From Acidimicrobiales bacterium (lineage in GTDB: Bacteria > Actinomycetota > Acidimicrobiia > Acidimicrobiales > DATDAH01), in the NCBI GenBank assembly GCA_016794585.1, contig JAEUJM010000013.1, positions 186,001-250,000 of the forward strand: DNA of 64,000 bases, in the 5' to 3' direction. Shown here piece by piece: positions 1 to 64,000 of the stretch; the first letter of the stretch is position 1, and each line of letters begins with the position of its first letter. The translations under genes and the position numbers were made by a program. The notes under the pieces are model-generated. The model worked only from the letters and a program-made list of their open reading frames with translations. It was not told the DNA's origin and searched no databases.

Positions 1-136
1 CGAGCGGCGGCGGCTCCTCCCCCGCCCGTCTCGCCCGCTCGACGACGGCGCGCGCCTCGGCATCGGTGTGCACCACCACGCCCTCGGACGGCAGCGGCCC
101 GGACGATCCCCAGGCCTCACCTCGGCGGATGGTCAC
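1..136 (-). CDS. Partial CDS, unrecognised protein (N-terminus only)
   Basis: Reading leftwards from a GTG at 136, an open frame continues off the left edge (about 45 residues). The GTG overlaps the helicase stop in a GTGA arrangement, typical of translational coupling in this window. The visible N-terminus (MTIRRGEAWG, then a DTDAEARAVVERARR-like charged segment) suggests a soluble protein. I do not recognise it securely; a lipid/diacylglycerol kinase-like protein is a weak memory-based guess. Only the reading frame and the coupling are seen. Confidence 0.5.
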   Translation of the reverse strand, partial: MTIRRGEAWGSSGPLPSEGVVVHTDAEARAVVERARRAGEEPPPL

Positions 137-2766
137 GGCGGGGTCACCTCGCCGACCACCGAGGAGGCCGAGACCACCCCCCGGAAGAGCTCGTCCGCGG
201 CGATCCGGGCCGTCCGGGCCGTGTCCGGGTCGGGGGCGACGTCCGCCACCTGGCGCAGGAGGTCGATGAGCTGCTTGGCGTTGCGCACGAAGTCACCCCC
301 GGAGAGGTCCTCGTCGTCGAGGACGTCGTCGAGGGCCTCGCCGGCCGCCCAGGCGTGGGCGAGGGCGAAGAAACCGGGCTCGGGGGCCCGGGTCAGGGGA
401 AGGGCCGCCCGGCGCTCGGCGCCGTTGAGCGTGGCGGCCAGCCGCTCCAGCCCGTCGAAGCGCTCACGGAGCTTCGCCGACGGGAACCACGGGGTCGGCG
501 GCGGCGCCGGGCTCCGGTGCTCGTAGGTGAAGCAGGACACGAGTCCGGCGAGCGAAGCCGGGTCCAGGCCGTCGAGCAGGCCCTCGGTGAGCGACTCGGC
601 GATGAGCAGGTCGCACTCGTGGTAGATGCGGGCGAGGACCGCACCGCGCCACGTGAGCGACCACCCGGACAGGTGGCCGCGGTCTTCGAGCACCTCGAGG
701 ACGCGGTCGAACTGCCGGGCGAGGGACTCGGTGCGACCCCGCACCTGGCGCTCGAGGTCTCCGACCTCCCGGGCGAGACGGTCGGCCCGTCGGGCCGCGG
801 CGACGTGGGCCTCGGCGTCGGGGCAGGACGCGACGGGGTGATCGACGAGGGCGGCGCCCTCTTCGTGGCCCGACGCCGCGGGCACGGCTGCGTCGGCGCC
901 GCCTCCGACGACGCTGCGGCGCAGGCGGTCCACCGCGGCCCGCCGGAACTTGTCGTTGTTGGGGGCGTAGGGCTCCGGGAGCTCGACCCGGGTCATCACC
1001 GCCGGCGGCGAGCGGAAGTCGGGCGCGCCCAGGGTGAGCACCTTGCGGTTGGTGGTGATGGCACGGACCCGCACGGCACCGCGCTGGCGGTGCGCCACCG
1101 AGAGCACGAGCACCCGCTCCTGGCCGTCGGCGGGGATCACGTCACCGGGCTGCAGCCCCGCGAGGGCGGCCTCGACCACGCCCCGGGGTGCCGCCACGGA
1201 TCGGCGGGCCTCCCGGTTCGGCAGCAGGGATCGGTACTCCTCGACGTCACCCCGATCGCAGGTGGCCGCCGCCTGCTGCTCGGCCAGCGCCTCCCGGCGA
1301 CCGGCGAGGCGGCGTTCCAGACGGACGACGTCGCGGTCGGCCCGGTACTGGGCGAAGGACAGGTTGAGGAGGTGGTGGGCACGCTCCGGCGGGTAGCGGT
1401 GCACCAGGTTGGCGGCCATGTTGTAGGTCGGCCGGAACGCCGACGAGAGCTCGAAGGTGCGACTGGCGGCGAGACCGGCCACCTGCCCGAACGTGGTGAA
1501 CGGCGACCACAGGACCACGGCGTGGCCGATGGGATCGATGCCCCGCCGGCCCGCCCGGCCGGTGATCTGGGTGTACTGCCCCGGGGTCAGCAGCTCGTGG
1601 TGGTCGCCGGTGAACTTCGAGAGCTTCTCGATCACCACGGTGCGCGCCGGCATGTTGATCCCGAGCGCGAGGGTCTCGGTGGCGAACACCACCTTCACCA
1701 GCCCCTCGACGAAACAGGCCTCGACGGCCTCCTTGAAGGGCGGCACCATGCCGGCGTGGTGCGCGGCCACGCCGGCCTCGATCCCCGCCCGGAAGCGGGC
1801 GTAGCCCAGCACCTCGAGATCGCTGTCGCTGAGGGGGGCCATCCGTTGATCCACGATCTCGCCGATGCGCTCCCGCTCGGCGGCGGTCGTGAGGCGCAGT
1901 CCGGCGTCGAGCAGCTGGCGGGCGGCGTCATCGCAGGCGTTGCGGCTGAAGATGAAGTAGATGGCCGGCAGCAGCTCGCGGGCGACCAGCTCGTCGACCA
2001 CCTCGAGGCGGCGGGGCGTGTACCAGCGCCGACGAGGTCGACCCCGCTGCGGTCCCGGGCGGCGGCGCTCGACGTCGAAGCGCTCGCCCTCGGGGTTGGG
2101 CCTGCCGTCGACCAGCGTCGGCACCAGGGCGAGCGACGACGACTCGCGGTCACCCACCAGGAAGAGGTTGGCCAGCTCCACGGGACGCTCGTGCTCGATG
2201 ACCGTGGTGGTGGGCCCGCGGATCGTGGCGATCCAGTCGGCCAGTTCGTGGGCGTTGGACACCGTGGCCGACAGGCAGACGAGGCGCACCTCGGGCGGCA
2301 GGTGGATCATCACCTCCTCCCACACGGGGCCCCGGTAGGCGTCCTGGAGGTAGTGCACCTCGTCGAGGACGACGAAGCGGAGCCGTTCGAGCGCCGGCGA
2401 GGCCCCGTAGATCATGTTGCGCAGGACCTCGGTCGTCATCACCACCACCGGGGCGTCACCGTTGACGGCGTTGTCCCCGGTCAGCAGCCCCACGGCGTCC
2501 GCGCCGTGGCGGCGCACGAGATCGGCGTACTTCTGGTTCGACAGGGCCTTGATGGGCGTCGTGTAGAACACCCGGGAGCCGTCACCCCGCGCCAGCGCCA
2601 CGGTCACGGCGTGCTCGGCCACCACGGTCTTGCCGGACCCCGTCGGGGCGGCGACGAGCACCGACTGGCCGGCGTCGAGGGCGTCGATGGCCTCGCGCTG
2701 GAACGGGTCGAGGTCGAACTCGTAGGGAGCGGGGTGCTCGGTGGGGTCGCCCGGTGCGGCGGCCAC
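133..2766 (-). CDS. helY: Ski2/Mtr4-like DEAD/DEAH-box RNA helicase (HelY type)
   Basis: An 877-residue superfamily 2 helicase that should unwind structured RNA using ATP in the cytoplasm. Walker A APTGSGKT is at residues 40-47 and the DEVH box at about 135-138. The SAT motif (CLSATVSN) and the helicase C domain with the QITGRAGRRG motif follow. The C-terminal half resembles the rRNA-processing-arch/DSHCT region of HelY. Its length fits actinobacterial HelY (about 900 residues). It starts at GTG one base after the tatC stop, so it lies in the tat operon, matching the conserved actinobacterial tatA-tatC-helY order. Confidence 0.93.
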   Translation of the reverse strand: MAAAPGDPTEHPAPYEFDLDPFQREAIDALDAGQSVLVAAPTGSGKTVVAEHAVTVALARGDGSRVFYTTPIKALSNQKYADLVRRHGADAVGLLTGDNAVNGDAPVVVMTTEVLRNMIYGASPALERLRFVVLDEVHYLQDAYRGPVWEEVMIHLPPEVRLVCLSATVSNAHELADWIATIRGPTTTVIEHERPVELANLFLVGDRESSSLALVPTLVDGRPNPEGERFDVERRRPGPQRGRPRRRWYTPRRLEVVDELVARELLPAIYFIFSRNACDDAARQLLDAGLRLTTAAERERIGEIVDQRMAPLSDSDLEVLGYARFRAGIEAGVAAHHAGMVPPFKEAVEACFVEGLVKVVFATETLALGINMPARTVVIEKLSKFTGDHHELLTPGQYTQITGRAGRRGIDPIGHAVVLWSPFTTFGQVAGLAASRTFELSSAFRPTYNMAANLVHRYPPERAHHLLNLSFAQYRADRDVVRLERRLAGRREALAEQQAAATCDRGDVEEYRSLLPNREARRSVAAPRGVVEAALAGLQPGDVIPADGQERVLVLSVAHRQRGAVRVRAITTNRKVLTLGAPDFRSPPAVMTRVELPEPYAPNNDKFRRAAVDRLRRSVVGGGADAAVPAASGHEEGAALVDHPVASCPDAEAHVAAARRADRLAREVGDLERQVRGRTESLARQFDRVLEVLEDRGHLSGWSLTWRGAVLARIYHECDLLIAESLTEGLLDGLDPASLAGLVSCFTYEHRSPAPPPTPWFPSAKLRERFDGLERLAATLNGAERRAALPLTRAPEPGFFALAHAWAAGEALDDVLDDEDLSGGDFVRNAKQLIDLLRQVADVAPDPDTARTARIAADELFRGVVSASSVVGEVTPP

Positions 2767-2767
2767 G

Positions 2768-3577
2768 TCAGGCGGCAGCCGCCGCGGCCGCCTTGTTCTT
2801 GCGCCTGCGCATCAGCTTCCCGACGATGATGGCGGCCTCGTAGAACAGGACCATCGGCAGCGAGAGCATGATCTGGCTGTAGGGATCGCCGCTCGGGGTG
2901 AGGACGGCAACGGCGACGAAGATGATGACGATGGCCCAGCGGCGGCCGGCGGCGAGCTGCTCCGGGGTCACCAGCCCGGCCATCTGGGCGAAGATCAACA
3001 CGATGGGGAACTCGAAGCCGAGACCGAAGGCCAGCATCATGTACAGGATCAGGGTGATGTACTTCACCGGCGAGTAGATCTCGGTGAGCTCGCTGCCACC
3101 CACGTCTCGCAGGAAGCCGAGGGCCTTGGGCAGCGTGAGGTAGGCCAGGCCGGCACCCAGGGCGAACAGCACGAGGGCCGACGCCACGAAGGGGATGGCC
3201 ATGCGGCGCTCGTGCTTGTAGAGGCCGGGGGTGATGAACCGCCAGAACTGCCAGAGGATGACGGGCATGGCCAAGGCGATGCCGCCGTAGCCCGCCACCT
3301 TGAGACGGACGGTGAAGCCCTCGAGCGGGTCGGTGACGTAGAGCGAGCAGGCGCCGTCGGCGATGTCGCAGTAGGGCTGGAGCAGGAACTCGAGGATCTG
3401 GTTGTAGAAGACCCAGCACAGGACGCCGCCGATGGCCACGGCGATGATGCACCGGAACAGGCGGGTGCGCAGCTCTGCGAGGTGCTCCACCAGCGTCATG
3501 CGGGTGTGCTCGTGCTCGCCTGACGCCTCGCCGTCGTCGTCGTCCAGGGTGGTCCCTGTGTCGCTCACGTCGGCCAC
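2768..3577 (-). CDS. tatC: Twin-arginine translocase subunit TatC
   Basis: A 269-residue polytopic inner-membrane protein and core receptor of the Tat pathway, which exports folded proteins carrying a twin-arginine signal. The signature MTLVEHLAELRTRL opens the conserved part after a hydrophilic, Asp-rich N-terminus of about 25 residues. About six hydrophobic segments follow, with conserved family features such as the GLGFEFP segment. The C-terminus is unusual: a Lys/Arg stretch followed by an Ala run. GTG start at 3577, 9 bases after the tatB stop. Likely co-transcribed with tatB and helY. Confidence 0.95.
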   Translation of the reverse strand: MADVSDTGTTLDDDDGEASGEHEHTRMTLVEHLAELRTRLFRCIIAVAIGGVLCWVFYNQILEFLLQPYCDIADGACSLYVTDPLEGFTVRLKVAGYGGIALAMPVILWQFWRFITPGLYKHERRMAIPFVASALVLFALGAGLAYLTLPKALGFLRDVGGSELTEIYSPVKYITLILYMMLAFGLGFEFPIVLIFAQMAGLVTPEQLAAGRRWAIVIIFVAVAVLTPSGDPYSQIMLSLPMVLFYEAAIIVGKLMRRRKNKAAAAAAA

Positions 3578-3586
3578 GGTGCCTGC

Positions 3587-3997
3587 TCAGGCCTCGTCAT
3601 CGGTGGCCGCGGCGCCGGTGTCCGCGGCGCTGATGTCCGGGGCGCTCGGGTCCGCGACGCCGGCCGTACCGTTCGCGGTCGGGCCCGGGTCGGTCACCTC
3701 GGCGCCGTCGTCGGCGTTGCCGTCGGTCGCGGGCTCATCGGCGTCGGTGCTGTCGGCCTCGATGACCGTGGGCCCGCCCGGAGATTTCGGCTTCTCGGCC
3801 GGCGGCTTCTTGGGAGCCATCGCCAGGGGGTCGTCCATGGCCGACTTGAGCTCGTTCTGGAAGCCGTCGGCGATGCGTCGGAACTCGCCGAGGAAGTGGC
3901 CGACCTGGCGAGCGGCCTGGGGCAGCTTGTTGGGCCCGAGCACGAGCAGGGCGACGAGCAGGATGACGAGGAGCTCGGCGCCGCCGATGTTGAACAC
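3587..3997 (-). CDS. tatB: Tat translocase subunit TatB (TatA/B family)
   Basis: A TatA/B-family protein: one short N-terminal membrane helix, the GP hinge (LGPNKLP), an amphipathic helix and a long acidic, disordered tail rich in Ala, Asp, Thr and Pro. I chose GTG 3997, giving the classic VFNIGGAELLVIL start with Glu8 where TatB has a conserved acidic residue, rather than the in-frame TTG at 4003. A -10-like TAGGGT at 4009-4004 ends exactly 6 nt before this GTG, supporting a leaderless transcript. About 136 residues. The Phe-Asn-Ile-Gly start favours TatB over TatA. Confidence 0.9.
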   Translation of the reverse strand: MFNIGGAELLVILLVALLVLGPNKLPQAARQVGHFLGEFRRIADGFQNELKSAMDDPLAMAPKKPPAEKPKSPGGPTVIEADSTDADEPATDGNADDGAEVTDPGPTANGTAGVADPSAPDISAADTGAAATDDEA

Positions 3998-4003
3998 CTG
4001 CAA

Positions 4004-4009
4004 ACCCTA
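4004..4009 (-). promoter_or_regulatory. -10 box TAGGGT of tatB (leaderless), overlapping a stop codon
   Basis: TAGGGT lies 6 nt before GTG 3997. Its first three bases are the TAG stop of the preceding gene. No convincing -35 is visible. Confidence 0.5.
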
Positions 4010-4204
4010 CCGGCGAGTGGGGCGCGCGGCAGCGGCGCGAACGGCGTCGATGCGGCCCTGGACGGGCCCGATGGCGGCACGGGCCTCGGCCAGTGCGGCC
4101 CGTTGGACCTGGAGCTCGCGCCGGGCCGATTCGAGCGACCCGATGGCGACGAGTGCGGCCAGGGACCCGACGATCAGCACGAGGGGAACGGCCAGCCACA
4201 CCAC
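4007..4204 (-). CDS. Small membrane-anchored coiled-coil protein, unknown function
   Basis: A 65-residue protein: one N-terminal hydrophobic segment (WLAVPLVLIVGSLAALVAIG) and a charged, probably helical tail (SARRELQVQRAALAEARAAI and beyond) that could form a coiled coil. It begins at the first of two tandem GTG codons, 6 nt after a TAGTCT -10-like box. It sits directly upstream of tatB and could be a cell-envelope accessory protein, but no family is recognised. Confidence 0.65.
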   Translation of the reverse strand: MVWLAVPLVLIVGSLAALVAIGSLESARRELQVQRAALAEARAAIGPVQGRIDAVRAAAARPTRR

Positions 4205-4210
4205 CCGGCG

Positions 4211-4216
4211 AGACTA
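4211..4216 (-). promoter_or_regulatory. -10 box TAGTCT, leaderless start of the 65-aa protein
   Basis: TAGTCT (minus strand) ends 6 nt before GTG 4204, the spacing expected when transcription starts on the start codon. Confidence 0.45.
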
Positions 4217-4256
4217 CCGCTGTCGAGCCGAGGGCCCGGGAGGGGCGCTGCCGGTT

Positions 4257-4601
4257 CTACCGGTCGGTGTCGGTGGCCGCCTCGGACGCCAGCGCGTGGA
4301 ACCAGTCGTCGTCGCGCTGCAGGAGATCGTGGAAGTCGAGCAGGTCGTCGTGGGTGATGGGAGCGCCGTCACCGTGCTCGGCGAGCTCGGCCGGCAGCGG
4401 GTTGGTCGCCTGCTCGACGCCGGAGGCGAGCAGGAGGTCGATCGTGCGGGGCTCGGCGGACTTCACCACGGTCACCACACACCCCGGGCACCGGAACGAG
4501 TAGGTGCCGGAGCCGTCCGGCGCGCTGATGCGCACCTGCACGTCCGCCGTCGTGAACTCCACATCGCCGCAATCGGGGCAGCTGGCCCGGATGGTTGCCA
4601 T
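4257..4601 (-). CDS. Zinc-ribbon-like small protein, unknown function
   Basis: A 114-residue acidic protein. The N-terminus has two Cys pairs, CPDCG (residues 8-12) and CPGC (about 38-41), the arrangement of a zinc ribbon. The C-terminal half is acidic and probably helical. A purine-rich ribosome-binding site (GAGGAGGGG) precedes the ATG at 4601. Proteins of this kind recur in Acidimicrobiia, but no specific role is known to me. It diverges from the glycerophosphodiesterase gene. Confidence 0.7.
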   Translation of the reverse strand: MATIRASCPDCGDVEFTTADVQVRISAPDGSGTYSFRCPGCVVTVVKSAEPRTIDLLLASGVEQATNPLPAELAEHGDGAPITHDDLLDFHDLLQRDDDWFHALASEAATDTDR

Positions 4602-4713
4602 CGTTTCGCCCCTCCTCTCTCAACTCCCCCGAGCCATCGGCAGCCTGCGTACCCGCCTTGAGGGGGTTCTCGGAACAAGCCGGAGAGCCGCCCTCCCGCG
4701 CGAGACTCCCGCC

Positions 4714-5430
4714 ATGGCGACCCGCCTCCCCTCGCTGCGCCCCGAGCCGATCGGATTCGCCCATCGGGGCGGGCGCGCCCACGCCCCCGAGAACACCCTC
4801 GACGCCTTCGCGCTCGCCCTGCGCCTCGGCGCGACCGGCCTGGAGTCCGACGCCTGGATCACCGCCGACGGCCACGTCGCCCTCGACCACGACGGCGTGA
4901 TCGGGCGGTTCCGGCGGAGGGCCCTTTCGCTCGTGGAGCGCCACCACCTGCCCGACCACATCCCGACGCTGGACGAGCTGTACGCCACCTGCGGCACGGA
5001 CTTCGAGCTCTCCCTGGACGTGAAGGACCCCGAGGCGGCGCCCGCCATCGTCGAGGCCGCCCGGTCCGCCGGCGGCGGCGCGCTCGGACGCCTGTGGCTC
5101 TGCCACCCCGACTGGAAGCGGGTCGCCTCCTGGCGGCCGCTGGCGCCCGAGGTGCGACTCGTCGACTCGACCCGGCTCCGACGCATCAAGGAGGGCCCCG
5201 AGCGCCGCGCTGCGCTGCTGGCGGACGTCGGCATCGACGCCATCAACCTGCACCACTCCGACTGGACCGGCGGGCTGACCACCCTGTTCCACCGCTTCGA
5301 GCGCTACTGCCTCGGCTGGGACGCGCAGCACGACCGGCCGCTCGCGGCGCTGATCGACATGGGCATCGACGGCGTGTTCTCCGACCACGTCGACCGCATG
5401 GTCGACGCGCTGGCCGCCGCCCGCCGCTGA
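4714..5430 (+). CDS. Glycerophosphodiester phosphodiesterase family protein
   Basis: Hydrolyses glycerophosphodiesters to glycerol-3-phosphate and an alcohol, or acts on a related phosphodiester. The protein is 238 residues and cytoplasmic (no signal peptide). It opens with the family signature FAHRGGRAHAPENTLDAF, containing the catalytic HRG and the EN metal ligand, then ESDAWITADGHVALDHD, which supplies the Glu/Asp and second His. The C-terminal GIDGVFSDH is the usual GDPD end. The frame is open upstream to 4504, but ATG 4714 puts the family start at the expected distance; the upstream extension is arginine-rich and non-conserved. Confidence 0.88.
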   Translation: MATRLPSLRPEPIGFAHRGGRAHAPENTLDAFALALRLGATGLESDAWITADGHVALDHDGVIGRFRRRALSLVERHHLPDHIPTLDELYATCGTDFELSLDVKDPEAAPAIVEAARSAGGGALGRLWLCHPDWKRVASWRPLAPEVRLVDSTRLRRIKEGPERRAALLADVGIDAINLHHSDWTGGLTTLFHRFERYCLGWDAQHDRPLAALIDMGIDGVFSDHVDRMVDALAAARR

Positions 5431-5442
5431 GCGGGCGCGCGT

Positions 5443-6042
5443 CTACAGCGTGGAGATGTCGCCGAGGGGCCAGACCCGGAAGAAGGCCCGCCCCACGATG
5501 GTCTCCTCCGCGATGGGCCCGAAGAACCGGCTGTCGCGGGAGTCACCCCGATTGTCGCCCATCATGAAGAGGTGGCCCTCCGGTACCTCGACCGGATCGA
5601 AGTCCCCGGTGGTGACGCCCTCGTCGAGGTAGGGCTCGTCGAGGGGCTCGCCGTTGATCAGCACCTGGCCGTTCTGACCTTCGACGGTGTCGCCGGGCAG
5701 CCCGATGACCCGCTTGATGAGGTCCTGGATCTGGCTGTCGGCCTCGCCCTCGGGGCGCTCGAACACGATGATGTCGCCGCGGTTGACCTCGTGGAGCCGG
5801 TAGCTCAGCTTGTTCACGAGCACCCGGTCACCGATGTTCAGGGTCGACACCATCGACGAGGACGGGATGAAGAAGGCCTGGAGGAGGAAGGTCTTGATGA
5901 CCAGGGCGATGATGAGCGCACCGCCGACGACAACGACCCACTCGATCAGGCTGCGGACGCCGGAGGCCCCCGCCGCCTCGGGAGGCTCGACAGGGTGGCC
6001 GGGGTCGTCGAGCCCGAGGAAGGGCGGTTCGGAGCTGGTCAC
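5443..6042 (-). CDS. lepB: Signal peptidase I
   Basis: Membrane-bound serine protease that cleaves signal peptides from exported preproteins. It has 199 residues with a Pro/Gly-rich cytoplasmic N-terminus, one membrane helix at about 33-57 and a periplasmic-side catalytic domain. The nucleophile is Ser63 in IPSSSMVSTL and the general base Lys110 in IKRVIGLPGD. The box MGDNRGDSRDSR (family box E) is intact. GTG start. A TAGCCT box overlapping the pafC stop lies 9 nt upstream, so lepB may have its own transcript besides read-through from pafBC. Confidence 0.95.
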   Translation of the reverse strand: MTSSEPPFLGLDDPGHPVEPPEAAGASGVRSLIEWVVVVGGALIIALVIKTFLLQAFFIPSSSMVSTLNIGDRVLVNKLSYRLHEVNRGDIIVFERPEGEADSQIQDLIKRVIGLPGDTVEGQNGQVLINGEPLDEPYLDEGVTTGDFDPVEVPEGHLFMMGDNRGDSRDSRFFGPIAEETIVGRAFFRVWPLGDISTL

Positions 6043-6051
6043 GTGGCTCGC

Positions 6052-6057
6052 AGGCTA
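6052..6057 (-). promoter_or_regulatory. -10 box TAGCCT before lepB, overlapping the pafC stop
   Basis: TAGCCT begins with the TAG stop codon of pafC and ends 9 nt before the lepB GTG. The spacing is slightly longer than ideal for a leaderless start. Confidence 0.35.
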
Positions 6058-7023
6058 CTGCACGCTCGTGCGGTTCCCGTAGCGCTCGAGCACCCGTGCC
6101 GCGGCCGCGGCGCGGACGCCGTCGCCACCCAGTCGGTCGTCCACCTCGACCAACCGGGCGTCGGGCCCGAGGCTCAACAACAGGCGCTCGAGCCAAGGGC
6201 GCGCGGTCACCGCCAAGGTGACGCGCAGGCGGCCGTCGCCGAGGTCCTCGACGTGCTCGTAGGGGTAGTGCTCGGCCACCCAACGGGCCTCGGCCTCGAG
6301 GTCGAGCACGACCTGGGGTGCGTCGGGGCCCGGTCGGAAGGTGCCCACCCGGTCGAGGGCCGCCGGCGGGTCGAAGCCCGCGTCGAGCACCGTCGCCTTC
6401 CCGATGCGATCCACCCGGAACACGCGCTCGCCCTCGGCCCGGTGGCACCAGGCCGCCACGTACCACCGGCCTTGGTCGGCGAACACCTGGTAGGGGTCGA
6501 TCTCCCGCTCGGTGTGCTCGTCCCGGGCGAACGAGTAGTAGTCGATGGCCACCCGCCGCCGCTCGTGCGCCGCCGACCGCAGCCTGGCCAACAGCTCCGG
6601 GTCGACCTCGTCGGCGAGTCGGACGTCCACCGCCCCCTCGTCGGCGATGCCGAGCGACCGGGCCAGCTTCGACAGGCCGCGTGCGAGCGAACCGTCGGCG
6701 TCGACCCCCGGGGCGCCGACCATCGAACGCCCGGCCGCGACGAGCGCGAGGCCCTCCTCCGGCGTGAGACGCAGCGGTCGTCCGAACGGCTGGGCGAGGT
6801 GCAGCCAGACGCAGCCCTCCTCGAGGACGACGTCGATCAGCGCGTCGGGGCTGAAGGGGTGGACCCCTACGAACTGGAGGAGGTCGAATGCCCGGAGCAG
6901 GTCCGGCTCGCTGATGGCGAACCGAGCGCACACCTCGCGGACCGGCGCGCCCGGATGATCGACGATCCAGGGGACGATCGACAGGAGCCGCTGGAGCCGC
7001 TCGCTCGCGGCGAGGCGACTCAT
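6055..7023 (-). CDS. pafC: WYL-domain transcriptional regulator PafC
   Basis: A 322-residue protein with an N-terminal winged-helix (ERLQRLLSIVPWIVDHPG) and a C-terminal WYL domain (RVAIDYYSFARDEHTEREIDP, then RWYVAAWC). In mycobacteria PafB and PafC form a heterodimer that activates the RecA/LexA-independent DNA damage response; this role is transferred by homology and synteny. The frame is open to 7050, but the ATG at 7023 overlaps the pafB stop (ATGA), so I take that start. It is the last of the pafA-DUF3866-pafB-pafC run. Confidence 0.92.
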   Translation of the reverse strand: MSRLAASERLQRLLSIVPWIVDHPGAPVREVCARFAISEPDLLRAFDLLQFVGVHPFSPDALIDVVLEEGCVWLHLAQPFGRPLRLTPEEGLALVAAGRSMVGAPGVDADGSLARGLSKLARSLGIADEGAVDVRLADEVDPELLARLRSAAHERRRVAIDYYSFARDEHTEREIDPYQVFADQGRWYVAAWCHRAEGERVFRVDRIGKATVLDAGFDPPAALDRVGTFRPGPDAPQVVLDLEAEARWVAEHYPYEHVEDLGDGRLRVTLAVTARPWLERLLLSLGPDARLVEVDDRLGGDGVRAAAAARVLERYGNRTSVQ

Positions 7024-7964
7024 CGCGGGTTCGCCTGGGCGTCGAGCCATGCCACCAGCTCGGCCCGCAGGTCGGCGGGGCCCAGCACCTCGGCGTGGTC
7101 GAGGTAGCCGAGGACCAGGGAGCGGAACCCGGCCCGGTTGGTGACCGGCACCGAGAACACGACCGACCCGTCCGGGCGCTCCTCGGCCACGGTCGACGAG
7201 CCCAGCTCGTGGCGGGCGAGGGCGACGTGATCGGCGTCGACGAGCAGCTCGGCCACGACGGGCTCACCCTCCCCGAGCTGCCATGCGGCCCGTTCCACCC
7301 CGGGCACCGCCCCGACGGGTCGCTCGAACGAGCGGGGGGCACCGGCGGCGACCGTCCCGTCGATGCGGTCGAAGCGGAAGTTGCGCTCGTCACCCCGGAG
7401 GTGGTCGAACCCCGTGAGGTACCAGCGGCCGAGCTGGAAGTCGAGCCGGTAGGGGTCGACGGTGCGCTCGTCGCCCCGGTAGCCGAAGCGCACGACCCGG
7501 CGCTCGGCGACGGCCTGGAAGACCGTGGCGAGGTTGGCGTCGATGGGGAGCTGGGCGAGCGGGGTGACGTCCCCCTCCCCCTCCCCCGCCATCGCCTCGG
7601 CCTCCACCCCGCCCAGCTTCCAGAGACCGCCGAGGCCGTGGGCGCCGTCGAGGTGCACGGCGGTGGCGGCCAGGTTCAACGCCGCCAGCTCGTCGGGCTC
7701 GAGGCCCGGGTCCCGCAGGTAGTACTCGTCCCGTGGGATGCGGTAGCCCGTGAGGGGCGGATCGCTGCCGGGCACGGTCTCGACCCGCAGCGGAACGCCC
7801 ATCTCGCGCAGGTCGTCCTTGTCGCGCTCGAAGGCCCGCCGGAAGGTGGCCCCTTTGTCCTCGGGGTAGCCGGGCACCTTCTCGTGGATCTCCTCGGCGC
7901 TCATCGCCCGCGGGGTCTCCAGGAGGGCGGCGATGAGGTTCAACAACCGCTCGAGCTTGTCCAT
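7020..7964 (-). CDS. pafB: WYL-domain transcriptional regulator PafB
   Basis: A 314-residue protein: winged-helix DNA-binding N-terminus (MDKLERLLNLIAALLETPR), helical linker, and WYL domain with VVRFGYRGDERTVDPYRL and RWYLTGFD. It is the partner of PafC in DNA-damage gene activation by analogy with mycobacteria, where single-stranded DNA binding to the WYL domain is thought to trigger activation. The ATG at 7964 is preceded by a GAAGGAGG ribosome-binding site that forms the end of a 69-bp tandem repeat block, so the repeat may set translation of this gene. Confidence 0.92.
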   Translation of the reverse strand: MDKLERLLNLIAALLETPRAMSAEEIHEKVPGYPEDKGATFRRAFERDKDDLREMGVPLRVETVPGSDPPLTGYRIPRDEYYLRDPGLEPDELAALNLAATAVHLDGAHGLGGLWKLGGVEAEAMAGEGEGDVTPLAQLPIDANLATVFQAVAERRVVRFGYRGDERTVDPYRLDFQLGRWYLTGFDHLRGDERNFRFDRIDGTVAAGAPRSFERPVGAVPGVERAAWQLGEGEPVVAELLVDADHVALARHELGSSTVAEERPDGSVVFSVPVTNRAGFRSLVLGYLDHAEVLGPADLRAELVAWLDAQANPR

Positions 7965-7970
7965 CTACCT

Positions 7971-8150
7971 TGCGCCTCCTTCGTCGGCGCCCCTTCGGGA
8001 TCCGGTTCGTCCGTTGTGCTGCTCCGCTCCGCTCCGCAACGTCACCGCCCCGTCGGCGCCCCTTCGGGATCCGGTTCGTCCGTTGCGCTGCTCCGCTCCG
8101 CTCCGCAACGTCACCGCCCCGTCAGCGCCCCTTCGGGATCCGCCTCGCCC
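7971..8150 (-). repeat. Tandem 69-bp repeat, two full copies plus one partial, upstream of pafB
   Basis: Copies begin at 7983, 8052 and 8121 (plus coordinates), giving an exact 69-base period; the third is cut at about 8150. Each unit contains CGCCCCTTCGGGATCCGG and a GCTCCGCTCCGCTCCGC run. Read on the minus strand the block ends in GACGAAGGAGG, the ribosome-binding site of pafB. Single copies lie at 11297-11365 (before prcA) and 61253-61320. Copies 1 and 2 differ by about one base, suggesting recent duplication or conversion. Confidence 0.85.
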
Positions 8151-8155
8151 GCGGG

Positions 8156-9190
8156 TCACTTCAGCAACTGGGCAGCGAGGGCGCCGGCGGCGCCGGCGGC
8201 CTGGAAGAAGGCCCGGTCCTCGTCGGGGCCCCGGCCCATCGTGGTGACCCGCAGGCCGCGGGCCTCGAGCAGGGCGGGGGTGTCCGGCTCGTCCACCTCG
8301 ATGGCGTCCACCCGTCCCCGGGCGCCGAGGAGGGCGTGGGCCGCGACGGTGACCGGGGCGTGCACGAGGTCGAGCACCGTGCGGGAGTGGTGGCTGACCC
8401 CCCGGTGGCGCTCGCGATGGTCGCCCTCGGACACGCGCAGGCACATCACCGGACGGCCCCCGAGGGCGGCGGTGGTGTCGAGGATCGTGGCGACCTCGAT
8501 GGCCGTCGTGCCGAGCGTCGTGTCGGTGCCGACCACGCCAGGCCCCATGGCCACCACGACGACATCGGCGTGGAGCTGGTGGCGGGCCAGGGCGAGCGCG
8601 GAGGGCACCGTGACGGCCTCGAGGTCGCCACCGAAGGCGTGGCCGGCGGTGACGGTGGCGTCGAGCAGGCCCTGCCCGCGCAGCTCGGCCACGAGGTCGG
8701 AGAAGGCCAGCGGCAGGGAGGCCCCGTCGGTCATCACGTAGACCAGGCGGGCGGACGGGTCGACCGCCTTCAGGGCGACGGCGACGCACGGGACCTGGCT
8801 GTGCACGCTGCACACCACAACGGGCAGGCCGTCGAGCTCGGTGGGCAGGTCGTCGAGGTGCTCCTCAGCCGATCCCGTGTCGGCCTGGAGGCTGGTGTAG
8901 CGCAGCTTCATGATGTGGCCCGGTCCCTTCTTGCGCCACGAGCGACGCGACAGGTTCCAGTGCACGAAGTGCCAGCCCCCCGTCCCGAGGCCCCACTCCA
9001 CCGCCGTGGTGTTGCACACGACCTCGTCGCCCGCGGCGACCTCGCCGATGAGATCGGTGAGCACGTACGCCTTGGCGTGACCGTCGCCCTCCGGAGCGTC
9101 CGGGTCGGCCTCGAGGTCCACCAGGACACGTTGCAGGCCCTCGCGCTCGGCGAGGATCTCGACCACCCGGCCGCTACGGAACGACGGCAC
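8156..9190 (-). CDS. DUF3866 family protein
   Basis: A 344-residue soluble protein matching what I know of DUF3866, a family of unknown function common in Actinobacteria and some Firmicutes. Recognisable segments are the N-terminal FRSGRVVEI, the middle VYVMTDGASLPLAFSDLV and the MGPGVVGTDTTLG stretch. These Gly- and Asp/Thr-rich loops could form a phosphate- or nucleotide-binding site (inference). GTG start, 6 bases after the pafA stop, so co-transcribed with pafA. The 69-bp repeat block separates it from pafB. Confidence 0.8.
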   Translation of the reverse strand: MPSFRSGRVVEILAEREGLQRVLVDLEADPDAPEGDGHAKAYVLTDLIGEVAAGDEVVCNTTAVEWGLGTGGWHFVHWNLSRRSWRKKGPGHIMKLRYTSLQADTGSAEEHLDDLPTELDGLPVVVCSVHSQVPCVAVALKAVDPSARLVYVMTDGASLPLAFSDLVAELRGQGLLDATVTAGHAFGGDLEAVTVPSALALARHQLHADVVVVAMGPGVVGTDTTLGTTAIEVATILDTTAALGGRPVMCLRVSEGDHRERHRGVSHHSRTVLDLVHAPVTVAAHALLGARGRVDAIEVDEPDTPALLEARGLRVTTMGRGPDEDRAFFQAAGAAGALAAQLLK

Positions 9191-9196
9191 GCCAGG

Positions 9197-10555
9197 TCAG
9201 AGGGAGGCGATCAGCTTCTCGACGCGCTCGTCGCGCGACTTGAAGGGGTCCTTGCACAGCACGGTGCGCTGCGCCTGGTCGTTCAGCTTCAGGTGCACCC
9301 AGTCGACCGTGTAGTCGCGCTTGCGCTCCTTGGCCTTGCGGATGAACTCGCCCCGCAGGCGCGCCCGGGTGGTCTGGGGCGGCTGCTCGACGGCGAGGTC
9401 GATCTCCTCGTCGGTGCAGATGCGGTCGACCATGCCCCGCTGCTGCATCCGGTAGAAGAGGCCCCGGTCGCGGTTCACGTCGTGGTACTGGAGGTCAATG
9501 AGGGCGACCTTCGGGTCGGTGAGGGCCAGGCCGTGGCGTTCCCGGTACGCCTCGATGAGGTTGTGCTTGATGACCCAGTCGCACTCGCGGTCGAGCGAGA
9601 GCGGATCCTTCTCGATGCCGGTGAGGCAGTGCTCCCACATGTCCAGCGCCTGCTGCTCGAGGGGGTTGAGCCCCTTGGTGTCCGCGTAGCGCAGGGCCCG
9701 GTTGAGGTACTCGGACTGGATCTCGAGCGCGCTCGCCTCCCGCCCGTTGGCCAGGCGGACCCGCCGGGTGCAGGTCATGTCGTGGCTGATCTCGCGGATG
9801 GCCCGGATGGGGTTCTCGAGCGTCATGTCCCGGAAGGTGACCATGCGGTCCTCGAGCATGCGCAGCAGGATGCTCGTGGTGCCGATCTTCACGAAGTTGG
9901 CGTACTCGCTCATGTTGGAGTCGCCCACGATCACGTGCAGGCGCCGGTAGCGCTCGGCGTCGGCGTGGGGCTCGTCGCGGGTGTTGATGATCGGCCGCGA
10001 GCGGGTGGTGGCGCTGGAGACGCCCTCCCAGATGTGCTCGGCCCGCTGGCTGATGCAGTACATGGCGCCCCGTGCCGTCTGCAGCACCTTGCCGGCCCCG
10101 GCGAAGATCTGTCGGCTCACGAAGAACGGGATCAGGACCTCGACGTAGTGGCTGAAGTCGTCCTGGCGGCTGGTGAGGTAGTTCTCGTGGCAGCCGTAGG
10201 AGTTGCCGGCGGAGTCGGTGTTGTTCTTGAACAGGTAGATGACGCCGCGGATGCCCTCCTCGCGCAGGCGCAGCTCGGCACTGGCGAGGAGCTGCTCGAG
10301 GATGCGCTCCCCCGCCTTGTCGTGCACGACGAGGTCGTAGATGGAGTCGCACTCGGGCGTGGCGTACTCGGGGTGCGAGCCGACATCGAGGTACAGGCGG
10401 GCGCCGTTGGCCAGGAAGACGTTGGAGCTCCGGCCCCACGACACCACCCGGCGGAACAGGTAGCGGGCGACCTCGTCCGGGCTCAGCCGCCGCTGGCCGC
10501 GAAGGGTGCAGGTGACGCCGTACTCGTTCTCGAGACCGAAGATCCGGCGGTCCAT
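9197..10555 (-). CDS. pafA: Pup--protein ligase PafA
   Basis: Joins the C-terminal Glu of Pup to substrate lysines using ATP. At 452 residues it has normal family length. The glutamine-synthetase-like fold is marked by GLENEYGV at the N-terminus, [11 protein letters not shown] (catalytic Asp region), [18 protein letters not shown] and [19 protein letters not shown]. It lacks the long Dop loop seen in its paralogue at 13885-15405. ATG 10555 lies 6 nt after a TAGGTT -10 box, suggesting pafA has a leaderless transcript independent of prcBA. Confidence 0.96.
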
Positions 10556-10561
10556 GCGGTC

Positions 10562-10567
10562 AACCTA
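10562..10567 (-). promoter_or_regulatory. -10 box TAGGTT, leaderless start of pafA
   Basis: TAGGTT (minus strand) ends 6 nt before the pafA ATG, in the short prcA-pafA spacer. No clear -35. Confidence 0.5.
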
Positions 10568-10607
10568 CACACGCCCCGGCACTTCGCAGGGGCCATGCGG
10601 GCGGGGA

Positions 10608-11285
10608 TCAGGCCAGCAGTTCCGCGAGCTCGGCGCCTTCGATGCGGCGGAAGGCCCGCCGACCGTTGCTGCGGGCCAGCACCGCGACCTCGAGGTCGTC
10701 GGCCACCAGGGTGCGGTCGGGGCCGCCGATGGCCTTGGCCGCGGCCTTGAGCGCGTCGCCCAGCGACAGGCCCTCGCCCCAGGCCTCGCCGAGGCGCTTG
10801 GCGATGGCCTCGGCCTCGCCGCCGAGCACCGTGAAGTCGCTCTCGTCGACCACGGTGCCGTCGTAGAGGATGTGGAAGAGGCGGTCCCCGTCGGTGGTGT
10901 GGCCCACCTCGGCCACGAGGATCTCGACCTCCATCGGCTTCATCTCGTTGGTGAAGATCTGGCCGAGGATCTGCGCGTACTGGTTGGCGAGGCTGCGGGC
11001 GTCGACGTCGGCACGGCTGAACGAGTAGCCCTTCATGTCGGCGTGGCGGACGCCGGCGATGCGCAGCGAGTCGAACTCGTTGTACTTGCCGACACCGGCG
11101 AAGCCGATGCGGTCGTAGATCTCGCTGGTCTTGCGCAGCGTGCTGGAAGGGTTCTCGGCGCAGATGAGGATGCCGTCGTCGTAGACCACCGCGGCGAGGC
11201 TGCGGCCCCGGGCGATGCCCTTGCGGGCGTAGTCGGCCCGGTCCTTCATCACCTGCTCGGGAGCGACGTAGAACGGCATGCTCAC
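10608..11285 (-). CDS. prcA: 20S proteasome alpha subunit
   Basis: Forms the outer rings of the 20S core and its gated pore. The protein has 225 residues: N-terminal gating segment (MPFYVAPEQVMKDRADYARK), then the alpha-type NTN-hydrolase fold without a Thr nucleophile (GRSLAAVVYDDGILICAEN). The start is GTG 11285 or ATG 11279; GTG is favoured by a GGAGGAGG ribosome-binding site 8-10 bases upstream, which is the end of a dispersed 69-bp repeat. It follows prcB with that repeat in between. Confidence 0.95.
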   Translation of the reverse strand: MSMPFYVAPEQVMKDRADYARKGIARGRSLAAVVYDDGILICAENPSSTLRKTSEIYDRIGFAGVGKYNEFDSLRIAGVRHADMKGYSFSRADVDARSLANQYAQILGQIFTNEMKPMEVEILVAEVGHTTDGDRLFHILYDGTVVDESDFTVLGGEAEAIAKRLGEAWGEGLSLGDALKAAAKAIGGPDRTLVADDLEVAVLARSNGRRAFRRIEGAELAELLA

Positions 11286-11296
11286 TGGCCTTGCAC

Positions 11297-11365
11297 CTCC
11301 TCCGTCGGTGCCCCTTCGGGATCCGGTTCGCTCATCGCTGCTGCTCCGCTCCGCTCCGCAACGTC
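11297..11365 (-). repeat. Single copy of the 69-bp repeat between prcB and prcA
   Basis: Same core as at 7983-8150 (CCCCTTCGGGATCCGGTTCG and GCTCCGCTCCGCTCCGCAAC) with a divergent middle. On the minus strand it ends in GACGGAGGAGG, the ribosome-binding site of prcA. It fills most of the prcB-prcA spacer. Confidence 0.85.
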
Positions 11366-11370
11366 GATGT

Positions 11371-12198
11371 TCACGGGGTCACCTCCGGGTTGACACGAGG
11401 CCCTCGGGTGCTGGTGAGCTGGTCGACGAGGCCCCGGAAGCGCTCCGCCACCTCGGCCTCCTCGACGGCGAGGAAGCCTTCGGCGGTGATGGTGGCCACG
11501 CTCGGGTAGATGGCCCGCACGAGGTCGGGGCCACCGGTGGCGGAGTCCTCGTCGGCGGCCTCGAACAGCGCCGAGATGACGAGGTCGATGACCTCCTCCC
11601 GGCTCAGGTCGGGGCGGTAGCCCATCTTCACCACGGCGCCGGCGTGCAGGCTGCCGGAGCCCGTGGTGGCGTACTCGCTCTCCTCGTAGCGCCCGCCGGT
11701 GACGTCGTACTCGAAGAGCCGACCCTGCTGGCGGGCGGTGTCGAACCCGGCGAAGAGGGGCACGACGGCGAAGCCCTGCATGGCCGCCGGCAGGTGGCCA
11801 CGGACCATCTGCGAGAGCTGGTTGGCCTTGCCCTCGAGGCTGATGGTGGTGCCCTCGACCTTCTCGTAGTGCTCGAGCTGGAGCTGGAAGAGCTTCACCA
11901 TCTCGACGGCCGGGCCCGCGGCGCCGGCGATGGCCACGCCCGAGTACCGGTCGGCCGGGAAGACCTTCTCCATGTGGCGGTGGCTGATGAGGTGGCCCGA
12001 CGTGGCCCGGCGGTCGCCGGCCATGACCACGCCGTCGGCGTAGCGCACGGCCACGACCGTGGTGCCGTGGCTGAAGCTGAGCGGGGTCGTCGCGCCGTCC
12101 GGGCCGGTGGCGAACCGCGGCTCGAGCCCCTGGGTCTTCAAGAGGTTGAGGAAGCTGGGGCCGGGATCGTCCTCGACCGGGAAGTACGGGAGCGTCAC
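11371..12198 (-). CDS. prcB: 20S proteasome beta subunit (catalytic)
   Basis: Catalytic ring subunit. With GTG 12198 the precursor has 275 residues and a 45-residue propeptide ending SFSHG; cleavage before Thr46 exposes the TTVVAVRYADGVVMAGDRR catalytic start (Thr1, Asp17- and Lys33-type region). The frame is open far upstream, but that extension is out-of-frame shadow of the PhoX-like gene. A TAGCCT box 7 nt before the GTG supports this start as leaderless. It precedes prcA across a 69-bp repeat. Confidence 0.95.
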   Translation of the reverse strand: MTLPYFPVEDDPGPSFLNLLKTQGLEPRFATGPDGATTPLSFSHGTTVVAVRYADGVVMAGDRRATSGHLISHRHMEKVFPADRYSGVAIAGAAGPAVEMVKLFQLQLEHYEKVEGTTISLEGKANQLSQMVRGHLPAAMQGFAVVPLFAGFDTARQQGRLFEYDVTGGRYEESEYATTGSGSLHAGAVVKMGYRPDLSREEVIDLVISALFEAADEDSATGGPDLVRAIYPSVATITAEGFLAVEEAEVAERFRGLVDQLTSTRGPRVNPEVTP

Positions 12199-12205
12199 GG
12201 CTCGG

Positions 12206-12211
12206 AGGCTA
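12206..12211 (-). promoter_or_regulatory. -10 box TAGCCT, leaderless start of prcB, overlapping a stop codon
   Basis: TAGCCT begins with the TAG stop of the PhoX-like gene and ends 7 nt before the prcB GTG. It implies prcBA can be transcribed independently of pup. Confidence 0.5.
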
Positions 12212-13612
12212 TCGGCTCTCCGGAGCGTCGCCGGGGCCGTCACCCGGGCCGTCGCCGGCGCCGTGGTCCCGGTTGCGCACCCGCCAGACGATCGCGCCCG
12301 TGGCGGCCAGGCCCAGCACCATGGCGCCCCCGACGAGGGGCAGGGCGAGGTCGCTCCCGCCGTCGTCGTCGTCGCTGCTGGCGTCCCCCGCGGTGGTGGC
12401 CGTCGCTGCGGCCGCCGTGGTGGTGGTCGCCCCGGCCGCCGCGTCGGCTGCCCGGAACGGGCCCGAGACGACGTAGCTGACCCCCCGGTTGGCGGGCCCA
12501 CCGCGCTGCGAGCTGAAGTACAGGTGGCGGCCGTCGGGGCTGAAGGCGGGGCCGGTCACCTCGGACTCGAGCCCGCCCGCCGGCACGCCCTCGTCGACGA
12601 TGCGCAGGAACGGGAACGCCTCGCCGTCCGGGGTGACGAGGACCACCTCCATGTTGCCGCCGTCCTCGGCCACGAACAGGTCCTGCGTGCCGGGCTCGAG
12701 GGTCAGGTTGTCCACCCCTTCGAGCTGCCCCGTGCCCTCGTAGACGACCGCCATCGACTCGGCCTCGGTGTCGTAGCGGCGGACCTTGTTGTCGCCCTTG
12801 CTGCTGAAGAACACCGCGCCCTGGTCGTACCAGATGCCCTCACCGCCGTCGAAGGCCGTGCTGTCGGGCACCTGCTCGCGCGTCGGGGTGGTGGCGGCGC
12901 TCGGGTCCGGCACGTCCAGCCAGGTGACGGCACCGTCGCCGGCCACCTGTGCCACGGCCAGCGTGCCGGCGGTCAGGTCGGGGTAGGTGTCGGGGGTGAA
13001 CCGGTAGAAGCGCCCGTCGGGGCGGTCCTCGGTCAGGAAGAGCTGCTCGGCGTCGGGGTCGACCGCGACGGCCTCGTGGGGGAAGGCACCCAGCGCGGGA
13101 CGGGCCTCGGCGGGGTCCCGGCCGCTCGGGTCGCACTCCCACACCAGGCCACCCTCGATCTCCTCGCAGGACAGCCAGGCCCCCCAGGGCGTGGGACCGC
13201 CGGCGCAGTTCATGGTCGTGCCCTCGAGGATGCGCTGGGCACCGACCACCTCGCCGTCGGCGTCGAAGGTGATGCCGCTGGCGCCCCCTTCCCCCTCCAG
13301 GGGGTTCTCCGAGTTCACCGCCAGGTGCCAGCCGCCGGCCGCGAGCGGGAAGGTGGCGGCGCCGTCGGGGAACACCGGCCACGTGTAGCCCGTGCCCTCC
13401 ACCTCCTCGTCCGACCGGGCGATCACCCGGGAGGTGAAGCCCTCGGGGAGCAGGAGCCCGTTCACGTCGGGCTCGCGACCCTCGAGGGAGCCGTACGGGC
13501 CGCCCCCGCTCCCCTGCCTCGGAGCGGCACCTGCGGGGCGCCACAGCGCCGGCGCGAGCACAGCGGCCCCGGAGGAGACGGTCACGGCTCGGAGGAAGTC
13601 CCGGCGTCGCAT
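12209..13612 (-). CDS. Tat-exported PhoX-like (DUF839) protein with C-terminal membrane anchor
   Basis: A 467-residue protein starting at ATG 13612 with a twin-arginine signal (MRRRDFLRAVTVSSGAA). The body matches the DUF839/PhoX family (alkaline phosphatase-like beta-propeller using Ca/Fe): GGPTPWGAWLSCEE, FPHEAVAVDP and VDNLTLEPGTQDLFVAEDGG. The C-terminus has a Thr/Ala/Asp linker, a hydrophobic helix (LALPLVGGAMVLGLAATGAI) and a basic tail, so the enzyme is probably tethered outside the membrane. Phosphatase activity is inferred. A TAGGTT box lies 8 nt upstream of the ATG. Its place between pup and prcB is unusual. Confidence 0.85.
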   Translation of the reverse strand: MRRRDFLRAVTVSSGAAVLAPALWRPAGAAPRQGSGGGPYGSLEGREPDVNGLLLPEGFTSRVIARSDEEVEGTGYTWPVFPDGAATFPLAAGGWHLAVNSENPLEGEGGASGITFDADGEVVGAQRILEGTTMNCAGGPTPWGAWLSCEEIEGGLVWECDPSGRDPAEARPALGAFPHEAVAVDPDAEQLFLTEDRPDGRFYRFTPDTYPDLTAGTLAVAQVAGDGAVTWLDVPDPSAATTPTREQVPDSTAFDGGEGIWYDQGAVFFSSKGDNKVRRYDTEAESMAVVYEGTGQLEGVDNLTLEPGTQDLFVAEDGGNMEVVLVTPDGEAFPFLRIVDEGVPAGGLESEVTGPAFSPDGRHLYFSSQRGGPANRGVSYVVSGPFRAADAAAGATTTTAAAATATTAGDASSDDDDGGSDLALPLVGGAMVLGLAATGAIVWRVRNRDHGAGDGPGDGPGDAPESR

Positions 13613-13620
13613 GGCCGGGC

Positions 13621-13626
13621 AACCTA
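13621..13626 (-). promoter_or_regulatory. -10 box TAGGTT, leaderless start of the PhoX-like gene
   Basis: TAGGTT ends 8 nt before ATG 13612 in the spacer after pup. It suggests the PhoX-like gene is not simply part of the pup transcript. Confidence 0.4.
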
Positions 13627-13658
13627 TCGGCTCGGAGTGGCCCGAGCCGGTGTGGCGG

Positions 13659-13853
13659 CTACTCGCCGCCCTTCTGCACGTAGCTGCGCACGAAGTCCTC
13701 GGCGTTGGTCTCGAGCACGTCGTCGATCTCGTCGAGGAGGTCGTCGAGCTCGGCCTTGATCTTCTCACCGCTCTCCGAGGTGGCGGGCGCCTCGTCGACG
13801 TCTGCTTCCTCGCGGGCGGGGGCGGGCCGGCGCTTCTGCTCTCGTTCGGCCAT
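13659..13853 (-). CDS. pup: Prokaryotic ubiquitin-like protein Pup (Glu-terminated)
   Basis: A 64-residue, highly charged, disordered modifier that is joined to substrate lysines and recruits them to Mpa. The N-terminus is basic (KRRPAPAR), the middle acidic and helical (KIKAELDDLLDEIDDVLETN), and the end is VQKGGE. The last codons GGC GGC GAG TAG show a Glu terminus, so no Dop deamidation is needed for ligation, unlike Gln-ending mycobacterial Pup. ATG 13853 has an AGGAG ribosome-binding site. It lies just downstream of dop. Confidence 0.96.
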   Translation of the reverse strand: MAEREQKRRPAPAREEADVDEAPATSESGEKIKAELDDLLDEIDDVLETNAEDFVRSYVQKGGE

Positions 13854-13884
13854 CAGGCGCTCCTGTCCGTTCGCTCCGTCTGCA

Positions 13885-15405
13885 TCACGACCCCAACCGC
13901 TCCAGCAGCTCGGCGGCGGTCGTGCACTCGTCGACCAAGGTACCCACGTGGGCCTGGGTTCCGCGCGTCGGTTCCATCATGGGGACCCGTCGCAGCGTCT
14001 CGGCCCCGATGTCGAACACCAGCGAGTCCCAGTTGGCGGCCACGATGTCGTCGCCCCACTTGTCCAGGCAGCGGCCCCGGAAGTAGGCCCGGGTGTCCGC
14101 CGGCGGGTCGCCGACCGCCGCCGCCACCTCGTCGTCGGCGGTGATGCGCTCGACGGGCAGCCGGGCGAAGAGGGACTTCTCGGGCCGGAGGTCGTGGTAC
14201 TGGAGATCCATGGCCGCGAGGCGGGCGTCGGACCACTCGAGGCCGTGGCGGTCGCGGTACCCCTCGAGCAGGCGGTACTTGGCCACCCAGTCGAGCTGGC
14301 CGGCCAGGCCCATCGGGTCGGCCTCGAGCTGGGTGAGCGCGTCCTCCCACCGGGTGAGCACCTCCTCGCCCACCGACGGGTCCGCGCCCAGGCACTCGAG
14401 GCCGGCGACCTCGGCGTACTTGCGGGCCCGGTCGAGCAGCTCCCACTGCACCTCGAGCGCCGTGACCGTGGTGCCGTCGGCGAGGTCGAGCGGCTCGCGG
14501 AGGGTCGTGTCGTACGACACCCGGCGCATGGCCGCGACCGGCGAAAGGAAACGGAACTCGCGGGGCAGGAAGTCGTCCTCGATCATCGAGAGCACGAGGG
14601 CAGTGGTGCCGACCTTGAGGAACGTCGAGACCTCGGACAGGTTGGCGTCCCCCACGATCACGTGGAGGCGGCGGTACTTCTGGGCGTCGGCGTGGGGCTC
14701 GTCGCGGGTGTTGACGATGGGTCGCTTCAACGTGGTCTCGAGGCCGACCTCCTCCTCGAAGAAGTCGGCGCGGGAGGTGAGCTGGAAGCCGATGCTGTTG
14801 CGGCCGAGCCCGGGTGCCTCGGTGCCCACCTTGCCCGCACCGGTGAAGATCTGACGGGTGATGAAGTGCGGGGTGACGTGGGTGACGATGCGGCCGAAGG
14901 GCACCGAGCGCGCCATGAGGTAGTTCTCGTGGCAGCCGTACGAGTTGCCCTTGCCGTCCGAGTTGTTCTTGTAGACGACGATCTCCTGGCCGTCGGGCAG
15001 GAGCCGGCCGGCGGCGGCCATCGAGCGCTGGAGGATGAGCTCCCCCGCCTTGTCGAACACCACGATCGAGCGGGGGTCGGCGCACTCGGGCGTCGAGTAT
15101 TCCGGGTGGGCGTGGTCGACGTAGTACCGGGCGCCGTTGGTGAGGACCGCGTTGATCAGGTGGGTCTCCACCTCGGGGGCCATGGCCCCCTCGGGGGCGA
15201 GGCCGCGGGCGTCGTTGCCGGGCGACTCGTCCTCGAAGTCCCAGCCCACCTTGGCCACCGGGTGGGCCTCGTCGGCCTGGCGGGCCAACTCGCCCATGTA
15301 CGCGTTGATGAGCACCGACGACGCCGCGATCGGGTTGGACTCGCCCGTGCCCCGCAGGACGATGCCGAACTCGGTCTCGAGGCCGATGATCTTGGGCAAC
15401 GCCAT
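13885..15405 (-). CDS. dop: Pup deamidase/depupylase Dop
   Basis: Removes Pup from substrates (and deamidates Gln-ending Pup in other species). The 506-residue protein is a PafA paralogue with GLETEFGI at the N-terminus, the Dop-specific loop insertion at about 45-80 (WDFEDESPGNDARG), HPEYSTPECADP with the catalytic Asp, [18 protein letters not shown] and [19 protein letters not shown]. Because the local Pup ends in Glu, only depupylation should be required here. ATG 15405 follows a GGGAG site, 16 bases after the mpa stop, so it is in the mpa-dop-pup operon. Confidence 0.96.
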   Translation of the reverse strand: MALPKIIGLETEFGIVLRGTGESNPIAASSVLINAYMGELARQADEAHPVAKVGWDFEDESPGNDARGLAPEGAMAPEVETHLINAVLTNGARYYVDHAHPEYSTPECADPRSIVVFDKAGELILQRSMAAAGRLLPDGQEIVVYKNNSDGKGNSYGCHENYLMARSVPFGRIVTHVTPHFITRQIFTGAGKVGTEAPGLGRNSIGFQLTSRADFFEEEVGLETTLKRPIVNTRDEPHADAQKYRRLHVIVGDANLSEVSTFLKVGTTALVLSMIEDDFLPREFRFLSPVAAMRRVSYDTTLREPLDLADGTTVTALEVQWELLDRARKYAEVAGLECLGADPSVGEEVLTRWEDALTQLEADPMGLAGQLDWVAKYRLLEGYRDRHGLEWSDARLAAMDLQYHDLRPEKSLFARLPVERITADDEVAAAVGDPPADTRAYFRGRCLDKWGDDIVAANWDSLVFDIGAETLRRVPMMEPTRGTQAHVGTLVDECTTAAELLERLGS

Positions 15406-15421
15406 CAGGGAGCTCCCACCG

Positions 15422-17197
15422 CTAGAGGTACTGCCCCGTCGCCATGCGCTCGATGGCCCGGCCGCCCCGTGCGTCTTCGTCGTCCTTGGTGATCAGCGTG
15501 CGCACGTAGACGATGCGCTCGCCCTTCTTCCCCGAGATCTTGGCCCAGTCGTCGGGGTTGGTGGTGTTGGGCAGGTCCTCGTGCTCCTTGTACTCCTGGT
15601 GGATGGAGGCGATGAGGTCCTCGACGCGGATGCCGCGGTCACCGTCGTTGATGAGGCGCTTGATGGCCCGCTTCTTGGCCCGGCGGACGATGTTCTCGAT
15701 CATGGCGCCCGACGAGAAGTCCTTGAAGTACATGACCTCTTTGTCACCGTTCTGGTAGGTGACCTCGAGGAACCGGTTCTGCTCGTCGGTGCGGTACATC
15801 TCCTCGACGGTGGTCTCGATCATGGCCCGGACGGCCTTCTCGGGGTCGCCGCCGCCCAGGGTGTCCACCTCGCCGAGGTCGAGGGGCAGCTCGCTCAGCA
15901 GATAGCGGCTGAAGATGGACGCGGCGGCGGTCTCGTCGGGCCGCTCGATCTTGATCTTCACGTCGAGGCGGCCCGGGCGCAGGATGGCCGGGTCGATGAG
16001 GTCCTCGCGGTTGGACGCACCGATGACGATGACGTTCTTCAGCGTCTCCACGCCGTCGATCTCCGCCAGCAGCTGCGGGACGATGGTGGACTCCATGTCC
16101 GAGCTGATGCCGGTGCCGCGGGTGCGGAACAGCGAGTCCATCTCGTCGAAGAAGACGATGACGGGCCAGCCCTCCTCGGACTTCTCCCGGGCCCGCTGGA
16201 ACACGAGGCGGATCTGGCGCTCGGTCTCGCCCACGTACTTGTTCAGCAGCTCGGGGCCCTTGATGTTGAGGAAGTAGCTCCGGGCCTCGGAGTCGCCGGA
16301 CACCTCGGCCACCTTCTTGGCCAGCGAGTTCGCCACCGCCTTGGCGATGAGGGTCTTGCCACAGCCCGGCGGGCCGTAGAGGAGGATGCCCTTCGGCGCC
16401 GGCAGCTGGAACTCGGCGAAGAGCGCCTGGTGGACGAACGGGAGCTCGACCGCGTCGGTGATCTGCTCGATCTGGTCGTCGAGCCCGCCGACGTCCTCGT
16501 AGGAGATGTCGGGCACCTCCTCGAGGACCAGCTCCTCGACCTCGGGGCGGGGCAGGCGCTCGAGCAGCAGGCCCGAGCGAGAGTCCATGAGCACGGCGTC
16601 ACCGGCCCGCAGGCGCTGGCCCACCAGGGAGTCGGCCAGCTCGACCACGCGCTCCTCGTCGGCCCGGCCGGCGATGAGCGCCCGCTTGCGGTCCGGGAGC
16701 AGCTCCTTGAGGGTGACCACTTCGCCGGTCACTTCGCCGCTGCGGGCGAGGACCACGTTGAGCGACTCGTTGAGCACCACCTCGGCGCCGCGCTCGATCT
16801 CCTGCTCGGCGATCTCGGGGTGCAGGGCGACGCGCATCTTGCGGCCCCCGGAGAACACGTCGACGGTGCCGTCGTCGTTGCGACCCAGCAGCGTCCCGTA
16901 GGCCGACGGCGGCTGCGTGAGCTTGTCGACCTCCTCGCGCAGCGTGGCGATGTGCTCGCGCGCCTCGCGCAGGGTGTAGGTCAGCTTCTCGTTCTGCGAA
17001 ACCGCCTGGGCGAGCTGGCCCTTGGTCTCGAGCAGTCGCTCCTCGAGGGTTCGGACGCGCTTGGGGGCCTCCTGCAGCCGACGGCGCAGCGAGACGACCT
17101 CCTCCTCGACCGTCGTGGCCTCGGCGCGGAGCTCGTCCAGCTCGGCTTCCAACGAGGCGATGCGTCGTTCTGTCTCGTCCTGGCTGACGGCAACCAC
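15422..17197 (-). CDS. mpa: Proteasome-activating AAA+ ATPase (Mpa/ARC)
   Basis: Hexameric unfoldase that captures Pup through its N-terminal coiled coil and feeds substrates to the 20S core. Order: coiled coil ([20 protein letters not shown]), two OB folds, AAA domain with Walker A GPPGCGKT, Walker [11 protein letters not shown] and the arginine-finger region, and the C-terminal GQYL motif that docks into PrcA pockets. The start is unsettled: the frame is open to 17374. GTG 17197 gives 591 residues, a normal ARC length, but its AGGAGG overlaps the start; GTG 17227 is the alternative. Diverges from the ferredoxin gene. Confidence 0.93.
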
Positions 17198-17303
17198 CTC
17201 CTCGCTCGTGTCACGCGGACGATACACGGGCCGTCGCCGGAAGCGACGGAGCGTGGGCGCACGCTTCTCCGTGCGTTCACACGGGGCGCCGGCCACCCGA
17301 TCG

Positions 17304-17335
17304 ATTGCACGGCGAAATTGCACGGGATTTCCGTG
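17304..17335. promoter_or_regulatory. Short direct and inverted repeats in the mpa-ferredoxin divergent spacer
   Basis: ATTGCACGG occurs at 17304-17312 and 17317-17325 (13-base period), and CACGG-N5-CCGTG forms a small inverted repeat at 17321-17335. The local A+T is higher than its surroundings. This is a candidate operator/promoter for both directions, but no clear -10/-35 pair can be assigned. Confidence 0.3.
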
Positions 17336-17417
17336 TTTATCGGGGGGAGGGGCTAGAGTGTGGTCACTGAGCAAACGTCTGGGGGCCTTGGCCCCACATC
17401 GTGAGAGGACACCCCCA

Positions 17418-17651
17418 ATGAAGGTCTGGATCGATCAGGATCTGTGCACCGGCGACGGCCTCTGTGAGGAGATCGCCCCCGACGTCTTCACCCTCCTCGA
17501 CGACGGCCTGGCCTACGTCAAGGAAGGCGACAAGGTCTTCTCGGACCCGGGCGGCCCGGAGGGCCTCGCCGCGGTGCCGGCGGGCCAGGAGGAGGCGGTC
17601 ATCGAGTCCGCCGAGGAGTGCCCCGGGGAGTGCATCTTCATCGAGATGTGA
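17418..17651 (+). CDS. Small ferredoxin (3Fe-4S type)
   Basis: A 77-residue acidic electron carrier. Cysteines follow C-x5-C (CTGDGLC, residues 10-16), then CPGEC near the C-terminus with the CP of the third ligand. The central position normally giving a fourth Cys is Asp/Gly, so a [3Fe-4S] cluster as in P450-type ferredoxins is likely. GAGAGGA precedes the ATG. It diverges from mpa, and a strong hairpin follows it, so it is probably monocistronic. The redox partner is not evident nearby. Confidence 0.88.
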
Positions 17652-17681
17652 GATCGGCTCGCAACCGCGAGCTTCTGCGAG

Positions 17682-17712
17682 GAGCGCCGGTCCCTTCGGG
17701 GGCCGGCGCTCT
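17682..17712. terminator. Strong hairpin between ferredoxin and MarP-like gene
   Basis: GAGCGCCGG-tccc-TTCG-gggg-CCGGCGCTC: a long GC-rich stem with a TTCG tetraloop, no U-tract. It lies between two convergent genes and could terminate both. A smaller hairpin (GCTCGC-aacc-GCGAGC, 17657-17672) precedes it. Confidence 0.7.
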
Positions 17713-17743
17713 TCGCGTTCGGGGCCCGGCCCGGCCCGCCGCC

Positions 17744-18904
17744 TCACGCGAGGCAGGGCCCGGTGTCCACCACCTCGTCGAGGTCGAGGTCGAGCACGGC
17801 CCGGAGCTCCTCGTCACTCAGGGCGTAGCCCACGCCGTCGCGGTCGGGGGCGATGGCGAAGGCCACGCCCACCACCTCGCCGTCGGGGTTGACGAGCGCA
17901 GAGCCCGAGTCGCCGGGCGCGAGGTCGGTGGCGAGGAAGAACACGTCACGCTCGATGCGATCGCGGTCGTAGATGTCGGTCCCCTGCGCCCGCACCTGCT
18001 GGGCGATCTCGAACGGCGAGATCTCCAGGGGGCCGCCACCGGGGTGGCCGTAGACGCCGCCCACGTCGCCCACCTCGGCGGTGGCGACGGAGAGGGCGGG
18101 GCGATCCAGGCCGGGCGCCGAGAGCACGGCGAGGTCACGGTCGGCGTCGAAGGCCACCACCTGTGCGGCCACCCTCGTGCCGTCGGAGCGCTCGACCTCG
18201 GTGCTCTCCTCCCCGGCCACGACGTGCGCGTTGGTGACGACCAGGTCGTCGCCGACCACGAAGCCGCTGCCGTCCTGGACCCGGTCGCAGGCCACCCCCT
18301 CGACCTTCACGGTCGACTGGACGACCCGCTCGGACGTCTCGGCGGAGATCCCGGTGGCGGCCGGCGGCGGACCGACCTCGGGTGCCGGCTGCAAGGCGTC
18401 GAACACCTCGGGGAAGCGGTCCTCCCCCACGAGCTGGCGAAGCGCGAGGAAGGCGTCGGGGGCCTCCGGGAGCGAGTCGTGCACCCAGCCGGCCACCGCG
18501 GACTGCCGGGCCTCGCGCGCCGACCAACCGGGGACCGCCGCCATCGTGGGCAGGATGAGCCAGAGCAGCACGATCACCCCGGCCATGCCCGCGAGCGCAC
18601 CTGCCCCGTGGTCGAGGGCCCGACCCTTGCCGGTCTCGATGCCCACGCTCAGCTGGCGGCCGATGAACAACCCGGCGGCCTGGCCGAGGAACGCCCCGGC
18701 GAACAGGACGGTGATGGCCAGCAGGAGCAGCAGCTGGTCGTCGAGCTGCACCCGTTCGAGGATGCGGGGCAGGGCCACCGCGGCGAGCACCAGCCCCACC
18801 GCCATGCCCGCCCAGGAGGTCGACCGGGCCACGAAGCCCATCCGGAACCCGCCGATCGCGGCCCCGACGATGCAGGCCAGGATCACCACGTCCAGCGCGT
18901 TCAC
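17744..18904 (-). CDS. MarP-like membrane serine protease (CvpA + trypsin domain)
   Basis: A 386-residue protein with four hydrophobic segments in a CvpA-like N-terminal domain (1-120) and an extracytoplasmic trypsin-fold protease. The triad is His227 (VTNAHVV), Asp257 (DADRDLAVL) and Ser333 (APGDSGSAL). Cys206 and Cys384 are placed like the pair that forms the regulatory disulfide in mycobacterial MarP, the acid-resistance periplasmic protease. So oxidative control is plausible. ATG start; it follows trmI by 9 bases, probably in the same transcript. Confidence 0.88.
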   Translation of the reverse strand: MNALDVVILACIVGAAIGGFRMGFVARSTSWAGMAVGLVLAAVALPRILERVQLDDQLLLLLAITVLFAGAFLGQAAGLFIGRQLSVGIETGKGRALDHGAGALAGMAGVIVLLWLILPTMAAVPGWSAREARQSAVAGWVHDSLPEAPDAFLALRQLVGEDRFPEVFDALQPAPEVGPPPAATGISAETSERVVQSTVKVEGVACDRVQDGSGFVVGDDLVVTNAHVVAGEESTEVERSDGTRVAAQVVAFDADRDLAVLSAPGLDRPALSVATAEVGDVGGVYGHPGGGPLEISPFEIAQQVRAQGTDIYDRDRIERDVFFLATDLAPGDSGSALVNPDGEVVGVAFAIAPDRDGVGYALSDEELRAVLDLDLDEVVDTGPCLA

Positions 18905-18913
18905 GGGCGTCGC

Positions 18914-19687
18914 TCAGCCGGTCAGGAGGCGGGCGTGGGTCAAGAAGCCGGTGTGGGCGACCATCCGGTGGTCGGGGCGCACCGACTGCCCCTCGATGTG
19001 CCAGCTGCGGTTGAGCACCTCGAGCGTCTCGGCCATGCCGAACGCCGAGTCGTCCAGAGCCTCGCGGAGCTGGCGGGCCTGGAGGATGCTCGGGGTGTAC
19101 GCCACCAGGATGCCGCCGGGGTGCAGGGCCTTCTCGGCGTGCGGCACCACCTGCCACGGCTCGGGCAGGTCGAGCACGATGCGATCGAGGTCGTCGAGGT
19201 CGATGCCCTCGTAGGTGTCGCGCACCTCGACCCGGTAGCGGTCGGCGCCCTCCTCGCCGAGGAAGGCGGCGACGTTGTGCTGGGCCCGCTCGGCGAAGTC
19301 TTCGCGCACCTCGTACCCGGTGACGTCGGCCCCGGCACGCAGCATGGTCATCGACAGGGCGCCCGATCCCACCCCGGACTCGAGCACCCGGGCGCCCGGG
19401 AAGATGTCGGCCAGCATCAAGATGGGGCCGAGGTCCTTCGGGTAGATGACCTGGGCGCCTCGCGGCATCTTGAACACGAAGTCCGACAGGGTGGGCCGGA
19501 TGGCGGTGTAGCGGGCGCCCATGGTGCTGCGCACGCTCACGCCCTCGCTCTGGCCGAGCAGCTCGGCGTGCGGGAGGAATCCGGCGTGCGAGTGGAACTG
19601 GCCGCCCTCGGCGAGGGTGACGAGGTAGCGGCGCTTCTTGGTGTCGATGAGCAGGACGCGGTCGCCGGCGGCGAAGGGGCGGCTCAC
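18914..19687 (-). CDS. trmI: tRNA (adenine(58)-N1)-methyltransferase TrmI
   Basis: S-adenosylmethionine-dependent enzyme forming m1A58 in the tRNA T loop. The 257-residue protein has the N-terminal TrmI beta domain (GDRVLLIDTKKRRYLVTL), MPRGAQVIYPKDLGPIL, and SAM motif I VLESGVGSGALS. The motif DRIVLDLPEPW supplies the catalytic Asp-Leu-Pro region. GTG 19687 overlaps the ttuA stop (GTGA); the long upstream open frame is a shadow. It works on the same T loop as the preceding TtuA. Confidence 0.95.
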   Translation of the reverse strand: MSRPFAAGDRVLLIDTKKRRYLVTLAEGGQFHSHAGFLPHAELLGQSEGVSVRSTMGARYTAIRPTLSDFVFKMPRGAQVIYPKDLGPILMLADIFPGARVLESGVGSGALSMTMLRAGADVTGYEVREDFAERAQHNVAAFLGEEGADRYRVEVRDTYEGIDLDDLDRIVLDLPEPWQVVPHAEKALHPGGILVAYTPSILQARQLREALDDSAFGMAETLEVLNRSWHIEGQSVRPDHRMVAHTGFLTHARLLTG

Positions 19688-20691
19688 GACGGCCGCCGCC
19701 CCAGGGCCACCGGCTGGGGGTCGCCCGCCCGTTCCGGTCGCTCCCCACCCGCCCGCTCCCGTCGCTCCCCACCCGCCCGCTCCCGTCGCTCCCCACCCGC
19801 CCGCTCGACGAGCCGGCAGAAGGCGCACACCTCGGTGGGCGTGGGGGCGCCGCACACCCGGCACTCGGCCAGCGCCTCGCGGTCCTCCTCGGCCTCGGCC
19901 TGGAAGCCCTCGGAGGCGCGGGCCAGGAAGCCGAAGTAGAAGTCGTGCTTGGAGCCGGGCGAGGTGGCCTCGATGGCGTTGAGGGCCTCCTTGTAGCCGA
20001 GGTGGCGGTTGCCGGCCGCCATGGGGCACTCCTCGACCAGGTAGTCGATGCCGCGCACGACGCAGTAGGCCGCCGTCTCCCGCTCGGCCAGGCGCACCAG
20101 GGGCTTGACCTTGCGGGGGAAGCCGTCGCGTGCGGGCAGGACCGGGAGCTGGCGTCCGAGGTACTCGGTCTGCCAGCGCAGCACGTTGCCGAACAGCACC
20201 GCGGCCTCGTCGTCGAGGTTGTGACCCGTGGCGAGCACGTCGAAGCCCCCCTCCAGCGCCGCGGCATCGAACACGTGGCGCTTCGAGAGGCCACACGCCG
20301 AGCACGGCGCCCGCCGGGCGGCCCGTGAGCCGTCCGGGATGTCGTAGCCGTAGTCGGTGGGCAGGTCGACCTCGATCAGCTCGGCGCCCCGCCGTTCGGC
20401 GAAGGCGCGGGCGTGATCGGCCGACGCGTCGCTGTACTCACCGATGCCGAGGCCCACGTAGAGACCGCTCACGTCGTAGCCGAGGTCGAGCAGGACGTCC
20501 CACAGGGCGAGGGAGTCCTTGCCGCCGGAGACCGCCACGAGGACGCGCTCCCCCGGCTCGATCATCGACCACTCCTTGATGGCCTTCTCGGTCTGGTCGC
20601 GACAGAGCTTCACGAAGTGCTCGACACAGAAGTTGGCGTTGTGGCGGCGCACGTCGATGACGGCCGGCTCGCGGCACACCCGGCACTTCAC
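19684..20691 (-). CDS. ttuA: tRNA-5-methyluridine(54) 2-sulfurtransferase TtuA
   Basis: Adenylates U54/T54 and installs sulfur to give 2-thio-T. The protein has 335 residues: N-terminal zinc finger (CRVC and CVEHF), PP-loop VAVSGGKDS (residues 52-60), and C-terminal zinc pair CRVCG...CAFC. Cys130, Cys133 (APCSACG) and Cys222 (EECPMA) sit at the same numbers as the three [4Fe-4S] ligands I recall for Thermus TtuA. A low-complexity tail repeats ERAGGERR about three times, encoded by 24-bp tandem DNA repeats. GTG start overlaps the ttuB stop. Confidence 0.93.
   Translation of the reverse strand: MKCRVCREPAVIDVRRHNANFCVEHFVKLCRDQTEKAIKEWSMIEPGERVLVAVSGGKDSLALWDVLLDLGYDVSGLYVGLGIGEYSDASADHARAFAERRGAELIEVDLPTDYGYDIPDGSRAARRAPCSACGLSKRHVFDAAALEGGFDVLATGHNLDDEAAVLFGNVLRWQTEYLGRQLPVLPARDGFPRKVKPLVRLAERETAAYCVVRGIDYLVEECPMAAGNRHLGYKEALNAIEATSPGSKHDFYFGFLARASEGFQAEAEEDREALAECRVCGAPTPTEVCAFCRLVERAGGERRERAGGERRERAGGERPERAGDPQPVALGRRPS
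19724..19806 (-). repeat. 24-bp tandem repeat encoding the TtuA C-terminal tail
   Basis: About 3.3 copies of a 24-base unit (core GTCGCTCCCCACCCGCCCGC on the plus strand) inside ttuA. They encode an eight-residue Arg/Glu/Gly repeat. Copies are almost identical, so the number may vary between strains. Confidence 0.85.
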
Positions 20692-20888
20692 GAGTGGCCC
20701 CCCGAGATGACGGGGCGGATCTCGACGTCGGCGTCGTCGGGGAGGATCGCGTCCGCAGGCACGAGCGTGTCCCCGGCGATGACGAGCACCGCCTCGCGCC
20801 GCAGCTCGAGGTGCTGGAGCAGCGCCACCACGCTCATCGGGCCGCGCAGCTCGAGCTCGCGCCGGGGGTTGCGGAGCAGGACCTTCAC
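20688..20888 (-). CDS. ttuB: TtuB-like ubiquitin-fold sulfur carrier (MoaD/ThiS family)
   Basis: A 66-residue MoaD/ThiS-type protein expected to carry the thiocarboxylate used by TtuA. The beta-grasp pattern is VKVLLRNPRRELEL, a helix SVVALLQHLEL and the strand DVEIRPVISGG. It ends ISGGHS: two residues (His, Ser) follow Gly-Gly, whereas active carriers end in Gly-Gly, so processing might be needed. GTG 20888 is the likely start; the upstream open frame is Arg-rich shadow. Its stop overlaps the ttuA GTG. Confidence 0.82.
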   Translation of the reverse strand: MKVLLRNPRRELELRGPMSVVALLQHLELRREAVLVIAGDTLVPADAILPDDADVEIRPVISGGHS

Positions 20889-21121
20889 GAGCGACGACGA
20901 CGGCGACGGCCGCCCTGGGCGGGAGCCGCCTCGCGCCGGATGACGACGCTCTCGCCGGGAGCGAGCTCCTCGCGGTAGACGACGACCTCGTTGCGACCCG
21001 CGGCCCGGTTCAGGAAGTGCAGGCCCCACGCGAACACACCGAGGATCATCCAGGCCCGCCGACCCTCGAAGAGGCCTCGCTCGATGCCTGCCCGTCGCAG
21101 GAAGCGAAGTGCGACGCCCAT
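20885..21121 (-). CDS. Small basic-tailed protein, unknown
   Basis: About 78 residues: basic N-terminus, a moderately hydrophobic segment (AWMILGVFAWGLHFLNRAAG), a short soluble stretch (VVVYREELAPGESVVIRRE) and a tail of six arginines. Possibly a single-pass membrane protein with an RNA- or phospholipid-binding tail (inference). Its start overlaps the preceding stop (ATG 21121 or GTG 21124) and its end overlaps ttuB, so it belongs to the T-loop operon. Confidence 0.65.
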   Translation of the reverse strand: MGVALRFLRRAGIERGLFEGRRAWMILGVFAWGLHFLNRAAGRNEVVVYREELAPGESVVIRREAAPAQGGRRRRRRS

Positions 21122-21330
21122 CACACCCGGCGGATCTCGACGACGGTCTTCTGGAGCTTGCCGCGGCGGCGCCCGAAGTAGAACGCCGCGGCCGCCACCA
21201 CGACGGTGACCACGATGCCGGCGACCAGCACGTAGTTGCGGGCGGCCTCGCCGGCCTCGTCGACCTCGCCCTGGATCTCCCGGAACTTCGCCTCGATGTC
21301 GTCGCGGCTGATGGGGGCGGTGTCGCTCAT
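21121..21330 (-). CDS. Small single-pass membrane protein (YtxH-like layout)
   Basis: A 69-residue protein: soluble acidic N-terminus (SRDDIEAKFREIQGEVDEAG), a hydrophobic helix (YVLVAGIVVTVVVAAAAFYF) and a basic end (GRRRGKLQKTVVEIRRV). Function unknown. It overlaps the next upstream gene by ATGA and the downstream gene by its stop, so it is translationally coupled within the operon leading to ttuB-ttuA-trmI. Confidence 0.7.
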   Translation of the reverse strand: MSDTAPISRDDIEAKFREIQGEVDEAGEAARNYVLVAGIVVTVVVAAAAFYFGRRRGKLQKTVVEIRRV

Positions 21331-21629
21331 GGCTGGTTCCTCTTGTCGCTCGTGCGGTTGATGGCCTTGACCGACAGGTACGCCACCCCGGAGGCGACCA
21401 CGAGGGTGATGAGGTAGGGCACCCACGACCAGTTGCCGGTGAGGGGGCTGCCGGTCTCGGTCTGGAGGAGTCGCAGGAGGGCCACGGTGAGCTCGATGGC
21501 GCCGATGCCGATGAGCAGCATGGCCACGGCGCCGTACCCGACGAAGCGGCCGAGGCCCTTCAGCGGGTCGACCGTCTCCTGCTTGGCGTAGGCGACGAGC
21601 AGGTCCTTGATGTCGCTGGCCTGGCTCAC
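21327..21629 (-). CDS. Small two-helix membrane protein, phage-holin-family-like
   Basis: A 100-residue protein from GTG 21629. It has an N-terminal amphipathic part (SDIKDLLVAYAKQETVDPLK) and two membrane helices (FVGYGAVAMLLIGIGAIELT and WVPYLITLVVASGVAYLSVK). The layout resembles actinobacterial putative holin superfamily III proteins; real function unknown. It appears to be the first gene of the tightly overlapping operon. The open frame extends to 21710, but that extension is basic and atypical. Confidence 0.6.
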   Translation of the reverse strand: MSQASDIKDLLVAYAKQETVDPLKGLGRFVGYGAVAMLLIGIGAIELTVALLRLLQTETGSPLTGNWSWVPYLITLVVASGVAYLSVKAINRTSDKRNQP

Positions 21630-21762
21630 CGGATCGTGCCGGGACCCTGGCCGGTTCACGCTGCTCGCCCCACCCGTCTTCGCCACACCAGTCCTCGCTT
21701 GTCGGCCCACGCCGACGGTCGACTTGCCCGTCGGCCCACCCTACCCGTGGCTCCCCGACCAC

Positions 21763-22380
21763 TCACCCCGACAAGCGGGCCTCGAGCACCTCGGCCTCCT
21801 CGGTGAACAGGCGGGTGAGCAGGGCCAGGCGCTCCAGCACCCCCTCGGTGCCGAGGACGCGGAGCTGGTCGAGCGGCCCGAGCGGACCGACCGCGGCCGC
21901 CTGGAAGGCGGCGACCCCCGGCTCGTCGCTGAGCTCGATGGTGGCGGGGACCGTGCTCTCGCCGAGCTCGCTCTTCAGGGCCACGGCCCGACGGAACGGG
22001 GCCGCCATGGCCTCGAGGGCGGCGTCGGCCGCCGCCTCGTCGACCTCGGCGTCGGGCCAGTCGTGCACCTCCGCACGCGGGTACGGGTCGTCGGGGAGCC
22101 ACTCGTCCACCACGATCCGGCGTGCGCCCACGGCGACGATGCCGAAGCGGCCGTCCGGGTACTCCTCGGCCTCGACGATGCGGGCGACGGTGCCCACCGT
22201 GGTGCGCACGTCACCGCCGCCGACCTCGCTCCCCCGCTCGATCAGGACCACCCCGAACTCCCGGTCGCCGTCGAGGCAGTCGCGGGTGAGCCGCCGGTAC
22301 CGCTCCTCGAAGACGTGGAGGGGCAGCACGAGCGACGGGAACAGCACCGAGCCCAGCGGGAACATCGGCAGGACGGCCAC
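21763..22380 (-). CDS. LON substrate-binding domain protein
   Basis: A 205-residue stand-alone LON N-terminal domain: LPMFPLGSVLFPSLVLPLHVFEERYRRL is the typical start, followed by the beta-rich region (FGVVLIERGSEVGGGD, TVARI) and a helical C-terminus. It has no AAA or protease domain. Such proteins are widespread; the function is not established, perhaps in protein quality control. GTG 22380 lies 6 nt after a TAGCCT box, so the transcript is probably leaderless. Confidence 0.9.
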   Translation of the reverse strand: MAVLPMFPLGSVLFPSLVLPLHVFEERYRRLTRDCLDGDREFGVVLIERGSEVGGGDVRTTVGTVARIVEAEEYPDGRFGIVAVGARRIVVDEWLPDDPYPRAEVHDWPDAEVDEAAADAALEAMAAPFRRAVALKSELGESTVPATIELSDEPGVAAFQAAAVGPLGPLDQLRVLGTEGVLERLALLTRLFTEEAEVLEARLSG

Positions 22381-22386
22381 GCAGGC

Positions 22387-22392
22387 AGGCTA
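22387..22392 (-). promoter_or_regulatory. -10 box TAGCCT, leaderless start of the LON-domain gene
   Basis: TAGCCT (minus strand) ends 6 nt before GTG 22380, in a 27-base spacer after the upstream stop. Confidence 0.45.
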
Positions 22393-22407
22393 GGACCTGG
22401 AGATCGT

Positions 22408-23415
22408 TCAGAACGCGTCGAAGTCGAGCAGCTCGAAGGTGTCGAACGTGGCGGGCGCCTGCGGGCCGGCGTCGCCGAGGTCGAGGCCGAGGAACTCCGA
22501 CGCCTCGTCGCGTGCGATGAACAGCAGGTTCAGCGGCGCCGGCTGGACGCGCTTGGGGATGGTGATGCCCCGTACCGGCACGTGGGCGTTGAACCCCGCG
22601 TAGACGGCCACCGGCACCCGGTGGTGGCGGAGTGCGGCGGCGATCACCCGCCTGGCCGAGCGCGGCCCGGGGGCGCCGCCGCGGGGCAGCAGCTTGAGGA
22701 CGACCGCCACCGGCACCCCCTTGGCACTCGCCCGAGTCGTGACCGCCACGACGTCGTCGTCGGCGTGGAGGGCGTAGCCGCCGCCCGGCGCGGCGAGGCG
22801 CCAGCGCAGGTGCTCGGGGGTCCAGCGTTGGGTCCAACCCTGTGCGGGGGCTTCGTCGAGGCCCTGCAGGAGCCGCTCGAAGGCCCCGGTCGCCCGGAAG
22901 GCGTCGTCCACGTCGTGGCTCTCGACGCCTCGGCGTCGCGCCGGGCGCCGGGGGATGGCCACGACGGGGAGGCTGGTGATCAGACGGGCGCCGATGCGGT
23001 GCAGGCCCGGCATGGTGGAGGACTCGTTGGTGACCCCGATGCCGCCGATCAGCCCTCCGAGCTCGTCGCGCGCCTCGATGGCGCGCTTGGTGCCCCGGGC
23101 GGCGAGCGCCACGAAGTGCATGCTGCCGAGCCCGGAACGGGTGACGGCATTGACCGAGAGCACGAAGGTGGCCGAGCGCTCGTGGTCCCGCCACGGCTGC
23201 GGGAGCAGGGCCAGGTGGGCCACCCGTGCGCCCTTGCGGTCCACGTCCTCCTCGATGGCCGGGTGGTGCGGGTTCTCGCGGTACAGCCAGTGGAGGAACT
23301 CGGTGCCGACGAAGCGGTCGGCGTCGGGGTGCTCGCGGCGCAGCAGGGCCGCGGTGGCGGCCAGGTCGGCGTCCTCCGCGGCGGGCGACCCTCGCGGGTC
23401 GAGGGGCGCGGTCAC
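22408..23415 (-). CDS. GNAT-like acyltransferase, paralogue B
   Basis: A 335-residue soluble protein closely related to its upstream neighbour. Both share an N-terminal FLHWLYRENP-type segment, VDRKGARVAHLALLPQPW, a VNAVTRSGLGSMHF region, GVTNESST, and end FELLDFDA. The N-terminal pattern (WLYxxNP, then LLPQxW and VTR) resembles GNAT-type acyltransferases acting on polysaccharide or lipid; this is inference. GTG 23415 overlaps the upstream stop (GTGA), so the two paralogues are coupled. Confidence 0.65.
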   Translation of the reverse strand: MTAPLDPRGSPAAEDADLAATAALLRREHPDADRFVGTEFLHWLYRENPHHPAIEEDVDRKGARVAHLALLPQPWRDHERSATFVLSVNAVTRSGLGSMHFVALAARGTKRAIEARDELGGLIGGIGVTNESSTMPGLHRIGARLITSLPVVAIPRRPARRRGVESHDVDDAFRATGAFERLLQGLDEAPAQGWTQRWTPEHLRWRLAAPGGGYALHADDDVVAVTTRASAKGVPVAVVLKLLPRGGAPGPRSARRVIAAALRHHRVPVAVYAGFNAHVPVRGITIPKRVQPAPLNLLFIARDEASEFLGLDLGDAGPQAPATFDTFELLDFDAF

Positions 23416-24356
23416 AGCGCGTCGAAGTCCAGCAGCTCGAAGCAGCGCAGCGTGACCTCGTCCTGGGGCAGGCCCTGGATCTCCTCTCCCACGGCGATCG
23501 ACGCCCGGTCCGCCCCGAACAACAGCAGGTTCAGGGGGGACGGCAGGAGGCGGCGGGGCACGGCGAGGCCGCGGAACGGCACACGGTCGTTGAACCCGAC
23601 GTAGACCGCCGCGGGCGCCCGGTCGACCCGGCAGGCGCGAGCAACGAGGGCGGCGCCGGCGCCGCGGGACGGACGCTCGCCCCGGGCGAAGAGCTTGAGC
23701 ACCACCGAGACGGGGACGTGCTGGTGCACCATCCGCGTGGTGACCGCCACGGCCTCGTCGCTGATGTGCACGCGGTAGTGCGCCGACGGGTTGGCGAGGC
23801 GCCAGCGCAGGCTCTCGAGCGACCAGGCCTGGGACCACCCGCCCTCGGCGGCAGGCGGGAACGACCGGACCAGCTCGGCGAGCTCACCACCCGCGAGCCA
23901 CTCGGGCGTGACGTCTCGGGTCGTGACCCCGCTCCCCCCGGGCAGCGCAGGGCGCACGACGACCGGGAGCGGCCCGACGTTGCCGATGCCGGTGCGGGTC
24001 AGCGTCATCGCCGTCGAGGAGGCGTTGGTGACCCCGAAGCCGGCCACCACCCCCCGCCGGCCCATCTCCCGGATGCCCCGGCGGAGGAGGGCGAGGAAGT
24101 GGGCCTCGCCCGACCCGGCCCGCGTGACGCCGTTCACCCCGACGCAGAAGGAGACGACCTCGTGACCGCGGGCCCAACGCTGCGGCAGCAGGGCGAAGTG
24201 GGAGACCGGTGCCCCCCGACGGTCGACGCTCTCCTGGATGGCCGGGCCGGCCGGGTTCTGCTCGTACAGCCACGGCAGGTAGTCGGGGTCGCGGAAGCAC
24301 TCCCGGTCCGGGTGCTCGGCAGCCAGGAGCGCCGCCGTCGCGTCGAGGGCGCTCAC
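23412..24356 (-). CDS. GNAT-like acyltransferase, paralogue A
   Basis: A 314-residue soluble paralogue of the next gene. Shared motifs include YLPWLYEQNP, VDRRGAPVSHFALLPQRW, GVTNASST, VYVGFNDRVPFRG and the terminal CFELLDFDAL. A CoA-dependent acyl or acetyl transfer onto an envelope glycan or lipid is my best guess, because the gene is coupled to two membrane glycosyltransferases. GTG 24356 overlaps the glycosyltransferase stop (GTGA). The longer open frame upstream is a shadow of the collagen-like tail. Confidence 0.65.
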   Translation of the reverse strand: MSALDATAALLAAEHPDRECFRDPDYLPWLYEQNPAGPAIQESVDRRGAPVSHFALLPQRWARGHEVVSFCVGVNGVTRAGSGEAHFLALLRRGIREMGRRGVVAGFGVTNASSTAMTLTRTGIGNVGPLPVVVRPALPGGSGVTTRDVTPEWLAGGELAELVRSFPPAAEGGWSQAWSLESLRWRLANPSAHYRVHISDEAVAVTTRMVHQHVPVSVVLKLFARGERPSRGAGAALVARACRVDRAPAAVYVGFNDRVPFRGLAVPRRLLPSPLNLLLFGADRASIAVGEEIQGLPQDEVTLRCFELLDFDAL

Positions 24357-25840
24357 GCGTTCGCCCCGACCGGCTCCTCGGGACGGTGCGGGCGGTCGGA
24401 CGCGGGCGGCGTCGAGTCGTCCGGCGCGCCCTTCGCGCCCGTGCGGCCCACGGCCCCCTTCGCTCCCTTGGCTCCCTTGGCTCCCGCCGCGCCCTTCGCG
24501 GGCCGCCGGGCCCAGCGCCATCCCGCGTCGAGGGCGATGCCGGCCAGCACCACGAGTCCCAGGTCGACCGGATAGCGGTATCGGGTGACACCGATCGCCA
24601 CCGCGGCGGTGAAGGTGACGAGCAGAGCGAGGCTGATGAACGGCAGGATGGGGACCCCGCGGCGGCGCAGCACCACCAGGCCGGCGATGCCCAGCGCGAG
24701 CAGCTCGTAGTAGAGGATCAAACCGACCGTCGACACCGTCCGGCCCCGACCCTCGACGATGGTGTCGAGGTCGATGCTCTGGCCGGGCCGGTAGACCCCC
24801 CAGATGCGTCCCACGCGCGCGGCCGAGACCACCGCCGCCCGACCGGGACGGGCCTCGATGTACTCGAGGCCGCGCCGCATGCCCTCGTTGGCCGCGCCCG
24901 ACTCGTCGCCGTCACCCAGGAACTCGAGCCCCTGCTGGGCCACCACCTCCATGTCCGGGTCGCGGGCGCCCGACTCGGGGATGTCCTCCTTGCTCGGGAA
25001 CGCGCATCCGCCGCTCCAGTAGCCGAGCAGCGGCCCGTCGTAGGTCTGGTCGCAGTTGGCCTGGGGCAGCACGCCGGCGGCGCCGTAGGACAAGAAGACC
25101 GGCTCGTCGAATCGCGCGAGGTTGTGCAGGATCCACGGGCTGACGACGACCCCGTACGCGAGGCCGGCGGCGACGACGAGCGCGACGCGTTTCCGCCAGG
25201 CCAAGGCCGGAACGAGCAGGGCGAGCGGGAGCGCCAGGAACAGCAAGAAGTTGGAGGCCTCCGCCCTGGTGAGCGCCGCGAGCGCGATGGCGGCGCCCAA
25301 CGCCGCGCCCCGGCGCCACGTCGGCTCGTCGTACACGCGGTAGGCGGCGAACAGCACCAATGCGATGGCCACGCCGTAGAGCGGTTCCGACAGGATCAGG
25401 CCCTCGTTCACCCACAACAGGGGGTACACCGTGGCGAGCACGGCGGCGATCAGGCCGGCGCGGTCGCCACGGCCCTCACCTCCGGCAAGGCGTCGGGCCA
25501 GCAGCCCCACGAGGGCCACCATCGCAGCCCCCGCGAAGCACGAGACCACCCGGTGGGCCAAAGGGCTGTCGAAGCCGAGGATCGAGGGCACGGCCAGGAA
25601 CACCGAGTAGAGCGGCGGGTGGTGGGCGGCCTGGACGTTCACGTCGGCGTACAGCCACAGGATGGGGCTGATGAAGCCGTCTCCCTGGCTGAGCGCCACC
25701 GCCTGGTGGTGGAAGTAGAACCCGTCACCCCGGGGAGCGTCGTTGCCGTGCACGCCGACGGCGTAGACGAGGCGCCCGAGGAGGGCCACGCCGGTGACGA
25801 TGGCCAGCCGGACGTCGAAGCGCCGGAGCCCCTCAGCCAC
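24353..25840 (-). CDS. GT39/ArnT-type membrane glycosyltransferase with collagen-like tail
   Basis: A 495-residue polytopic protein of the lipid-linked-sugar glycosyltransferase clan (GT39/GT83 type), with about ten hydrophobic segments and the acidic loop GDGFYFHHQA near the N-terminus. QAAHHPPLY and the loop QANCDQTYDGPLLGYWSGGC are shared with its paralogue. The C-terminus is a cytoplasmic-looking Gly/Lys/Ala repeat (KGAKGAKGAVGRTGAKG). GTG 25840 overlaps the paralogue's stop by 8 bases. It likely transfers a sugar from polyprenyl phosphate to an envelope acceptor (inference). Confidence 0.8.
   Translation of the reverse strand: MAEGLRRFDVRLAIVTGVALLGRLVYAVGVHGNDAPRGDGFYFHHQAVALSQGDGFISPILWLYADVNVQAAHHPPLYSVFLAVPSILGFDSPLAHRVVSCFAGAAMVALVGLLARRLAGGEGRGDRAGLIAAVLATVYPLLWVNEGLILSEPLYGVAIALVLFAAYRVYDEPTWRRGAALGAAIALAALTRAEASNFLLFLALPLALLVPALAWRKRVALVVAAGLAYGVVVSPWILHNLARFDEPVFLSYGAAGVLPQANCDQTYDGPLLGYWSGGCAFPSKEDIPESGARDPDMEVVAQQGLEFLGDGDESGAANEGMRRGLEYIEARPGRAAVVSAARVGRIWGVYRPGQSIDLDTIVEGRGRTVSTVGLILYYELLALGIAGLVVLRRRGVPILPFISLALLVTFTAAVAIGVTRYRYPVDLGLVVLAGIALDAGWRWARRPAKGAAGAKGAKGAKGAVGRTGAKGAPDDSTPPASDRPHRPEEPVGANA
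24424..24504 (-). repeat. Short tandem repeats encoding a collagen-like tail
   Basis: Repeats built on GGAGCCAAG (minus strand) encode Gly-Ala-Lys triplets near the C-terminus of the GT39-type protein. Copies are imperfect, about 8-9 triplets. Confidence 0.7.
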
Positions 25841-27245
25841 GTGCCGGCTCGGGCGCGTCGGACGCGGACGGCGAGTCGACTCCGGGCTCCGCGGTGCGGC
25901 CGCGGCCATCCGGCCTGCGGCGACGGGCGCGCCACCAGGTGATGCACTGGTCGGCCACGACCCCCGCGAGGACGGCCATGGCCACCTCGACGGGGACGCG
26001 ATACCGGGTCACCGGGATGGCGAGGGCGGCGACGGTGGTGACGAGCACCGCCATGGAGACGAGGGGAAGGATCGGCACCTTGCGCTTGCGCAGCAGCCAG
26101 AGCCCGACCGCGGACACCGCCACCAGCTCGTAGAAGGTGATCAAGGCGGTCCGTGACACCCACAACGGTCGGCCCTCGCCCACCGCGTCGATGCGGACCT
26201 GCTGGCCCGGGCGGAAGAGGCCCCACATGCGCCCGACCCGGGCGGCCATCACCACGGGCAGGCGACCCCGGTGCTCGCTGATGTACTCCACGCCCAGCTC
26301 CTGGCCGAGCTTCGCGGCGTCCGACTCGTCGCCGAACTGCTCGGCGTAGATCTCGGCGCACCTGGCCGGGGTGCGCAGGCACTGCTGCGCCGACGGCCCG
26401 ATGGTCTCGTCGAGGAACGAGCACTCGGGATGCCAGTAGCCGAGGTACTCGCCCGAGTACGTCTGGTCGCAGTTCGCCTGGGTGAGCACGCCGGCCAGCC
26501 CGTAGGACAGGGTGACCGGCTGGTTGAAGCGGTAGAGGTTGTGGCCCACCCAAGGCGCCATCACGAACGCCCCCGTGGCCAGGACCACGGCGACGAGCAC
26601 GCCCCGGCCGACCCGGTCCACGCGTCGGCACAGCCAGATCAGCGGGATGGCGAGGATCAGGAAGAGCAGCAGGGCCTCGGCCCGGGTGAGGGTGGCGAGA
26701 CCGATGGCACCACCGAGCAGGACCGCTTCTCGAGGTCGCGGGTCGTCCCAGAGGCGGTAGGCCGCCAGCAGGACCAGCGCGATCATCACGCCGTACAGCG
26801 GCTCGGAGAGCAGGAGGGCGTCGTTGGCCCAGAGGTTGGGGTAGAGCGCGGCCACCACCGCGGCGAGCAGGCCGGCCCGCTCCCCCGCCACGCGGCGACC
26901 GACCAGCCCTACGACGACGACCATCGCCGCCCCGAGCAGGCAGGAGGCGAGGCGCAGGGACTGCGGGCTGGTGCCGACGATCTTCGACATGAAGGCCAGG
27001 TAGACCACGTAGAGCGGGGGGTGGTGGGCGGCTTGGAGCTTCAGGTCGAACGCCTGGAGGAGGATCGGGTCGATGAAGCCCACCCCGTCGCCCACCGCGC
27101 GCGCCTGCCCGTAGAAGTACACCGCATCGCCGGTGGGGGCCTCGTTGCCCCGCTGCCAGAGCGTGTACCCGGCCCGCAGCGCGAACGCGCCGGCGCCGAT
27201 CAGCGCGAGCCAGACGCGGAACGTGAGTCGGGTCCACGCTCGCAC
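25833..27245 (-). CDS. GT39/ArnT-type membrane glycosyltransferase, paralogue
   Basis: A 470-residue polytopic protein homologous to the next gene: GDAVYFYGQA loop, QAAHHPPLY, LSEPLYGVMIALVLLAAYR, the Cys loop QANCDQTYSGEYLGYWHPEC and AARVGRMWGLFRPGQ. I prefer GTG 27245 because a TAGCAT -10 box lies 8 nt upstream; GTG 27293 would add 16 low-complexity residues. The C-terminus is a short polar tail without the collagen-like repeat. It is probably an envelope glycan transferase. Confidence 0.8.
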   Translation of the reverse strand: MRAWTRLTFRVWLALIGAGAFALRAGYTLWQRGNEAPTGDAVYFYGQARAVGDGVGFIDPILLQAFDLKLQAAHHPPLYVVYLAFMSKIVGTSPQSLRLASCLLGAAMVVVVGLVGRRVAGERAGLLAAVVAALYPNLWANDALLLSEPLYGVMIALVLLAAYRLWDDPRPREAVLLGGAIGLATLTRAEALLLFLILAIPLIWLCRRVDRVGRGVLVAVVLATGAFVMAPWVGHNLYRFNQPVTLSYGLAGVLTQANCDQTYSGEYLGYWHPECSFLDETIGPSAQQCLRTPARCAEIYAEQFGDESDAAKLGQELGVEYISEHRGRLPVVMAARVGRMWGLFRPGQQVRIDAVGEGRPLWVSRTALITFYELVAVSAVGLWLLRKRKVPILPLVSMAVLVTTVAALAIPVTRYRVPVEVAMAVLAGVVADQCITWWRARRRRPDGRGRTAEPGVDSPSASDAPEPARG

Positions 27246-27253
27246 GGGTGGCG

Positions 27254-27259
27254 ATGCTA
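27254..27259 (-). promoter_or_regulatory. -10 box TAGCAT before the GT39-type paralogue
   Basis: TAGCAT ends 8 nt before GTG 27245. If used, the 27293 start would lie upstream of the transcript. Confidence 0.35.
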
Positions 27260-27297
27260 CTGCCGGCGCCGTCGCGACCCCAGGTGCGGTCACGCCG

Positions 27298-28812
27298 TCA
27301 GCCGGCCCCGGGCCCGGTGGTCGCGGGGGTGCTCGTGGTCGACGGAGCGCTGCCGCCAGGGGCGGTGGTCGTCGTTGCGGCGACGCCCGTGTCGCGCCCG
27401 CCCTGGCCGGGCACCTTGACGGGCAGCAGGTCCGCCAGCGCGGGCCGGTCGGGGTAGCTCGCCAGGAGGGCGCCCAACTGACCCCGGAGCGCATCCTGCT
27501 CGGCGGCGATGAAGGGAGGGTTGTTGATGACGTAAGCGAACGTCAGCTGGTCGCCGCCCTCGAGCAGGTCGACCACGCCGGCCAGGGCACGCACGTGGTT
27601 GAGCGAGCCCGTCTTGGCGTGCATGCGGCCCTCCAGGGGGGTCCCCGCGAAGGTGGCCAGGGTGCCGGTCTCCCCCGCCGTGGCGAAGCCGTCGACGAGC
27701 GCCGGGTAGGCCTCGATGGTCTCGACGAGCGTGGCGCAGGTGAGGCGGTTGGTCTCGGCCAGGCCCGAGCCGTCCACCGCGTCCTCGGGGCCGATCGCGG
27801 TGCCGGCCTCGGTGAGCACCTGCTCGACCGCGGCGGCGCCCGCGGCGGTGGTGCCCTCGCCGATGCGGGCGGCGCCCACCTCGCGCAGGACCAGCTCCGC
27901 GGTCTGGTTGTCGCTGAAGGTGAGCAGCTGGGCGAGGATCTGCGGAAGGCGCTTCGAGCGCACCTTGGCCACCTCCACGGTCTCGGCGGGAGCGGCGCCG
28001 GCGGACGGCCCGCCCACCACCTCGACCCCCCGTTCGCGGAGGAGCGCGGTGAAGACGGCCGCGGCCCGACCGGCAGGGTCGGCCGAAGCCCGCAGAGGGG
28101 CCCCCGGGTCGTCCGCGGTGGGGAAGCTCTCGAAGCCGTCGTCCACCGACAGCGCCGAGAGTGGGCCGGTCTGGTTCTGGTCGATGTAGCGCGACGGCCA
28201 GTCGGCGACGTACCGCGCCGTGCTGTAGCGGGTGTCATCGCCCACGACCCCGCCGTCGACCCGGGTGACCCCGGCCGCCACGACCGCGTCGGCGAGGTCC
28301 TCGAGACGGGTGCGGGCGGCGTCCTGCTGGGGTGAGCGGGCGGCGTACGCGTCGGTGGACAGCACCGGGTCTCCCCCGCCGACAAGGTAGAGGTCACCGG
28401 CCACGACCCCGCCGGTGGGCTCGGCCGACGCCTCCACCCGCGTGCGGTAGCGGTGGTCCGGGCCCAGTTCGGCCAGGGCCGCAGCGGCGGTCAGCACCTT
28501 CTCCGTGGAGGCCGGGGTGACCGCCTCCTCGGGGCGATGGGCGACGATCGGCCGGCCGTCCGCCTCGACCACGAGGCAGCTGTCCGCGGGCAGCACGCCG
28601 GCCAGTCCGTCCAGCGCGCCCCGGAGGCGGCTGTCGGCCCCCGCCTGGGACGCCAGGTCGGGCACCCGGCGGGCCGACAGCACCGGGGTGACGGGACCGG
28701 CCTGCGCCGCGGCCGCCGGGGTCTCGGCCGCCTCAGCGTCGAGCACCAGGGCGGCCACGCCCGCACCCACGGCCACGAGGACCAGCAGGAGCGGCAGGAT
28801 CAGACGGCGCAC
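27298..28812 (-). CDS. dacB: D-Ala-D-Ala carboxypeptidase/endopeptidase (PBP4 family)
   Basis: Peptidoglycan hydrolase of the S13 family, anchored or secreted. The N-terminus is a signal-type helix (ILPLLLVLVAVGAGVAALVL). Catalytic motifs are intact: SxxK in TPASTEKVLT, SxN in SDNQTAE, and HAKTGSLN as KTG. The C-terminal Thr/Ser/Pro-rich tail is typical of wall proteins. GTG 28812 (504 residues) places a basic pair just before the hydrophobic helix and avoids the 43-base overlap of the ATG 28869 alternative. It follows the acyl-CoA synthetase alpha subunit. Confidence 0.9.
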   Translation of the reverse strand: MRRLILPLLLVLVAVGAGVAALVLDAEAAETPAAAAQAGPVTPVLSARRVPDLASQAGADSRLRGALDGLAGVLPADSCLVVEADGRPIVAHRPEEAVTPASTEKVLTAAAALAELGPDHRYRTRVEASAEPTGGVVAGDLYLVGGGDPVLSTDAYAARSPQQDAARTRLEDLADAVVAAGVTRVDGGVVGDDTRYSTARYVADWPSRYIDQNQTGPLSALSVDDGFESFPTADDPGAPLRASADPAGRAAAVFTALLRERGVEVVGGPSAGAAPAETVEVAKVRSKRLPQILAQLLTFSDNQTAELVLREVGAARIGEGTTAAGAAAVEQVLTEAGTAIGPEDAVDGSGLAETNRLTCATLVETIEAYPALVDGFATAGETGTLATFAGTPLEGRMHAKTGSLNHVRALAGVVDLLEGGDQLTFAYVINNPPFIAAEQDALRGQLGALLASYPDRPALADLLPVKVPGQGGRDTGVAATTTTAPGGSAPSTTSTPATTGPGAG

Positions 28813-28826
28813 GGGGAGCGGCAGCC

Positions 28827-30299
28827 TCAGAGCAGCCCGCGGCGCTGGCGCCAACGGGTGTCGTGCCACAGGTGGGCCAGGGCGGTGACGGCCCGGTTGG
28901 ACGATCCGTAGCAGAGCCGTCCGCTGGCCCGGACCGCGGCGGGCCCGGCGTTGGTGGGGTCGGTGGTGGCGAGCTCGGTCGCGGTCAGGATGGGCTTGCC
29001 GGTGGCCGCCGAGATGTCCGCCGCGGCCTGGGCGAAGCGGGCGTCCTGGCGCTCGTGGTAGTCGACGATGCGCTCGAGGCCGTGACCCGGGTAGAAGGGG
29101 CCTTGCCGCTCCAGGCGGGCGGTGTTCGCCTGGATGCCCAGCCCGAGGAAGATGACCGCGTCCACCTCGTCGTGGCTGGCCACGATCTCCATGACCTCGG
29201 GGATGGTGTCACGGGTCTCGCTGCCGGCGAGGTCGACCGGGTTGCTGCGGCTCCAGCGCGGCGGGAGCTTGGTGTCGATGGTTCGGCGCAGGTCGTCGGG
29301 CAGGTCGAGCAGGACGAGGTCCGTGCGGGCGATGGCGTCGGCGGTGACCACGCCCCACCCGCCGGCCGTGGTGTAGATCACCGTGCGGGGCCCGCGGGGA
29401 CGTGGCTGCGTCGCGAAGGTGGCCGCGGCCTCGAAGGCCTCCTCCACCGTGGCGGCCCGGGTGACGCCGGCCTGGCGGACGGCCCCGTCGAAGACCGCGT
29501 CGTCGGTGGCGAGCGACCCGGTGTGGCTCGCGGCCGCCCGCGCCCCGCCGGCGGTGGCGCCGCCCTTCACGATGACGAGGGGCTTGCGCTCGGCCACCGA
29601 GCGCAGGCGCTCGTAGTAGGCGCGGCCGTCGTTGATGCCCTCGAGGTAGGCGAGGCCGACCTTGGTCTCGGGGTCGTCGGCGTAGAAGTCGAGGTAGTCG
29701 GGCACCGTGACGGCGGCGGAGTTGCCCGCGCTGACGGCCCGGCTGATGCCGATGCCGCTGTGCTCGGCGAAGTTCATGAACGAGGAGACGAAGTTGCCCG
29801 ACTGGCTGGCCACGCCGATGTGGCCGGCCGGCGGGTAGGGCGCGACGATCTGCGCGCACAGCTTCGACGGCGGTGACACGACGCCCTGGCCGTTGGGGCC
29901 GGCCAACAGGATGCCCAGCTCCTCGGCCACGGCCACCAGCTCGGCCTCGGCGGCGCGTCCTTCGTCGCCCGCCTCGCCGTACCCGGCCGAGGCGACGAAC
30001 GCCGCCCGCACGCCCTTGCGGGCGCACTCCTGGAGGAGCTCGATGTTGGTCGAGGCGGGGGTGCAGATGAACACGAGGTCGGCGGCCCCGTCGGGCACCT
30101 GGTCGATGCTCGTCAGGCACTCGATCCCCAGGACCTCGGCCCCGTCCCGGTTGGTGGCGAAGACCCGGCCCTCGTAGCCCGCGGCCAGGATGTTGTGCAG
30201 GCAGACGAACCCGAACTTGCCGGGGTGGGTGGAGGCGCCGGCGACGATCACCCCGCGGGGCTCGAAGAGGGCCCGGAACTGCTCGGTGGTGGGCGCCAT
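28827..30299 (-). CDS. NDP-forming acyl-CoA synthetase, CoA-binding (alpha-type) subunit
   Basis: A 490-residue cytoplasmic protein with CoA-binding Rossmann domain (RGVIVAGASTHPGKFGF), succinyl-CoA-ligase-like domains (GPNGQGVVSPP, GVASQSGNF) and the ASHTGSLA motif carrying the catalytic His of this family. With the next subunit it should interconvert acyl-CoA plus NDP/phosphate and acid plus NTP. The substrate cannot be told. ATG 30299 overlaps the beta subunit stop by one base (TGATG), so subunits are coupled. Confidence 0.88.
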   Translation of the reverse strand: MAPTTEQFRALFEPRGVIVAGASTHPGKFGFVCLHNILAAGYEGRVFATNRDGAEVLGIECLTSIDQVPDGAADLVFICTPASTNIELLQECARKGVRAAFVASAGYGEAGDEGRAAEAELVAVAEELGILLAGPNGQGVVSPPSKLCAQIVAPYPPAGHIGVASQSGNFVSSFMNFAEHSGIGISRAVSAGNSAAVTVPDYLDFYADDPETKVGLAYLEGINDGRAYYERLRSVAERKPLVIVKGGATAGGARAAASHTGSLATDDAVFDGAVRQAGVTRAATVEEAFEAAATFATQPRPRGPRTVIYTTAGGWGVVTADAIARTDLVLLDLPDDLRRTIDTKLPPRWSRSNPVDLAGSETRDTIPEVMEIVASHDEVDAVIFLGLGIQANTARLERQGPFYPGHGLERIVDYHERQDARFAQAAADISAATGKPILTATELATTDPTNAGPAAVRASGRLCYGSSNRAVTALAHLWHDTRWRQRRGLL

Positions 30300-30967
30300 C
30301 AGGCCGCACCCCCCTCAGGAGTGCCGTCGAGCTCGACGAGGGCGTCGACCGCCACGGGACGGCCCTCGTGGACGATCAGCGGGTTGAGGTCGGCCGACAC
30401 CAGCCGGGGGGTCGCCTCCGCCGCCGCCGAGAGCCCGACGAGCACGTCGACGAGGGCCTCCCGGTCGACCTCGGGCTCACCGCGGAACTCGCCGAGCAGG
30501 GCCTGGGTGCGCAGCTGCTCGACCATCTCGTGGGCGTCGGTGCGGTCGATGGGGACGAGTCGGAAGGCGACGTCGGCCAGCGCCTCGGCGAGGATCCCGC
30601 CCACCCCGAGCATCACCGTCATCCCGAACTGCGGGTCACGCTGCAGCCCGGCGATCAGCTCGCGGTTGCCCGAGACCATGGGTGCCACGAGGACGCCCAC
30701 CTCGCCGTCGTCGGGCCGGGCGGCGGCGAGCAGCTCCTCGGCGGCGCGCCGCACCGCGTCGGCGTCGCCGAGCCCGAGGCGCACGAGGCCCCGCTCGGTC
30801 TTGTGGGCGATGGCGTCACCGCACAGCTTGGCCACCACCGGGAAGCCGAGCTGCTCGGCGGCGGCGACGGCCTCGGCCGGGCCGTCGACGACGGACTCGG
30901 GGGCGATGGGCACGCCGTGCGCTGCCAACAGGCGCTTCGACTCGGCTTCGGACAGCGTCGGGCACAT
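30299..30967 (-). CDS. NDP-forming acyl-CoA synthetase, ATP-grasp (beta-type) subunit
   Basis: A 222-residue ATP-grasp protein: SEAESKRLLAAHGVPI, GFPVVAKLCGDAIAHKTERG, MLGVGGILAEALADVAFRL and DLNPLIVHEG are the standard ATP-grasp_5 pattern. It pairs with the CoA-binding subunit encoded immediately downstream. ATG 30967 was chosen as the family start; the long upstream open frame runs into the divergent GH84 gene and is a shadow. It diverges from that gene with a 78-base spacer. Confidence 0.88.
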   Translation of the reverse strand: MCPTLSEAESKRLLAAHGVPIAPESVVDGPAEAVAAAEQLGFPVVAKLCGDAIAHKTERGLVRLGLGDADAVRRAAEELLAAARPDDGEVGVLVAPMVSGNRELIAGLQRDPQFGMTVMLGVGGILAEALADVAFRLVPIDRTDAHEMVEQLRTQALLGEFRGEPEVDREALVDVLVGLSAAAEATPRLVSADLNPLIVHEGRPVAVDALVELDGTPEGGAA

Positions 30968-30978
30968 CTGCTGGAGGT

Positions 30979-31035
30979 TACGTGACCCGGCCCGCCGGAC
31001 CTCCGCACGGGGCGCCGTAAGCGGGGCGTCACGTA
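30979..31035. promoter_or_regulatory. Inverted 8-bp repeat in the acyl-CoA synthetase / GH84 divergent spacer
   Basis: TACGTGAC at 30979-30986 and its exact complement GTCACGTA at 31028-31035, centres 49 bases apart. The right arm abuts and partly overlaps the TACCGT -10 box of the GH84 gene. This is a candidate operator pair for a dimeric repressor; chance cannot be excluded. Confidence 0.3.
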
Positions 31036-31039
31036 CCGT
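31034..31039 (+). promoter_or_regulatory. -10 box TACCGT, leaderless start of the GH84 gene
   Basis: TACCGT ends 6 nt before GTG 31046. Confidence 0.5.
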
Positions 31040-31045
31040 CGGGTC

Positions 31046-32323
31046 GTGCCGTGGGCGATGCGAGGGGTGATCGAGGGGTTCTACGGGCGTCCGTGGACCT
31101 GGGACGAGCGCATCGAGGTGGCGCGCTCCTGCGCCGACGGGGCCATGACCCACTACGTGTACGCCCCGAAGGACGACCCGTACCACCGTGATCGCTGGCG
31201 TGAGCCCTATCCACCCGACGCGTTGGCGGGATTCGAGCGCCTCATCGCCGAGGGCGGGCTGTCGGTGGGCTTCGCCATCTCGCCCGGGCTCTCGATCGAC
31301 CCGACCGCACAGGAGGACCGCGAGGCGCTGGCGGCGAAGGTCGCGCCCATGCTCGACCTCGGCGTCGAGCTCGTGGTGCTGGCCTTGGACGACCTCCCTC
31401 CACGTCCCGGCCTCGGCGAGGAGCATGCGGCGCTGGCCGCCTGGCTCCACGAGTGGCTGGGCGGGCGCGCCGAGCTGGCGCTCGTGCCGACGGAGTACAC
31501 GGGGACGGGGGGCGCCACGCCGTACCTCGACGCGCTCGCCGGGCTCCCGGGCGACGTCGCCGTCGGCTGGACGGGCCCCTTCGTGGTCAACGACGCGATC
31601 ACCGTCGACGACGCCCGACGGCGCCGCGAGGCACTCGGCGGTCGACCACCGCTCCTGTGGGACAACTGGCCCGTGAACGACGCCGTGATGGCCGACCGGC
31701 TCTTCCTCGGCCCGCTCAGGGGCCGTGACCCGGGACTGGCGGAGGTGTGCTCGGGGTACCTCGCGAATCCCATGGTCCAGCCCCGCGCGAACGCGCTGCC
31801 GCTGGCAACGGTCGCCGCGTTCCTGCGCGGCGACGACCCGACCGCGGCGTGGGCTGCGGCGGCCGAGGCCGGCGGCCTTCGGGTCTTCGCCGAGGCGTGC
31901 GACGGCGGGGTGCCCGGCGCCCTCGTCGCCGAGGTGGTGGGCGGAGGCCCGACCCGGGCGCTCGCGTCCTGGCTCGACACCGCGGCGCACTGCGAGGCGC
32001 CCGGACTGGAGCACGAGGCCGCGGTCTGGATCGAGCAGGTGCACGCCGAGGCCCGCCTCGGGCGCTCCGCGGTGCGTCTGTTGGAGGCGGTCGCGGAGGG
32101 CAGGCTCCCCGCCGCCCACGAACAGGCCCTCGCGATCGCCTTCGCCTGGCCGGCGGTCCGGCGGGGATCGGTGAGCGTGATGGGGCCGCGTTGCGGCTTC
32201 CGCCCCGTGCTCGGCCAGGACGACGCCGGCCGCTGGGTGCTGCGCCCCGAGGCCCTCGACGACGACGCCAATGCCATCGACCGCCTGGTGCGCTTCGCCC
32301 TGTCCCGCCTCGCCGGAGCCTGA
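31046..32323 (+). CDS. GH84 beta-N-acetylhexosaminidase (O-GlcNAcase-like), apparently cytoplasmic
   Basis: Glycoside hydrolase family 84, removing beta-linked GlcNAc by substrate-assisted catalysis. Its 425 residues open with GVIEGFYGRPWTWDER, the hallmark of the TIM barrel. The catalytic pair is Asp115-Asp116 (LALDDLPP). WTGP at 175-178 and WDNWPVND at 205-212 match O-GlcNAcase substrate loops. No signal peptide or membrane helix is seen, unlike secreted bacterial GH84 enzymes. The C-terminal part is helical. Leaderless GTG start. It may process imported amino sugars with NagA, or act on modified proteins. Confidence 0.88.
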   Translation: MPWAMRGVIEGFYGRPWTWDERIEVARSCADGAMTHYVYAPKDDPYHRDRWREPYPPDALAGFERLIAEGGLSVGFAISPGLSIDPTAQEDREALAAKVAPMLDLGVELVVLALDDLPPRPGLGEEHAALAAWLHEWLGGRAELALVPTEYTGTGGATPYLDALAGLPGDVAVGWTGPFVVNDAITVDDARRRREALGGRPPLLWDNWPVNDAVMADRLFLGPLRGRDPGLAEVCSGYLANPMVQPRANALPLATVAAFLRGDDPTAAWAAAAEAGGLRVFAEACDGGVPGALVAEVVGGGPTRALASWLDTAAHCEAPGLEHEAAVWIEQVHAEARLGRSAVRLLEAVAEGRLPAAHEQALAIAFAWPAVRRGSVSVMGPRCGFRPVLGQDDAGRWVLRPEALDDDANAIDRLVRFALSRLAGA

Positions 32324-32375
32324 GCCCAGGCGTCCTGGTGCCGGACACGCGGCCCGCACCGGGGCGGGCGACGGA

Positions 32376-32990
32376 TCAGACCTGGAGGGCGGCCCGGAAG
32401 AACTCTCGGATGTGCTCGAGGCGGGCCTCGAGCGCCTCCGGTGCGGTGGGGTCGCGGCCCAGCATCGACTCGATGACCGGCAGGTCGGAGAAGTAGCTGA
32501 GCATCGCCCCGTACCCGGTGAGCAGCAGCTGCTCCGGATCGTGGCGCCGGAAGTGGCCCGCGTCCATCTCGCGCTCGAGGAACCCGGCCGCCCGCTCGAA
32601 CTGCGGGCGCATCGCCGCGCCCAGGTCGATGCCCAGGTGGCCGCCACTCTCGAGGAACTCGCGGCGCAGGAGGCGCACGAACTCGGGGTTCTCCATGAAG
32701 AACCGGAACCCTGCGGTGAGGCCACGCTCGAGCAGGTTCCAGCCGTGGCGGTCCGTGTCGGTGACCGCCTCCTCGATGAGGACGTACCACTCGGCGAGGG
32801 CGGTCTCGAACACCTCGCGATACAGCGCCTGCTTCGACTCGAAGTGGTAGAGGAGGCTCGGGCGGCGGATGCCCACCGCGTCGGCGATGTCGTTCAGCGA
32901 GGTGCCCTCGTAGCCGTGCTCGGCGAAGCATCGACGCGCCTCGACGAGGATCGCCTCGCGCGTCGACATCACCAGCAGCGGATCGGCCAC
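32376..32990 (-). CDS. TetR-family transcriptional regulator
   Basis: A 204-residue repressor-type protein: N-terminal helix-turn-helix ([50 protein letters not shown]) and a variable ligand-binding C-terminal domain rich in aromatic residues. GTG 32990 lies 6 nt after a TACGAT -10 box and is preferred over ATG 32969. It lies head-to-head with the sulfatase gene, which is the natural candidate target. The effector is unknown. Confidence 0.92.
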
Positions 32991-32996
32991 CCCGGA

Positions 32997-33002
32997 ATCG
33001 TA
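32997..33002 (-). promoter_or_regulatory. -10 box TACGAT, leaderless start of the TetR gene
   Basis: TACGAT (minus strand) ends 6 nt before GTG 32990, within the 61-base spacer shared with the sulfatase gene. Confidence 0.45.
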
Positions 33003-33051
33003 CCGAGGCACCGCCGCCGCGCCCCGGGAAGGCCCGGAGGGCCGGTAGACA

Positions 33052-34569
33052 GTGGTGATGCACCAGCGGCGGGTCCTCCTCGTGGCCCTCGTGGCCCTCG
33101 TTGGCGCCGCGTCGTCCCTGGCGTCGTGCGGCGGCGGATCCGACACGGCGAGCGGGCCCACGCCACCCGGGCCCGACCGCCCGAACGTGGTCGTGATCAT
33201 GACGGACGACCAGACGACCGAGAGCCTCCGGGTCATGGAGCGCACCCAGGCGCTCCTGGCCGACGAGGGCACCACCTTCGTCAACGGCATCGCCACCTTC
33301 CCGCTGTGCTGCCCGGCCCGGTCGCAGTTCCTCACCGGCCAGTACGCCCACAACAACGGAGTCCGGGACAACACCCCACCCGACGGGGGCGAGCCTGCGC
33401 TGGACGACAGCGAGACCCTGGCGGTCTGGCTCCAACGGGCCGGGTACACGACCGCACACGTCGGCAAGTACCTCAACGCCTACACGCGTGCCGAGCAGGA
33501 CACGGTGCCGCCGGGCTGGGACCGCTGGTTCGCCCTGTTCGACCCCACCGCCACCGACTACTTCGACTACGACGTGAACGAGAACGGGCGCGTCACCCAC
33601 CGAGGCACCGCGGACGCCGACTACCAGACCGACGTGCTGGCCGACGAGGCGGTGGCCCAAGTGCACGCGCTCGCCGACGGCGACGCGCCCTTCTACCTCA
33701 ACTTCTGGCCGGCGGCGCCCCACACCGGGACGGGTCCGGGCTCGATCTCCTTCTCCCCCGCCCCGGCCCCCCGCCACCTCGGCGACTTCGCCGAAGAGGC
33801 CCTTCCCGACCTCCCGGCCATCGGTGAGTCGGACATCACCGACAAGCCGGCCTACGTCCAGGGCATCGAGCCCGACTTCCGCCTCGGGGTGGTGGCGTAC
33901 AACCTCGAGAACGGCACCGATCTCACGCTGGAGGATCTCACCGCCGAGGCGTACCGCCGCTACCTCGAGTCGCTGCTCGCGGTCGACGAGGCCGTCGGAC
34001 GCCTGGTCGACGCCCTCGACGAGGAGGGGGTGCTCGACGACACCCTGATCGCGTTCGTGTCCGACAACGGGTGGAGCTTCGGCGAGCACCGCATCCACTT
34101 CGCGAAGGTCCTTCCCTACGAGAACGTCGTCCGGGTGCCGTTCCTCGTCCGCGGCGCGGGCTTCGCGGCGGGCGCGGTGGAGGACGAACAGGTCGGCCTC
34201 CTCGACCTGCCGGCCACCATCCTGGCGGCGACGGGTGCGGCGCCACGGCTCGCGCTGGACGGCCGCCCGCTCCCCGGTGGGCCCGGGGCCGCCGAATCCC
34301 CGCCGCGCGCGCTCCTCCTCGAGAGCCCCCCACGGGGCTCGGGCCGCATCCCCCACTACGACGGGGTGCGCACCGACCGTTACACCTACGTCGAGTACGA
34401 GACCGGTGAGATCGAGCTCTACGACCGCTCGGTCGACCCGGACCAGCTGACGAACCTCGCCGCCGACCCGGCCGAGGCGGCCACGCGGGCGGGCCTCGCC
34501 GCGCTCCTCGACCAGCTGCAGGGCTGCGCAGGGACGGCCTGCCACCTCCCCGTGCCCGCGGGGCTGTGA
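33052..34569 (+). CDS. Sulfatase lipoprotein (S1, Cys-type)
   Basis: A 505-residue arylsulfatase-family enzyme, probably a lipoprotein: N-terminal helix and lipobox LASC with Cys26. Metal-binding TDDQ is at 51-54; the sulfatase signature C-C-P-A-R has Cys86 as the residue converted to formylglycine. HVGKYLN and [10 protein letters not shown] provide further active-site residues. It would remove sulfate esters from glycans outside the membrane, and a formylglycine-generating enzyme must be encoded elsewhere. The start is one of GTG 33052, GTG 33055 or ATG 33058. The gene overlaps nagA by four bases. Confidence 0.9.
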
Positions 34570-35663
34570 CCCCGGTCCGGGGCGCCCGCGCCCTCACGCC
34601 GGACGGGTGGACCGGCCCCGTCGAGGTCGTCGTCGCCACCGACGGTCGCATCGAGGCCGTCCACCCGGCACGCGGGCCGGTGCCCGACGTCAGCCTCGTG
34701 CCGGGATTCGTCGACCTCCAGGTCAACGGCCACGACGACGTCGACGTGGCGACCGCGGCTGGGGCCGACTGGGACCGGCTGGACGACCTGCTCGTCGCGC
34801 AGGGGGTCACGACCTGGTGCCCAACCCTCGTCACCGCACCCCTGGACGCCTACCCCGCCGCGCTCGCCCGCATCGCCGCCGCCGCCGACCGTCCCGCCGA
34901 GGGTCGGCCGGCCATCGCCGGCGCCCATCTGGAGGGGCCCTTCCTCGGCCGCCGCGCGGGGGCCCACCCGGTCGAGCACGTGCTCCCCGTCGACCTCCCT
35001 TGGCTGACCGACCTTCCCCCGATCGTCACCCTGATGACGCTCGGCCCCGAGGCGGAGGGAGCCGTGTCCGCCATCGAGGCACTCGACCGGCGCGGCGCAC
35101 TCGTCGCGATCGGCCACTCGGACGCCACCTTCGAGGAGGCCGAGGCTGCGGCCGATGCCGGGGCCCGACTCGTCACCCACTGCTTCAACGCCACGGGCTC
35201 GCTGCACCAGCGGGCGCCAGGGCTCCTCGGAGCCGCACTGACCGACGAGCGTCTGGCCGTGTCGCTCATCGCCGACCTCGCCCACGTCCACCCGGCCCTG
35301 CTCCGCCTGGCATTCCGCGCCAAGGGCGCCGACGGCGTGGTGCTGGTCACCGACGCCGTCGCCTGGCGGGCCGGGCGGGTGGGAGCCGTCGAGATGGCGG
35401 TGGACGAGGCGGGCGTCCCGCGCCTGACCGACGGGACCCTCGCCGGCAGCGCCCTCACGATGGACGGCGCGATCCGGAACGTCGTGCGGGGCGCCGGCAT
35501 CGACCTCGCCGACGCCGTCGTCTCGGCGGCCACCAGCCCCGCCCGCCTTCTGGGGCTGGCCGATCGCGGCGCCCTCGTCCCCGGCCGTCGAGGCGACGTC
35601 GTCGCCCTCTCCGACGGCCTCGCGGTGGCCGGGGTCTGGATCGGCGGCGAGCAGCGGCGCTGA
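34566..35663 (+). CDS. nagA: N-acetylglucosamine-6-phosphate deacetylase
   Basis: Removes acetate from GlcNAc-6-phosphate in the cytoplasm, the committed step of amino-sugar catabolism. It has 365 residues of the amidohydrolase superfamily: PGFVDLQVNGHDDVDV, metal ligand AHLEGPFL, IGHSDATFEEAEAAADAGA, THCFNATGSLHQRAPG and VTDAVAW with the catalytic Asp. The start (GTG 34566) overlaps the sulfatase stop (GTGA), so the two are translationally coupled. Its neighbours, GH84 and sulfatase, point to use of sulfated or GlcNAc-containing glycans. Confidence 0.92.
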   Translation: MTPVRGARALTPDGWTGPVEVVVATDGRIEAVHPARGPVPDVSLVPGFVDLQVNGHDDVDVATAAGADWDRLDDLLVAQGVTTWCPTLVTAPLDAYPAALARIAAAADRPAEGRPAIAGAHLEGPFLGRRAGAHPVEHVLPVDLPWLTDLPPIVTLMTLGPEAEGAVSAIEALDRRGALVAIGHSDATFEEAEAAADAGARLVTHCFNATGSLHQRAPGLLGAALTDERLAVSLIADLAHVHPALLRLAFRAKGADGVVLVTDAVAWRAGRVGAVEMAVDEAGVPRLTDGTLAGSALTMDGAIRNVVRGAGIDLADAVVSAATSPARLLGLADRGALVPGRRGDVVALSDGLAVAGVWIGGEQRR

Positions 35664-35690
35664 GCACGGGACGGGCCCGGGTCGCCGCGG

Positions 35691-35696
35691 TACGGT
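35691..35696 (+). promoter_or_regulatory. -10 box TACGGT, leaderless start of the 128-aa protein
   Basis: TACGGT ends 7 nt before GTG 35704. Confidence 0.45.
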
Positions 35697-35703
35697 CGCC
35701 GGC

Positions 35704-36090
35704 GTGGACATCGTCTCGGCCCTCTTCATCGACGACGTCGCGATGCGTCAGGCCCCTGGGCCCTCGACCCGCATCGACCTGACCGGCGTCCAGTTCTCCG
35801 CGGCCGCGCCGCAGCCGGTGCCCCTCACCTGGGCCCCGCACCTGTGCGTCATCGTGCGCTGTGCCCCCGACGAGGCCGGCACGGGCGCTCTCGAGGTGGT
35901 CTACCGGCGCGACGGCGAGCAGATCGCCCGCAACGTCTCGGTGCTCCAGGTCGAGCCCGGCAAGTTCAGCCAGCAGCTCGTACGGGGCGAGATCGACTTC
36001 GAGGACTACGGCACGGTCGAGGCGCACTGCCGCATCGACCTCGGCCACGTCACGGTCGTGCCGTACACGCTGCTCCCGCCCGTCGGCTGA
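35704..36090 (+). CDS. Conserved-looking hypothetical protein, beta-rich
   Basis: A 128-residue soluble protein of predicted mostly beta structure (STRIDLTGVQFSAAAP, HLCVIVRCAPDEAG, GALEVVYRRDGEQIARN). It resembles small single-domain actinobacterial proteins of the DUF6941 kind; the match is from memory and uncertain. Leaderless GTG start at 35704. The FIST gene begins 9 bases after its stop, suggesting co-transcription. Confidence 0.65.
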   Translation: MDIVSALFIDDVAMRQAPGPSTRIDLTGVQFSAAAPQPVPLTWAPHLCVIVRCAPDEAGTGALEVVYRRDGEQIARNVSVLQVEPGKFSQQLVRGEIDFEDYGTVEAHCRIDLGHVTVVPYTLLPPVG

Positions 36091-36098
36091 CGGCCCGC

Positions 36099-37268
36099 GT
36101 GCCCTTCGCCGCCGCCCTCTCGGAGCACCCGCTCGCCACCCACGCCACCGGGGAGGTGGTCGGGCACGTCCTCGAACGCCTCGGCGGTCGCCGCCCCGAC
36201 GTGGCCCTCCTGTTCGTCACGGACGCCCACGGTGGTGCCCTGGAGGACATCGGGGCCACCGTGCGCACGGCCCTCGACCCCGGGGTGCTCCTCGGGGTCA
36301 CCGCGGTCTCGGTGGCGGGAGGCCCCCGTGAGGTGGAGGAGCGCCCTGCGGTGTCGCTGTGGGTGGGCTGCTTCGGCCCGACCGAACGGCCGCCTCGCCC
36401 CGTCCGCCTCCAGGGGGTCGACGCCGTGGGAGCGAGCGACGCCGCCTTCTCCGGCCTGCCCGACGACCTGGACCCCGAGCACGAGCTGCTCGTGGTGCTC
36501 GCAGACCCGTTCTCCTTCCCGACCCCAGCGTTCCTCGACGAGGTCGACCGGCGCCGGCCGGGCCTCGCCGTGGCCGGCGGGCTCGCGTCCGCCGGCCGGG
36601 GCCCCGGCGGGAACCGGCTCCTGCTCGATGGAGCGCTCGTGGACGACGGGGCCGTGGGCGTGCTCCTGCCGGCGGGGCGCGCCACCTCCATCGTGGTGTC
36701 CCAGGGGTGCCGGCCCGTCGGCGACCCCTATGTGGTCACGAGGGCCGAGGCGAACGTGGTGCACGAGCTCGGCGGCCAGAGCGCCCTCGCCCGCCTCGAG
36801 CAGGTCGTGGCCGACCTCGGACCCGACGAGCGCTCGATGGCCCAGCGGGGCGGGCTCCACATCGGCCGCGTCATCGACGAGCGCCGGGCGCACTTCGGTC
36901 CTGGCGACTTCCTGATCCGCGCCGTGCTCGGCGCCGACCGGGACTCGGGCGCGGTGGCCATCGGCGACGAGGCCGAGGTCGGCGCGACCCTCCAGTTCCA
37001 GGTGCGTGATGCGGCGTCGGCCGACGAGGACCTCCGCGAGCTGCTCGCCGGCCGCCGAGCGGACGGGGCCCTGCTCTTCACCTGCAACGGCCGTGGGGTG
37101 GGCCTCTTCGGCGAGCCCGACCACGACGCCGCCGTGCTCGACGCCGTCGTCGGTGGCGGCGCGACCGCGGGCATGTTCTGCGCCGGCGAGCTGGGCCCCG
37201 TCGGCGGGCGGAATTTCCTGCACGGCTACACCGCATCCATGATCCTGTTCACCGACCCGCTCGGGTAG
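36099..37268 (+). CDS. FIST domain protein (FIST_N + FIST_C)
   Basis: A 389-residue protein built from FIST N and C domains, predicted small-ligand sensors. The N-terminal part is LFVTDAHGGALEDIGATVRT; later segments are GVTAVSVAGGPREVEERPAVSLW, the FIST-typical AGGLASAGRGPGGNRLL, LLFTCNGRGVGLFGEP and ATAGMFCAGELGPVGGRNFLHG (Cys residues possibly ligand-binding). No kinase or methyl-acceptor domain is attached, so it may bind an amino-acid-like ligand and partner another protein. The TAG stop is followed by a TAGGGT-like box, and the tkt gene starts 43 bases on. Confidence 0.9.
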   Translation: MPFAAALSEHPLATHATGEVVGHVLERLGGRRPDVALLFVTDAHGGALEDIGATVRTALDPGVLLGVTAVSVAGGPREVEERPAVSLWVGCFGPTERPPRPVRLQGVDAVGASDAAFSGLPDDLDPEHELLVVLADPFSFPTPAFLDEVDRRRPGLAVAGGLASAGRGPGGNRLLLDGALVDDGAVGVLLPAGRATSIVVSQGCRPVGDPYVVTRAEANVVHELGGQSALARLEQVVADLGPDERSMAQRGGLHIGRVIDERRAHFGPGDFLIRAVLGADRDSGAVAIGDEAEVGATLQFQVRDAASADEDLRELLAGRRADGALLFTCNGRGVGLFGEPDHDAAVLDAVVGGGATAGMFCAGELGPVGGRNFLHGYTASMILFTDPLG

Positions 37269-37271
37269 GGT
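37266..37271 (+). promoter_or_regulatory. Possible -10 box TAGGGT upstream of tkt, overlapping the FIST stop
   Basis: TAGGGT begins with the TAG stop of the FIST gene, 40 nt before the tkt GTG. A normal leadered transcript would start a few bases after it. Confidence 0.3.
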
Positions 37272-37311
37272 CGGAACCCTGACCGCGCGCCACCCCGACG
37301 CTGGAGGAAAC

Positions 37312-39267
37312 GTGTCCGATCCCGACCTCGAGCTACGGGCGATCAACGTCATCCGGGGCCTGTCCATGGACATGCCCCAGCGAGCGAATTCCGGCCACCC
37401 CGGCACGGCGATGGCGCTCGCACCCCTGGCCCACGTGCTCTGGGACCGCGTCATGACCTACGACGCCGAGGCGCCGGACTGGCCCGACCGCGACCGCTTC
37501 ATCCTGTCCTGCGGCCACGCATCGGTGCTGCTCTACTCCATGCTGCACCTGACGGGCTACGGCCTCACCCTCGACGACCTGCGGGACTTCCGCCAGCTGG
37601 GCAGCCCCACCCCCGGCCACCCCGAGGTGCACCACACCGCGGGGGTCGAGGTCACCACCGGCCCCCTGGGCCAAGGCTTCGCCAACGGCGTGGGCATGGG
37701 CATCGCCGAGCGCTGGCTGCGCAAGCGCTTCGGGGCCGACCTCGTCGATCACCACACCTTCGTGCTCTGCAGCGACGGCGACCTCGAAGAGGGCATCAGC
37801 CACGAGGCCGCCTCGCTCGCCGGCCACCTCGGCCTCGGCCGCCTGATCTACGTCTACGACGACAACCACATCACCATCGACGGCCCCACCGAGCTCTCCC
37901 TCAGCGACGACGCCCCCAAGCGCTTCGAGGCGTACGGCTGGCACGTCGACGACATCGGCGACGTCGCCAACGACACCGACGCGCTCGAGGCCGCGCTCCG
38001 GGGGGCGATGGCCGTCGAGGACGCGCCGTCGCTCATCGTGCTGCGCAGTCACATCGGCTTCCCGTCCCCGAAGTACACCGACACCGCCAAGGCCCACGGC
38101 TCGCCGTTGGGCGACGACGAGGTGCGGGCCACAAAGGAGCTGCTCGGGCTGCCCGCGGACGAGACCTTCTTCGTCCCCGACGACGTGCTCGAGCTCTACC
38201 GTGCCGCCGGCCGCCGGGGCGCGGAGTCGCGCCTGCGCTGGGAGGACCGCCTCGAGGCCTGGGAGGGCGACCGGGCCGAGCTCGACGCCTGCCTCGCCGG
38301 GACCGGCCTGACCGGCTGGCAGGAGAAGCTGCCCACCTGGGAGCCCGGTGCCAAGATCGCCACCCGCGTCGCCAGCGGGGACTGCCTCACCGCCGCCGCG
38401 GAGGTCGTCCCGGGGCTCATCTCGGGCAGCGCCGACCTCACCGGCAACACCGGCACGCAGATCGCCGGAGCCACGTCGCTCAGCGCCGACGATCCCACCG
38501 GCCGGGTCATCCACTACGGCATCCGCGAGCACGCCATGGGCGGGATCATGAACGGCATGGCCCTCCACGGGGGCGTGGTCCCCGTGGGCGGCACGTTCCT
38601 CAACTTCGCCGACTACATGCGCGGCGCCGTGCGCCTCGCCGCCATCAGCCAGGCGAAGGTCGTCTACTCATGGACCCACGACTCCGTCGGTCTCGGCGAG
38701 GACGGCCCGACCCACCAGCCCATCGAGCACCTCGCGTCCCTGCGGGCCATGCCGGGGCTCACCGTCATCCGACCGGCGGACGCCAACGAGACGGCCCAGG
38801 CCTGGAAGGTCGCGCTCGACCACGACGGACCGACCGCCCTCATCCTGAGCCGCCAGAACCTCCCCGTCCTCGACGGGGTCAGCCCCGACGGCGTCGCCCG
38901 GGGGGCGTACACGATCCGGGCCGTGGAGGCCCCGGCCGTCGTGCTCGTCGGCACCGGCAGCGAGGTCGCCGTGTGCCTCGAGGCCGCGGAGCGGCTCGCG
39001 ACCGACGGCGTGGCCGCCAGCGTGGTGTCGATGCCCAGTTGGGAGCGGTTCGAGGCCCAGGACGAGGCCTACCGGTCCACCGTCCTCCCCGCGGGCGTGC
39101 CCCGGCTGTCGGTCGAGGCGGCCGCCACCTTCGGGTGGGCCCAGTGGGTGGACGACGCCGTGGGCATCGACCGGTTCGGGCTCTCGGCCCCCGGCGACGT
39201 GGCCCTCGCCGAGCTCGGCATCAACCCCGATCACGTGGCCGAGCGCGCCCGCGCCCTGCTCGCCTGA
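37312..39267 (+). CDS. tkt: Transketolase
   Basis: TPP-dependent transfer of two-carbon units between pentose-pathway sugars. It has 651 residues and normal length. NSGHPGTAMALAPLAHVLW starts the TPP domain; TTGPLGQGFANGVGMGIAE, the TPP/Mg site DGDLEEGISHEAASLAG with YDDNH, and the pyrimidine domain IREHAMGGIMNGMALHGG plus DSVGLGEDGPTHQPIEHLAS are intact. The GTG at 37312 is preceded by GGAGGAA. It is followed by tal and pgl on the same strand. Confidence 0.97.
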   Translation: MSDPDLELRAINVIRGLSMDMPQRANSGHPGTAMALAPLAHVLWDRVMTYDAEAPDWPDRDRFILSCGHASVLLYSMLHLTGYGLTLDDLRDFRQLGSPTPGHPEVHHTAGVEVTTGPLGQGFANGVGMGIAERWLRKRFGADLVDHHTFVLCSDGDLEEGISHEAASLAGHLGLGRLIYVYDDNHITIDGPTELSLSDDAPKRFEAYGWHVDDIGDVANDTDALEAALRGAMAVEDAPSLIVLRSHIGFPSPKYTDTAKAHGSPLGDDEVRATKELLGLPADETFFVPDDVLELYRAAGRRGAESRLRWEDRLEAWEGDRAELDACLAGTGLTGWQEKLPTWEPGAKIATRVASGDCLTAAAEVVPGLISGSADLTGNTGTQIAGATSLSADDPTGRVIHYGIREHAMGGIMNGMALHGGVVPVGGTFLNFADYMRGAVRLAAISQAKVVYSWTHDSVGLGEDGPTHQPIEHLASLRAMPGLTVIRPADANETAQAWKVALDHDGPTALILSRQNLPVLDGVSPDGVARGAYTIRAVEAPAVVLVGTGSEVAVCLEAAERLATDGVAASVVSMPSWERFEAQDEAYRSTVLPAGVPRLSVEAAATFGWAQWVDDAVGIDRFGLSAPGDVALAELGINPDHVAERARALLA

Positions 39268-39314
39268 CCCGGACCTCCCTCCCCCAACCGCCCACCCCCG
39301 CCCCAGGAGCGACG

Positions 39315-40412
39315 ATGACCCGACTGCAGCGCCTCTACGAGGAGCAGGACCAGAGCCCGTGGCTCGACAACCTGAAGCGGGGCTGGATCACGAGCGGTGA
39401 GCTCGAGCAGTGGGTGGCGCGGGGCGTGCGCGGGATCACCTCCAACCCCACGATCTTCCAGAAGGCGATGGTCGACGGCGATGCCTACGACGCCCAGCTG
39501 GCCGAGCTGACCTCGTCGGGCGCGAGCACGGTGGACAGCTACTGGGCCGCGGTCACGAAGGACATCACCGACGCCTTGGACATCCTGGCCCCCGTCCACG
39601 AGTCGAGCGACGGCCTCGACGGCTACGTGTCGCTCGAGCTGGCGCCCGAGCTGGCCCGCGACACCGCGGCCAGCATCGAGGCGGCCCGGCATCTCCACAC
39701 CACCATCGCCCGGCCGAACCTCTACGTGAAGATCCCCGGGACCGCCGAGGGCCTCCCGGCCATCCAGCAGATGATCGCCGAGGGTCGGTCCATCAACGTG
39801 ACCCTGATCTTCGGCCTCGACCGCTACGGCGAGGTCATCGACGCGTACCTCGCAGGGCTCGAGGAGTGCGAGGGCGACCTCTCGGCGGTGAGCAGCGTCG
39901 CCTCGTTCTTCGTCAGCCGCCTCGACACCGAGGTCGACCGCCGCCTCGAGGCCATCGGCACCGAGGCCGCCCTGGCCCTGCGGGGCAAGGCCGCGGTCGC
40001 GCAGGCCCAGTGCGCCTACCAGCTGTTCCTCGACCGGTTCTCCGGGCCACGGTGGGACGCCCTCGAGGCCCGTGGCGCGCGGGTGCAGCGGCCCCTGTGG
40101 GCGTCCACCTCGACCAAGAACCCCGAATTCCCCGACACGTTGTACGTGGACGAGCTCATCGGCCCGCGCACGGTGAACACGATGCCCGACAACACGCTCG
40201 AGGCCTTCGAGGACCACGGCACCCTCGACCGGAAGGTCGACGCCGACCCCGACGCGGCCCGCGCCACCCTCGACACGCTGGCCGAGGTCGGCGTGGACAT
40301 GGACGACGTCACCCAGGTGCTCGAGGAGGAGGGCCTGGCCTCGTTCTCCAAGTCCTTCGACGAGCTGCTCGGCGTCCTCGACGACAAGGCCGAGCAGCTC
40401 CGTCAAGGGTGA
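39315..40412 (+). CDS. tal: Transaldolase
   Basis: Transfers dihydroxyacetone units in the non-oxidative pentose phosphate pathway. The 365-residue protein starts at ATG 39315 with AGGAGC upstream. Key segments are GVRGITSNPTIFQKAM, ARPNLYVKIPGTAEGLPAI (Schiff-base Lys), NVTLIFGLDRYGEVIDAYL, SVASFFVSRLDTEVD, and WASTSTKNPEFPDTLYVDEL. It is the long TalB-like subfamily usual in Actinobacteria. It sits 47 bases after tkt. Confidence 0.96.
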   Translation: MTRLQRLYEEQDQSPWLDNLKRGWITSGELEQWVARGVRGITSNPTIFQKAMVDGDAYDAQLAELTSSGASTVDSYWAAVTKDITDALDILAPVHESSDGLDGYVSLELAPELARDTAASIEAARHLHTTIARPNLYVKIPGTAEGLPAIQQMIAEGRSINVTLIFGLDRYGEVIDAYLAGLEECEGDLSAVSSVASFFVSRLDTEVDRRLEAIGTEAALALRGKAAVAQAQCAYQLFLDRFSGPRWDALEARGARVQRPLWASTSTKNPEFPDTLYVDELIGPRTVNTMPDNTLEAFEDHGTLDRKVDADPDAARATLDTLAEVGVDMDDVTQVLEEEGLASFSKSFDELLGVLDDKAEQLRQG

Positions 40413-40431
40413 GGCCGTCCCGCCCACCGTC

Positions 40432-40485
40432 TATCGTCGGCCCATGGCTGGCCCCGACCCGATGAGCGCCGTCCATGCACGGTGA
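40432..40485 (+). promoter_or_regulatory. -10 box TATCGT and possible leader ORF before pgl
   Basis: TATCGT (40432-40437) ends 6 nt before ATG 40444, which opens a 13-codon ORF (MAGPDPMSAVHAR) whose TGA (40483-40485) overlaps the pgl start at 40475. This could be a leaderless leader peptide coupling, or a chance pattern. Confidence 0.25.
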
Positions 40486-41146
40486 CCTCGTCGTCGTCGA
40501 CGACGTGCCCGCCGAGTTCGCCGAGCGGGTGATCGAGGCCTTCCACACCCGACCCAACGACAACTTCTCGCTGGCCCTGTCGGGGGGCGGCACCGCCCGC
40601 GCCTGCTACGAGCGCCTCGCCGACGTGGGGGGCACCCAGATCGACTGGTGGAAGGTCAACGTCTACTGGGGCGACGAGCGCTGTGTGCCGCTCGACGACC
40701 CGGCCTCGAACTACCGCCTGGGCCGTGAGGCGCTGCTCGAGCGCGTCGGCGCCGTGGACGCCAACTTCCCCATGCGCTGCGAGGAGGGCGCCGATCCGTA
40801 CCAGCTGCGCATCGGCGAGCTGGGCAAGTTCGACCTGGTCCACCTGGGCCTGGGCGCCGACGGCCACACCGCCTCGCTCTTCCCGGGCTCCGCGGCCCTC
40901 GACGCCGACCCCGGGCGCCTCGTCGTGATGAACGAGGACCCCCTCGGCAACAACCCGCACCCGCGGATGACGTTGACCTTCGCCGGCATCGCCCGGGCCC
41001 GGGTCGCGGTGGTCACCGTGGTCGGGGAGGAGAAGGCGGATGCGCTCGCCGCGGTGGCCCGGGGTGAGGACCTCCCGGCCGGTCGCCTCAAGGCCGAGCG
41101 CCTCGTGTGGCTGGTGGACCGGGCCGCCGCCGCCAAGCTGCCTTGA
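40475..41146 (+). CDS. pgl: 6-phosphogluconolactonase
   Basis: Hydrolyses 6-phosphogluconolactone in the oxidative pentose phosphate pathway. The 223-residue protein has ALSGGGTARACYERL, VYWGDERCVPLDDPASNYRL and LVHLGLGADGHTASLFPGS, which includes the phosphate-binding and catalytic His region. In many Actinobacteria it sits in tkt-tal-zwf-opcA-pgl; here it follows tal by only 62 bases, with zwf and opcA absent. ATG 40475 overlaps a short leader frame. Confidence 0.93.
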   Translation: MHGDLVVVDDVPAEFAERVIEAFHTRPNDNFSLALSGGGTARACYERLADVGGTQIDWWKVNVYWGDERCVPLDDPASNYRLGREALLERVGAVDANFPMRCEEGADPYQLRIGELGKFDLVHLGLGADGHTASLFPGSAALDADPGRLVVMNEDPLGNNPHPRMTLTFAGIARARVAVVTVVGEEKADALAAVARGEDLPAGRLKAERLVWLVDRAAAAKLP

Positions 41147-41237
41147 TCCGCCGGCCGCCCGCTGCAGGCGTCCTCGCCACAGGGACGCCCGGTCGCCTCG
41201 TCCCGCCCCTCCGTCGCACACCCAACCCGGAGCACCG

Positions 41238-42329
41238 ATGATCCCCGCCCCGCTGCTCGGCACCGTCGCCGGGCGCCTCTCCGAGTCCTCGAGCACCGAG
41301 AACTTCGTCTCGTTCGACGTCCCCCTCTGGGCCTGGGTCGCCCTGCTGGCGGTGATCACGGCGATGCTGCTGGTCGACGTCCTGGTGGTGCACCGCGTGC
41401 CGCACGAGATCTCGTTCAAGGAGGCCGCCATCGAGTCGGCCGTCTGGATCGCCATCGGGCTCTCGTTCACCTTCGTGATGCTCGCCTGGCACGGCGGGCC
41501 CGCAGCGGGCGAGTACCTCTCGGGCTACCTCATCGAGAAGAGCCTCTCGATCGACAACGTCTTCGTGTGGGCGGTCATCTTCAGCTACTTCGCGGTCCCG
41601 AAGATGTTCCAGTTCCGGGTGCTGTTCTGGGGCATCTTCGGCGCCCTCGTGCTGCGGGCCTTCTTCATCTTCGCCGGGGTCGCCCTCCTGGAGCGCTTCG
41701 ACTGGATCCTGTACGTGTTCGGGGCCTTCCTCTTGTACTCCGCGTGGAAGATCGCCACCCACGACGACGAAGAGGTCCACCCCGAGAAGAACCCGATGTT
41801 GAAGCTGATCAACCGGGTGGTCCCGACGACCCCGGACTACGACGGCCAGAAGCTCTTCACCCGACGCACGGGTGTCCGTCTCGCCACGCCCCTGTTCGCG
41901 GTGCTCGTGCTCATCGAGACCACCGACGTCATCTTCGCCTTCGACTCGATCCCGGCCATCCTGGCCGTGTCCCGCGAGCCGTTCATCGTGTTCTCGTCGA
42001 ACGCCTTCGCCATCCTCGGCCTGCGAGCCCTCTACTTCTGCCTCTCGGGCATCAAGGACAAGTTCCGCTACCTGAACCAGGGCCTCGGCGTGATCCTCGC
42101 CTTCGTGGGACTCAAGATGCTGGCGGCCGACCTGTACCACGTGCCCACCTGGGCCAGCCTCGCCTTCATCGCCCTCGTGCTCACCACGGCCATCCTGCTC
42201 AGCATCCGGGCCGACAACCGCGAGGACGCCGCCGGCGGGATCGACGGCGGCGCGGCCGGCGACGGCCCCGACGGCGGAATCGCCGCGTCGGCGACCGACG
42301 GGCCTACCGAGCCTGATCGAGGGCCCTGA
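41238..42329 (+). CDS. TerC/Alx-family integral membrane protein
   Basis: A 363-residue protein of the TerC family (metal-ion efflux, tellurite-resistance and manganese exporter relatives). It has about nine hydrophobic segments. EKSLSIDNVFVWAVIFSYF and TTDVIFAFDSIPAILAVSR contain the conserved Asp-rich membrane motifs. The C-terminus is a Gly/Asp/Ala-rich cytoplasmic tail. Possibly a Mn2+ exporter (inference). ATG at 41238 with GGAGCACCG upstream. Its end overlaps the convergent ABC ATPase gene by 26 bases. Confidence 0.92.
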   Translation: MIPAPLLGTVAGRLSESSSTENFVSFDVPLWAWVALLAVITAMLLVDVLVVHRVPHEISFKEAAIESAVWIAIGLSFTFVMLAWHGGPAAGEYLSGYLIEKSLSIDNVFVWAVIFSYFAVPKMFQFRVLFWGIFGALVLRAFFIFAGVALLERFDWILYVFGAFLLYSAWKIATHDDEEVHPEKNPMLKLINRVVPTTPDYDGQKLFTRRTGVRLATPLFAVLVLIETTDVIFAFDSIPAILAVSREPFIVFSSNAFAILGLRALYFCLSGIKDKFRYLNQGLGVILAFVGLKMLAADLYHVPTWASLAFIALVLTTAILLSIRADNREDAAGGIDGGAAGDGPDGGIAASATDGPTEPDRGP

Positions 42330-43047
42330 GCAGCTCAGCCTTGCGGGCGACCACGTCCGCCTGCGTGACGAGCTCGCCAGGGCGAGGCCGCGGCCAGGGG
42401 CAGTCGACGGTGGTGACGACCCGGCCTGGACGGGCAGAGAGCACCACGACTCGGTCGGAGAGCACCAGTGCCTCCTCCACGTCGTGGGTGACGAAGAGCA
42501 CGGTGCGTCCGTCCGCCGTCCACACCTGTTCCAGCCACTGCTGGAACTCCCGACGGGTGATGGCGTCGAGCGCCCCGAAGGGCTCGTCGAGGAGCAGCGC
42601 CTCGGCCGGGGTCAGGAAGGTCCGCAGCAGCGCGAGGCGCTGGCGCATGCCACCGCTCAGCTGCGACGGCCACGCCCGTTCGAAGCCGGCGAGACCGAAG
42701 CGCTCGATCAGCGCCTCGGCGTCCCGGCGAGCTCGGGCCACGGGGACCCCACGCACCTCAGCGCCGAGGACCGCGTTGTCGAGCACCCGGCGCCACGGCA
42801 GCAACGCGTCGCGCTGCGGCATGTACGCGGCCCGGCCCAGCACCTCGGCGCGGCCCTGCGCCGGCGCCTCGAGTCCGGCGAGGAGGCGCAGGAGCGTGCT
42901 CTTGCCGCAGCCACTCGGCCCCACGACGGACACGAACGCGCCCTCGTCGACCGAGAGGTCGAGGCCGTCCAGCACGGGGAGGGCGCCGTCCGGCCCGGTG
43001 TAGCGGTGGTGCAGGCCGGCGACCTCGATGGCCGCGCCCGCGCTCAC
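42304..43047 (-). CDS. ABC transporter ATP-binding protein, thiamine-precursor type (ThiZ-like)
   Basis: Drives import by the neighbouring permease. It has 247 residues of the nitrate/taurine/NMT1 ATPase branch: Walker A VGPSGCGKST, Q-loop YMPQRDALLPWR, signature QLSGGMRQRLAL, Walker B ALLLDEPFGALDA and switch VTHDVEEAL. It is the last gene of the operon begun by the TPP riboswitch (binding protein, permease, substrate-binding protein, ATPase). GTG 43047 starts 26 bases downstream of the substrate-binding protein stop. Confidence 0.92.
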   Translation of the reverse strand: MSAGAAIEVAGLHHRYTGPDGALPVLDGLDLSVDEGAFVSVVGPSGCGKSTLLRLLAGLEAPAQGRAEVLGRAAYMPQRDALLPWRRVLDNAVLGAEVRGVPVARARRDAEALIERFGLAGFERAWPSQLSGGMRQRLALLRTFLTPAEALLLDEPFGALDAITRREFQQWLEQVWTADGRTVLFVTHDVEEALVLSDRVVVLSARPGRVVTTVDCPWPRPRPGELVTQADVVARKAELLRALDQAR

Positions 43048-43072
43048 GACTCGCCCCTTGTGAACACCCTGC

Positions 43073-44140
43073 TCACGGAGTGGTCGAGGACGCGGGCGAC
43101 GGTGCGGGATCGGTGGGGAGGAACTCGTCGGTGAAGGCCGCATCGGTGTCGAGCGCCTCCTCCAACAGGCCGGCGTCGACCAGGAAGTCACCGAAGTCGG
43201 ACCAGACCTGTGCCTCCTGGACCCCCCAGGGCGCTCCCTCCTCGGCGAAGCGCTCCGCGTGGTAATCGGTGCTCGCCTCGCCGAGGGCGCGGTCCAGCTC
43301 GGGCGCGGCGGCGAGGAGGAGATCGGCGGCCTGCTGGGGGTCCGAGATGGCGAGCGCGTAGCCCCGCGCCGTCGCGTCGAGGAAGTCCTCGACCAGCTCA
43401 GGGTCGTCGGCGACGGTGTCCTCGCTCGTCAAGAGCAGGGGGGTGTACCAGTCCGGGATGCAGTCCTCGTACTCGATGAAGGGAAGGGTCTCGACGTCCA
43501 CCCCGTCGACGGTGTCGGCCCGCAGGGCGTCCCAGCCGTTGAAGACCCAGGCGAAGTCGAAGCGGTCACGCTGCATGCCGGTCAGGTAGTCGACGTTGCC
43601 GACCTCCACGAACTCGACCCTCGAGGGGTCGCCGCCGTCGCACTCGACCAGCCGGTTGATGAGCTCGGTCTCCAGGGAGCCCCCGTACCCGCCGTAGGTG
43701 TGGTCCTCGAGGTCTCGGGGACGCTCGATGCCGGCGTCGGCCAGGAACATCAACGACGAGTCGTTGTGGGGCAGCAGCGTGGCGATGGACACCACGGGCA
43801 CGCCGGCGGCGCGCGCCGGCAGCAGCGACTCGGCCTGGGCGATGCCGAACTCGGCCTCACCGGTGGCGACCACGGGCTCGACCCCCGTCGCCGCCGGCTC
43901 GACGATCTCGAGATCGATGCCGACGTCCTCGTAGTAGCCGAGCTCCTCGGCGGCGTAGATGCCGGCGTGCTGGGCGTTGGGCGTCCAGTTCAGCATCAGC
44001 GTGACCTCGCGGGGCTCGCCACGGCCATCCCCGCCGGACGCCTGGTCGCCATCCGACGAACAAGCGCCGGCGGCCACGACCAGCGCCAGGAGGGCAGGGA
44101 CGGTCAGGGCTCGCCGTAGGCGGGTCGGGGTGCGGTGCAT
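43073..44140 (-). CDS. NMT1/THI5-like substrate-binding lipoprotein (ThiY-like)
   Basis: A 355-residue lipoprotein with signal helix and lipobox AAGAC. The mature part starts VTLMLNWTPNAQHAGIYAAEELGYYED, the NMT1/THI5 signature used for pyrimidine thiamine precursors (formylaminopyrimidine or HMP). Further segments GQAESLL-like (IAQAESLLPARAAGVPVV) and DFAWVFNGWD are typical. The riboswitch and the thiamine-binding protein in the operon support a thiamine-precursor ligand over taurine or nitrate. ATG 44140 adjoins the permease stop (1-base gap). Confidence 0.9.
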   Translation of the reverse strand: MHRTPTRLRRALTVPALLALVVAAGACSSDGDQASGGDGRGEPREVTLMLNWTPNAQHAGIYAAEELGYYEDVGIDLEIVEPAATGVEPVVATGEAEFGIAQAESLLPARAAGVPVVSIATLLPHNDSSLMFLADAGIERPRDLEDHTYGGYGGSLETELINRLVECDGGDPSRVEFVEVGNVDYLTGMQRDRFDFAWVFNGWDALRADTVDGVDVETLPFIEYEDCIPDWYTPLLLTSEDTVADDPELVEDFLDATARGYALAISDPQQAADLLLAAAPELDRALGEASTDYHAERFAEEGAPWGVQEAQVWSDFGDFLVDAGLLEEALDTDAAFTDEFLPTDPAPSPASSTTP

Positions 44141-44141
44141 G

Positions 44142-45002
44142 TCAGTGCTCCAGTCGGGGGTGCTGCCACGGCGTGGCGAAGCGGGCGAGGAGGCGGACGG
44201 CCAGGAAGAGGGCGACGCTGACGAGGGCGATCGCGGTGATGCCCACGAAGACCCGATCGAGGCGGAACGACGTCTGGGCACGGGTGAGGAAGATCCCGAG
44301 GCCCTCGGAGGCGCCCATCCATTCGGCGATGACGGCGCCGAGCATGGCGTAGGCGGCGGACACCTGGAGCCCGGCGAAGAAGGAGGGCAGCGCCGCCGGC
44401 ACCTGCACGGTGCGCAACAGGCGGGCGCGGCCGGCGCCCATGCTCCGGACCAGGTCCACGAGGTCCCGGTCGGTGGCGTCGATGCCGGCCACCGTGGCCA
44501 CGACCACCGGGAAGAACACGATCAGGGCGACCACGACCACCTTGGGCGCGAGGCCGAAGCCCATCCAGACGATCAGCAGCGGCGCCACGACGACCATGGG
44601 GATCGACTGCGACACCACGAGCAGGGGCAGCACCACCCGGCGCACCAGCGGCACCGTGGCGATGACGACCGCCAACCCGACGGCGACGGTGGCGCCCACC
44701 ATCAGACCCAGCACCGCGGCGGTGACCGTCGCCCCGATGTGGCCCGGGAGGGTGCCGCGGATCTCGGTGAACGCGCCCCACACGTCGCTGGGCGGCGGGA
44801 GCAGGTAGGGCGCCACGTCGAACACCCGCACGTACAGCTGCCACGCGAGCACGAGGAGGCCGACCAGTCCGAACGCGAGCGCGGTGTCGACGAGCCGTCT
44901 GCGGCGCGCTCGCCCGGGCCTCGTGAGGTCCGCCGCGGCGGCCGGCACGACGGACACGGGCACGGCCTCGACGCCGTCGGGCACGGCTCCCGGAGCCGTC
45001 AT
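44142..45002 (-). CDS. ABC transporter permease (ThiX-like)
   Basis: A 286-residue permease: Ala/Pro/Val-rich cytoplasmic N-terminus, then six hydrophobic segments with the binding-protein-dependent motif VVATVAGIDATDRDLVDLVRSMGAGRARLLRTVQVP (EAA loop). Forms the channel with the neighbouring ATPase and lipoprotein. ATG 45002 overlaps the thiamine-binding protein stop (ATGA), so translation is coupled. Confidence 0.92.
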   Translation of the reverse strand: MTAPGAVPDGVEAVPVSVVPAAAADLTRPGRARRRRLVDTALAFGLVGLLVLAWQLYVRVFDVAPYLLPPPSDVWGAFTEIRGTLPGHIGATVTAAVLGLMVGATVAVGLAVVIATVPLVRRVVLPLLVVSQSIPMVVVAPLLIVWMGFGLAPKVVVVALIVFFPVVVATVAGIDATDRDLVDLVRSMGAGRARLLRTVQVPAALPSFFAGLQVSAAYAMLGAVIAEWMGASEGLGIFLTRAQTSFRLDRVFVGITAIALVSVALFLAVRLLARFATPWQHPRLEH

Positions 45003-45304
45003 CCGGCGCCGCCGCGGAACTTGTCGGTGAGGCCGGCCACGGTGGGCTGGTCGGCGCCGGCCGCGGCCTCGGCGACCTTGATGACGGTCACCTCGGCCGT
45101 GGCGCCGGCGATCAAGGTCGCTTCGTGCACGGCCCGCACGAGGGGCCACAGCTCGTCGGGCGGCCCCTCGACGGTGGTGCCGAGCGCACCCACCTCGTAC
45201 GGCAGGCCGGCAGCCTGGATGACCGCGATGGCGGCGTCGACGTGGGCGTAGCGGTCGTTCGGGGTCCCGAGCGGCTGGGGCAGGCACTGCACCTCGATGA
45301 TCAC
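44999..45304 (-). CDS. Thiamine-binding (MTH1187/YkoF-like) protein
   Basis: A 101-residue protein of the Thiamine_BP family: MIIEVQCLPQPLGTPNDRYAHVDAAIAVI, GLPYEVGALGTTVEGPPDELW and AVHEATLIAGATAEVTVIKVA. Family members bind thiamine or related pyrimidines and often sit in thiamine-transport operons. It is the first gene after the TPP riboswitch. GTG 45304 has an AGGAGAG ribosome-binding site 9-10 bases upstream. Confidence 0.9.
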   Translation of the reverse strand: MIIEVQCLPQPLGTPNDRYAHVDAAIAVIQAAGLPYEVGALGTTVEGPPDELWPLVRAVHEATLIAGATAEVTVIKVAEAAAGADQPTVAGLTDKFRGGAG

Positions 45305-45365
45305 GCTTGCTCTCTCCTGTGGCTCGTGCCCGGCAGGTTGAGAGGGCGGATCGGTGTCGATCCCG

Positions 45366-45458
45366 AACTTCCCTGCGCCGGCATGACCCGGATCAGGTTC
45401 GACGGTCGGGGGCTGGCCAGCCCACCCTCTCAGCCCGGTCCACCGGACTCCCGTGTTC
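45366..45458 (-). promoter_or_regulatory. TPP riboswitch (THI element)
   Basis: On the minus strand the leader contains the GGGCTGAGAGGG box and, downstream, CCTGATCCGGGTCATGCCGG followed by CGCAGGGAAG: the two conserved halves of the TPP aptamer in correct order and spacing. A GATC-GACACC-GATC hairpin follows before the ribosome-binding site and could act in the expression platform. It should repress the thiamine uptake operon when TPP is high. Confidence 0.93.
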
Positions 45459-45505
45459 TGACCACGACGCTACCAGCGGCGCGCCCATCGCACCGCGGCG
45501 CTGGA

Positions 45506-45511
45506 TAGATT
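45506..45511 (+). promoter_or_regulatory. -10 box TAGATT, leaderless start of fbiC
   Basis: TAGATT ends 6 nt before ATG 45518, in the spacer shared with the divergent thiamine operon. Confidence 0.5.
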
Positions 45512-45517
45512 CCGCCC

Positions 45518-47794
45518 ATGGCGCTGACCGACCGCTCGCTCGCCGAACTGCAGGCCGACGCGCGGGCGATCCGCGACACCGCCCACGGCAACCGGGTGAC
45601 GTACTCGCCCAAGGTCTTCATCCCGTTGACCATGCTCTGCCGCGACAAGTGCGGTTACTGCACCTTCGCCCAGCCCCCGGCCCGGCTCGAGCACCCCTAT
45701 CTCGGCGCCGACCAGGTGCTGGCCATCGCCGCCGCCGGCGCCGAGGCGGGCTGCCACGAGGCGCTGTTCACCCTCGGCGAACGACCCGAGGAGCGCTACC
45801 CGGCCGCACGCGAGTGGCTCGACGAGCACGGCCACGCCACGACGGTCGACTACCTCGTGGCCATGGCCCGCCTCGTGCTCGACGAGACCGGCTTGCTCCC
45901 CCACGCCAACGCCGGCGCCCTGTACGCCGACGAGCTCGCGGCGCTGCGGGCGGTGTCGCCCTCGCAGGGGATGATGCTCGAGAGCCTCAACCCCGACCTC
46001 GACGCCCACCGGGGCTCGCCGGACAAGACGCCCGAGCGGCGCCTGGCCACCCTCGAGGCGGCGGGCGAGCTGGCCATACCGTTCACCACCGGCATCCTCG
46101 TCGGCATCGGCGAGTCCCGCGCCGACCGCATCGCCGCGCTGGAGGCCATCGCCGCCTCGCACCGCCGCTGGGGCCACGTGCAGGAGGTGATCGTCCAGAA
46201 CTTCCTGCCCAAGCCCGGCACGGGGATGCACCTGCACCCGGCCTGCCCCGACGACGAGTACCTCGAGGCCATCGCCCTCGCCCGCCTGATCCTGCCGCCC
46301 GAGATCCACCTCCAGGCGCCGCCGAACCTGTCCGACGACTTCGGCCACCTGCTCGACTCGGGCATCGACGACTGGGGCGGCGTCTCCCCCATCACCGCCG
46401 ACCACGTGAACCCCGAGCGCCCCTGGCCGGCGCTCGACCGGATCCGCTCGGTGACCGAGGACCGCGGCCACACGCTCGCCCCCCGCCTCACCATCTACCC
46501 CGAGTACGTGCTCGATCCCGAGCGCTGGCTCGACGAGGGGCTCCGCTTCCCGGTGATGGACCGCAGCGACGCCGAGGGACTCGGTCGCGACGACCACTGG
46601 TACTCCGGCGCCGACGAGGCGCCGCCGGTGCTCATCCCGCCGCCCCCAGCCCCCGGAAACAGGCCGGGCATCAGCGCCGACAGCGCGGTGGCCGAGGTGC
46701 TCGCGGGGGTCCGGGCGGGCGAGCAGGTGGACGAGGACGCCATCGTCACCCTCTTCAGCGCCCGGGGCCCCGAGGTCGGCGCCGTCGCCGCCCTCGCCGA
46801 CGAGCTGCGCGCCGAGGCGGTCGGTGACGTCGTCACCTGGGTCCACAACCGCAACATCAACTACACGAACGTCTGCACCTTCAAGTGCCGCTTCTGCGGG
46901 TTCTCGAAGGGGCCCCTCTCGCTCAACCTGCGGGGCAAGCCCTACCTGCTCACCCTCGACGACATCGCCGAGCGGGTGCGCGAAGCATGGGACCGGGGCG
47001 CCACCGAGGTCTGTCTCCAGGGCGGCATCCACCCCGACTTCGACGGCGACTACTACATCGACGTCACCCGCGCGGTGAAGGAGGCCGCTCCCGACATCCA
47101 CGTGCACGGCTTCACCGCGCTCGAGGTCACCGAGGGCGCCAAGCGCCTCGGCGAGCCGTTGGACGTGTACCTCCGTCGCCTCATGGACGCCGGCCTGCGC
47201 ACCCTGCCCGGCACCGCCGCCGAGATCCTCGACGACGAGGTCCGCAAGGTGCTGTGCAGCGACAAGATCGACACCGACGAGTGGCTCGACGCCCACCGCA
47301 CGGCCCACTCGATCGGGCTGCGCTCCAACATCACCATCATGTTCGGCTCCATCGAGCAGCCCCGCAGCTGGGCCCGCCACCTGGTGCGCACACGGGCCCT
47401 CCAGGAGGAGACGGGCGGTTTCACCGAGTTCGTGCCCCTGCCGTTCGTGCACATGGCCGCGCCCATCTACCTCCAGCGCAAGGCGCGGCGCGGACCCACC
47501 TTCCGGGAGTCCGTCCTGATGCACGCCGTGGGCCGCATCGCCTACCGGGGCGCCATCGACAACATCCAGGCGTCCTGGGTGAAGCTGGGCTTCGGGGGCG
47601 CCCGCCAGCTGCTCCAGGCCGGCGTGAACGACCTCGGCGGCACGCTCATGGACGAGAACATCTCGCGTGCGGCCGGCGCCAGCCACGGTCAGATGGCCGA
47701 GGAGGCCGACTTCCGCGCCCTGGTCGAGCCGCTCGGCCGCACCCTCGAGCAGCGCACCACGCTGTACGGCCGGGTCGCCGCCACCACCGGATGA
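45518..47794 (+). CDS. fbiC: FO synthase (CofG-CofH fusion), coenzyme F420 biosynthesis
   Basis: Makes the deazaflavin FO from tyrosine and a pyrimidine by two radical-SAM reactions. It has 758 residues. The N-terminal CofG-like half carries CRDKCGYC (Cys41, 45, 48) and the C-terminal CofH-like half carries CTFKCRFC (Cys453, 457, 460); each binds a [4Fe-4S] cluster. A Pro-rich linker at about 372-382 joins the halves. Length and domain order match FbiC. Leaderless ATG. It implies F420 use in the organism. The LOG gene overlaps its stop by ATGA. Confidence 0.96.
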   Translation: MALTDRSLAELQADARAIRDTAHGNRVTYSPKVFIPLTMLCRDKCGYCTFAQPPARLEHPYLGADQVLAIAAAGAEAGCHEALFTLGERPEERYPAAREWLDEHGHATTVDYLVAMARLVLDETGLLPHANAGALYADELAALRAVSPSQGMMLESLNPDLDAHRGSPDKTPERRLATLEAAGELAIPFTTGILVGIGESRADRIAALEAIAASHRRWGHVQEVIVQNFLPKPGTGMHLHPACPDDEYLEAIALARLILPPEIHLQAPPNLSDDFGHLLDSGIDDWGGVSPITADHVNPERPWPALDRIRSVTEDRGHTLAPRLTIYPEYVLDPERWLDEGLRFPVMDRSDAEGLGRDDHWYSGADEAPPVLIPPPPAPGNRPGISADSAVAEVLAGVRAGEQVDEDAIVTLFSARGPEVGAVAALADELRAEAVGDVVTWVHNRNINYTNVCTFKCRFCGFSKGPLSLNLRGKPYLLTLDDIAERVREAWDRGATEVCLQGGIHPDFDGDYYIDVTRAVKEAAPDIHVHGFTALEVTEGAKRLGEPLDVYLRRLMDAGLRTLPGTAAEILDDEVRKVLCSDKIDTDEWLDAHRTAHSIGLRSNITIMFGSIEQPRSWARHLVRTRALQEETGGFTEFVPLPFVHMAAPIYLQRKARRGPTFRESVLMHAVGRIAYRGAIDNIQASWVKLGFGGARQLLQAGVNDLGGTLMDENISRAAGASHGQMAEEADFRALVEPLGRTLEQRTTLYGRVAATTG

Positions 47795-48891
47795 CCGAGC
47801 GCGGCCCCAACGGCCGACCGGCGTCAAGCACCGGCAACCCCGAGATCGACGCCACCATCTCGCAGCTCCTCGACCTCTCCGGCGCCACCGAGGACCGGGA
47901 TCTGCTCTTCGAGCTCTTCGCCACCGCCACCGATCTCGCCGGCGACGACGCCGACCGCCTCGACCTGAAGATCGCCACCGCCGCGCTGCGGGAGATGGCC
48001 GTGGCGTTCGAGATGTTCGCCCCCTACCGCGCGTTTCCGAAGATCACCATCTTCGGGTCGGCCCGCACGCAGCCCGACGACCCGCTGTACGTCCAAGCCC
48101 GCGACCTCGCCGCGGCCATGGCGTCACACGGATGGATGGTCATCACGGGGGCGGGGCCGGGGATCATGGCCGCCGGCATCGAGGGCGCCGGGCGGGAGCA
48201 CTCCTTCGGGGTCAACATCCGCCTCCCGCACGAGCAGGAGCCCAACCCCTTCATCAAGGGCGACCCGAAGCTCGTGGCCATGAAGTACTTCTTCACCCGC
48301 AAGCTCGAGCTCATCAAGGAGTCCGACGGCTTCGTGGTGCTGCCCGGCGGCTTCGGCACCCTCGACGAGTCCTTCGAGCTGCTCACCTTGCTCCAGAACG
48401 GCAAGACCCTCCCCACCCCGGTGGTCTTCCTGGAGACGCCCGGCGGCACCTACTGGGACGAGTGGGAGTCCTTCCTCGCCACCGAGATCGCGCCCCGCGG
48501 CTACATCCACGACCACGACCTCGACCTGTTCCTCGTGACCGAGGCCGTCGACGAGGCCGTGGCCGAGATCCGGGGCTTCTACCGCAACTACCACTCCATC
48601 CGCTGGACCGGCGCCACCTTGATCATCCGCCTGCGGGCCGCCCCGACCGACGCCGAGCTGACCCAGCTGAACGTCGACTTCGGCGACCTCGCCGTCTCCG
48701 GCGGCATCGAGCGATCGGGCCCCACCGGCCCCGAGGCGGCCGACGACGACCATCCCGACCTCCCCCGCCTGCGCATCCGTTTCGACTTCAACCGCTACGG
48801 CCGCCTCCGCACCCTGATCGACGCCCTGAACGCCCTCCCGTCGGCCCCCGCCGACCTCCCCCTGCCGCCCGGCCACGGCGCCCACCCCTGA
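47791..48891 (+). CDS. LOG-family protein (cytokinin-riboside 5'-monophosphate phosphoribohydrolase-like)
   Basis: A 366-residue Rossmann-fold protein with core segments ITIFGSARTQPDDPLY, VITGAGPGIMAAGIEGA and the diagnostic PGGFGTLDE. Single-domain LOG proteins are about 190 residues; this one has an N-terminal helical extension of about 80 and a C-terminal beta-alpha domain (ATLIIRLRAAPTDAELTQLN). The family cleaves nucleoside monophosphates; the substrate here is unknown. ATG 47791 overlaps the fbiC stop, so it may serve nucleotide recycling tied to FO synthesis, or simply be coupled. Confidence 0.85.
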   Translation: MTERGPNGRPASSTGNPEIDATISQLLDLSGATEDRDLLFELFATATDLAGDDADRLDLKIATAALREMAVAFEMFAPYRAFPKITIFGSARTQPDDPLYVQARDLAAAMASHGWMVITGAGPGIMAAGIEGAGREHSFGVNIRLPHEQEPNPFIKGDPKLVAMKYFFTRKLELIKESDGFVVLPGGFGTLDESFELLTLLQNGKTLPTPVVFLETPGGTYWDEWESFLATEIAPRGYIHDHDLDLFLVTEAVDEAVAEIRGFYRNYHSIRWTGATLIIRLRAAPTDAELTQLNVDFGDLAVSGGIERSGPTGPEAADDDHPDLPRLRIRFDFNRYGRLRTLIDALNALPSAPADLPLPPGHGAHP

Positions 48892-48903
48892 TTGCTGAAC
48901 CAC

Positions 48904-48909
48904 TAGCCT
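48904..48909 (+). promoter_or_regulatory. -10 box TAGCCT, leaderless start of the 71-aa protein
   Basis: TAGCCT ends 7 nt before GTG 48917, directly after the LOG gene. Confidence 0.4.
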
Positions 48910-48916
48910 CACCGAC

Positions 48917-49132
48917 GTGTGGCTGTTCGACCTCGCCGATCTGTTCGCGCCGCTCGGTGATTTCAGCGTTCGCAAGTTCGGCCGAGGCCTCATGCAAGGC
49001 GCGGCAGAGGGGCCCGGCGGCGCCTTCGACGACCCCGAGGAGCTCCCCGCTCCGGCCGTCCCCGAACCTCCCCCGCCGGACCTTCCCGACACCGGCTGGG
49101 ACCGCTTCGCCCCCCAGGAACGCCCCTTCTGA
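48917..49132 (+). CDS. Small Pro-rich protein, unknown
   Basis: A 71-residue protein: a short amphipathic N-terminus (VWLFDLADLFAPLGDFSVRK) and a Pro/Glu-rich, probably disordered tail ending in PQERPF. No family recognised. Support comes from a leaderless -10 box before the GTG, its position after the LOG gene and coding-like third-position GC. It could still be spurious. Confidence 0.45.
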   Translation: MWLFDLADLFAPLGDFSVRKFGRGLMQGAAEGPGGAFDDPEELPAPAVPEPPPPDLPDTGWDRFAPQERPF

Positions 49133-49260
49133 CCGCTACCCGACGGTGACGGTCTGGACGACCTGCGCCCGGAACGCGCCGCCGCCGTAGTCGGCCGCGT
49201 GGGGGCGGCCTCACCTGGTGGGTGGCGGTCGGTTCGAAGGTGGTGGTGCGGCGGCCCGGG

Positions 49261-50541
49261 TCAGGGCTGGGTTCGTCGCTTCCGGGGTTGGCCGGGCAGG
49301 TCGTGTTTCTTGGCTCTCTGGTGTTCTTTCCAGAGGTTGTGGCCTTTGCAGAGGGGCCGGCCGTTGGCGGCGTCGGTGAGGCCACCGTCGACCCAGGCGA
49401 TGACGTGGTCGATCTCGCAGTGCACGGACCGGATCGAACACGACGCGTGGTCACAGACCGGGAACGCGAGCTTCGTGGCGTCGCGTGGTCGGCCGGTGAA
49501 GAACCGGCGGGTCTTCGAGAAGTTGAGGGCGTGGCCGTTCTCGTCGACGGCGAGCACGCCGATCCACCCGGCGACCGAGGCCCAGACGGCTTGTTCGGGG
49601 GTGACGGGGGTGCCGTCGGCGAACTCGCAGCGCCGTTCGAACGGGTACCGGTACTGGTTGGGGTCCTCGCCGCGGATCGCGGCGAGGATCCTGGCCAACG
49701 CGATCAGGTAGGTGGCGTGGTCGCAGACCACGGTGGTGCCCAGCGAGGTCTCGGCGGCGACGCCGCCGTGCTCGCGGGACGCTTCGGCCATGTTGGCCAG
49801 GGCGTCGTGGCGGCGCTGGGCGGGGGTGCGATCCAGGTCGTTCACGGTGGCGGCGTCACCGAGCCGGGCGCGGGCGTCGGCCCACTCGGCGTCCAACAAC
49901 AGCTGGTAGTGGCGGTCGAGCTCGTTCTTGACCAGGTGGAACCCGAACGGCTCCATCCACCCGTCCAACCGGCCCATCCCCTCGAAGGTCTCCGAGGCGT
50001 GCACCCGTCGTTCTTCGTAGTTGGACAGGGCCCGGCGCTCGGTGCCCTCCGGGTCGACCGCGTCGCGCCAGTTGCGGAGCTCCCGGGCGAACTCGTCGTA
50101 GGGCAGGGTGCGGGCCTTGTCGACCAACATGGCCTCGTCGCGGGCGAACTCGACCGCCAACGCGAACAGGTTGGCCCGACACAGCAACGACACGTGTTCG
50201 AGGCCGATGTCGCCGAGCTCGAACGCGGCCACGGTGTGAGGCATGGTCCGGAGCTTGCGGGCCAGACCCCGCCGCCACCCGATCGACTCCTGACGCCCAC
50301 ACGTCAACTCCGCGATCCGGGACGCCGCCGACAACGCCCCGGTGGCCTTCCACTCCTTCGACGCGTCGTACACGCCGAGGCACTCGATCTCGGCGGCGTC
50401 GACCATGGCCCGGATCTGCGCGAACCCCACCAGGGAGTCCTCCAATGTGGCGACCGGCTCGTTCGCCCAGACCACGCCGCGGAGCTTCTCCGCTGCCTGG
50501 TGCACATCGACCAACTCAGTACGCACGACGACCACTCCCAA
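49261..50541 (-). CDS. DUF222 / HNH endonuclease protein (13E12-repeat family type)
   Basis: A 426-residue protein with an N-terminal DUF222 helical domain and a C-terminal HNH nuclease: CEIDHVIAWVDGG, then NGRPLCKGHNLWKEHQ. Such genes are multicopy in actinobacterial genomes and are thought to spread with mobile DNA; the true substrate is unknown. Candidate starts are TTG 50541, GTG 50535 and GTG 50526; the first conserved residues begin soon after. It lies in an accessory-like stretch flanked by spacers with no clear genes. Confidence 0.88.
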   Translation of the reverse strand: MGVVVVRTELVDVHQAAEKLRGVVWANEPVATLEDSLVGFAQIRAMVDAAEIECLGVYDASKEWKATGALSAASRIAELTCGRQESIGWRRGLARKLRTMPHTVAAFELGDIGLEHVSLLCRANLFALAVEFARDEAMLVDKARTLPYDEFARELRNWRDAVDPEGTERRALSNYEERRVHASETFEGMGRLDGWMEPFGFHLVKNELDRHYQLLLDAEWADARARLGDAATVNDLDRTPAQRRHDALANMAEASREHGGVAAETSLGTTVVCDHATYLIALARILAAIRGEDPNQYRYPFERRCEFADGTPVTPEQAVWASVAGWIGVLAVDENGHALNFSKTRRFFTGRPRDATKLAFPVCDHASCSIRSVHCEIDHVIAWVDGGLTDAANGRPLCKGHNLWKEHQRAKKHDLPGQPRKRRTQP

Positions 50542-50930
50542 CCACGAGAAACGCGAGATGTCCGGGGAAGTGGCAGCCGACCCATCACGGAAAACCGGGC
50601 CAGACCAGGGCTGCGAACTGGTGTTCGGTCACCCTACCCCGAAACAGCTGCTGGCGCAAGGCGTTCTGATCGAAAGTCGGCGCCCGAGCTCGCGCCACCC
50701 GCTGGAGGATTCCGCCGTCTCCAACCTGGCCCATGCAATGGGCTTCCTTCGGCTCCGTGGAAGGAACCGCAGGGGGTTCCGTCACCCGGCCCTGCGTGAG
50801 CGACCGGCATCCTCAGCCTCGGGCAGGAGGGGCTACGGGAGACAATGGGCTCAGAGCGGGCGGTCGAGTGATCGGTGCTCGTCGTGGGTCGAGCCGTTCG
50901 ACCGGCGCCCTCCCAGCACCCAGCGACGGT
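50542..50930. other. Gene-poor spacer (~390 bp)
   Basis: Between the divergent DUF222 and lipoprotein genes. I see no credible ORF; open frames here are Arg/Ser-rich and lack family-like features. A small hairpin (GGAACC-GCAGG-GGTTCC) lies near 50759-50777. It may hold the DUF222 promoter; no clear -10 was assigned. Confidence 0.4.
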
Positions 50931-50936
50931 TACCGT
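50931..50936 (+). promoter_or_regulatory. -10 box TACCGT, leaderless start of the lipoprotein gene
   Basis: TACCGT ends 6 nt before GTG 50943. Confidence 0.45.
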
Positions 50937-50942
50937 CAGGCC

Positions 50943-51260
50943 GTGCGCACCCTGCTGACGACCGCGGCCGTCGTGGCCCTGACCATCGCGCTCGTCTCGG
51001 GGTGCTCGAACGACGAGTCGCCTGACTTCGACGTCTCTGACGCTCAGGCGTTCGCCACCGCCCAACGGGTCTGCAGTACGGCGCCACCCGAGCAACTGGC
51101 AGAGCAACTCGGAGTGCTCAACAGTCCGACCGACGTCGCCCGGGCCTACAGCGAAACGGTCGCCGCAGAGGACCGCGAGAACGCCTTCGCCGGGTGCCTC
51201 GCAGGTCTTGCGTCGCGCCCTGGGGGGCAACTGGGCACGGCACCACGTCCGCCAGGCTGA
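50943..51260 (+). CDS. Small predicted lipoprotein, unknown
   Basis: A 105-residue protein with a signal helix (RTLLTTAAVVALTIALVS) and lipobox LVSGC. The mature part is acidic (DESPDFDVSDAQAFATAQRV) with two further cysteines, one in RVCST and one in AGCLA, possibly a disulfide. Leaderless GTG. No family recognised. Convergent with the next lipoprotein gene. Confidence 0.6.
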   Translation: MRTLLTTAAVVALTIALVSGCSNDESPDFDVSDAQAFATAQRVCSTAPPEQLAEQLGVLNSPTDVARAYSETVAAEDRENAFAGCLAGLASRPGGQLGTAPRPPG

Positions 51261-51373
51261 CGCTCGCCTGGACGACGGCCACAAGCCCGATCCGCCGGGC
51301 CGCGGTGGTCCCTCCCGCGGCGTGCCTCCTGTGTTGCCACCCTGCAGCGACGCGGGGCGGCCTGCACACGCTG

Positions 51374-52297
51374 TCAGCCGGCGGCGCCGCCCCAGCTCTC
51401 GTTGACCAGCTCGGCGTCGGGCAGGTCGATCCGGGTGCCGTCGGGTTGCTCGACGACCAGGTCGGTGAGGGTGGCCGTGACCTCGGCGCCGTAGTGGTCG
51501 AAGGCGGGCACAGGGCGTTCGATGGTGATGGTGCCCGCCACGATGGGCAGCGACTCGGCGACGCGACGCTCGGGGGTACCGGGTTGGACGAGGTCGTTGC
51601 ACCAGTTGGCGAAGAGGTGCTCGCCGCGCAGCAGCGTGGCCGTCCACTGGGGGTCGGGCAGGGTGGTGACCGCCGGCGGCCGGCCACCGGCCGGGTCGAT
51701 CTCGAGGGTCACGCCGACGGTCTGCGCAGCGTTCGACCCCTGGAAGCCGCGGCCGCAGGGGTAGGACTCGGTGAGCTCGACGTCGCTGAGGTCCGGGCGA
51801 CGCTGATCGGCGGGCACGAAGCTGTCGACCTGGTAGCCGAGCTCGTCGTCCACGGCCTCGGCGATGCGGTCGGCGTCGAAGCGGAGGACCCGTCCGGTCT
51901 CGGCGTCGTACTCGACGGTGACATCGTCCGAGTCCTCGATCTCGCGCGCGAGGAAGGAGAGGAGCTCATCCATGGTGGCGAAGTCGAGCTCGTCCGCCTC
52001 CCCGAACTCGACGTCGATGGACTCTGTCACGGCCTCGCCGTCCTCGACCCTGACCTCCGCGCTGAGGACGGGGCAGAAGCACAGCCGGGTGAACGACCAC
52101 GTGTAGTCGTCGATCGCCGCCGCCTCCCAGCGGACCCGGGCCGCCTCGAGCCGGGCCGCCTCGTCGCCGGCCCCGTCGATCTCGGGCAGTGTCGACGTCG
52201 ATGACTGGCCCGACGACGACGCCGAGCCGCCGCCGTCCGAGAACGAGCACCCCGCCGCAATGACCAGTAAGAGCACGAGCAACGCGAGCCGACGCAT
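51374..52297 (-). CDS. Lipoprotein with DUF6174-like domain
   Basis: A 307-residue predicted lipoprotein: signal helix MRRLALLVLLLVIAAGC with the lipobox Cys, a Ser-rich linker, then a domain resembling DUF6174 (DDYTWSFTRLCFCPV, and an acidic DELDFATMDELLSFL segment). A second, beta-rich C-terminal part has two Cys (ESYPCGRGFQ, FANWCNDL) that could pair. Function unknown, exported. A GAGG site precedes ATG 52297. Confidence 0.75.
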   Translation of the reverse strand: MRRLALLVLLLVIAAGCSFSDGGGSASSSGQSSTSTLPEIDGAGDEAARLEAARVRWEAAAIDDYTWSFTRLCFCPVLSAEVRVEDGEAVTESIDVEFGEADELDFATMDELLSFLAREIEDSDDVTVEYDAETGRVLRFDADRIAEAVDDELGYQVDSFVPADQRRPDLSDVELTESYPCGRGFQGSNAAQTVGVTLEIDPAGGRPPAVTTLPDPQWTATLLRGEHLFANWCNDLVQPGTPERRVAESLPIVAGTITIERPVPAFDHYGAEVTATLTDLVVEQPDGTRIDLPDAELVNESWGGAAG

Positions 52298-52363
52298 CCT
52301 CGTGAGACGTCGGCGGCCGGGCTTCGAGTTCCCGGCAGAGAACCTCGCCGACGACGTGACCGG

Positions 52364-52795
52364 TCAGGCCCGGGGCGCCGCCGGCGCCGGCGGCCACACG
52401 TCCCGTTCGCGGAGCGCCACGTAGAGCGCATCGGGATGGAAGACCACCTCGCGCACATAGCGGCGCTTGGCCAGCTCAGGGTGGGCGGGGTCGGTGATCA
52501 GTTGAACCGTGCGGTAGGTCACGAGGATGCACCAGGCCTCGTCGGCGGGTGGATCACTGACCAGGCGGGCCGCGATGGAGAGGGCCTCGCGGCGCTTGAT
52601 GCTCTCGAGCCACCGACCGGCGGCGACCGCGACGATCTCCTCGGCCCGGTACTCGTCGTCGGCCTGGCCGGCCCGCTTGCGGGGGCCGGTGGGGAGCACG
52701 GCCCGTCGCCATCGCTCCAACTCGTCGACCGTGCACGCCAGGAGGGCGGCAGCCTCCTCGGCGGAGACGAGCGGTCGACCATCTGCGGTGCTCAC
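52364..52795 (-). CDS. Small protein with MerR-like helix-turn-helix, unknown
   Basis: A 143-residue soluble protein from GTG 52795. The N-terminus (PLVSAEEAAALLACTVDELE, then RWRRAVLPTGPRKR) resembles an excisionase/MerR-type helix-turn-helix. The middle (EIVAVAAGRWLESIKRREAL) is helical, and the C-terminal part (REVVFHPDALYVALRERDVW) beta/alpha. It could be a DNA-binding regulator; the target is unknown. A weak call by motif only. Confidence 0.55.
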   Translation of the reverse strand: MSTADGRPLVSAEEAAALLACTVDELERWRRAVLPTGPRKRAGQADDEYRAEEIVAVAAGRWLESIKRREALSIAARLVSDPPADEAWCILVTYRTVQLITDPAHPELAKRRYVREVVFHPDALYVALRERDVWPPAPAAPRA

Positions 52796-52895
52796 GGGCC
52801 GATCACGCTCATCGAGCGGGTCTCGTTCGAGAGCGAACGCCGATCCGGCGTGGACGGGGTGACCCGCCGACCTGCCCGACGGGCCGACCGCATCA

Positions 52896-53435
52896 TCACG
52901 GCGCCTGCGAGGCGTGGGCGGGGCAGAAGCGCTCGCCCTTCGGGGCGCCGGCGGCGCAGGGCTTGCCCGCCTTGGTGGTCCCCTGGCAGCGGTTCGACGG
53001 TGCCCCGACGGCGCCCGAGTGCGGGCCGCAGAAGTCGCTGCCGGCCATCGCGCCGCCACGACAGCGCGTGCCGTCCGCCTTGATCTTGGCGCACTGCCCG
53101 CCGCTGCCGGATCGTCCGGTCCGCCCCACCGGCTCGGCGGGCACCAGCGTCGTCACGGACGCGCCCGCCGGGTTGGGCGGGTCGTCCTCCGAGTGCGGCG
53201 CCCGGCACTGCACGCAGGTGAAGTCGGGTGTGTCGGACGACACCTGCGCCGCCCGCTTCTTCGCCCGGTTGTCCCACCAACGCACGCCACCACAGCTCGG
53301 GCAGGCGCCGAGACGTTCGCCGTCGGATCGACGGTCGAAGGCGCTCAGCGGCGGCAGCGCCTTCGCCGGAACGTTGTCACGCTGCTTCTCGGAGGCCACG
53401 GGCTCGTGCAGCGGTTCGGCCTTCTTGCGAGCCAT
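52896..53435 (-). CDS. Cys-rich protein with zinc ribbon and two Cys/His knuckles
   Basis: A 179-residue basic protein. After a Lys/Arg-rich N-terminus comes a four-Cys ribbon (CPSCGGVRWW, then FTCVQCRAP). Two tandem C-terminal knuckles follow: QCAKIKADGTRCRGG...FCGPH and RCQGTTKAGKPCAAG...FCPAH, i.e. C-x7-8-C-x9-10-C-x2-H. They look like the short zinc-binding repeats of DUF5763-like proteins. Nucleic-acid binding is plausible but not shown. ATG 53435 lies 6 nt after a TACGCT box; the upstream open frame is not used. Confidence 0.75.
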   Translation of the reverse strand: MARKKAEPLHEPVASEKQRDNVPAKALPPLSAFDRRSDGERLGACPSCGGVRWWDNRAKKRAAQVSSDTPDFTCVQCRAPHSEDDPPNPAGASVTTLVPAEPVGRTGRSGSGGQCAKIKADGTRCRGGAMAGSDFCGPHSGAVGAPSNRCQGTTKAGKPCAAGAPKGERFCPAHASQAP

Positions 53436-53441
53436 CGACGC

Positions 53442-53447
53442 AGCGTA
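53442..53447 (-). promoter_or_regulatory. -10 box TACGCT, leaderless start of the Cys-rich gene
   Basis: TACGCT (minus strand) ends 6 nt before ATG 53435. Confidence 0.45.
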
Positions 53448-53579
53448 GGACCGGCCGGTGCGCACGACGGGCGATCGGCGGGTGTCCTGGCAGGATGGAC
53501 GTGTGCGCCCGTTCACCCACCGGAGGATGACCCCGGCCGGTCCGGGACCCGATCAGGGCCGCCCGGCCACCACCCTCGG

Positions 53580-54095
53580 ATGGTGCCGGCCGTGAGCCCG
53601 GCCGGAGCGGCAAGGCCCAGCCGACCCGTCGTCTACCTCGACGTGGACGGTGCGGTCAGCGCCCTGTCCCCCACCCACGGCTTCGGCGACGGCGTGCCCT
53701 TCGAGCTCTTCGGCGACGTGCTGATCCTGTCGGAGCGTCTGGGGGCCCGGCTCGGCGCGCTCGACGCCGAGCTGCGGTGGCTGACCACCTGGGGCGCCGA
53801 CGCCGATCTCATCGGGTCGGCGATGGACCTGCCCGACCTGCCCGTCGCCGGCCTGCCCCCCATGGACGCCACCGCCGGCGGCCCGTGGAAGTTCGAGGTG
53901 GTGCAGGCCCAAGTGGCGCTCGAGCGCCGGCCCTTCATCTGGATCGACGACGAGGCCATCCCGTCCGACGCCGAGGTGTGGGCCGCGTCGATCGATGTGC
54001 CCTGCCTGCTGATCGAGCCGGACCCCGAGCGGGGGCTCACCCCGGACGAGCTCGACCTGGTCGAGGCCTTCGTGGCCCGGCCGCACACGGCGTAG
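53580..54095 (+). CDS. HAD-like hydrolase family protein
   Basis: A 171-residue protein with a HAD-type motif I, VVYLDVDGAVSAL, in which the first Asp would be the nucleophile. WLTTWGADADL follows as the motif II Thr region, and RPFIWIDDEAIP carries an acidic pair. It resembles small HAD domains of the HAD_SAK_2 kind in RNA-repair proteins, but no partner is seen nearby. ATG 53580 is first; GTG 53583 and 53592 are possible. Phosphatase activity is inferred. Confidence 0.75.
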   Translation: MVPAVSPAGAARPSRPVVYLDVDGAVSALSPTHGFGDGVPFELFGDVLILSERLGARLGALDAELRWLTTWGADADLIGSAMDLPDLPVAGLPPMDATAGGPWKFEVVQAQVALERRPFIWIDDEAIPSDAEVWAASIDVPCLLIEPDPERGLTPDELDLVEAFVARPHTA

Positions 54096-54118
54096 ACCGG
54101 CCCCGGCCCGCTCCGCCT

Positions 54119-54331
54119 TCAGTCCGGGTACGGGTCGGTGTCGTCGGGCTCCTGGAGGAGGTTGATGGCCTTCTCCACCGCCCGGCGGGCGCGGGTGAGG
54201 CGCTTCTCGTCCACGGGCAGCTCATGGCCGCCGGCATCGATGGACTCGCGCAGGCGGATGATGGCCAGGTCGGCCAGCTCCTCGGCGATGCCCTCGAGGC
54301 GGCCACGGATCTCGTCGAATTCACCGGCCAT
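54119..54331 (-). CDS. Small helical protein, unknown
   Basis: A 70-residue acidic protein with two probable helices (EIRGRLEGIAEELADLAI, then RARRAVEKAINLLQ), a coiled-coil-like layout. Its ATG overlaps the glcF 3' end by 11 bases, so it is the last gene of the glycolate oxidase operon. No family recognised; possibly an accessory subunit or unrelated. Confidence 0.65.
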   Translation of the reverse strand: MAGEFDEIRGRLEGIAEELADLAIIRLRESIDAGGHELPVDEKRLTRARRAVEKAINLLQEPDDTDPYPD

Positions 54332-55568
54332 CGGAGCCTTCTTTCGGTCGTGCGTCGGGGAGAGCGTTCGGGAGGAGCGCATCGAGGATCTCCATCGGGT
54401 GGCGGGCATCCACGCCGGCGGCGGCGAGGTGCAGGGCGCACCCGGGGTTGGCGCTGGCCACCACAGGGGCCCCGGCGCGAGTGATGGCCCCCAGCTTGCG
54501 GTCCCGGATGGCCGACGACAACTCCGGCTGCGTCGCCGAGTAGGCCCCACCGGCTCCGCAGCACAGGCCCTCGTCGTCCAGCTCCACCAGCGTGACGTAG
54601 GGCGCCAGCACGTCCCGCACGGCCTGGTGCTGCTTCTGGACGTGGCGCAGGTGGCACGGGTCCTGCACCGCCACCCGGTCGGCCGCAGCCGAGGGACCGG
54701 GCGCCGGCAGGGTGTCGAGTCGACCGGCCAGCCACTCGTGGACGTCGAGCACCCGGGCGCTGAAGGCCGCCGCCTCGGGCGTCCCGAGCAGGTGGCCGTA
54801 GTCCTTCAGCTGCGCCCCGCAGCCCGCCGAGTTCACGAGGATCGGAGCGTCACCGGGGACGGCCGCCATCACCTGCTCGGCCTGCCCGCGGGCGACGTCG
54901 GTCAGACCGGCGTGGGTGGCCAGGGCGCCGCAACAGCCCGCCGCTCCCCCCGTGGGCCGGACGCCGGCACCGGCCGCGCCGAGCACCCGCATCGTGGCGG
55001 CGTGCACCGGGCGCTGCCAGGCGTCCATCACGCACCCGGTGAACAGCCAGACGTCGTCGCCCGTGGCCTCGAGAGGCTCGCGCCTGACGGTCAGCCGGGG
55101 CAGCACCGGCAGCCGCCCGGAAAGCCCCGACCCGGCACCCGGGTCAGCACCCGGCGCCGGCGCCACGGGAAGGAGGCGGAGGCGCTGGGCGACCGCCAGC
55201 AGCGACGACCCCGCCAGCAGGAGGCTGTGGTGGCCGAGCAGTCGGTACCCGAGGCGCCGCCACCAGGGCTGGTAGGGCGTGTCGGCGGCCAGCGCCGCCC
55301 GGGTGCCCTCCATGAGCGCCCCGAACGGCACCGCGGAGGGACAGACCGGCTCGCAGCCCCGGCACTGCACGCAGGTGTCCATGGCCGCGGTGAAGTCCGC
55401 GTCGACCGCCGCCCCCTGCCACTGCACCAGGCGCATCGCGGCGATGCGCCCTCGCGGCGACGCCGCCTCGTCGCCGGTGACCCGGAAGGTCGGGCAGTGC
55501 GGCAGGCACAGCCCGCAGGCGACGCACGTGGCCAGGGCATCGTCGTCGAGACCGAGCGGCCCGCTCAC
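54321..55568 (-). CDS. glcF: Glycolate oxidase iron-sulfur subunit GlcF
   Basis: Electron-transfer subunit of the glycolate dehydrogenase complex. The 415-residue protein has two [4Fe-4S] motifs: CVACGLCLPHCP and CVQCRGCEPVCP. It then carries two CCG domains with GGAAGCCGAL, NSAGCGAQL, EGLCCGAGGAY and SANPGC, typical of GlcF and heterodisulfide-reductase-like proteins. GTG 55568 was chosen as the first start consistent with the family; the longer open frame crosses the hairpin-rich spacer. It passes electrons from GlcD/GlcE, probably to quinone. Confidence 0.92.
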   Translation of the reverse strand: MSGPLGLDDDALATCVACGLCLPHCPTFRVTGDEAASPRGRIAAMRLVQWQGAAVDADFTAAMDTCVQCRGCEPVCPSAVPFGALMEGTRAALAADTPYQPWWRRLGYRLLGHHSLLLAGSSLLAVAQRLRLLPVAPAPGADPGAGSGLSGRLPVLPRLTVRREPLEATGDDVWLFTGCVMDAWQRPVHAATMRVLGAAGAGVRPTGGAAGCCGALATHAGLTDVARGQAEQVMAAVPGDAPILVNSAGCGAQLKDYGHLLGTPEAAAFSARVLDVHEWLAGRLDTLPAPGPSAAADRVAVQDPCHLRHVQKQHQAVRDVLAPYVTLVELDDEGLCCGAGGAYSATQPELSSAIRDRKLGAITRAGAPVVASANPGCALHLAAAGVDARHPMEILDALLPNALPDARPKEGSDGR

Positions 55569-55662
55569 GCCGGACCACCCCCGCGGCACCCGACGGGGGC
55601 TGTCTGGTGCTCGCTCCCGCATCCGATCGGGCTGCGAGCGCGGTCCCGAGGGAGCGTCCCGG

Positions 55663-55781
55663 TTCTCGGAAGCCTCAGGCCGCTCACGGCGGTTCCAAAG
55701 CTCCCAGAACCAGAGCGGCGCGCCGGCCTGTACGTTCTCGGAAGCCTGGATCCGCCGGGACCGGCTTCTCGCTTCCCAGAA
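55663..55781. repeat. Two tandem palindromic units, TTCTCGGAAGC arms
   Basis: Unit 1: TTCTCGGAAGC (55663-55673) with the near-complement GCTCCCAGAA (55700-55709). Unit 2: TTCTCGGAAGC (55735-55745) with GCTTCCCAGAA (55771-55781). Left arms are identical; loop sequences differ. Unit starts are 72 bases apart. Confidence 0.65.
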
Positions 55782-55840
55782 TCGTCGACCCGGCTTCGAA
55801 CCACCACGGTCGATGCCCGTCGGCCCTCGCCCCGCCGAAG

Positions 55841-55881
55841 TCGAGGCAATGGCCCCCGGATTCCGGGGGGCATTGCCTCGA
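55841..55881. repeat. Long near-perfect hairpin between glcE and glcF
   Basis: CGAGGCAATGG... faces ...CATTGCCTCG: arms of about 20 bases with one mismatch and almost no loop (centre GGATTCC). No U-tract, so not a classic terminator; it could attenuate or stabilise the transcript, or be a transposed palindrome. Confidence 0.75.
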
Positions 55882-55929
55882 GAACGGGCACGGTCGTCGG
55901 TGCGACCACGGAACGAGACCCGGCGGGGC

Positions 55930-56844
55930 TCACGCCATCGCCTGCAGGGGTTCACGGCCGGGGTTGAGACGGCCGGTCGGGTCGAGCTCGGCCTTCACCC
56001 GACGGTTCAGCGCCACCACGGCATCGGGCAGCGCCGCCGGCGCCGGTGGGTCCTCGCGGTGGACCAGCCCGGTACCGATCTCGGCCAGGAACGGACCGGC
56101 GACCGTGCGCAGCGCCGCCGCGCCCATCGAGTGACGGTGGGGCGGAAACACCGGCGGCCCGTCCACCGGCGAGAAGCCCAGACCGCCCAGCACCGCCGCC
56201 TCCGCCTCGACGTCCACCTCGTGGCCCTGGAGCCACACCCAGGTGGTGCTGCCGTCCCACAGCACCGCCGCCGGCCGGTACAAGGCGGAACGGACCGACC
56301 ACGGGTCGGCCGCCCCGGCGAACCACCGCGAGCACGGCGGCGCAGGTCGGGTCCGCAGGACGACCTCGCCCAGCAGGCCCAGCGTGCCCAACGACCCGAC
56401 CAGCACCCGGCACAGGTCGTAGCCGCTGACGTTCTTGACCGTGGGGCCGCCGGCCTTCACCAGGCGGCCTTCGGCGGACACGTACCGGGCCTCGAGCAGG
56501 GCGTCACGCACCGGGCCCCACCGCAGCTGGTCCAGCCCGCTGCGTCCCACGGCGAGCACGCCGCCGACGGTCGCGCCGGCGCCATCCGACCCCGACGGCA
56601 GCGCCGTGATCTGCCCGGCCTCCGCGAGCACCCCGTGCAGGGCGGCCACGGGGGTGCCCGCGCCCACCCGCACCGTCATCTCTGCGGGCTCGTACTCGAC
56701 GACTCCCACCGGGGCGGCGACGAGGCGCACGTCGGCGTCCGGCTCACCACCCACGTCCCACGCGGTGCGACCCCCGACGACGGCGACGGGCCCGTCAGCG
56801 CCCACCTCGGACGCGAATGCCTCGAGCGCCGACCGGCCCGTCAT
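55930..56844 (-). CDS. glcE: Glycolate oxidase FAD-binding subunit GlcE
   Basis: A 304-residue FAD-binding type-4 protein, shorter than GlcD. Conserved pieces include MTVRVGAGTPVAALHGVLAE, ITALPSGSDGAGATVGGVLAVG and KAGGPTVKNVSGYDLCRVLVGSLGTLG, the FAD contact region. GlcD, E and F together oxidise glycolate (or lactate-like 2-hydroxyacids) to glyoxylate. ATG 56844 is the family-like start; further upstream the frame is Arg-rich and unlike a real N-terminus. It follows glcD by 142 bases. Confidence 0.9.
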   Translation of the reverse strand: MTGRSALEAFASEVGADGPVAVVGGRTAWDVGGEPDADVRLVAAPVGVVEYEPAEMTVRVGAGTPVAALHGVLAEAGQITALPSGSDGAGATVGGVLAVGRSGLDQLRWGPVRDALLEARYVSAEGRLVKAGGPTVKNVSGYDLCRVLVGSLGTLGLLGEVVLRTRPAPPCSRWFAGAADPWSVRSALYRPAAVLWDGSTTWVWLQGHEVDVEAEAAVLGGLGFSPVDGPPVFPPHRHSMGAAALRTVAGPFLAEIGTGLVHREDPPAPAALPDAVVALNRRVKAELDPTGRLNPGREPLQAMA

Positions 56845-56986
56845 CGCCGACCCCGGTCGAGGGCCCGCCCGCTCACCCCGGCACGAACGACGCCGGCGCC
56901 GGGTCCCGGCCACCGCGCAGCGACGTGCCAGGACGAGTCGGCGCCGCCCCCAGCCGCGAAGGTCCCAACGGCACGGTCCGCCGCCC

Positions 56987-58474
56987 TCACACCCACACCC
57001 CATCGGGGACGTGCTGGAGGTCGGCGCAGCGCGATCCCGCGGGCAGCACCTTGGCCGGATTGGCCAGGCCGTCGGGGTCGAAGGCCGCCCGTAGGCGGGC
57101 CTGGGCGTCGAGGTCGTCGGGGCCGAAGAGCAGGCCCATGAAGTCCCGCTTCTCGAGGCCGATGCCGTGCTCGCCGGACAGGACCCCGCCGGCCGCCAGC
57201 GATGCCGCGACGATCTCGGCGCCGGCGGCGTGGACCCGGTCCAGGGTGCCCGGCACCCGGGCGTCGAAGACCAGGAGCGGGTGCAGGTTCCCGTCGCCGG
57301 CGTGGAAGACGTTCATCACCAGCAGGTCGTGGCGGTCGGCGATGGCGTAGATCTGGGTGAGCACCTCCACCAGCTTCGACCGGGGCACCACCGTGTCGTG
57401 CAGGTAGTAGTTGGGAAGGATGCGGGCCACCGCCCCGAAGGCGGTCTTGCGGCCCTTCCACAGGAGCGCCCGCTCGGCATCGTCGGCCGCGACCCGCACG
57501 GTGCGGGCCCCGTGGGAGCGCACGACCTCGGCCACCAGGGCCGCGTCGGCGGCCACCCCACCCGGCAGGCCGTCCACCTCCACCAGCAGCACCGCGGCGG
57601 CGTCGGTCGGGAAGCCGGCGTGCACGAAGTCCTCGACGGCCCGGGTGATGCGGGCGTCCATCATCTCCAGCGCCGCGGGCACCACCCCGGCCGCGATCAC
57701 CGCACTGACCGCCGCGGCGGCGTCCTCGACGCGGGCGAAGTCCACCAACATGGTCTGCACCGCAGGGGGGTTGGGCGTGAGTCGGACGGCGACCGCGGTG
57801 GCGATGCCGAACGTCCCCTCCGAGCCCACGAACGCCCCCCGCAGGTCGAGGCCGGGCACGTCACCGAGGCCGTCCTGGGGGCCCAGCACGGTGACGGTCG
57901 CATCGGGCAGCACCACCTCGAGCGCGAGCACGTGGGCGCTGGTGACCCCGTAGGCGAGGCAGTGGGGACCGCCGGCGTTGTTGGCCACGTTGCCCCCGAT
58001 CGAGCAGGCCTGCTGGCTCGACGGGTCGGGGGCGAAGTGCACGCCGTGCGCCAGCAACGAGCGTGTCAGGTCGAGGTTGATCACCCCCGGCTCGACCCAC
58101 GCCACCCGCTGGTCCACGTCGACGGACCGGATCGCGTTCATGCGGGTGGTGGAGATCACCACCGCGCCGTCGAGGGGCACCGCGCCCCCGGCCAACCCCG
58201 TGCCCGAGCCGCGCGCCACGAAGGGTCGGCCGTGGCGGCGCGCCACCCGCACACATGCGGCCACGCCGGCGGTGTCGGTCGGGAAGCACACCGCCGCGGC
58301 GACGCCGACGTCGATGGTCGAGGCGTCCCGGGCGTACAGCGCCCGATCGAGGGCGTGGGCGTGCACGGCGTCGGCGCCGATCGCCCGGCGCAGGTCGTCG
58401 ACCAGGCCGGCGTCGGCGTCACCGTCGACGGGGGTCCGGGCGCGCACCGGCCCAGTGTGCCCGACCGCGACCAT
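56987..58474 (-). CDS. glcD: Glycolate oxidase FAD-linked subunit GlcD
   Basis: Catalytic subunit. The 495-residue protein has an FAD-binding domain (CFPTDTAGVAACVRVARRHG, ARGSGTGLAGGAVPLDGAVV, CSIGGNVANNAGGPHCLAYG) and an FAD-linked oxidase C domain (NVFHAGDGNLHPLLVFD, GGVLSGEHGIGLEKRDFM). Substrate is probably glycolate, though D-lactate is possible. ATG 58474 is assumed; GTG 58447 would remove nine residues. First gene of glcD-glcE-glcF, diverging from a Cys-rich gene. Confidence 0.93.
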   Translation of the reverse strand: MVAVGHTGPVRARTPVDGDADAGLVDDLRRAIGADAVHAHALDRALYARDASTIDVGVAAAVCFPTDTAGVAACVRVARRHGRPFVARGSGTGLAGGAVPLDGAVVISTTRMNAIRSVDVDQRVAWVEPGVINLDLTRSLLAHGVHFAPDPSSQQACSIGGNVANNAGGPHCLAYGVTSAHVLALEVVLPDATVTVLGPQDGLGDVPGLDLRGAFVGSEGTFGIATAVAVRLTPNPPAVQTMLVDFARVEDAAAAVSAVIAAGVVPAALEMMDARITRAVEDFVHAGFPTDAAAVLLVEVDGLPGGVAADAALVAEVVRSHGARTVRVAADDAERALLWKGRKTAFGAVARILPNYYLHDTVVPRSKLVEVLTQIYAIADRHDLLVMNVFHAGDGNLHPLLVFDARVPGTLDRVHAAGAEIVAASLAAGGVLSGEHGIGLEKRDFMGLLFGPDDLDAQARLRAAFDPDGLANPAKVLPAGSRCADLQHVPDGVWV

Positions 58475-58481
58475 CGACCGA

Positions 58482-58487
58482 TACGGT
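58482..58487 (+). promoter_or_regulatory. -10 box TACGGT before the 250-aa Cys-rich gene
   Basis: TACGGT ends 8 nt before GTG 58496. The same 21-base spacer must also hold the opposite glcD promoter. Confidence 0.4.
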
Positions 58488-58495
58488 CACGGCCT

Positions 58496-59248
58496 GTGAC
58501 GGCGCCCGACGACCTGCACGAGTGGCTGTCGTTCGAGGCCGACGACGAGCACCGCACGTGGATGTTCGACCTCACGTTCCTCACCAGCAACTGGGACTGC
58601 ATCTTCGGACGCGGCTGTCCCGGGGTGCTCACCGGGCCGGCCGCCGACGCCGAGCAGGGCTGCTGCTCGTACGGCGCCCACTTCACCGGCGACGCCGACC
58701 GGTCCCGGGTCGAGGCCCGCATCGCCGAACTGGGCCCGGACGAGTGGCAGTTCCACGACGAGGCGGCGGCCGCCGGAGGCGCCGTCCACGTCGACGAGGA
58801 GGGCGACACCGTCACCCGCCAGGCCGACGACGCCTGCATCATGCTCAACCGGCCCGGCCACCCCGCCGGCGCCGGCTGCGCCCTCCACCAGGGAGCGGTC
58901 GCCCGGGGCGAGCGGCCCCTCGACTGGAAGCCCGAGGTCTGCTGGCAGCTGCCGCTGCGCCTGGTCGACCACGCCGACGAGCACGGCCACGTCACCTCCA
59001 CCCTGCGGGAGTGGAAGCGGCGGGACTGGGGCGACGGCGGCCAGGAGTTCCACTGGTGGTGCACCGAGGACTCCCTGGCGTTCGTGGGCGAGCGCCCCGT
59101 GTACGTGGCCCTCCGCGACGAGATCGTCGAGATGGTGGGCGAGACGGCCTACCAGCACCTCGTCGACGTGCTCGCCGACCGACGCGACGGGATCGCGCTC
59201 CCCCACCCGGCCCGCAGGCGCACGCCACCACCCTCGGACGCACCCTAA
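58496..59248 (+). CDS. Cys-rich DUF3109-like protein, unknown
   Basis: A 250-residue soluble protein with clustered cysteines: SNWDCIFGRGCPGV, EQGCCSYGAHF, DACIMLN, GCALHQGA and WWCTED. The spacing suggests a bound metal or Fe-S centre, similar in style to DUF3109 and YkgJ-like proteins. Trp-rich segments surround them. No enzymatic role can be assigned. It starts at GTG after a -10-like box. The AAA+ gene begins 32 bases downstream. Confidence 0.65.
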   Translation: MTAPDDLHEWLSFEADDEHRTWMFDLTFLTSNWDCIFGRGCPGVLTGPAADAEQGCCSYGAHFTGDADRSRVEARIAELGPDEWQFHDEAAAAGGAVHVDEEGDTVTRQADDACIMLNRPGHPAGAGCALHQGAVARGERPLDWKPEVCWQLPLRLVDHADEHGHVTSTLREWKRRDWGDGGQEFHWWCTEDSLAFVGERPVYVALRDEIVEMVGETAYQHLVDVLADRRDGIALPHPARRRTPPPSDAP

Positions 59249-59280
59249 GAATCCCGGCCGAAACGGCCGACGAGGAGATC

Positions 59281-60216
59281 GTGCGCTCCTTTACCGCAGC
59301 AGAGCTGAAGTCCGCGGCCGACCAGTCGGGGATGTACTTCCCGCATCACGTGCTCGACCAGCTCGTCGCGGCCATCGACGCCGGCAAGCACGTGATCCTC
59401 ACCGGACCCCCCGGGACGGGCAAGACCACCCTGGCCTACATGGCGGCGGAGGTCGCCCAACAGGCGATGCTCTGCACCGGTTACCTGCCCACGACGGCCA
59501 CCACCGAATGGACGACCTTCGAGACCATCGGCGGGCTCCAGCCCACCGCCGAGGGCCTGATCTACCGCCCGGGGCTGTTCGTCGAGGCCATCGAGACCGG
59601 ACGCTGGCTCGTGATCGACGAGCTCAACCGCTCCAACTTCGACCGCGCCTTCGGGCAGCTCTTCACCGTGCTCTCGGGTCAGCCCGTGGTGCTGCCGTTC
59701 AAGCGAAAGGGCCAGCCCAACCCCCTCTCGCTCGTTCCCACCGGGGCCGAAGCCCCACGCGACACCGACGTGATCCGCCTGCCCAGCCGCTGGCGGATCA
59801 TCGCCACCATGAACGTGTTCGACAAGAACCTCCTGTTCGAGATGTCGTACGCGCTCATGCGCCGCTTCGCCTTCATCGAGGTGGGCACCCCCGACGAGGC
59901 CTCCTACCAGCAGCTGCTCCAGGGCCCCGGCGCCATCGTCACCCAGCTCCTGCCCCTCCGGAACTTCAGCGACCTGGGCCCGGCCGTCTACCTCGACGCG
60001 GCCCGCTACGCCGCCCGGCGAAAGCAGGACGGCGCCACGGACTCGCGGCTGCTGTACGAGGTCTTCTACGCCTACTTCCTCCCCCAATTCGAGGGCTTCG
60101 ACGACCTGCGCGCCACGAAGCTGTACCGGACGGTCGAGGGGCTCTTCGACCCGGAGGAGCAGGCCGAGGCCCAGCGCACGATCCAGGGCGTGCTCGGCGT
60201 CGAGCTGACCCTCTGA
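59281..60216 (+). CDS. McrB/MoxR-like AAA+ ATPase
   Basis: A 311-residue AAA+ protein: Walker A TGPPGTGKTT (41-50), Walker B GRWLVIDELNR (107-117), sensor 1 IIATMNVFDKN and the arginine-finger region YALMRRFAF. The pattern VIDELNRSNFDRAFGQLF is close to the McrB group of restriction-system ATPases and to MoxR chaperones. GTG 59281 has GAGGAG four bases upstream; the frame is open further upstream without a better start. It is followed at once by a DUF2357-like protein, suggesting a two-component machine. Confidence 0.88.
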   Translation: MRSFTAAELKSAADQSGMYFPHHVLDQLVAAIDAGKHVILTGPPGTGKTTLAYMAAEVAQQAMLCTGYLPTTATTEWTTFETIGGLQPTAEGLIYRPGLFVEAIETGRWLVIDELNRSNFDRAFGQLFTVLSGQPVVLPFKRKGQPNPLSLVPTGAEAPRDTDVIRLPSRWRIIATMNVFDKNLLFEMSYALMRRFAFIEVGTPDEASYQQLLQGPGAIVTQLLPLRNFSDLGPAVYLDAARYAARRKQDGATDSRLLYEVFYAYFLPQFEGFDDLRATKLYRTVEGLFDPEEQAEAQRTIQGVLGVELTL

Positions 60217-60217
60217 G

Positions 60218-61246
60218 GTGGCGTCGCCGGCTGAGTTCCAGGGCGCCGGCCAGCCGGACGCCACGAGGGCGCTCTGGGGACGCCTGCGCCGACCCTTCGA
60301 CGTGGTGGCCATGGTCGACGCGGTGCTGGGCCTCTCCCCCAACGTCGTGCGCCAGCTGGCCGGCACGATGCTGGCCACCAGCGGCGAGGCCGAGACCCTG
60401 CTGACGATGATGCCGCACACCCTGCGGTCGTTGGCGATGTCGACCACCAGCTCCCCCGAGCAGTGCCGGGGCGAGCTGCGGGGCCCGGTGCTGTGGAGCG
60501 AGACGATGTCGGCACGCTCGTCCAGCGCCGGCAGCCAGGACGTGTACGTCTGCTCGTCGCCGCAACGTGCGTACGACATCCCCGAGAACCAAGTCCTGGC
60601 TGCCGCGCTCGTGAGCATCCGCGACGCCGGGCGGGGGGTCGACTCGATGTCCGCCCAGTCCTACGACGACGACACGCTGCGGCGGGCCCGCCACAACGGC
60701 ATGCGGGCCATCCGCTTCCTGGAGCACCGGGCCATGTCCGCGGTCAGCCGGGACCGCCCGAGCCCCCGGGCCCTCAAGCGCACCCGGTCCGGCAGTCGAC
60801 GCCAGACCTACGAGCCCGCACTGCGGATGCTCGACCGGGCGGCCGACCCCCTCACCGCCGACGACATCCTCCCGTTCTGCGACCGGCGCACCCGGGCCCA
60901 GCACGCGTTGATCATGGCCCTCGTCGATCGTCTCGAGGCTCGTGGCGTGGAGCTGCCCCCGTTCCGGGCCTTCGAGGGGATCCTCTACTCGGGGCCCATC
61001 CGCTTCAACCACCCGCGCCGTCTCGGCGATCGCAGCCGGCCCCACGGCGTGATGCTCGGTGGGGTGCTCGTGGACGTGCCCGAGCGGGTGCGCGAAGACA
61101 ACCGGGAACGGGCCGAGTACGCGCTGCGCGAGCGCTCCGGTGGCCTACCGACGGTCGTCGTGCTCGAGCCCGCCGACGTGGACCGGGCCATCCAGGTCGC
61201 GGTCGAGGTGGCCAGGGCGCAGCAGGCCGAACAACAGGCGTCCTGA
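60218..61246 (+). CDS. DUF2357/McrC-like partner of the AAA+ ATPase, putative
   Basis: A 342-residue soluble basic protein that begins one base after the ATPase stop. VLWSETMSARSSSAG, VYVCSSPQRAYDIPENQVLAAAL and RRQTYEPALRMLDR resemble DUF2357 proteins that partner McrB-like ATPases, especially the D-x-PEN-x-x-L box. I see no clear PD-(D/E)xK nuclease motif in the C-terminal half, so nuclease activity is not supported. Possible roles: targeting subunit of a restriction-like complex or a nonrestrictive substrate receptor. GTG start with GAGG upstream. Confidence 0.6.
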   Translation: MASPAEFQGAGQPDATRALWGRLRRPFDVVAMVDAVLGLSPNVVRQLAGTMLATSGEAETLLTMMPHTLRSLAMSTTSSPEQCRGELRGPVLWSETMSARSSSAGSQDVYVCSSPQRAYDIPENQVLAAALVSIRDAGRGVDSMSAQSYDDDTLRRARHNGMRAIRFLEHRAMSAVSRDRPSPRALKRTRSGSRRQTYEPALRMLDRAADPLTADDILPFCDRRTRAQHALIMALVDRLEARGVELPPFRAFEGILYSGPIRFNHPRRLGDRSRPHGVMLGGVLVDVPERVREDNRERAEYALRERSGGLPTVVVLEPADVDRAIQVAVEVARAQQAEQQAS

Positions 61247-61252
61247 CACTGG

Positions 61253-61320
61253 GCCCTCCTTCGTCGGGCCGCCTTCGGCATCCGGTGCGTCGGTGCCGCT
61301 GCTCCGCTCCGCTCGCGGCC
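61253..61320 (-). repeat. Degenerate single copy of the 69-bp repeat
   Basis: Shares the GCTGCTCCGCTCCGCTC run, GGCATCCGG and, read on the minus strand, the closing GACGAAGGAGG with the pafB and prcA copies. Here no gene starts downstream of that ribosome-binding-like end; it lies between convergent genes. Confidence 0.7.
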
Positions 61321-61346
61321 TCGAGAGCTGGAGGACCGCGAGTGGC

Positions 61347-63161
61347 CTATCGACCTGCTCTGCGGCGGTCGGCCTCGGCCAGCAGGCGCTTGCGGAGGCG
61401 GATGTTGTTCGGCGTCACCTCGACGAGCTCGTCGTCCTTGATGAGCTCGATGCCGACCTCGAGGGTGATCTCGCGCGGGGGCGGGAGCTTCACGGCGTCG
61501 TCGGCGGCGTGGGTGCGGATGTTCGTCTTCTGCTTGGCCCGGGTGACGTCCGCGGACATGTCGTCCACCCGCGAGTTCTCGCCCACCACCATGCCTTCGT
61601 AGACCTCGTCGCCCGGTTCGATGAACAGCTCGCCTCGGGACTGGAGCTTGTCGAGTGCGTAGGCCGTGGCCACGCCGGCGCGGTCGGCCAGGATGGCGCC
61701 GCCGCGGCGACCCGGCAGGTCGCCCACCCAACGCACCCACCCGTGGTTGTGCTGGTGCAGGAGCGCGGTGCCGCGCGTCGCGGTGAGCAGCATCGAGCGG
61801 AAGCCGAGCAGCCCGCGGGTGGGCGCCTCGAAGGTCAGGATCGTCCGGCCGGCGTCACCGGGGCGCAGGTCCGACACGATGCCCCGTCGGGGCGCCAGGG
61901 CCTGGGTGACCGTGCCCACGTACTCCTCGGGCACGTCGACGACCCCGCGCTCGAGCGGCTCGTGGAGGTGTCCTTCGATCTCCCTGGTGACGACCACGGG
62001 GCGGCTCACCTGCAGCTCGTAGCCCTCCCGTCGCATCGCCTCGATGAGGACCGCGAGCTGGAGCTCACCGCGGCCCGCGACGTCGATCTGGTCGGGGGAC
62101 TCGGTGGGGGCCAGCTTGATGGAGACGTTGCCGAGCACCTCCTTCTCGAGGCGGTCGATCAGGTGACGGGAGGTGAGGTACTTGCCGTCCTTGCCCGCGA
62201 GGGGCGAGGTGTTGACGCCGAAGGTCATGCGCAGGACCGGCTCGTCGACGCTCAGACGGGGCAGGGCCACCGGGTTTTCGGGGCTGGCGATGGTGTCGCC
62301 GATCTCGACCTCCGGGAACCCGGCCATGACGAACAGGTCGCCGGCGACCCGCTCCTCGACGTCGACGCGGCTGACGCCGGCGAAACCCATGAGCTGCGAG
62401 AGCTTCCGGGTGACGGGGGCGTCGTCCACGTCGCCCAGCAACGTGACCGGCCGACGGGCGTCGAGGGTGCCCTGGATGACCCGGCCGATGGCCAGGCGAC
62501 CCATGTACTCGGACGCGTCGAGGGTGGTGATGATGGCCTGGAGCGGTGCGGTCGGGTCCCCGGTGGCGGCCGGCACGGTGGAGACGATCGCCTCGAAGAG
62601 CGCGGTCAGGTCGTCGTCGGGACCGGGCTGGCCCACGCCCTCCATCGAACGGCCGTCCCGGGCGATCGTGGAGACGATGGGGAACTCGATGTGGTGGTCG
62701 GCGGCCTCGAGGTCGAAGAACAGCTGGTAGATCTCGTCGAGCACCTCGGCGGTCCGGGCGTCCGAGCGGTCGACCTTGTTCAACACCACCACCGCCGGCA
62801 GGTGCGCGGCGAGCGCCTTCGAGAGCACGTAGCGGGTCTGGGGCAACGGCCCCTCGGCGGCGTCGACGAGCAGGACGACCCCGTCGACGAGTGCGAGCGC
62901 CCGCTCGACCTCGCCGCCGAAGTCGGCGTGGCCCGGGGTGTCGACGAGGTTGATGCGCACGCCGTTCCACTCGACCGAGGCGGCCTTGGCGAGGATGGTG
63001 ATGCCCCGCTCGCGCTCCTGGTCGCCCGAGTCCATGACGCGCTCGGCGACCTTCTCGTGATCGGAGAAGACGCCCGTGGCGCGCAGCATCGCGTCGACGA
63101 GGGTGGTCTTGCCGTGGTCGACGTGGGCGACGAGCGCGACGTTTCGAAAGGTGGCAGTCAT
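61347..63161 (-). CDS. typA: Translational GTPase TypA/BipA
   Basis: Ribosome-associated GTPase of the EF-G group, important at low temperature and stress. The 604-residue protein has G1 [11 protein letters not shown]2/G3 ERGITIL and [17 protein letters not shown]4 NKVDRSDAR, then beta-barrel, EF-G III/V-like domains and the TypA C-terminal domain. ATG 63161 is the family start; the frame extends a few residues further. Monocistronic by layout, facing the 69-bp repeat copy. Confidence 0.95.
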
Positions 63162-63225
63162 TGGTGGTACGGGCGCGGAAAGGTGCAACGGAGGCCCAGC
63201 CGGGATCGGCTAGGGGCCGGTCAAC

Positions 63226-63438
63226 TCACTGAACCCAGAGCTCTCCGTCGTCGTCTTCGCGGTTTTCCTCGGCCAGGCACCACGAGGCGTGGTCGCGGCC
63301 CGGGTCTGCGCCACACTCGGCGCAGGGCTGTTCGTCTTTGATATCGAGCAGGCGATCGAAATCGAGTTCAGTTCGCTTGAGTGCTCGCGCTTCTTCGAAG
63401 CGACGGTGTCGACCCTTCTTCACGGGCCAGCTCCCCAT
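63226..63438 (-). CDS. Small zinc-finger-like protein, unknown
   Basis: A 70-residue protein with a basic N-terminus (KKGRHRRFEEARALKR), a Cys/His cluster (CAECGADPGRDHASWC) and an acidic C-terminus (ENREDDDGELWVQ). The cluster could bind one zinc. Common as a short unknown protein near translation genes; co-transcription with typA is possible. A TAGAGT motif lies about 20 bases upstream of the ATG. Confidence 0.6.
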   Translation of the reverse strand: MGSWPVKKGRHRRFEEARALKRTELDFDRLLDIKDEQPCAECGADPGRDHASWCLAEENREDDDGELWVQ

Positions 63439-63530
63439 TGAGGCCGCTGTTCGGACTGCTCACTCTAGCGCCTGCACACCGCGCGACCACGCATCCGGGG
63501 CGACCGGTCCCCCGGACCTTCCCCACCCCC

Positions 63531-63536
63531 TAGCAT
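63531..63536 (+). promoter_or_regulatory. -10 box TAGCAT, leaderless start of the GH13 gene
   Basis: TAGCAT ends 7 nt before ATG 63544. Confidence 0.5.
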
Positions 63537-63543
63537 CCCGCAG

Positions 63544-64000
63544 ATGGACGGGGACGAGCCGTGGTGGCGGTCGGCGGTGGTGTACCAGATCTACCCCCGG
63601 TCGTTCGCCGACAGCGATGGGGACGGGGTGGGCGATCTCCCCGGGATCACCGCCCGCCTCGACCACCTGGTGTGGTTGGGGGTCGACGCGCTGTGGTTGT
63701 CGCCGTTCTACCGCTCCCCAATGGCGGACTTCGGCTACGACGTGTCGGACTACTGCGACGTCGACCCCCTCTTCGGCACGCTGGACGACTTCGACGCACT
63801 CGTCGCCGGCGCGCACGACCGGGGACTCAAGGTCATCGTCGACTGGGTTCCGAACCACAGCTCCGATCAGCACCCGTGGTTCGTCGAGTCCCGCTCGGGC
63901 CGCGACAGCGCCAAGCGGGACTGGTACGTCTGGCGTGACCCCGCTCCTGACGGCGGTCCACCCAACAACTGGGTCGAGACCTGGGGTGGTGGCCCGGCGT
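63544..64000 (+). CDS. GH13 alpha-glucosidase/oligo-1,6-glucosidase, N-terminal part
   Basis: Runs off the right edge after about 152 codons. WWRSAVVYQIYPRSFADSDGDGVGDLPGI is the GH13 (subfamily 23/31-type) start. LGVDALWLSPFYRSPMADFGYDVSDY and GLKVIVDWVPNHSSDQHPWF (conserved region I, DxVPNH) follow. The catalytic Asp/Glu regions lie outside the window. It probably hydrolyses alpha-1,4- or alpha-1,6-oligosaccharides (maltose, isomaltose or trehalose) in the cytoplasm. Leaderless ATG. Confidence 0.92.
   Translation, partial: MDGDEPWWRSAVVYQIYPRSFADSDGDGVGDLPGITARLDHLVWLGVDALWLSPFYRSPMADFGYDVSDYCDVDPLFGTLDDFDALVAGAHDRGLKVIVDWVPNHSSDQHPWFVESRSGRDSAKRDWYVWRDPAPDGGPPNNWVETWGGGPA

What the first reader, a model, noticed from the sequence alone, without database searches (positions are those of the whole stretch)
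55663..55881. Palindromic repeats and a long hairpin between glcE and glcF
Two units with identical TTCTCGGAAGC left arms and near-complementary right arms, then a ~20-bp hairpin with almost no loop, occupy 361 bases without a gene inside an operon. Could be a mobile palindromic unit, an RNA-processing site or a regulator of subunit ratio.
Basis: seen in the sequence. Interest (0 to 1): 0.5.

Follow-up and report, generated by a model that had tools for sequence, protein, structure and literature searches.

The report
Tagged palindromic repeats between glcE and glcF
The gap between two metabolic genes holds copies of two families of short DNA palindromes that are scattered, mostly just after genes, through this bacterium's genome, and relatives carry palindromes of the same size and end signature but different sequence, which suggests a little-known class of dispersing repeats.

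Summary
The 361-bp glcF-glcE spacer holds two 49-bp imperfect palindromes (FAM1, 72 bp apart) and one 49-bp near-perfect palindrome (FAM2). Both are repeat families of this genome: about 33 FAM1 places and 42 FAM2 copies. Comparing all intergenic palindromes in about 1.03 Mb of the genome shows a class: several unrelated sequence families share a span of 49 or 50 bp and a GTTC/GAAC tetranucleotide at the ends, in either orientation. They lie downstream of genes, none of 40 tagged units in a divergent gap. Paired units keep spacings on a ~11-bp comb. Related Acidimicrobiia, and one genome of another class, carry palindromes of the same size and tag with other interiors. One family is present or absent at the same site in close relatives. 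No RAYT-type transposase was found. Best reading: a REP-like, tetranucleotide-tagged class of dispersing palindromes, enzyme unknown, that probably entered the glc operon secondarily (58 relatives have glcE-glcF gaps of at most 157 bp). Effects on glc expression are untested.

The parts
55662..55710 (.). FAM1 unit 1, 49-bp imperfect palindrome GTTCTCGGAAGC...GCTCCCAGAAC, tags GTTC and GAAC
55734..55782 (.). FAM1 unit 2, 49 bp, tag GTTC at the left, AATC at the right; starts 72 bp after unit 1
55837..55885 (.). FAM2 unit, 49-bp near-perfect palindrome (core 55841-55881), left end GAAG, right tag GAAC
55569..55929 (.). 361-bp spacer between the glcF and glcE reading frames
54321..55568 (-). glcF-like gene (Fer4 and CCG domains)
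55930..57003 (-). glcE-like gene (FAD_binding_4); the true start is probably nearer 56850
56987..58474 (-). glcD-like gene (FAD_binding_4, FAD-oxidase_C)

Best explanation
The spacer holds three copies of a class of short interspersed palindromic repeats found across Acidimicrobiia. A unit is 49 or 50 bp: a near-palindrome with stems of up to about 22 bp and a 3-5-nt centre, bounded at each end by GTTC or its reverse complement GAAC. Shown: the units are multi-copy; they fall into several unrelated sequence families that share size and tags; they sit just downstream of genes; doublets are spaced on a ~11-bp comb; interiors differ between lineages; one family is present or absent at an orthologous site. 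Inferred: they spread as non-autonomous REP-like elements, copied at DNA level by an enzyme that reads the tags and a hairpin or two inverted half-sites; the helical phasing of doublets suggests protein bound to one face of double-stranded DNA; they are tolerated 3' of genes because they do little harm there. In the glc operon a FAM1 doublet and a FAM2 singlet probably entered after the operon formed. Their hairpins would be in the polycistronic message, where they could protect the upstream glcDE part or dampen read-through into glcF; that last step is untested.
For: FAM1: 33 places at E <= 0.0055 in 17 loci, 12 loci with 2 or more units. FAM2: 42 copies, control 0; arms covary, 95 cells with changes on both sides against a shuffle mean of 31. 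Of 85 intergenic palindromes in 1.03 Mb, 23 carry GTTC/GAAC at both ends at span 49 (14) or 50 (9), 17 more carry one; of 136 tetranucleotide classes only this one is so concentrated, 28 of 30 at 49-50. FAM2a/c, found without the tags: 24 of 33 tagged left, 24 of 33 right, background 0.8%. 40 tagged units: 20 convergent, 20 codirectional, 0 divergent; 56 of 177 background gaps are divergent. Replicated in G002: 4 of 4 intergenic tagged pairs of length 38-61 at 48-50. Doublet spacing: 8 of 20,000 uniform draws as regular, period left free. Presence/absence at the glcF 3' site. glcE-glcF gap -52 to 157 bp in 58 relatives, 361 here.
Against: No enzyme found: PF01797 in 0 of 10 carrier or sister genomes; no transposase among 20 of the 22 genes beside 11 FAM1 loci. 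No clean empty site for the window itself, as no genome of the same family or genus was among those searched. Absence in relatives could be deletion. Tags are missing from FAM2b (9 of 9 copies) and incomplete at two of the three window units. Most tagged units come from stretches chosen round FAM1 and FAM2; in the unbiased own sample plus window only 3 of 6 tagged pairs lie at 48-50. Tag orientation does not behave as a simple target-site duplication (direct 11, inverted 12 of 23).
Confidence: 0.66

Rival explanations
1. They are functional RNA elements at gene ends: U-less transcription terminators or 3'-end protecting stems, recruited and spread by selection. In glcE-glcF they would set the ratio of the two messages.
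For: Position just 3' of genes, none of 40 in divergent gaps. Very stable folds. Hairpin clusters without poly-U are proposed as terminators (PMC8355165, abstract and section list only).
Against: No U-tract: T is 15% of the 10 bases after 20 codirectional units, at most 3 of 10; 0 terminator-like sites in the spacer. RNA function does not predict a fixed 49/50-bp span, tetranucleotide tags, lineage-specific families or ~11-bp phasing of doublets. G.U against A.C 21:14, inconclusive. Many strong hairpins in the same genome lack the signature.
Confidence: 0.22
2. They are binding sites of a DNA architectural protein or of a site-specific recombinase; repetition reflects a regulon-like set of sites rather than mobility.
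For: Palindromy, fixed span and helical phasing of doublets.
Against: Several unrelated interiors within one genome, strong copy-number differences between close relatives (16, 11, 0, 3 and 12 hits), strong avoidance of divergent promoter regions.
Confidence: 0.1
3. The spacer is incidental: chance palindromes in high-GC DNA.
For: High-GC DNA yields weak palindromes (52 in a first-order Markov control against 174 seen at 15 of 20 arm matches).
Against: No control palindrome reached 17 of 20, 40 real ones did; repetition with zero control matches.
Confidence: 0.01

Closest known systems
REP elements and BIMEs (GTAG- and CGTC-tagged palindromic repeats, Di Nocera et al. 2013, PMC3733652; I read part 1 of 8 and searched its text)
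   Same: Short interspersed palindromes with a tetranucleotide tag, several families per genome, mostly downstream of genes between unidirectional or convergent genes, units often close to each other.
   Different: Here the tag is GTTC/GAAC, at both ends and in either orientation; the span is 49-50 bp (REPs 20-40 bp in that paper); stems are longer than the 6-13 bp given for GTAG families; no RAYT gene was found; doublets are helically phased. That paper's text has no hit for Actinobacteria, GTTC or GAAC.
MITEs (RUP, NEMIS, ERIC; as described in the background of PMC3733652)
   Same: Non-coding, inverted repeats, inserted next to genes, can fold in the message.
   Different: MITEs are given as 70-300 bp with 15-30 bp terminal inverted repeats; these are 49 bp with almost no interior and no consistent target-site duplication.
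Hairpin-cluster intrinsic terminators (PMC8355165; abstract and section list)
   Same: Hairpins, often two, close behind stop codons, poly-U not always needed according to that paper's headings.
   Different: Here: repeated sequence families, fixed span, end tags and helical phasing.

Membership tests
REP (GTAG/CGTC superfamilies) | multi-copy short palindromes in extragenic space | tested here: met
   33 FAM1 places, 42 FAM2 copies; position
REP (GTAG/CGTC superfamilies) | GTAG or CGTC tetranucleotide at one end | tested here: not met
   GTTC/GAAC at both ends; of 136 tetranucleotide classes it alone peaks so strongly at span 49-50
REP (GTAG/CGTC superfamilies) | length 20-40 bp | tested here: not met
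   span 49 or 50 bp
REP (GTAG/CGTC superfamilies) | RAYT (Y1_Tnp) gene in the genome (GTAG type) | tested here: not met
   PF01797 0 of 1 and 0 of 10 genomes; control rings in 5 of 14
MITE | terminal inverted repeats | tested here: met
   whole unit is an inverted repeat
MITE | target-site duplication | tested here: inconclusive
   flanking AA/TT direct in 11 and inverted in 12 of 23 units with both tags
MITE | ends shared with an autonomous element | not tested
   no full IS with these ends was searched for systematically; 20 of 22 genes beside 11 FAM1 loci are ordinary or unknown
Intrinsic terminator (canonical) | GC-rich hairpin followed by a U-tract | tested here: not met
   at most 3 T in 10 after 20 units; 0 sites in the spacer
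Described RNA family | match to an Rfam model | tested here: not met
   no gathering match in the spacer; only sub-threshold matches to unrelated families, E 0.09-0.85
IS91-type rolling-circle element (recalled: GAAC/GTTC-like targets) | Y2 transposase PF04986 in carrier genomes | tested here: inconclusive
   0 of 5 genomes, but 0 of 14 control genomes rang either

The most novel reading that the evidence does not exclude
A third superfamily of tetranucleotide-tagged palindromic repeats, GTTC/GAAC-tagged, in Actinomycetota, spread by an enzyme other than the RAYTs that reads the tetranucleotide in either orientation plus a ~49-bp hairpin or two inverted half-sites, and that copies or places units at helically phased distances.
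Probability: 0.4. Interest if true: 0.75.

Novelty: new variant of a known kind. Interest (0 to 1): 0.58.

Why it matters
The REP survey I could read describes two tags, mainly in Proteobacteria and a few other phyla, with a known candidate transposase for one of them. A third tag with longer stems, tags at both ends and helical phasing, in a deep actinobacterial lineage, would give an independent case of such repeats and a concrete question: which enzyme moves them. It would also warn annotators not to read every strong 3' hairpin in these genomes as a terminator, and it offers natural tests of how an inserted hairpin changes expression inside an operon.

Tried and rejected
RAYT as driver: PF01797 absent. 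IS91-like driver, suggested by recalled GAAC/GTTC targets: PF04986 absent but the control is silent, so nothing follows. Known RNA family: none. Canonical terminator: no U-tract. RNA-level selection through G.U asymmetry: inconclusive. FAM2 outside this genome: 0 stretches in genome contigs (near relatives may be left out there) and 0 of 98 other genomes of the order. One search found 8 other genomes at E <= 0.001; by eye I accepted G288, G002, G101 and G211 and did not count G029, G119, G266 and G355. In one search, 75 of 396 genomes matched, most with 1-2 hits, near the reversed control. Seven had 3 or more forward hits: own 8, G489 10 (control 1), G002 6 (control 3), G005 5, G033 4, G552 3, G721 3. 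I accept own, G489, G002 and G033; the other three look like unrelated sequence by eye, not tested. L183 15536 is probably coding and not a member. Spacings left out: C21 135, C25 191, C48 301 and the second, identical 94 at C31. The copy L122 6306 (one tag) was left out because it overlaps a predicted gene. One search printed nothing of use.

Full report
What is there. The glcF and glcE reading frames (minus strand, after glcD; Pfam domains fit) are separated by 361 bp, 55569-55929. The spacer holds two tandem imperfect palindromes (FAM1, 55662-55710 and 55734-55782) and one near-perfect palindrome (FAM2, 55837-55885). Folded as RNA it is far more stable than shuffles, z -5.4.

The units are repeats. 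A FAM1 half-pattern hits 13 times in the 5.49-Mb genome and 0 times reversed. A covariance model from 18 units finds 33 places at E <= 0.0055 in 17 loci, 12 of them with two or more units; 150 of 24,788 first-look candidates were scored, and the model's own members match by construction. The 'long hairpin' belongs to a family of 42 copies, control 0. FAM2 outer arms come in matched variants (GAGGCAAT, GACGCAAT, GGAGGAAAT and others); six of the 42, counted by eye, have mixed inner arms. On the ungapped alignment of all 42, 92% of cells pair and 95 carry a change on both sides, against 31 in shuffles and at most 44 in slid controls. Relatedness of the copies is not removed by the shuffles.

A class with a signature. 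I fetched 47 stretches round the sites and 20 stretches of 20 kb chosen without regard to them, called genes with a home-made codon-usage caller, and listed all intergenic palindromes in 1.03 Mb: 85. Of these, 23 carry GTTC or GAAC at both ends at span 49 (14) or 50 (9), and 17 more carry one; other spans are almost empty. They include FAM1, FAM2a/c and at least three further families (CTGGCTCCCGATTCG..., TTCTGCCAGCACC..., TTCCGGGTAC...). Tag orientation is mixed: GAAC-GTTC 7, GAAC-GAAC 6, GTTC-GTTC 5, GTTC-GAAC 5. Against all 136 tetranucleotide classes GTTC/GAAC is the only one so concentrated, 28 of 30 at span 49-50. FAM2 was found without using the tags, yet 24 of 33 FAM2a/c copies are tagged on the left, 24 on the right and 16 on both; the background is 0.8% per position; FAM2b (9 copies) has none. 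In the unbiased own sample plus window alone the signal is small, 3 of 6.

Replication in other genomes. In 400 kb of complete genome G002 (same order, another family) all 4 intergenic tagged pairs of length 38-61 lie at 48-50. The FAM1 model hits 9 of 397 genomes of the order at E <= 0.001, own included; I accept four others by eye. An exact tagged pattern (GTTCTSG-N35-CSAGAAC) finds families in G033 (4 copies), G002 (6, control 3) and, outside the class, G489 (10, control 1); the thirteen copies that I checked pair at 15-18, 13-16 and 17-19 of 24 positions respectively. In sponge-associated Acidimicrobiaceae (record titles do not all say so; source of the name is partly recalled) a further family has 16, 11, 0, 3 and 12 pattern hits in five genomes. 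Interiors differ in each lineage.

Turnover. Behind glcF, L163 and L213 carry a doublet of that family. L183, 94.2% identical to L213 over the 1.2 kb up to the glcF stop, and L214 lack it, while the downstream flank aligns; L212 has a different palindrome there. At another site two genomes have a doublet (L271, L279) and one a singlet (L289) with similar flanks by eye. For the window itself, 58 of 80 Acidimicrobiia loci with glcE found upstream of glcF have gaps of -52 to 157 bp against 361 here. This fits later insertion; no genome of the same family or genus was among those searched.

Spacing. Twelve FAM1 doublets have start-to-start distances of 70, 71, 72, 72, 72, 80, 82, 82, 83, 84, 93 and 94, with unrelated spacers. 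Regularity at a period near 11 bp is reached by 8 of 20,000 uniform draws, with the period left free. Other genomes fall on the same comb: 60 at six sponge-clade sites (59 in one genome's copy), 61 in L151, 71 and 72 in G002, 93 in G211. Such phasing points to double-stranded DNA and bound protein rather than to RNA; that is inference.

Position. Of 40 tagged units 20 lie between convergent genes, 20 between codirectional and none between divergent genes; background gaps of 60 bp or more are 15, 106 and 56 of 177. One untagged FAM2b copy lies in a divergent gap and one half-tagged copy overlaps a predicted gene. There is no U-tract and no terminator-like site in the spacer.

Mechanism. I favour dispersal as non-autonomous REP-like elements. 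Shown: repetition, signature, presence/absence at one orthologous site, phasing, position. Inferred: movement, DNA-level copying, tag recognition. Not found: the enzyme. In the glc operon the hairpins would be in the message and could shift the glcDE to glcF ratio, as RNA structures are reported to do in E. coli operons (PMC5927463, abstract and section list); nothing here tests that.

Known and new. The nearest kind is the tagged REP (PMC3733652, part 1 of 8 and a term search). The tag, length and RAYT tests are not met, so I do not file these as REPs; they work like REPs in dispersion and position. Searches for a report of such repeats in Actinobacteria gave none in the open-licence library held; subscription papers are not covered.

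Noticed in passing
45352-45464 (minus strand): TPP riboswitch (Rfam RF00059, 59.2 bits).
   Followed up: no
L121 2114 and 7964, L116 514 and 1997, L109 3073, L127 7402 and 12549, L134 3942: A further palindrome family (CTGGCTCCCGATTCG / CTGGCACCGGATTTCGG) of span 50 whose tags are nearly always in direct orientation (GAAC-GAAC or GTTC-GTTC).
   Followed up: partly
L079 6185, L086 5305, L088 6650, L103 2220, L118 6207, L120 6085: Six FAM2 copies with matched outer arms but mixed inner arms (CTGTCGG against CCGGGGG type), as if half-sites had been exchanged.
   Followed up: no
L224, L232-L239 (genome G288): In G288 a 47-bp TTCT...AGAA palindrome is found alone and also inside a longer repeat of roughly 250-300 bp at several sites.
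   Followed up: partly
L018 (own genome C30:13286-13337): A FAM2 copy with an 18-nt loop instead of about 3, so unit length is not absolutely fixed.
   Followed up: no
L151 13952 and 14013: Two nearly identical neighbouring units 61 bp apart that differ in the orientation of the right-hand tag (GTTC against GAAC).
   Followed up: no

Follow-up and report, generated by a model that had tools for sequence, protein, structure and literature searches.

A two-gene McrB-type motor and nuclease-dead McrC-like partner of Acidimicrobiales, probably domesticated for a non-cutting role

What does a McrB-type motor do when the protein encoded beside it has no working nuclease? Known from restriction systems, McrB is an atypical AAA+ protein, and two adjacent genes in an Acidimicrobiales genome (5.49 Mb, 51 contigs) raise this question. 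They were examined within a 64,000-nucleotide stretch of that genome (the window), in which both open reading frames, and the single base between the ATPase stop and the GTG of the second gene, lie where the original prediction had placed them (Table 1). We give a probability of roughly 0.6 to the view that the pair forms a McrBC-type motor complex in which the recognition end and the cutting end of the restriction machine are both lost, and which has been domesticated in a non-cutting form.

Table 1. Features of the pair and its neighbours in the window (positions are those of the window)
Feature	Coordinates	Strand	Details
Cys-rich DUF3109-like gene	58496..59248	+	250 aa; upstream neighbour, probable operon partner
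McrB-type AAA+ NTPase	59281..60216	+	311 aa; GTG start at 59281, GGAG ahead
ATPase motifs			Walker A GPPGTGKT (K48); Walker B D113 E114, then N116 R117; NxxD = N178-D181; arginines R194 R195
McrC-like partner, nuclease-dead	60218..61246	+	342 aa; GTG start; AF2 model, Foldseek, VIA, hhalign
McrC-type finger: beta-stalk and loop-helix-loop tip	60440..60571	+	residues 75-118; RGPVLWSETMSAR...DVYVC
Degenerate PD-(D/E)xK remnant	60962..61243	+	residues 249-342; catalytic positions read H276, D286, P288
70-aa Cys protein	63226-63438	-	CAECGADPGRDHASWC; relatives near the pair at most loci

The first gene had been called McrB-like, and library comparisons agree. The best Pfam family is AAA_5 (E 2.4e-17), against E 0.007, below cut-off, for the MoxR-type AAA_3 motor; McrB is the top NCBIfam match (E 1.4e-9, far under the McrB cut-off), and among PDB chains midasin is followed by McrB (6hz4, E 4.7e-11). 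In E. coli McrB the catalytic residues are D279, E280, N282, R283, N333, D336 and R349 (PMC6624300); their counterparts in the window ATPase, paired by motif, are D113, E114, N116, R117, N178, D181 and R195. Walker A and Walker B are present at all 35 ATPase loci and MNxxD at 33, the other two reading INAMD, which is still NxxD; the window protein itself reads NVFD. Identity between any two loci is at least 60%, with every motif retained. Since the AAA match starts at residue 37 (Pfam) or about residue 17 (McrB chains), there is no space for an N-terminal recognition domain, and no N-terminal nucleic-acid recognition domain was found on the 311-residue protein with either Pfam or the McrB chains. 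Judged by its motifs, the ATPase retains each catalytic element of the McrB ring and is without the DNA-recognition domain.

Searches of Pfam, PADLOC, NCBIfam and PDB with the sequence of the second protein returned no match, Pfam DUF2357 and McrC included, so that the partner was placed solely by structure and profile comparison. An AlphaFold2 model built from 36 sequences (pLDDT 93.3, pTM 0.86) gave four leading Foldseek matches in the PDB, all of them McrC (6hz4_M at E 9e-4, then 6ut6, 6ut5 and 6ut7), with low TM-scores of 0.25, and the next unrelated match reached only E 0.55. With VIA, the partner matched E. coli McrC (6ut6_G) at Z 9.8 over 238 residues (47-328, spanning the finger and nuclease halves), as against Z 5.8 for the best non-McrC match. 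The rmsd to McrC is 11.5 A for the whole chain, which we read as differing domain angles between the model and McrC, and 4.0 A to 6ut5_G when 135 finger-region residues are compared.

The finger is the most conserved stretch of the partner. In the model, beta-strands 75-84 and 109-118 enclose a helix at 93-102, which fits the published anatomy of the McrC finger, a stalk with a loop-helix-loop tip (PMC7680126). The D-x-PEN box on which the original assignment to McrC/DUF2357-type partners was based is real (residues 120-124, RAYDIPEN): D120 is present in 33 of 36 partner rows, with N in the other three, and N124 is invariant, as are G89, W93, T96, A99, C112 and R117. The model thus indicates that the McrC finger is retained, with helical bundle, beta-stalk and loop-helix-loop tip. 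McrC inserts a basic residue, K157 in E. coli, to stimulate McrB (PMC7680126); basic residues 188-195 of the partner vary in register, and the K157 equivalent cannot be placed with certainty. R194 was considered for this role and set aside for want of conservation at its position.

The nuclease half was compared with that of four pairs whose motors, at about 37-44% identity, are the nearest found beyond the order; they are encoded on plasmids of Priestia (L114:3056-6223), Paenarthrobacter (L115:2972-6180), Natronosalvus (L116:3452-6294) and Salinigranum (L117:2186-6509). The partners of these motors, taken together as a profile, are homologous to the window partner by hhalign (probability 98.7, E 4e-16). 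In these plasmid pairs, unlike in the window, the motor carries an N-terminal extension and is 498-994 aa long, the partner has an intact RPD...(E)xK nuclease, and the bacterial pairs lie beside methyltransferase genes. The proteins in question, adjacent to or near the motor, are annotated as hypothetical, have no Pfam match above cut-off, and are apparently unannotated McrC proteins.

Where the nuclease-bearing relatives have RPD...(D/E)xK (RPDMIMEF...CIVEVK, RPDIVIEL...IILELK, RPDIILER...VFVGEVK and RPDIVIIA...VILGEIK on the plasmids), the partner reads RPH...DVP, within RPHGVMLGGVLVDVPE in the window; hhalign aligns only to residue 240, and this correspondence is one that we draw from the order of motifs and strands. 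The E. coli McrC sequence here is TDI...VDAK, with D244, D257 and K259 kept. Across the 36 partner rows the lysine position holds P in 23 and K in none. The model shows strands at 277-280 and 283-286, then helix, strand and helix, and the LVDVP motif of this fold remnant is retained in the main clade. Four short partners keep the finger and stop before the remnant or are without most or all of it (L037:9971-10774, L038:3813-4610, L050:1471-2310 and L051:1465-2328). An active PD-(D/E)xK site is absent from the partner in the 36-row alignment, in the comparison with nuclease-bearing relatives and in the structure model, which bears out the suspicion that no working nuclease would be found; structure prediction, proposed at the outset as a check, gave a McrC-like protein without a canonical nuclease site. 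As modelled, the nuclease fold survives in the partner and its catalytic residues are gone, and with these residues lost the pair would not be expected to restrict DNA by cutting.

The setting of the pair is that of ordinary chromosomal genes. At many loci the order is glcD-glcE, Cys-rich gene, ATPase, partner and then typA, the 70-aa Cys protein and an alpha-amylase gene, the names glcD, glcE and typA being our reading of the sequences. The recurring neighbours, tallied from the clusters checked by Pfam, include an RNase D-like exonuclease with HRDC, a transketolase, a ClC channel, an alpha-amylase, a MobA-like protein and a HxlR regulator. Among those checked there were no defence genes and no HEPN, Hsp70-like or other effector gene, and no DNA-metabolism gene is co-conserved in the operon. 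Viral contigs held no relatives of the partner, phage records gave two weak partial ATPase matches, and no close mobile or viral copies of the pair were found. The defence setting suspected at first was thus not found, and a stable housekeeping block stands in its place. The other outcome that had been foreseen, a conserved housekeeping chaperone outside defence islands, holds as to place and fails as to universality, as the pair occurs in about 4% of class genomes.

The same pair in the same gene order was found at more than 40 loci, and with few exceptions the genomes are of Acidimicrobiales type. The partner is present in 13 of 395 class genomes (with one weak match) and the motor, at E 1e-40, in 11 of 296; the phylum sample gave 4 of 296, all in the same order. 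One locus (L010) lies on a contig labelled Acidobacteria that carries the Acidimicrobiales gene block, and is probably misbinned or mislabelled. At two loci of a single genome (L004 and L043 of G010) the reading frame of the ATPase seems to be disrupted; in tblastn L043 yields the ATPase in separate pieces (36% and 49% identity), against a single match of 67-82% at other loci.

Distances of the ATPase and the partner correlate with r 0.84, and those of each with the Cys-rich gene at 0.63 and 0.59, respectively. In a genome without the pair (L094) the order is as in the window (amylase, 70-aa Cys protein, typA, Cys-rich gene, glcD, glcE), with 57 bp between the Cys-rich gene and typA, and further pairless blocks were seen at L080, L083, L091 and L110. 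The loci compared indicate that the pair is present or absent as a unit, nearly always at one conserved chromosomal place. We also asked whether the interval separating the Cys-rich gene from typA is a general hotspot and dropped this idea, as pairless genomes are nearly empty there or hold other ORFs. In four pairless genomes (L096, L097, L098 and L103) an ORF resembling a ClC-type chloride channel lies downstream of the Cys-rich gene; a similar ORF at L014 is ClC by Pfam. On the tree of the Cys-rich protein the presence of the pair requires nine changes, seven of them forced by well-supported branches; these changes, at least seven, would also be explained by horizontal transfer of the block, so that the tree is compatible with both repeated loss and transfer. 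Ancient presence followed by repeated loss fits best.

The Cys-rich protein had been proposed as a third component, and the neighbourhood comparison does show its gene recurring directly upstream of the pair, at almost all loci and with a gap of -7 to 117 bp to the ATPase. It is not obligate: the gene occurs in 161 of 296 class genomes, mostly without the pair, and in two lineages (L061/L119 and L026/L120) the pair has no Cys-rich gene alongside. In 27 relatives C35, C41, C56, C57, C114, C128, C149, C189, H62 and H131 are invariant; Pfam DUF3109 is matched in 17 of them (best E 1.6e-7), and the window protein scores E 0.017 and 15.4 bits (cut-off 33.5). A model of the protein (pLDDT 80.6) found only E 0.32 as its best match in the PDB. 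The genome of the window holds a second match to the protein elsewhere. Tentatively, the protein is the first candidate client of the complex, a role weakened by the fact that its gene usually occurs without the pair.

The pair shares with McrBC of E. coli K-12 and T. gammatolerans an AAA+ ring protein with NxxD and Walker B-N-R, a motor-first arrangement of adjacent genes, and a partner with the McrC finger and nuclease-fold topology. It differs in that the N-terminal recognition domain is missing, the nuclease D and K are lost and restriction neighbours were not found, and since two defining features, nuclease and recognition domain, are lacking, we do not class it among McrBC restriction systems. 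CoCoNuT systems already provide a precedent for nuclease-dead McrC, as types II and III have a McrC homologue whose nuclease is inactivated or lost (PMC11090510). CoCoNuT motors, however, carry NxD where the window motor has NxxD, and no HEPN nuclease, Hsp70-like or other effector gene was seen among the recurring neighbours checked. The MoxR-VWA group, for example NorQD, likewise joins an AAA+ ring to an adaptor that remodels a client, in NorQD a metalloprotein, which offers an analogy for the Cys-rich neighbour (PMC9976466, PMC13036017). In contrast to that group, the motor matches McrB rather than MoxR and the modelled partner is McrC-like rather than VWA, with no Pfam match to a VWA domain at the pair. 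That the motor was domesticated as a chaperone or metal-loading remodeler of the Cys-rich DUF3109-like protein, as a McrB/McrC counterpart of NorQD, is an analogy that we consider unlikely to hold.

The ancestry of McrBC is defensive, and the pair might still act in defence without a nuclease, the motor sensing foreign nucleic acid or protein, or translocating on it, and either forming a roadblock or recruiting a host nuclease encoded elsewhere. The patchy distribution would suit such a role, as would the methyltransferase and restriction genes beside the nearest bacterial plasmid relatives and the inactivated McrC nucleases that CoCoNuTs keep beside other effectors (PMC11090510). The conserved housekeeping position without defence genes among the neighbours checked, the lack of close mobile or viral copies, of a recognition domain on either protein and of a PADLOC match for the partner make it, in our estimate, rather unlikely. 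A decidedly improbable alternative is that the dead fold binds DNA or RNA and is moved by the motor, the complex serving as a nucleic-acid-binding or dominant-negative modulator of repair, replication or transcription. Retention of inactivated PD-(D/E)xK folds for binding has been proposed in CoCoNuTs (PMC11090510), and the fold remnant with its LVDVP motif is kept in the main clade; however, the remnant cannot be essential in all, as the four short partners stop before it or are without it, and the operon has no co-conserved DNA-metabolism gene.

Loss of nuclease and recognition domain, together with the many absences, might also be taken for decay of a McrBC system to a remnant with no present function. 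Against this stand the identity and complete motifs of the ATPase, frames that are intact at nearly all loci, and dN/dS values of 0.02-0.10 for the ATPase and 0.06-0.40 for the partner in the compared pairs (dS being near saturation in several), which indicate purifying selection on the pair; decay is very unlikely.

A domesticated, non-cutting motor complex remains our preferred reading, as the retention of motor and finger, the loss of recognition and cutting, and the ordinary gene setting suggest that a restriction motor has taken on a different task. By homology with McrBC, the ATPase would form a hexamer, the finger of the partner would plug its pore and stimulate NTP hydrolysis; the nuclease fold, now dead, may serve dimerisation or client binding. 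The whole might then be no restriction enzyme but a motor domesticated for remodelling or regulation, and an accessory role may be why losses of the pair are tolerated. A ring with a pore-plugging finger and neither recognition nor cutting would show what the motor alone can do, and the pair, two genes in about 2 kb altogether, would offer a compact and clean means of finding out if McrB motors can act on proteins.
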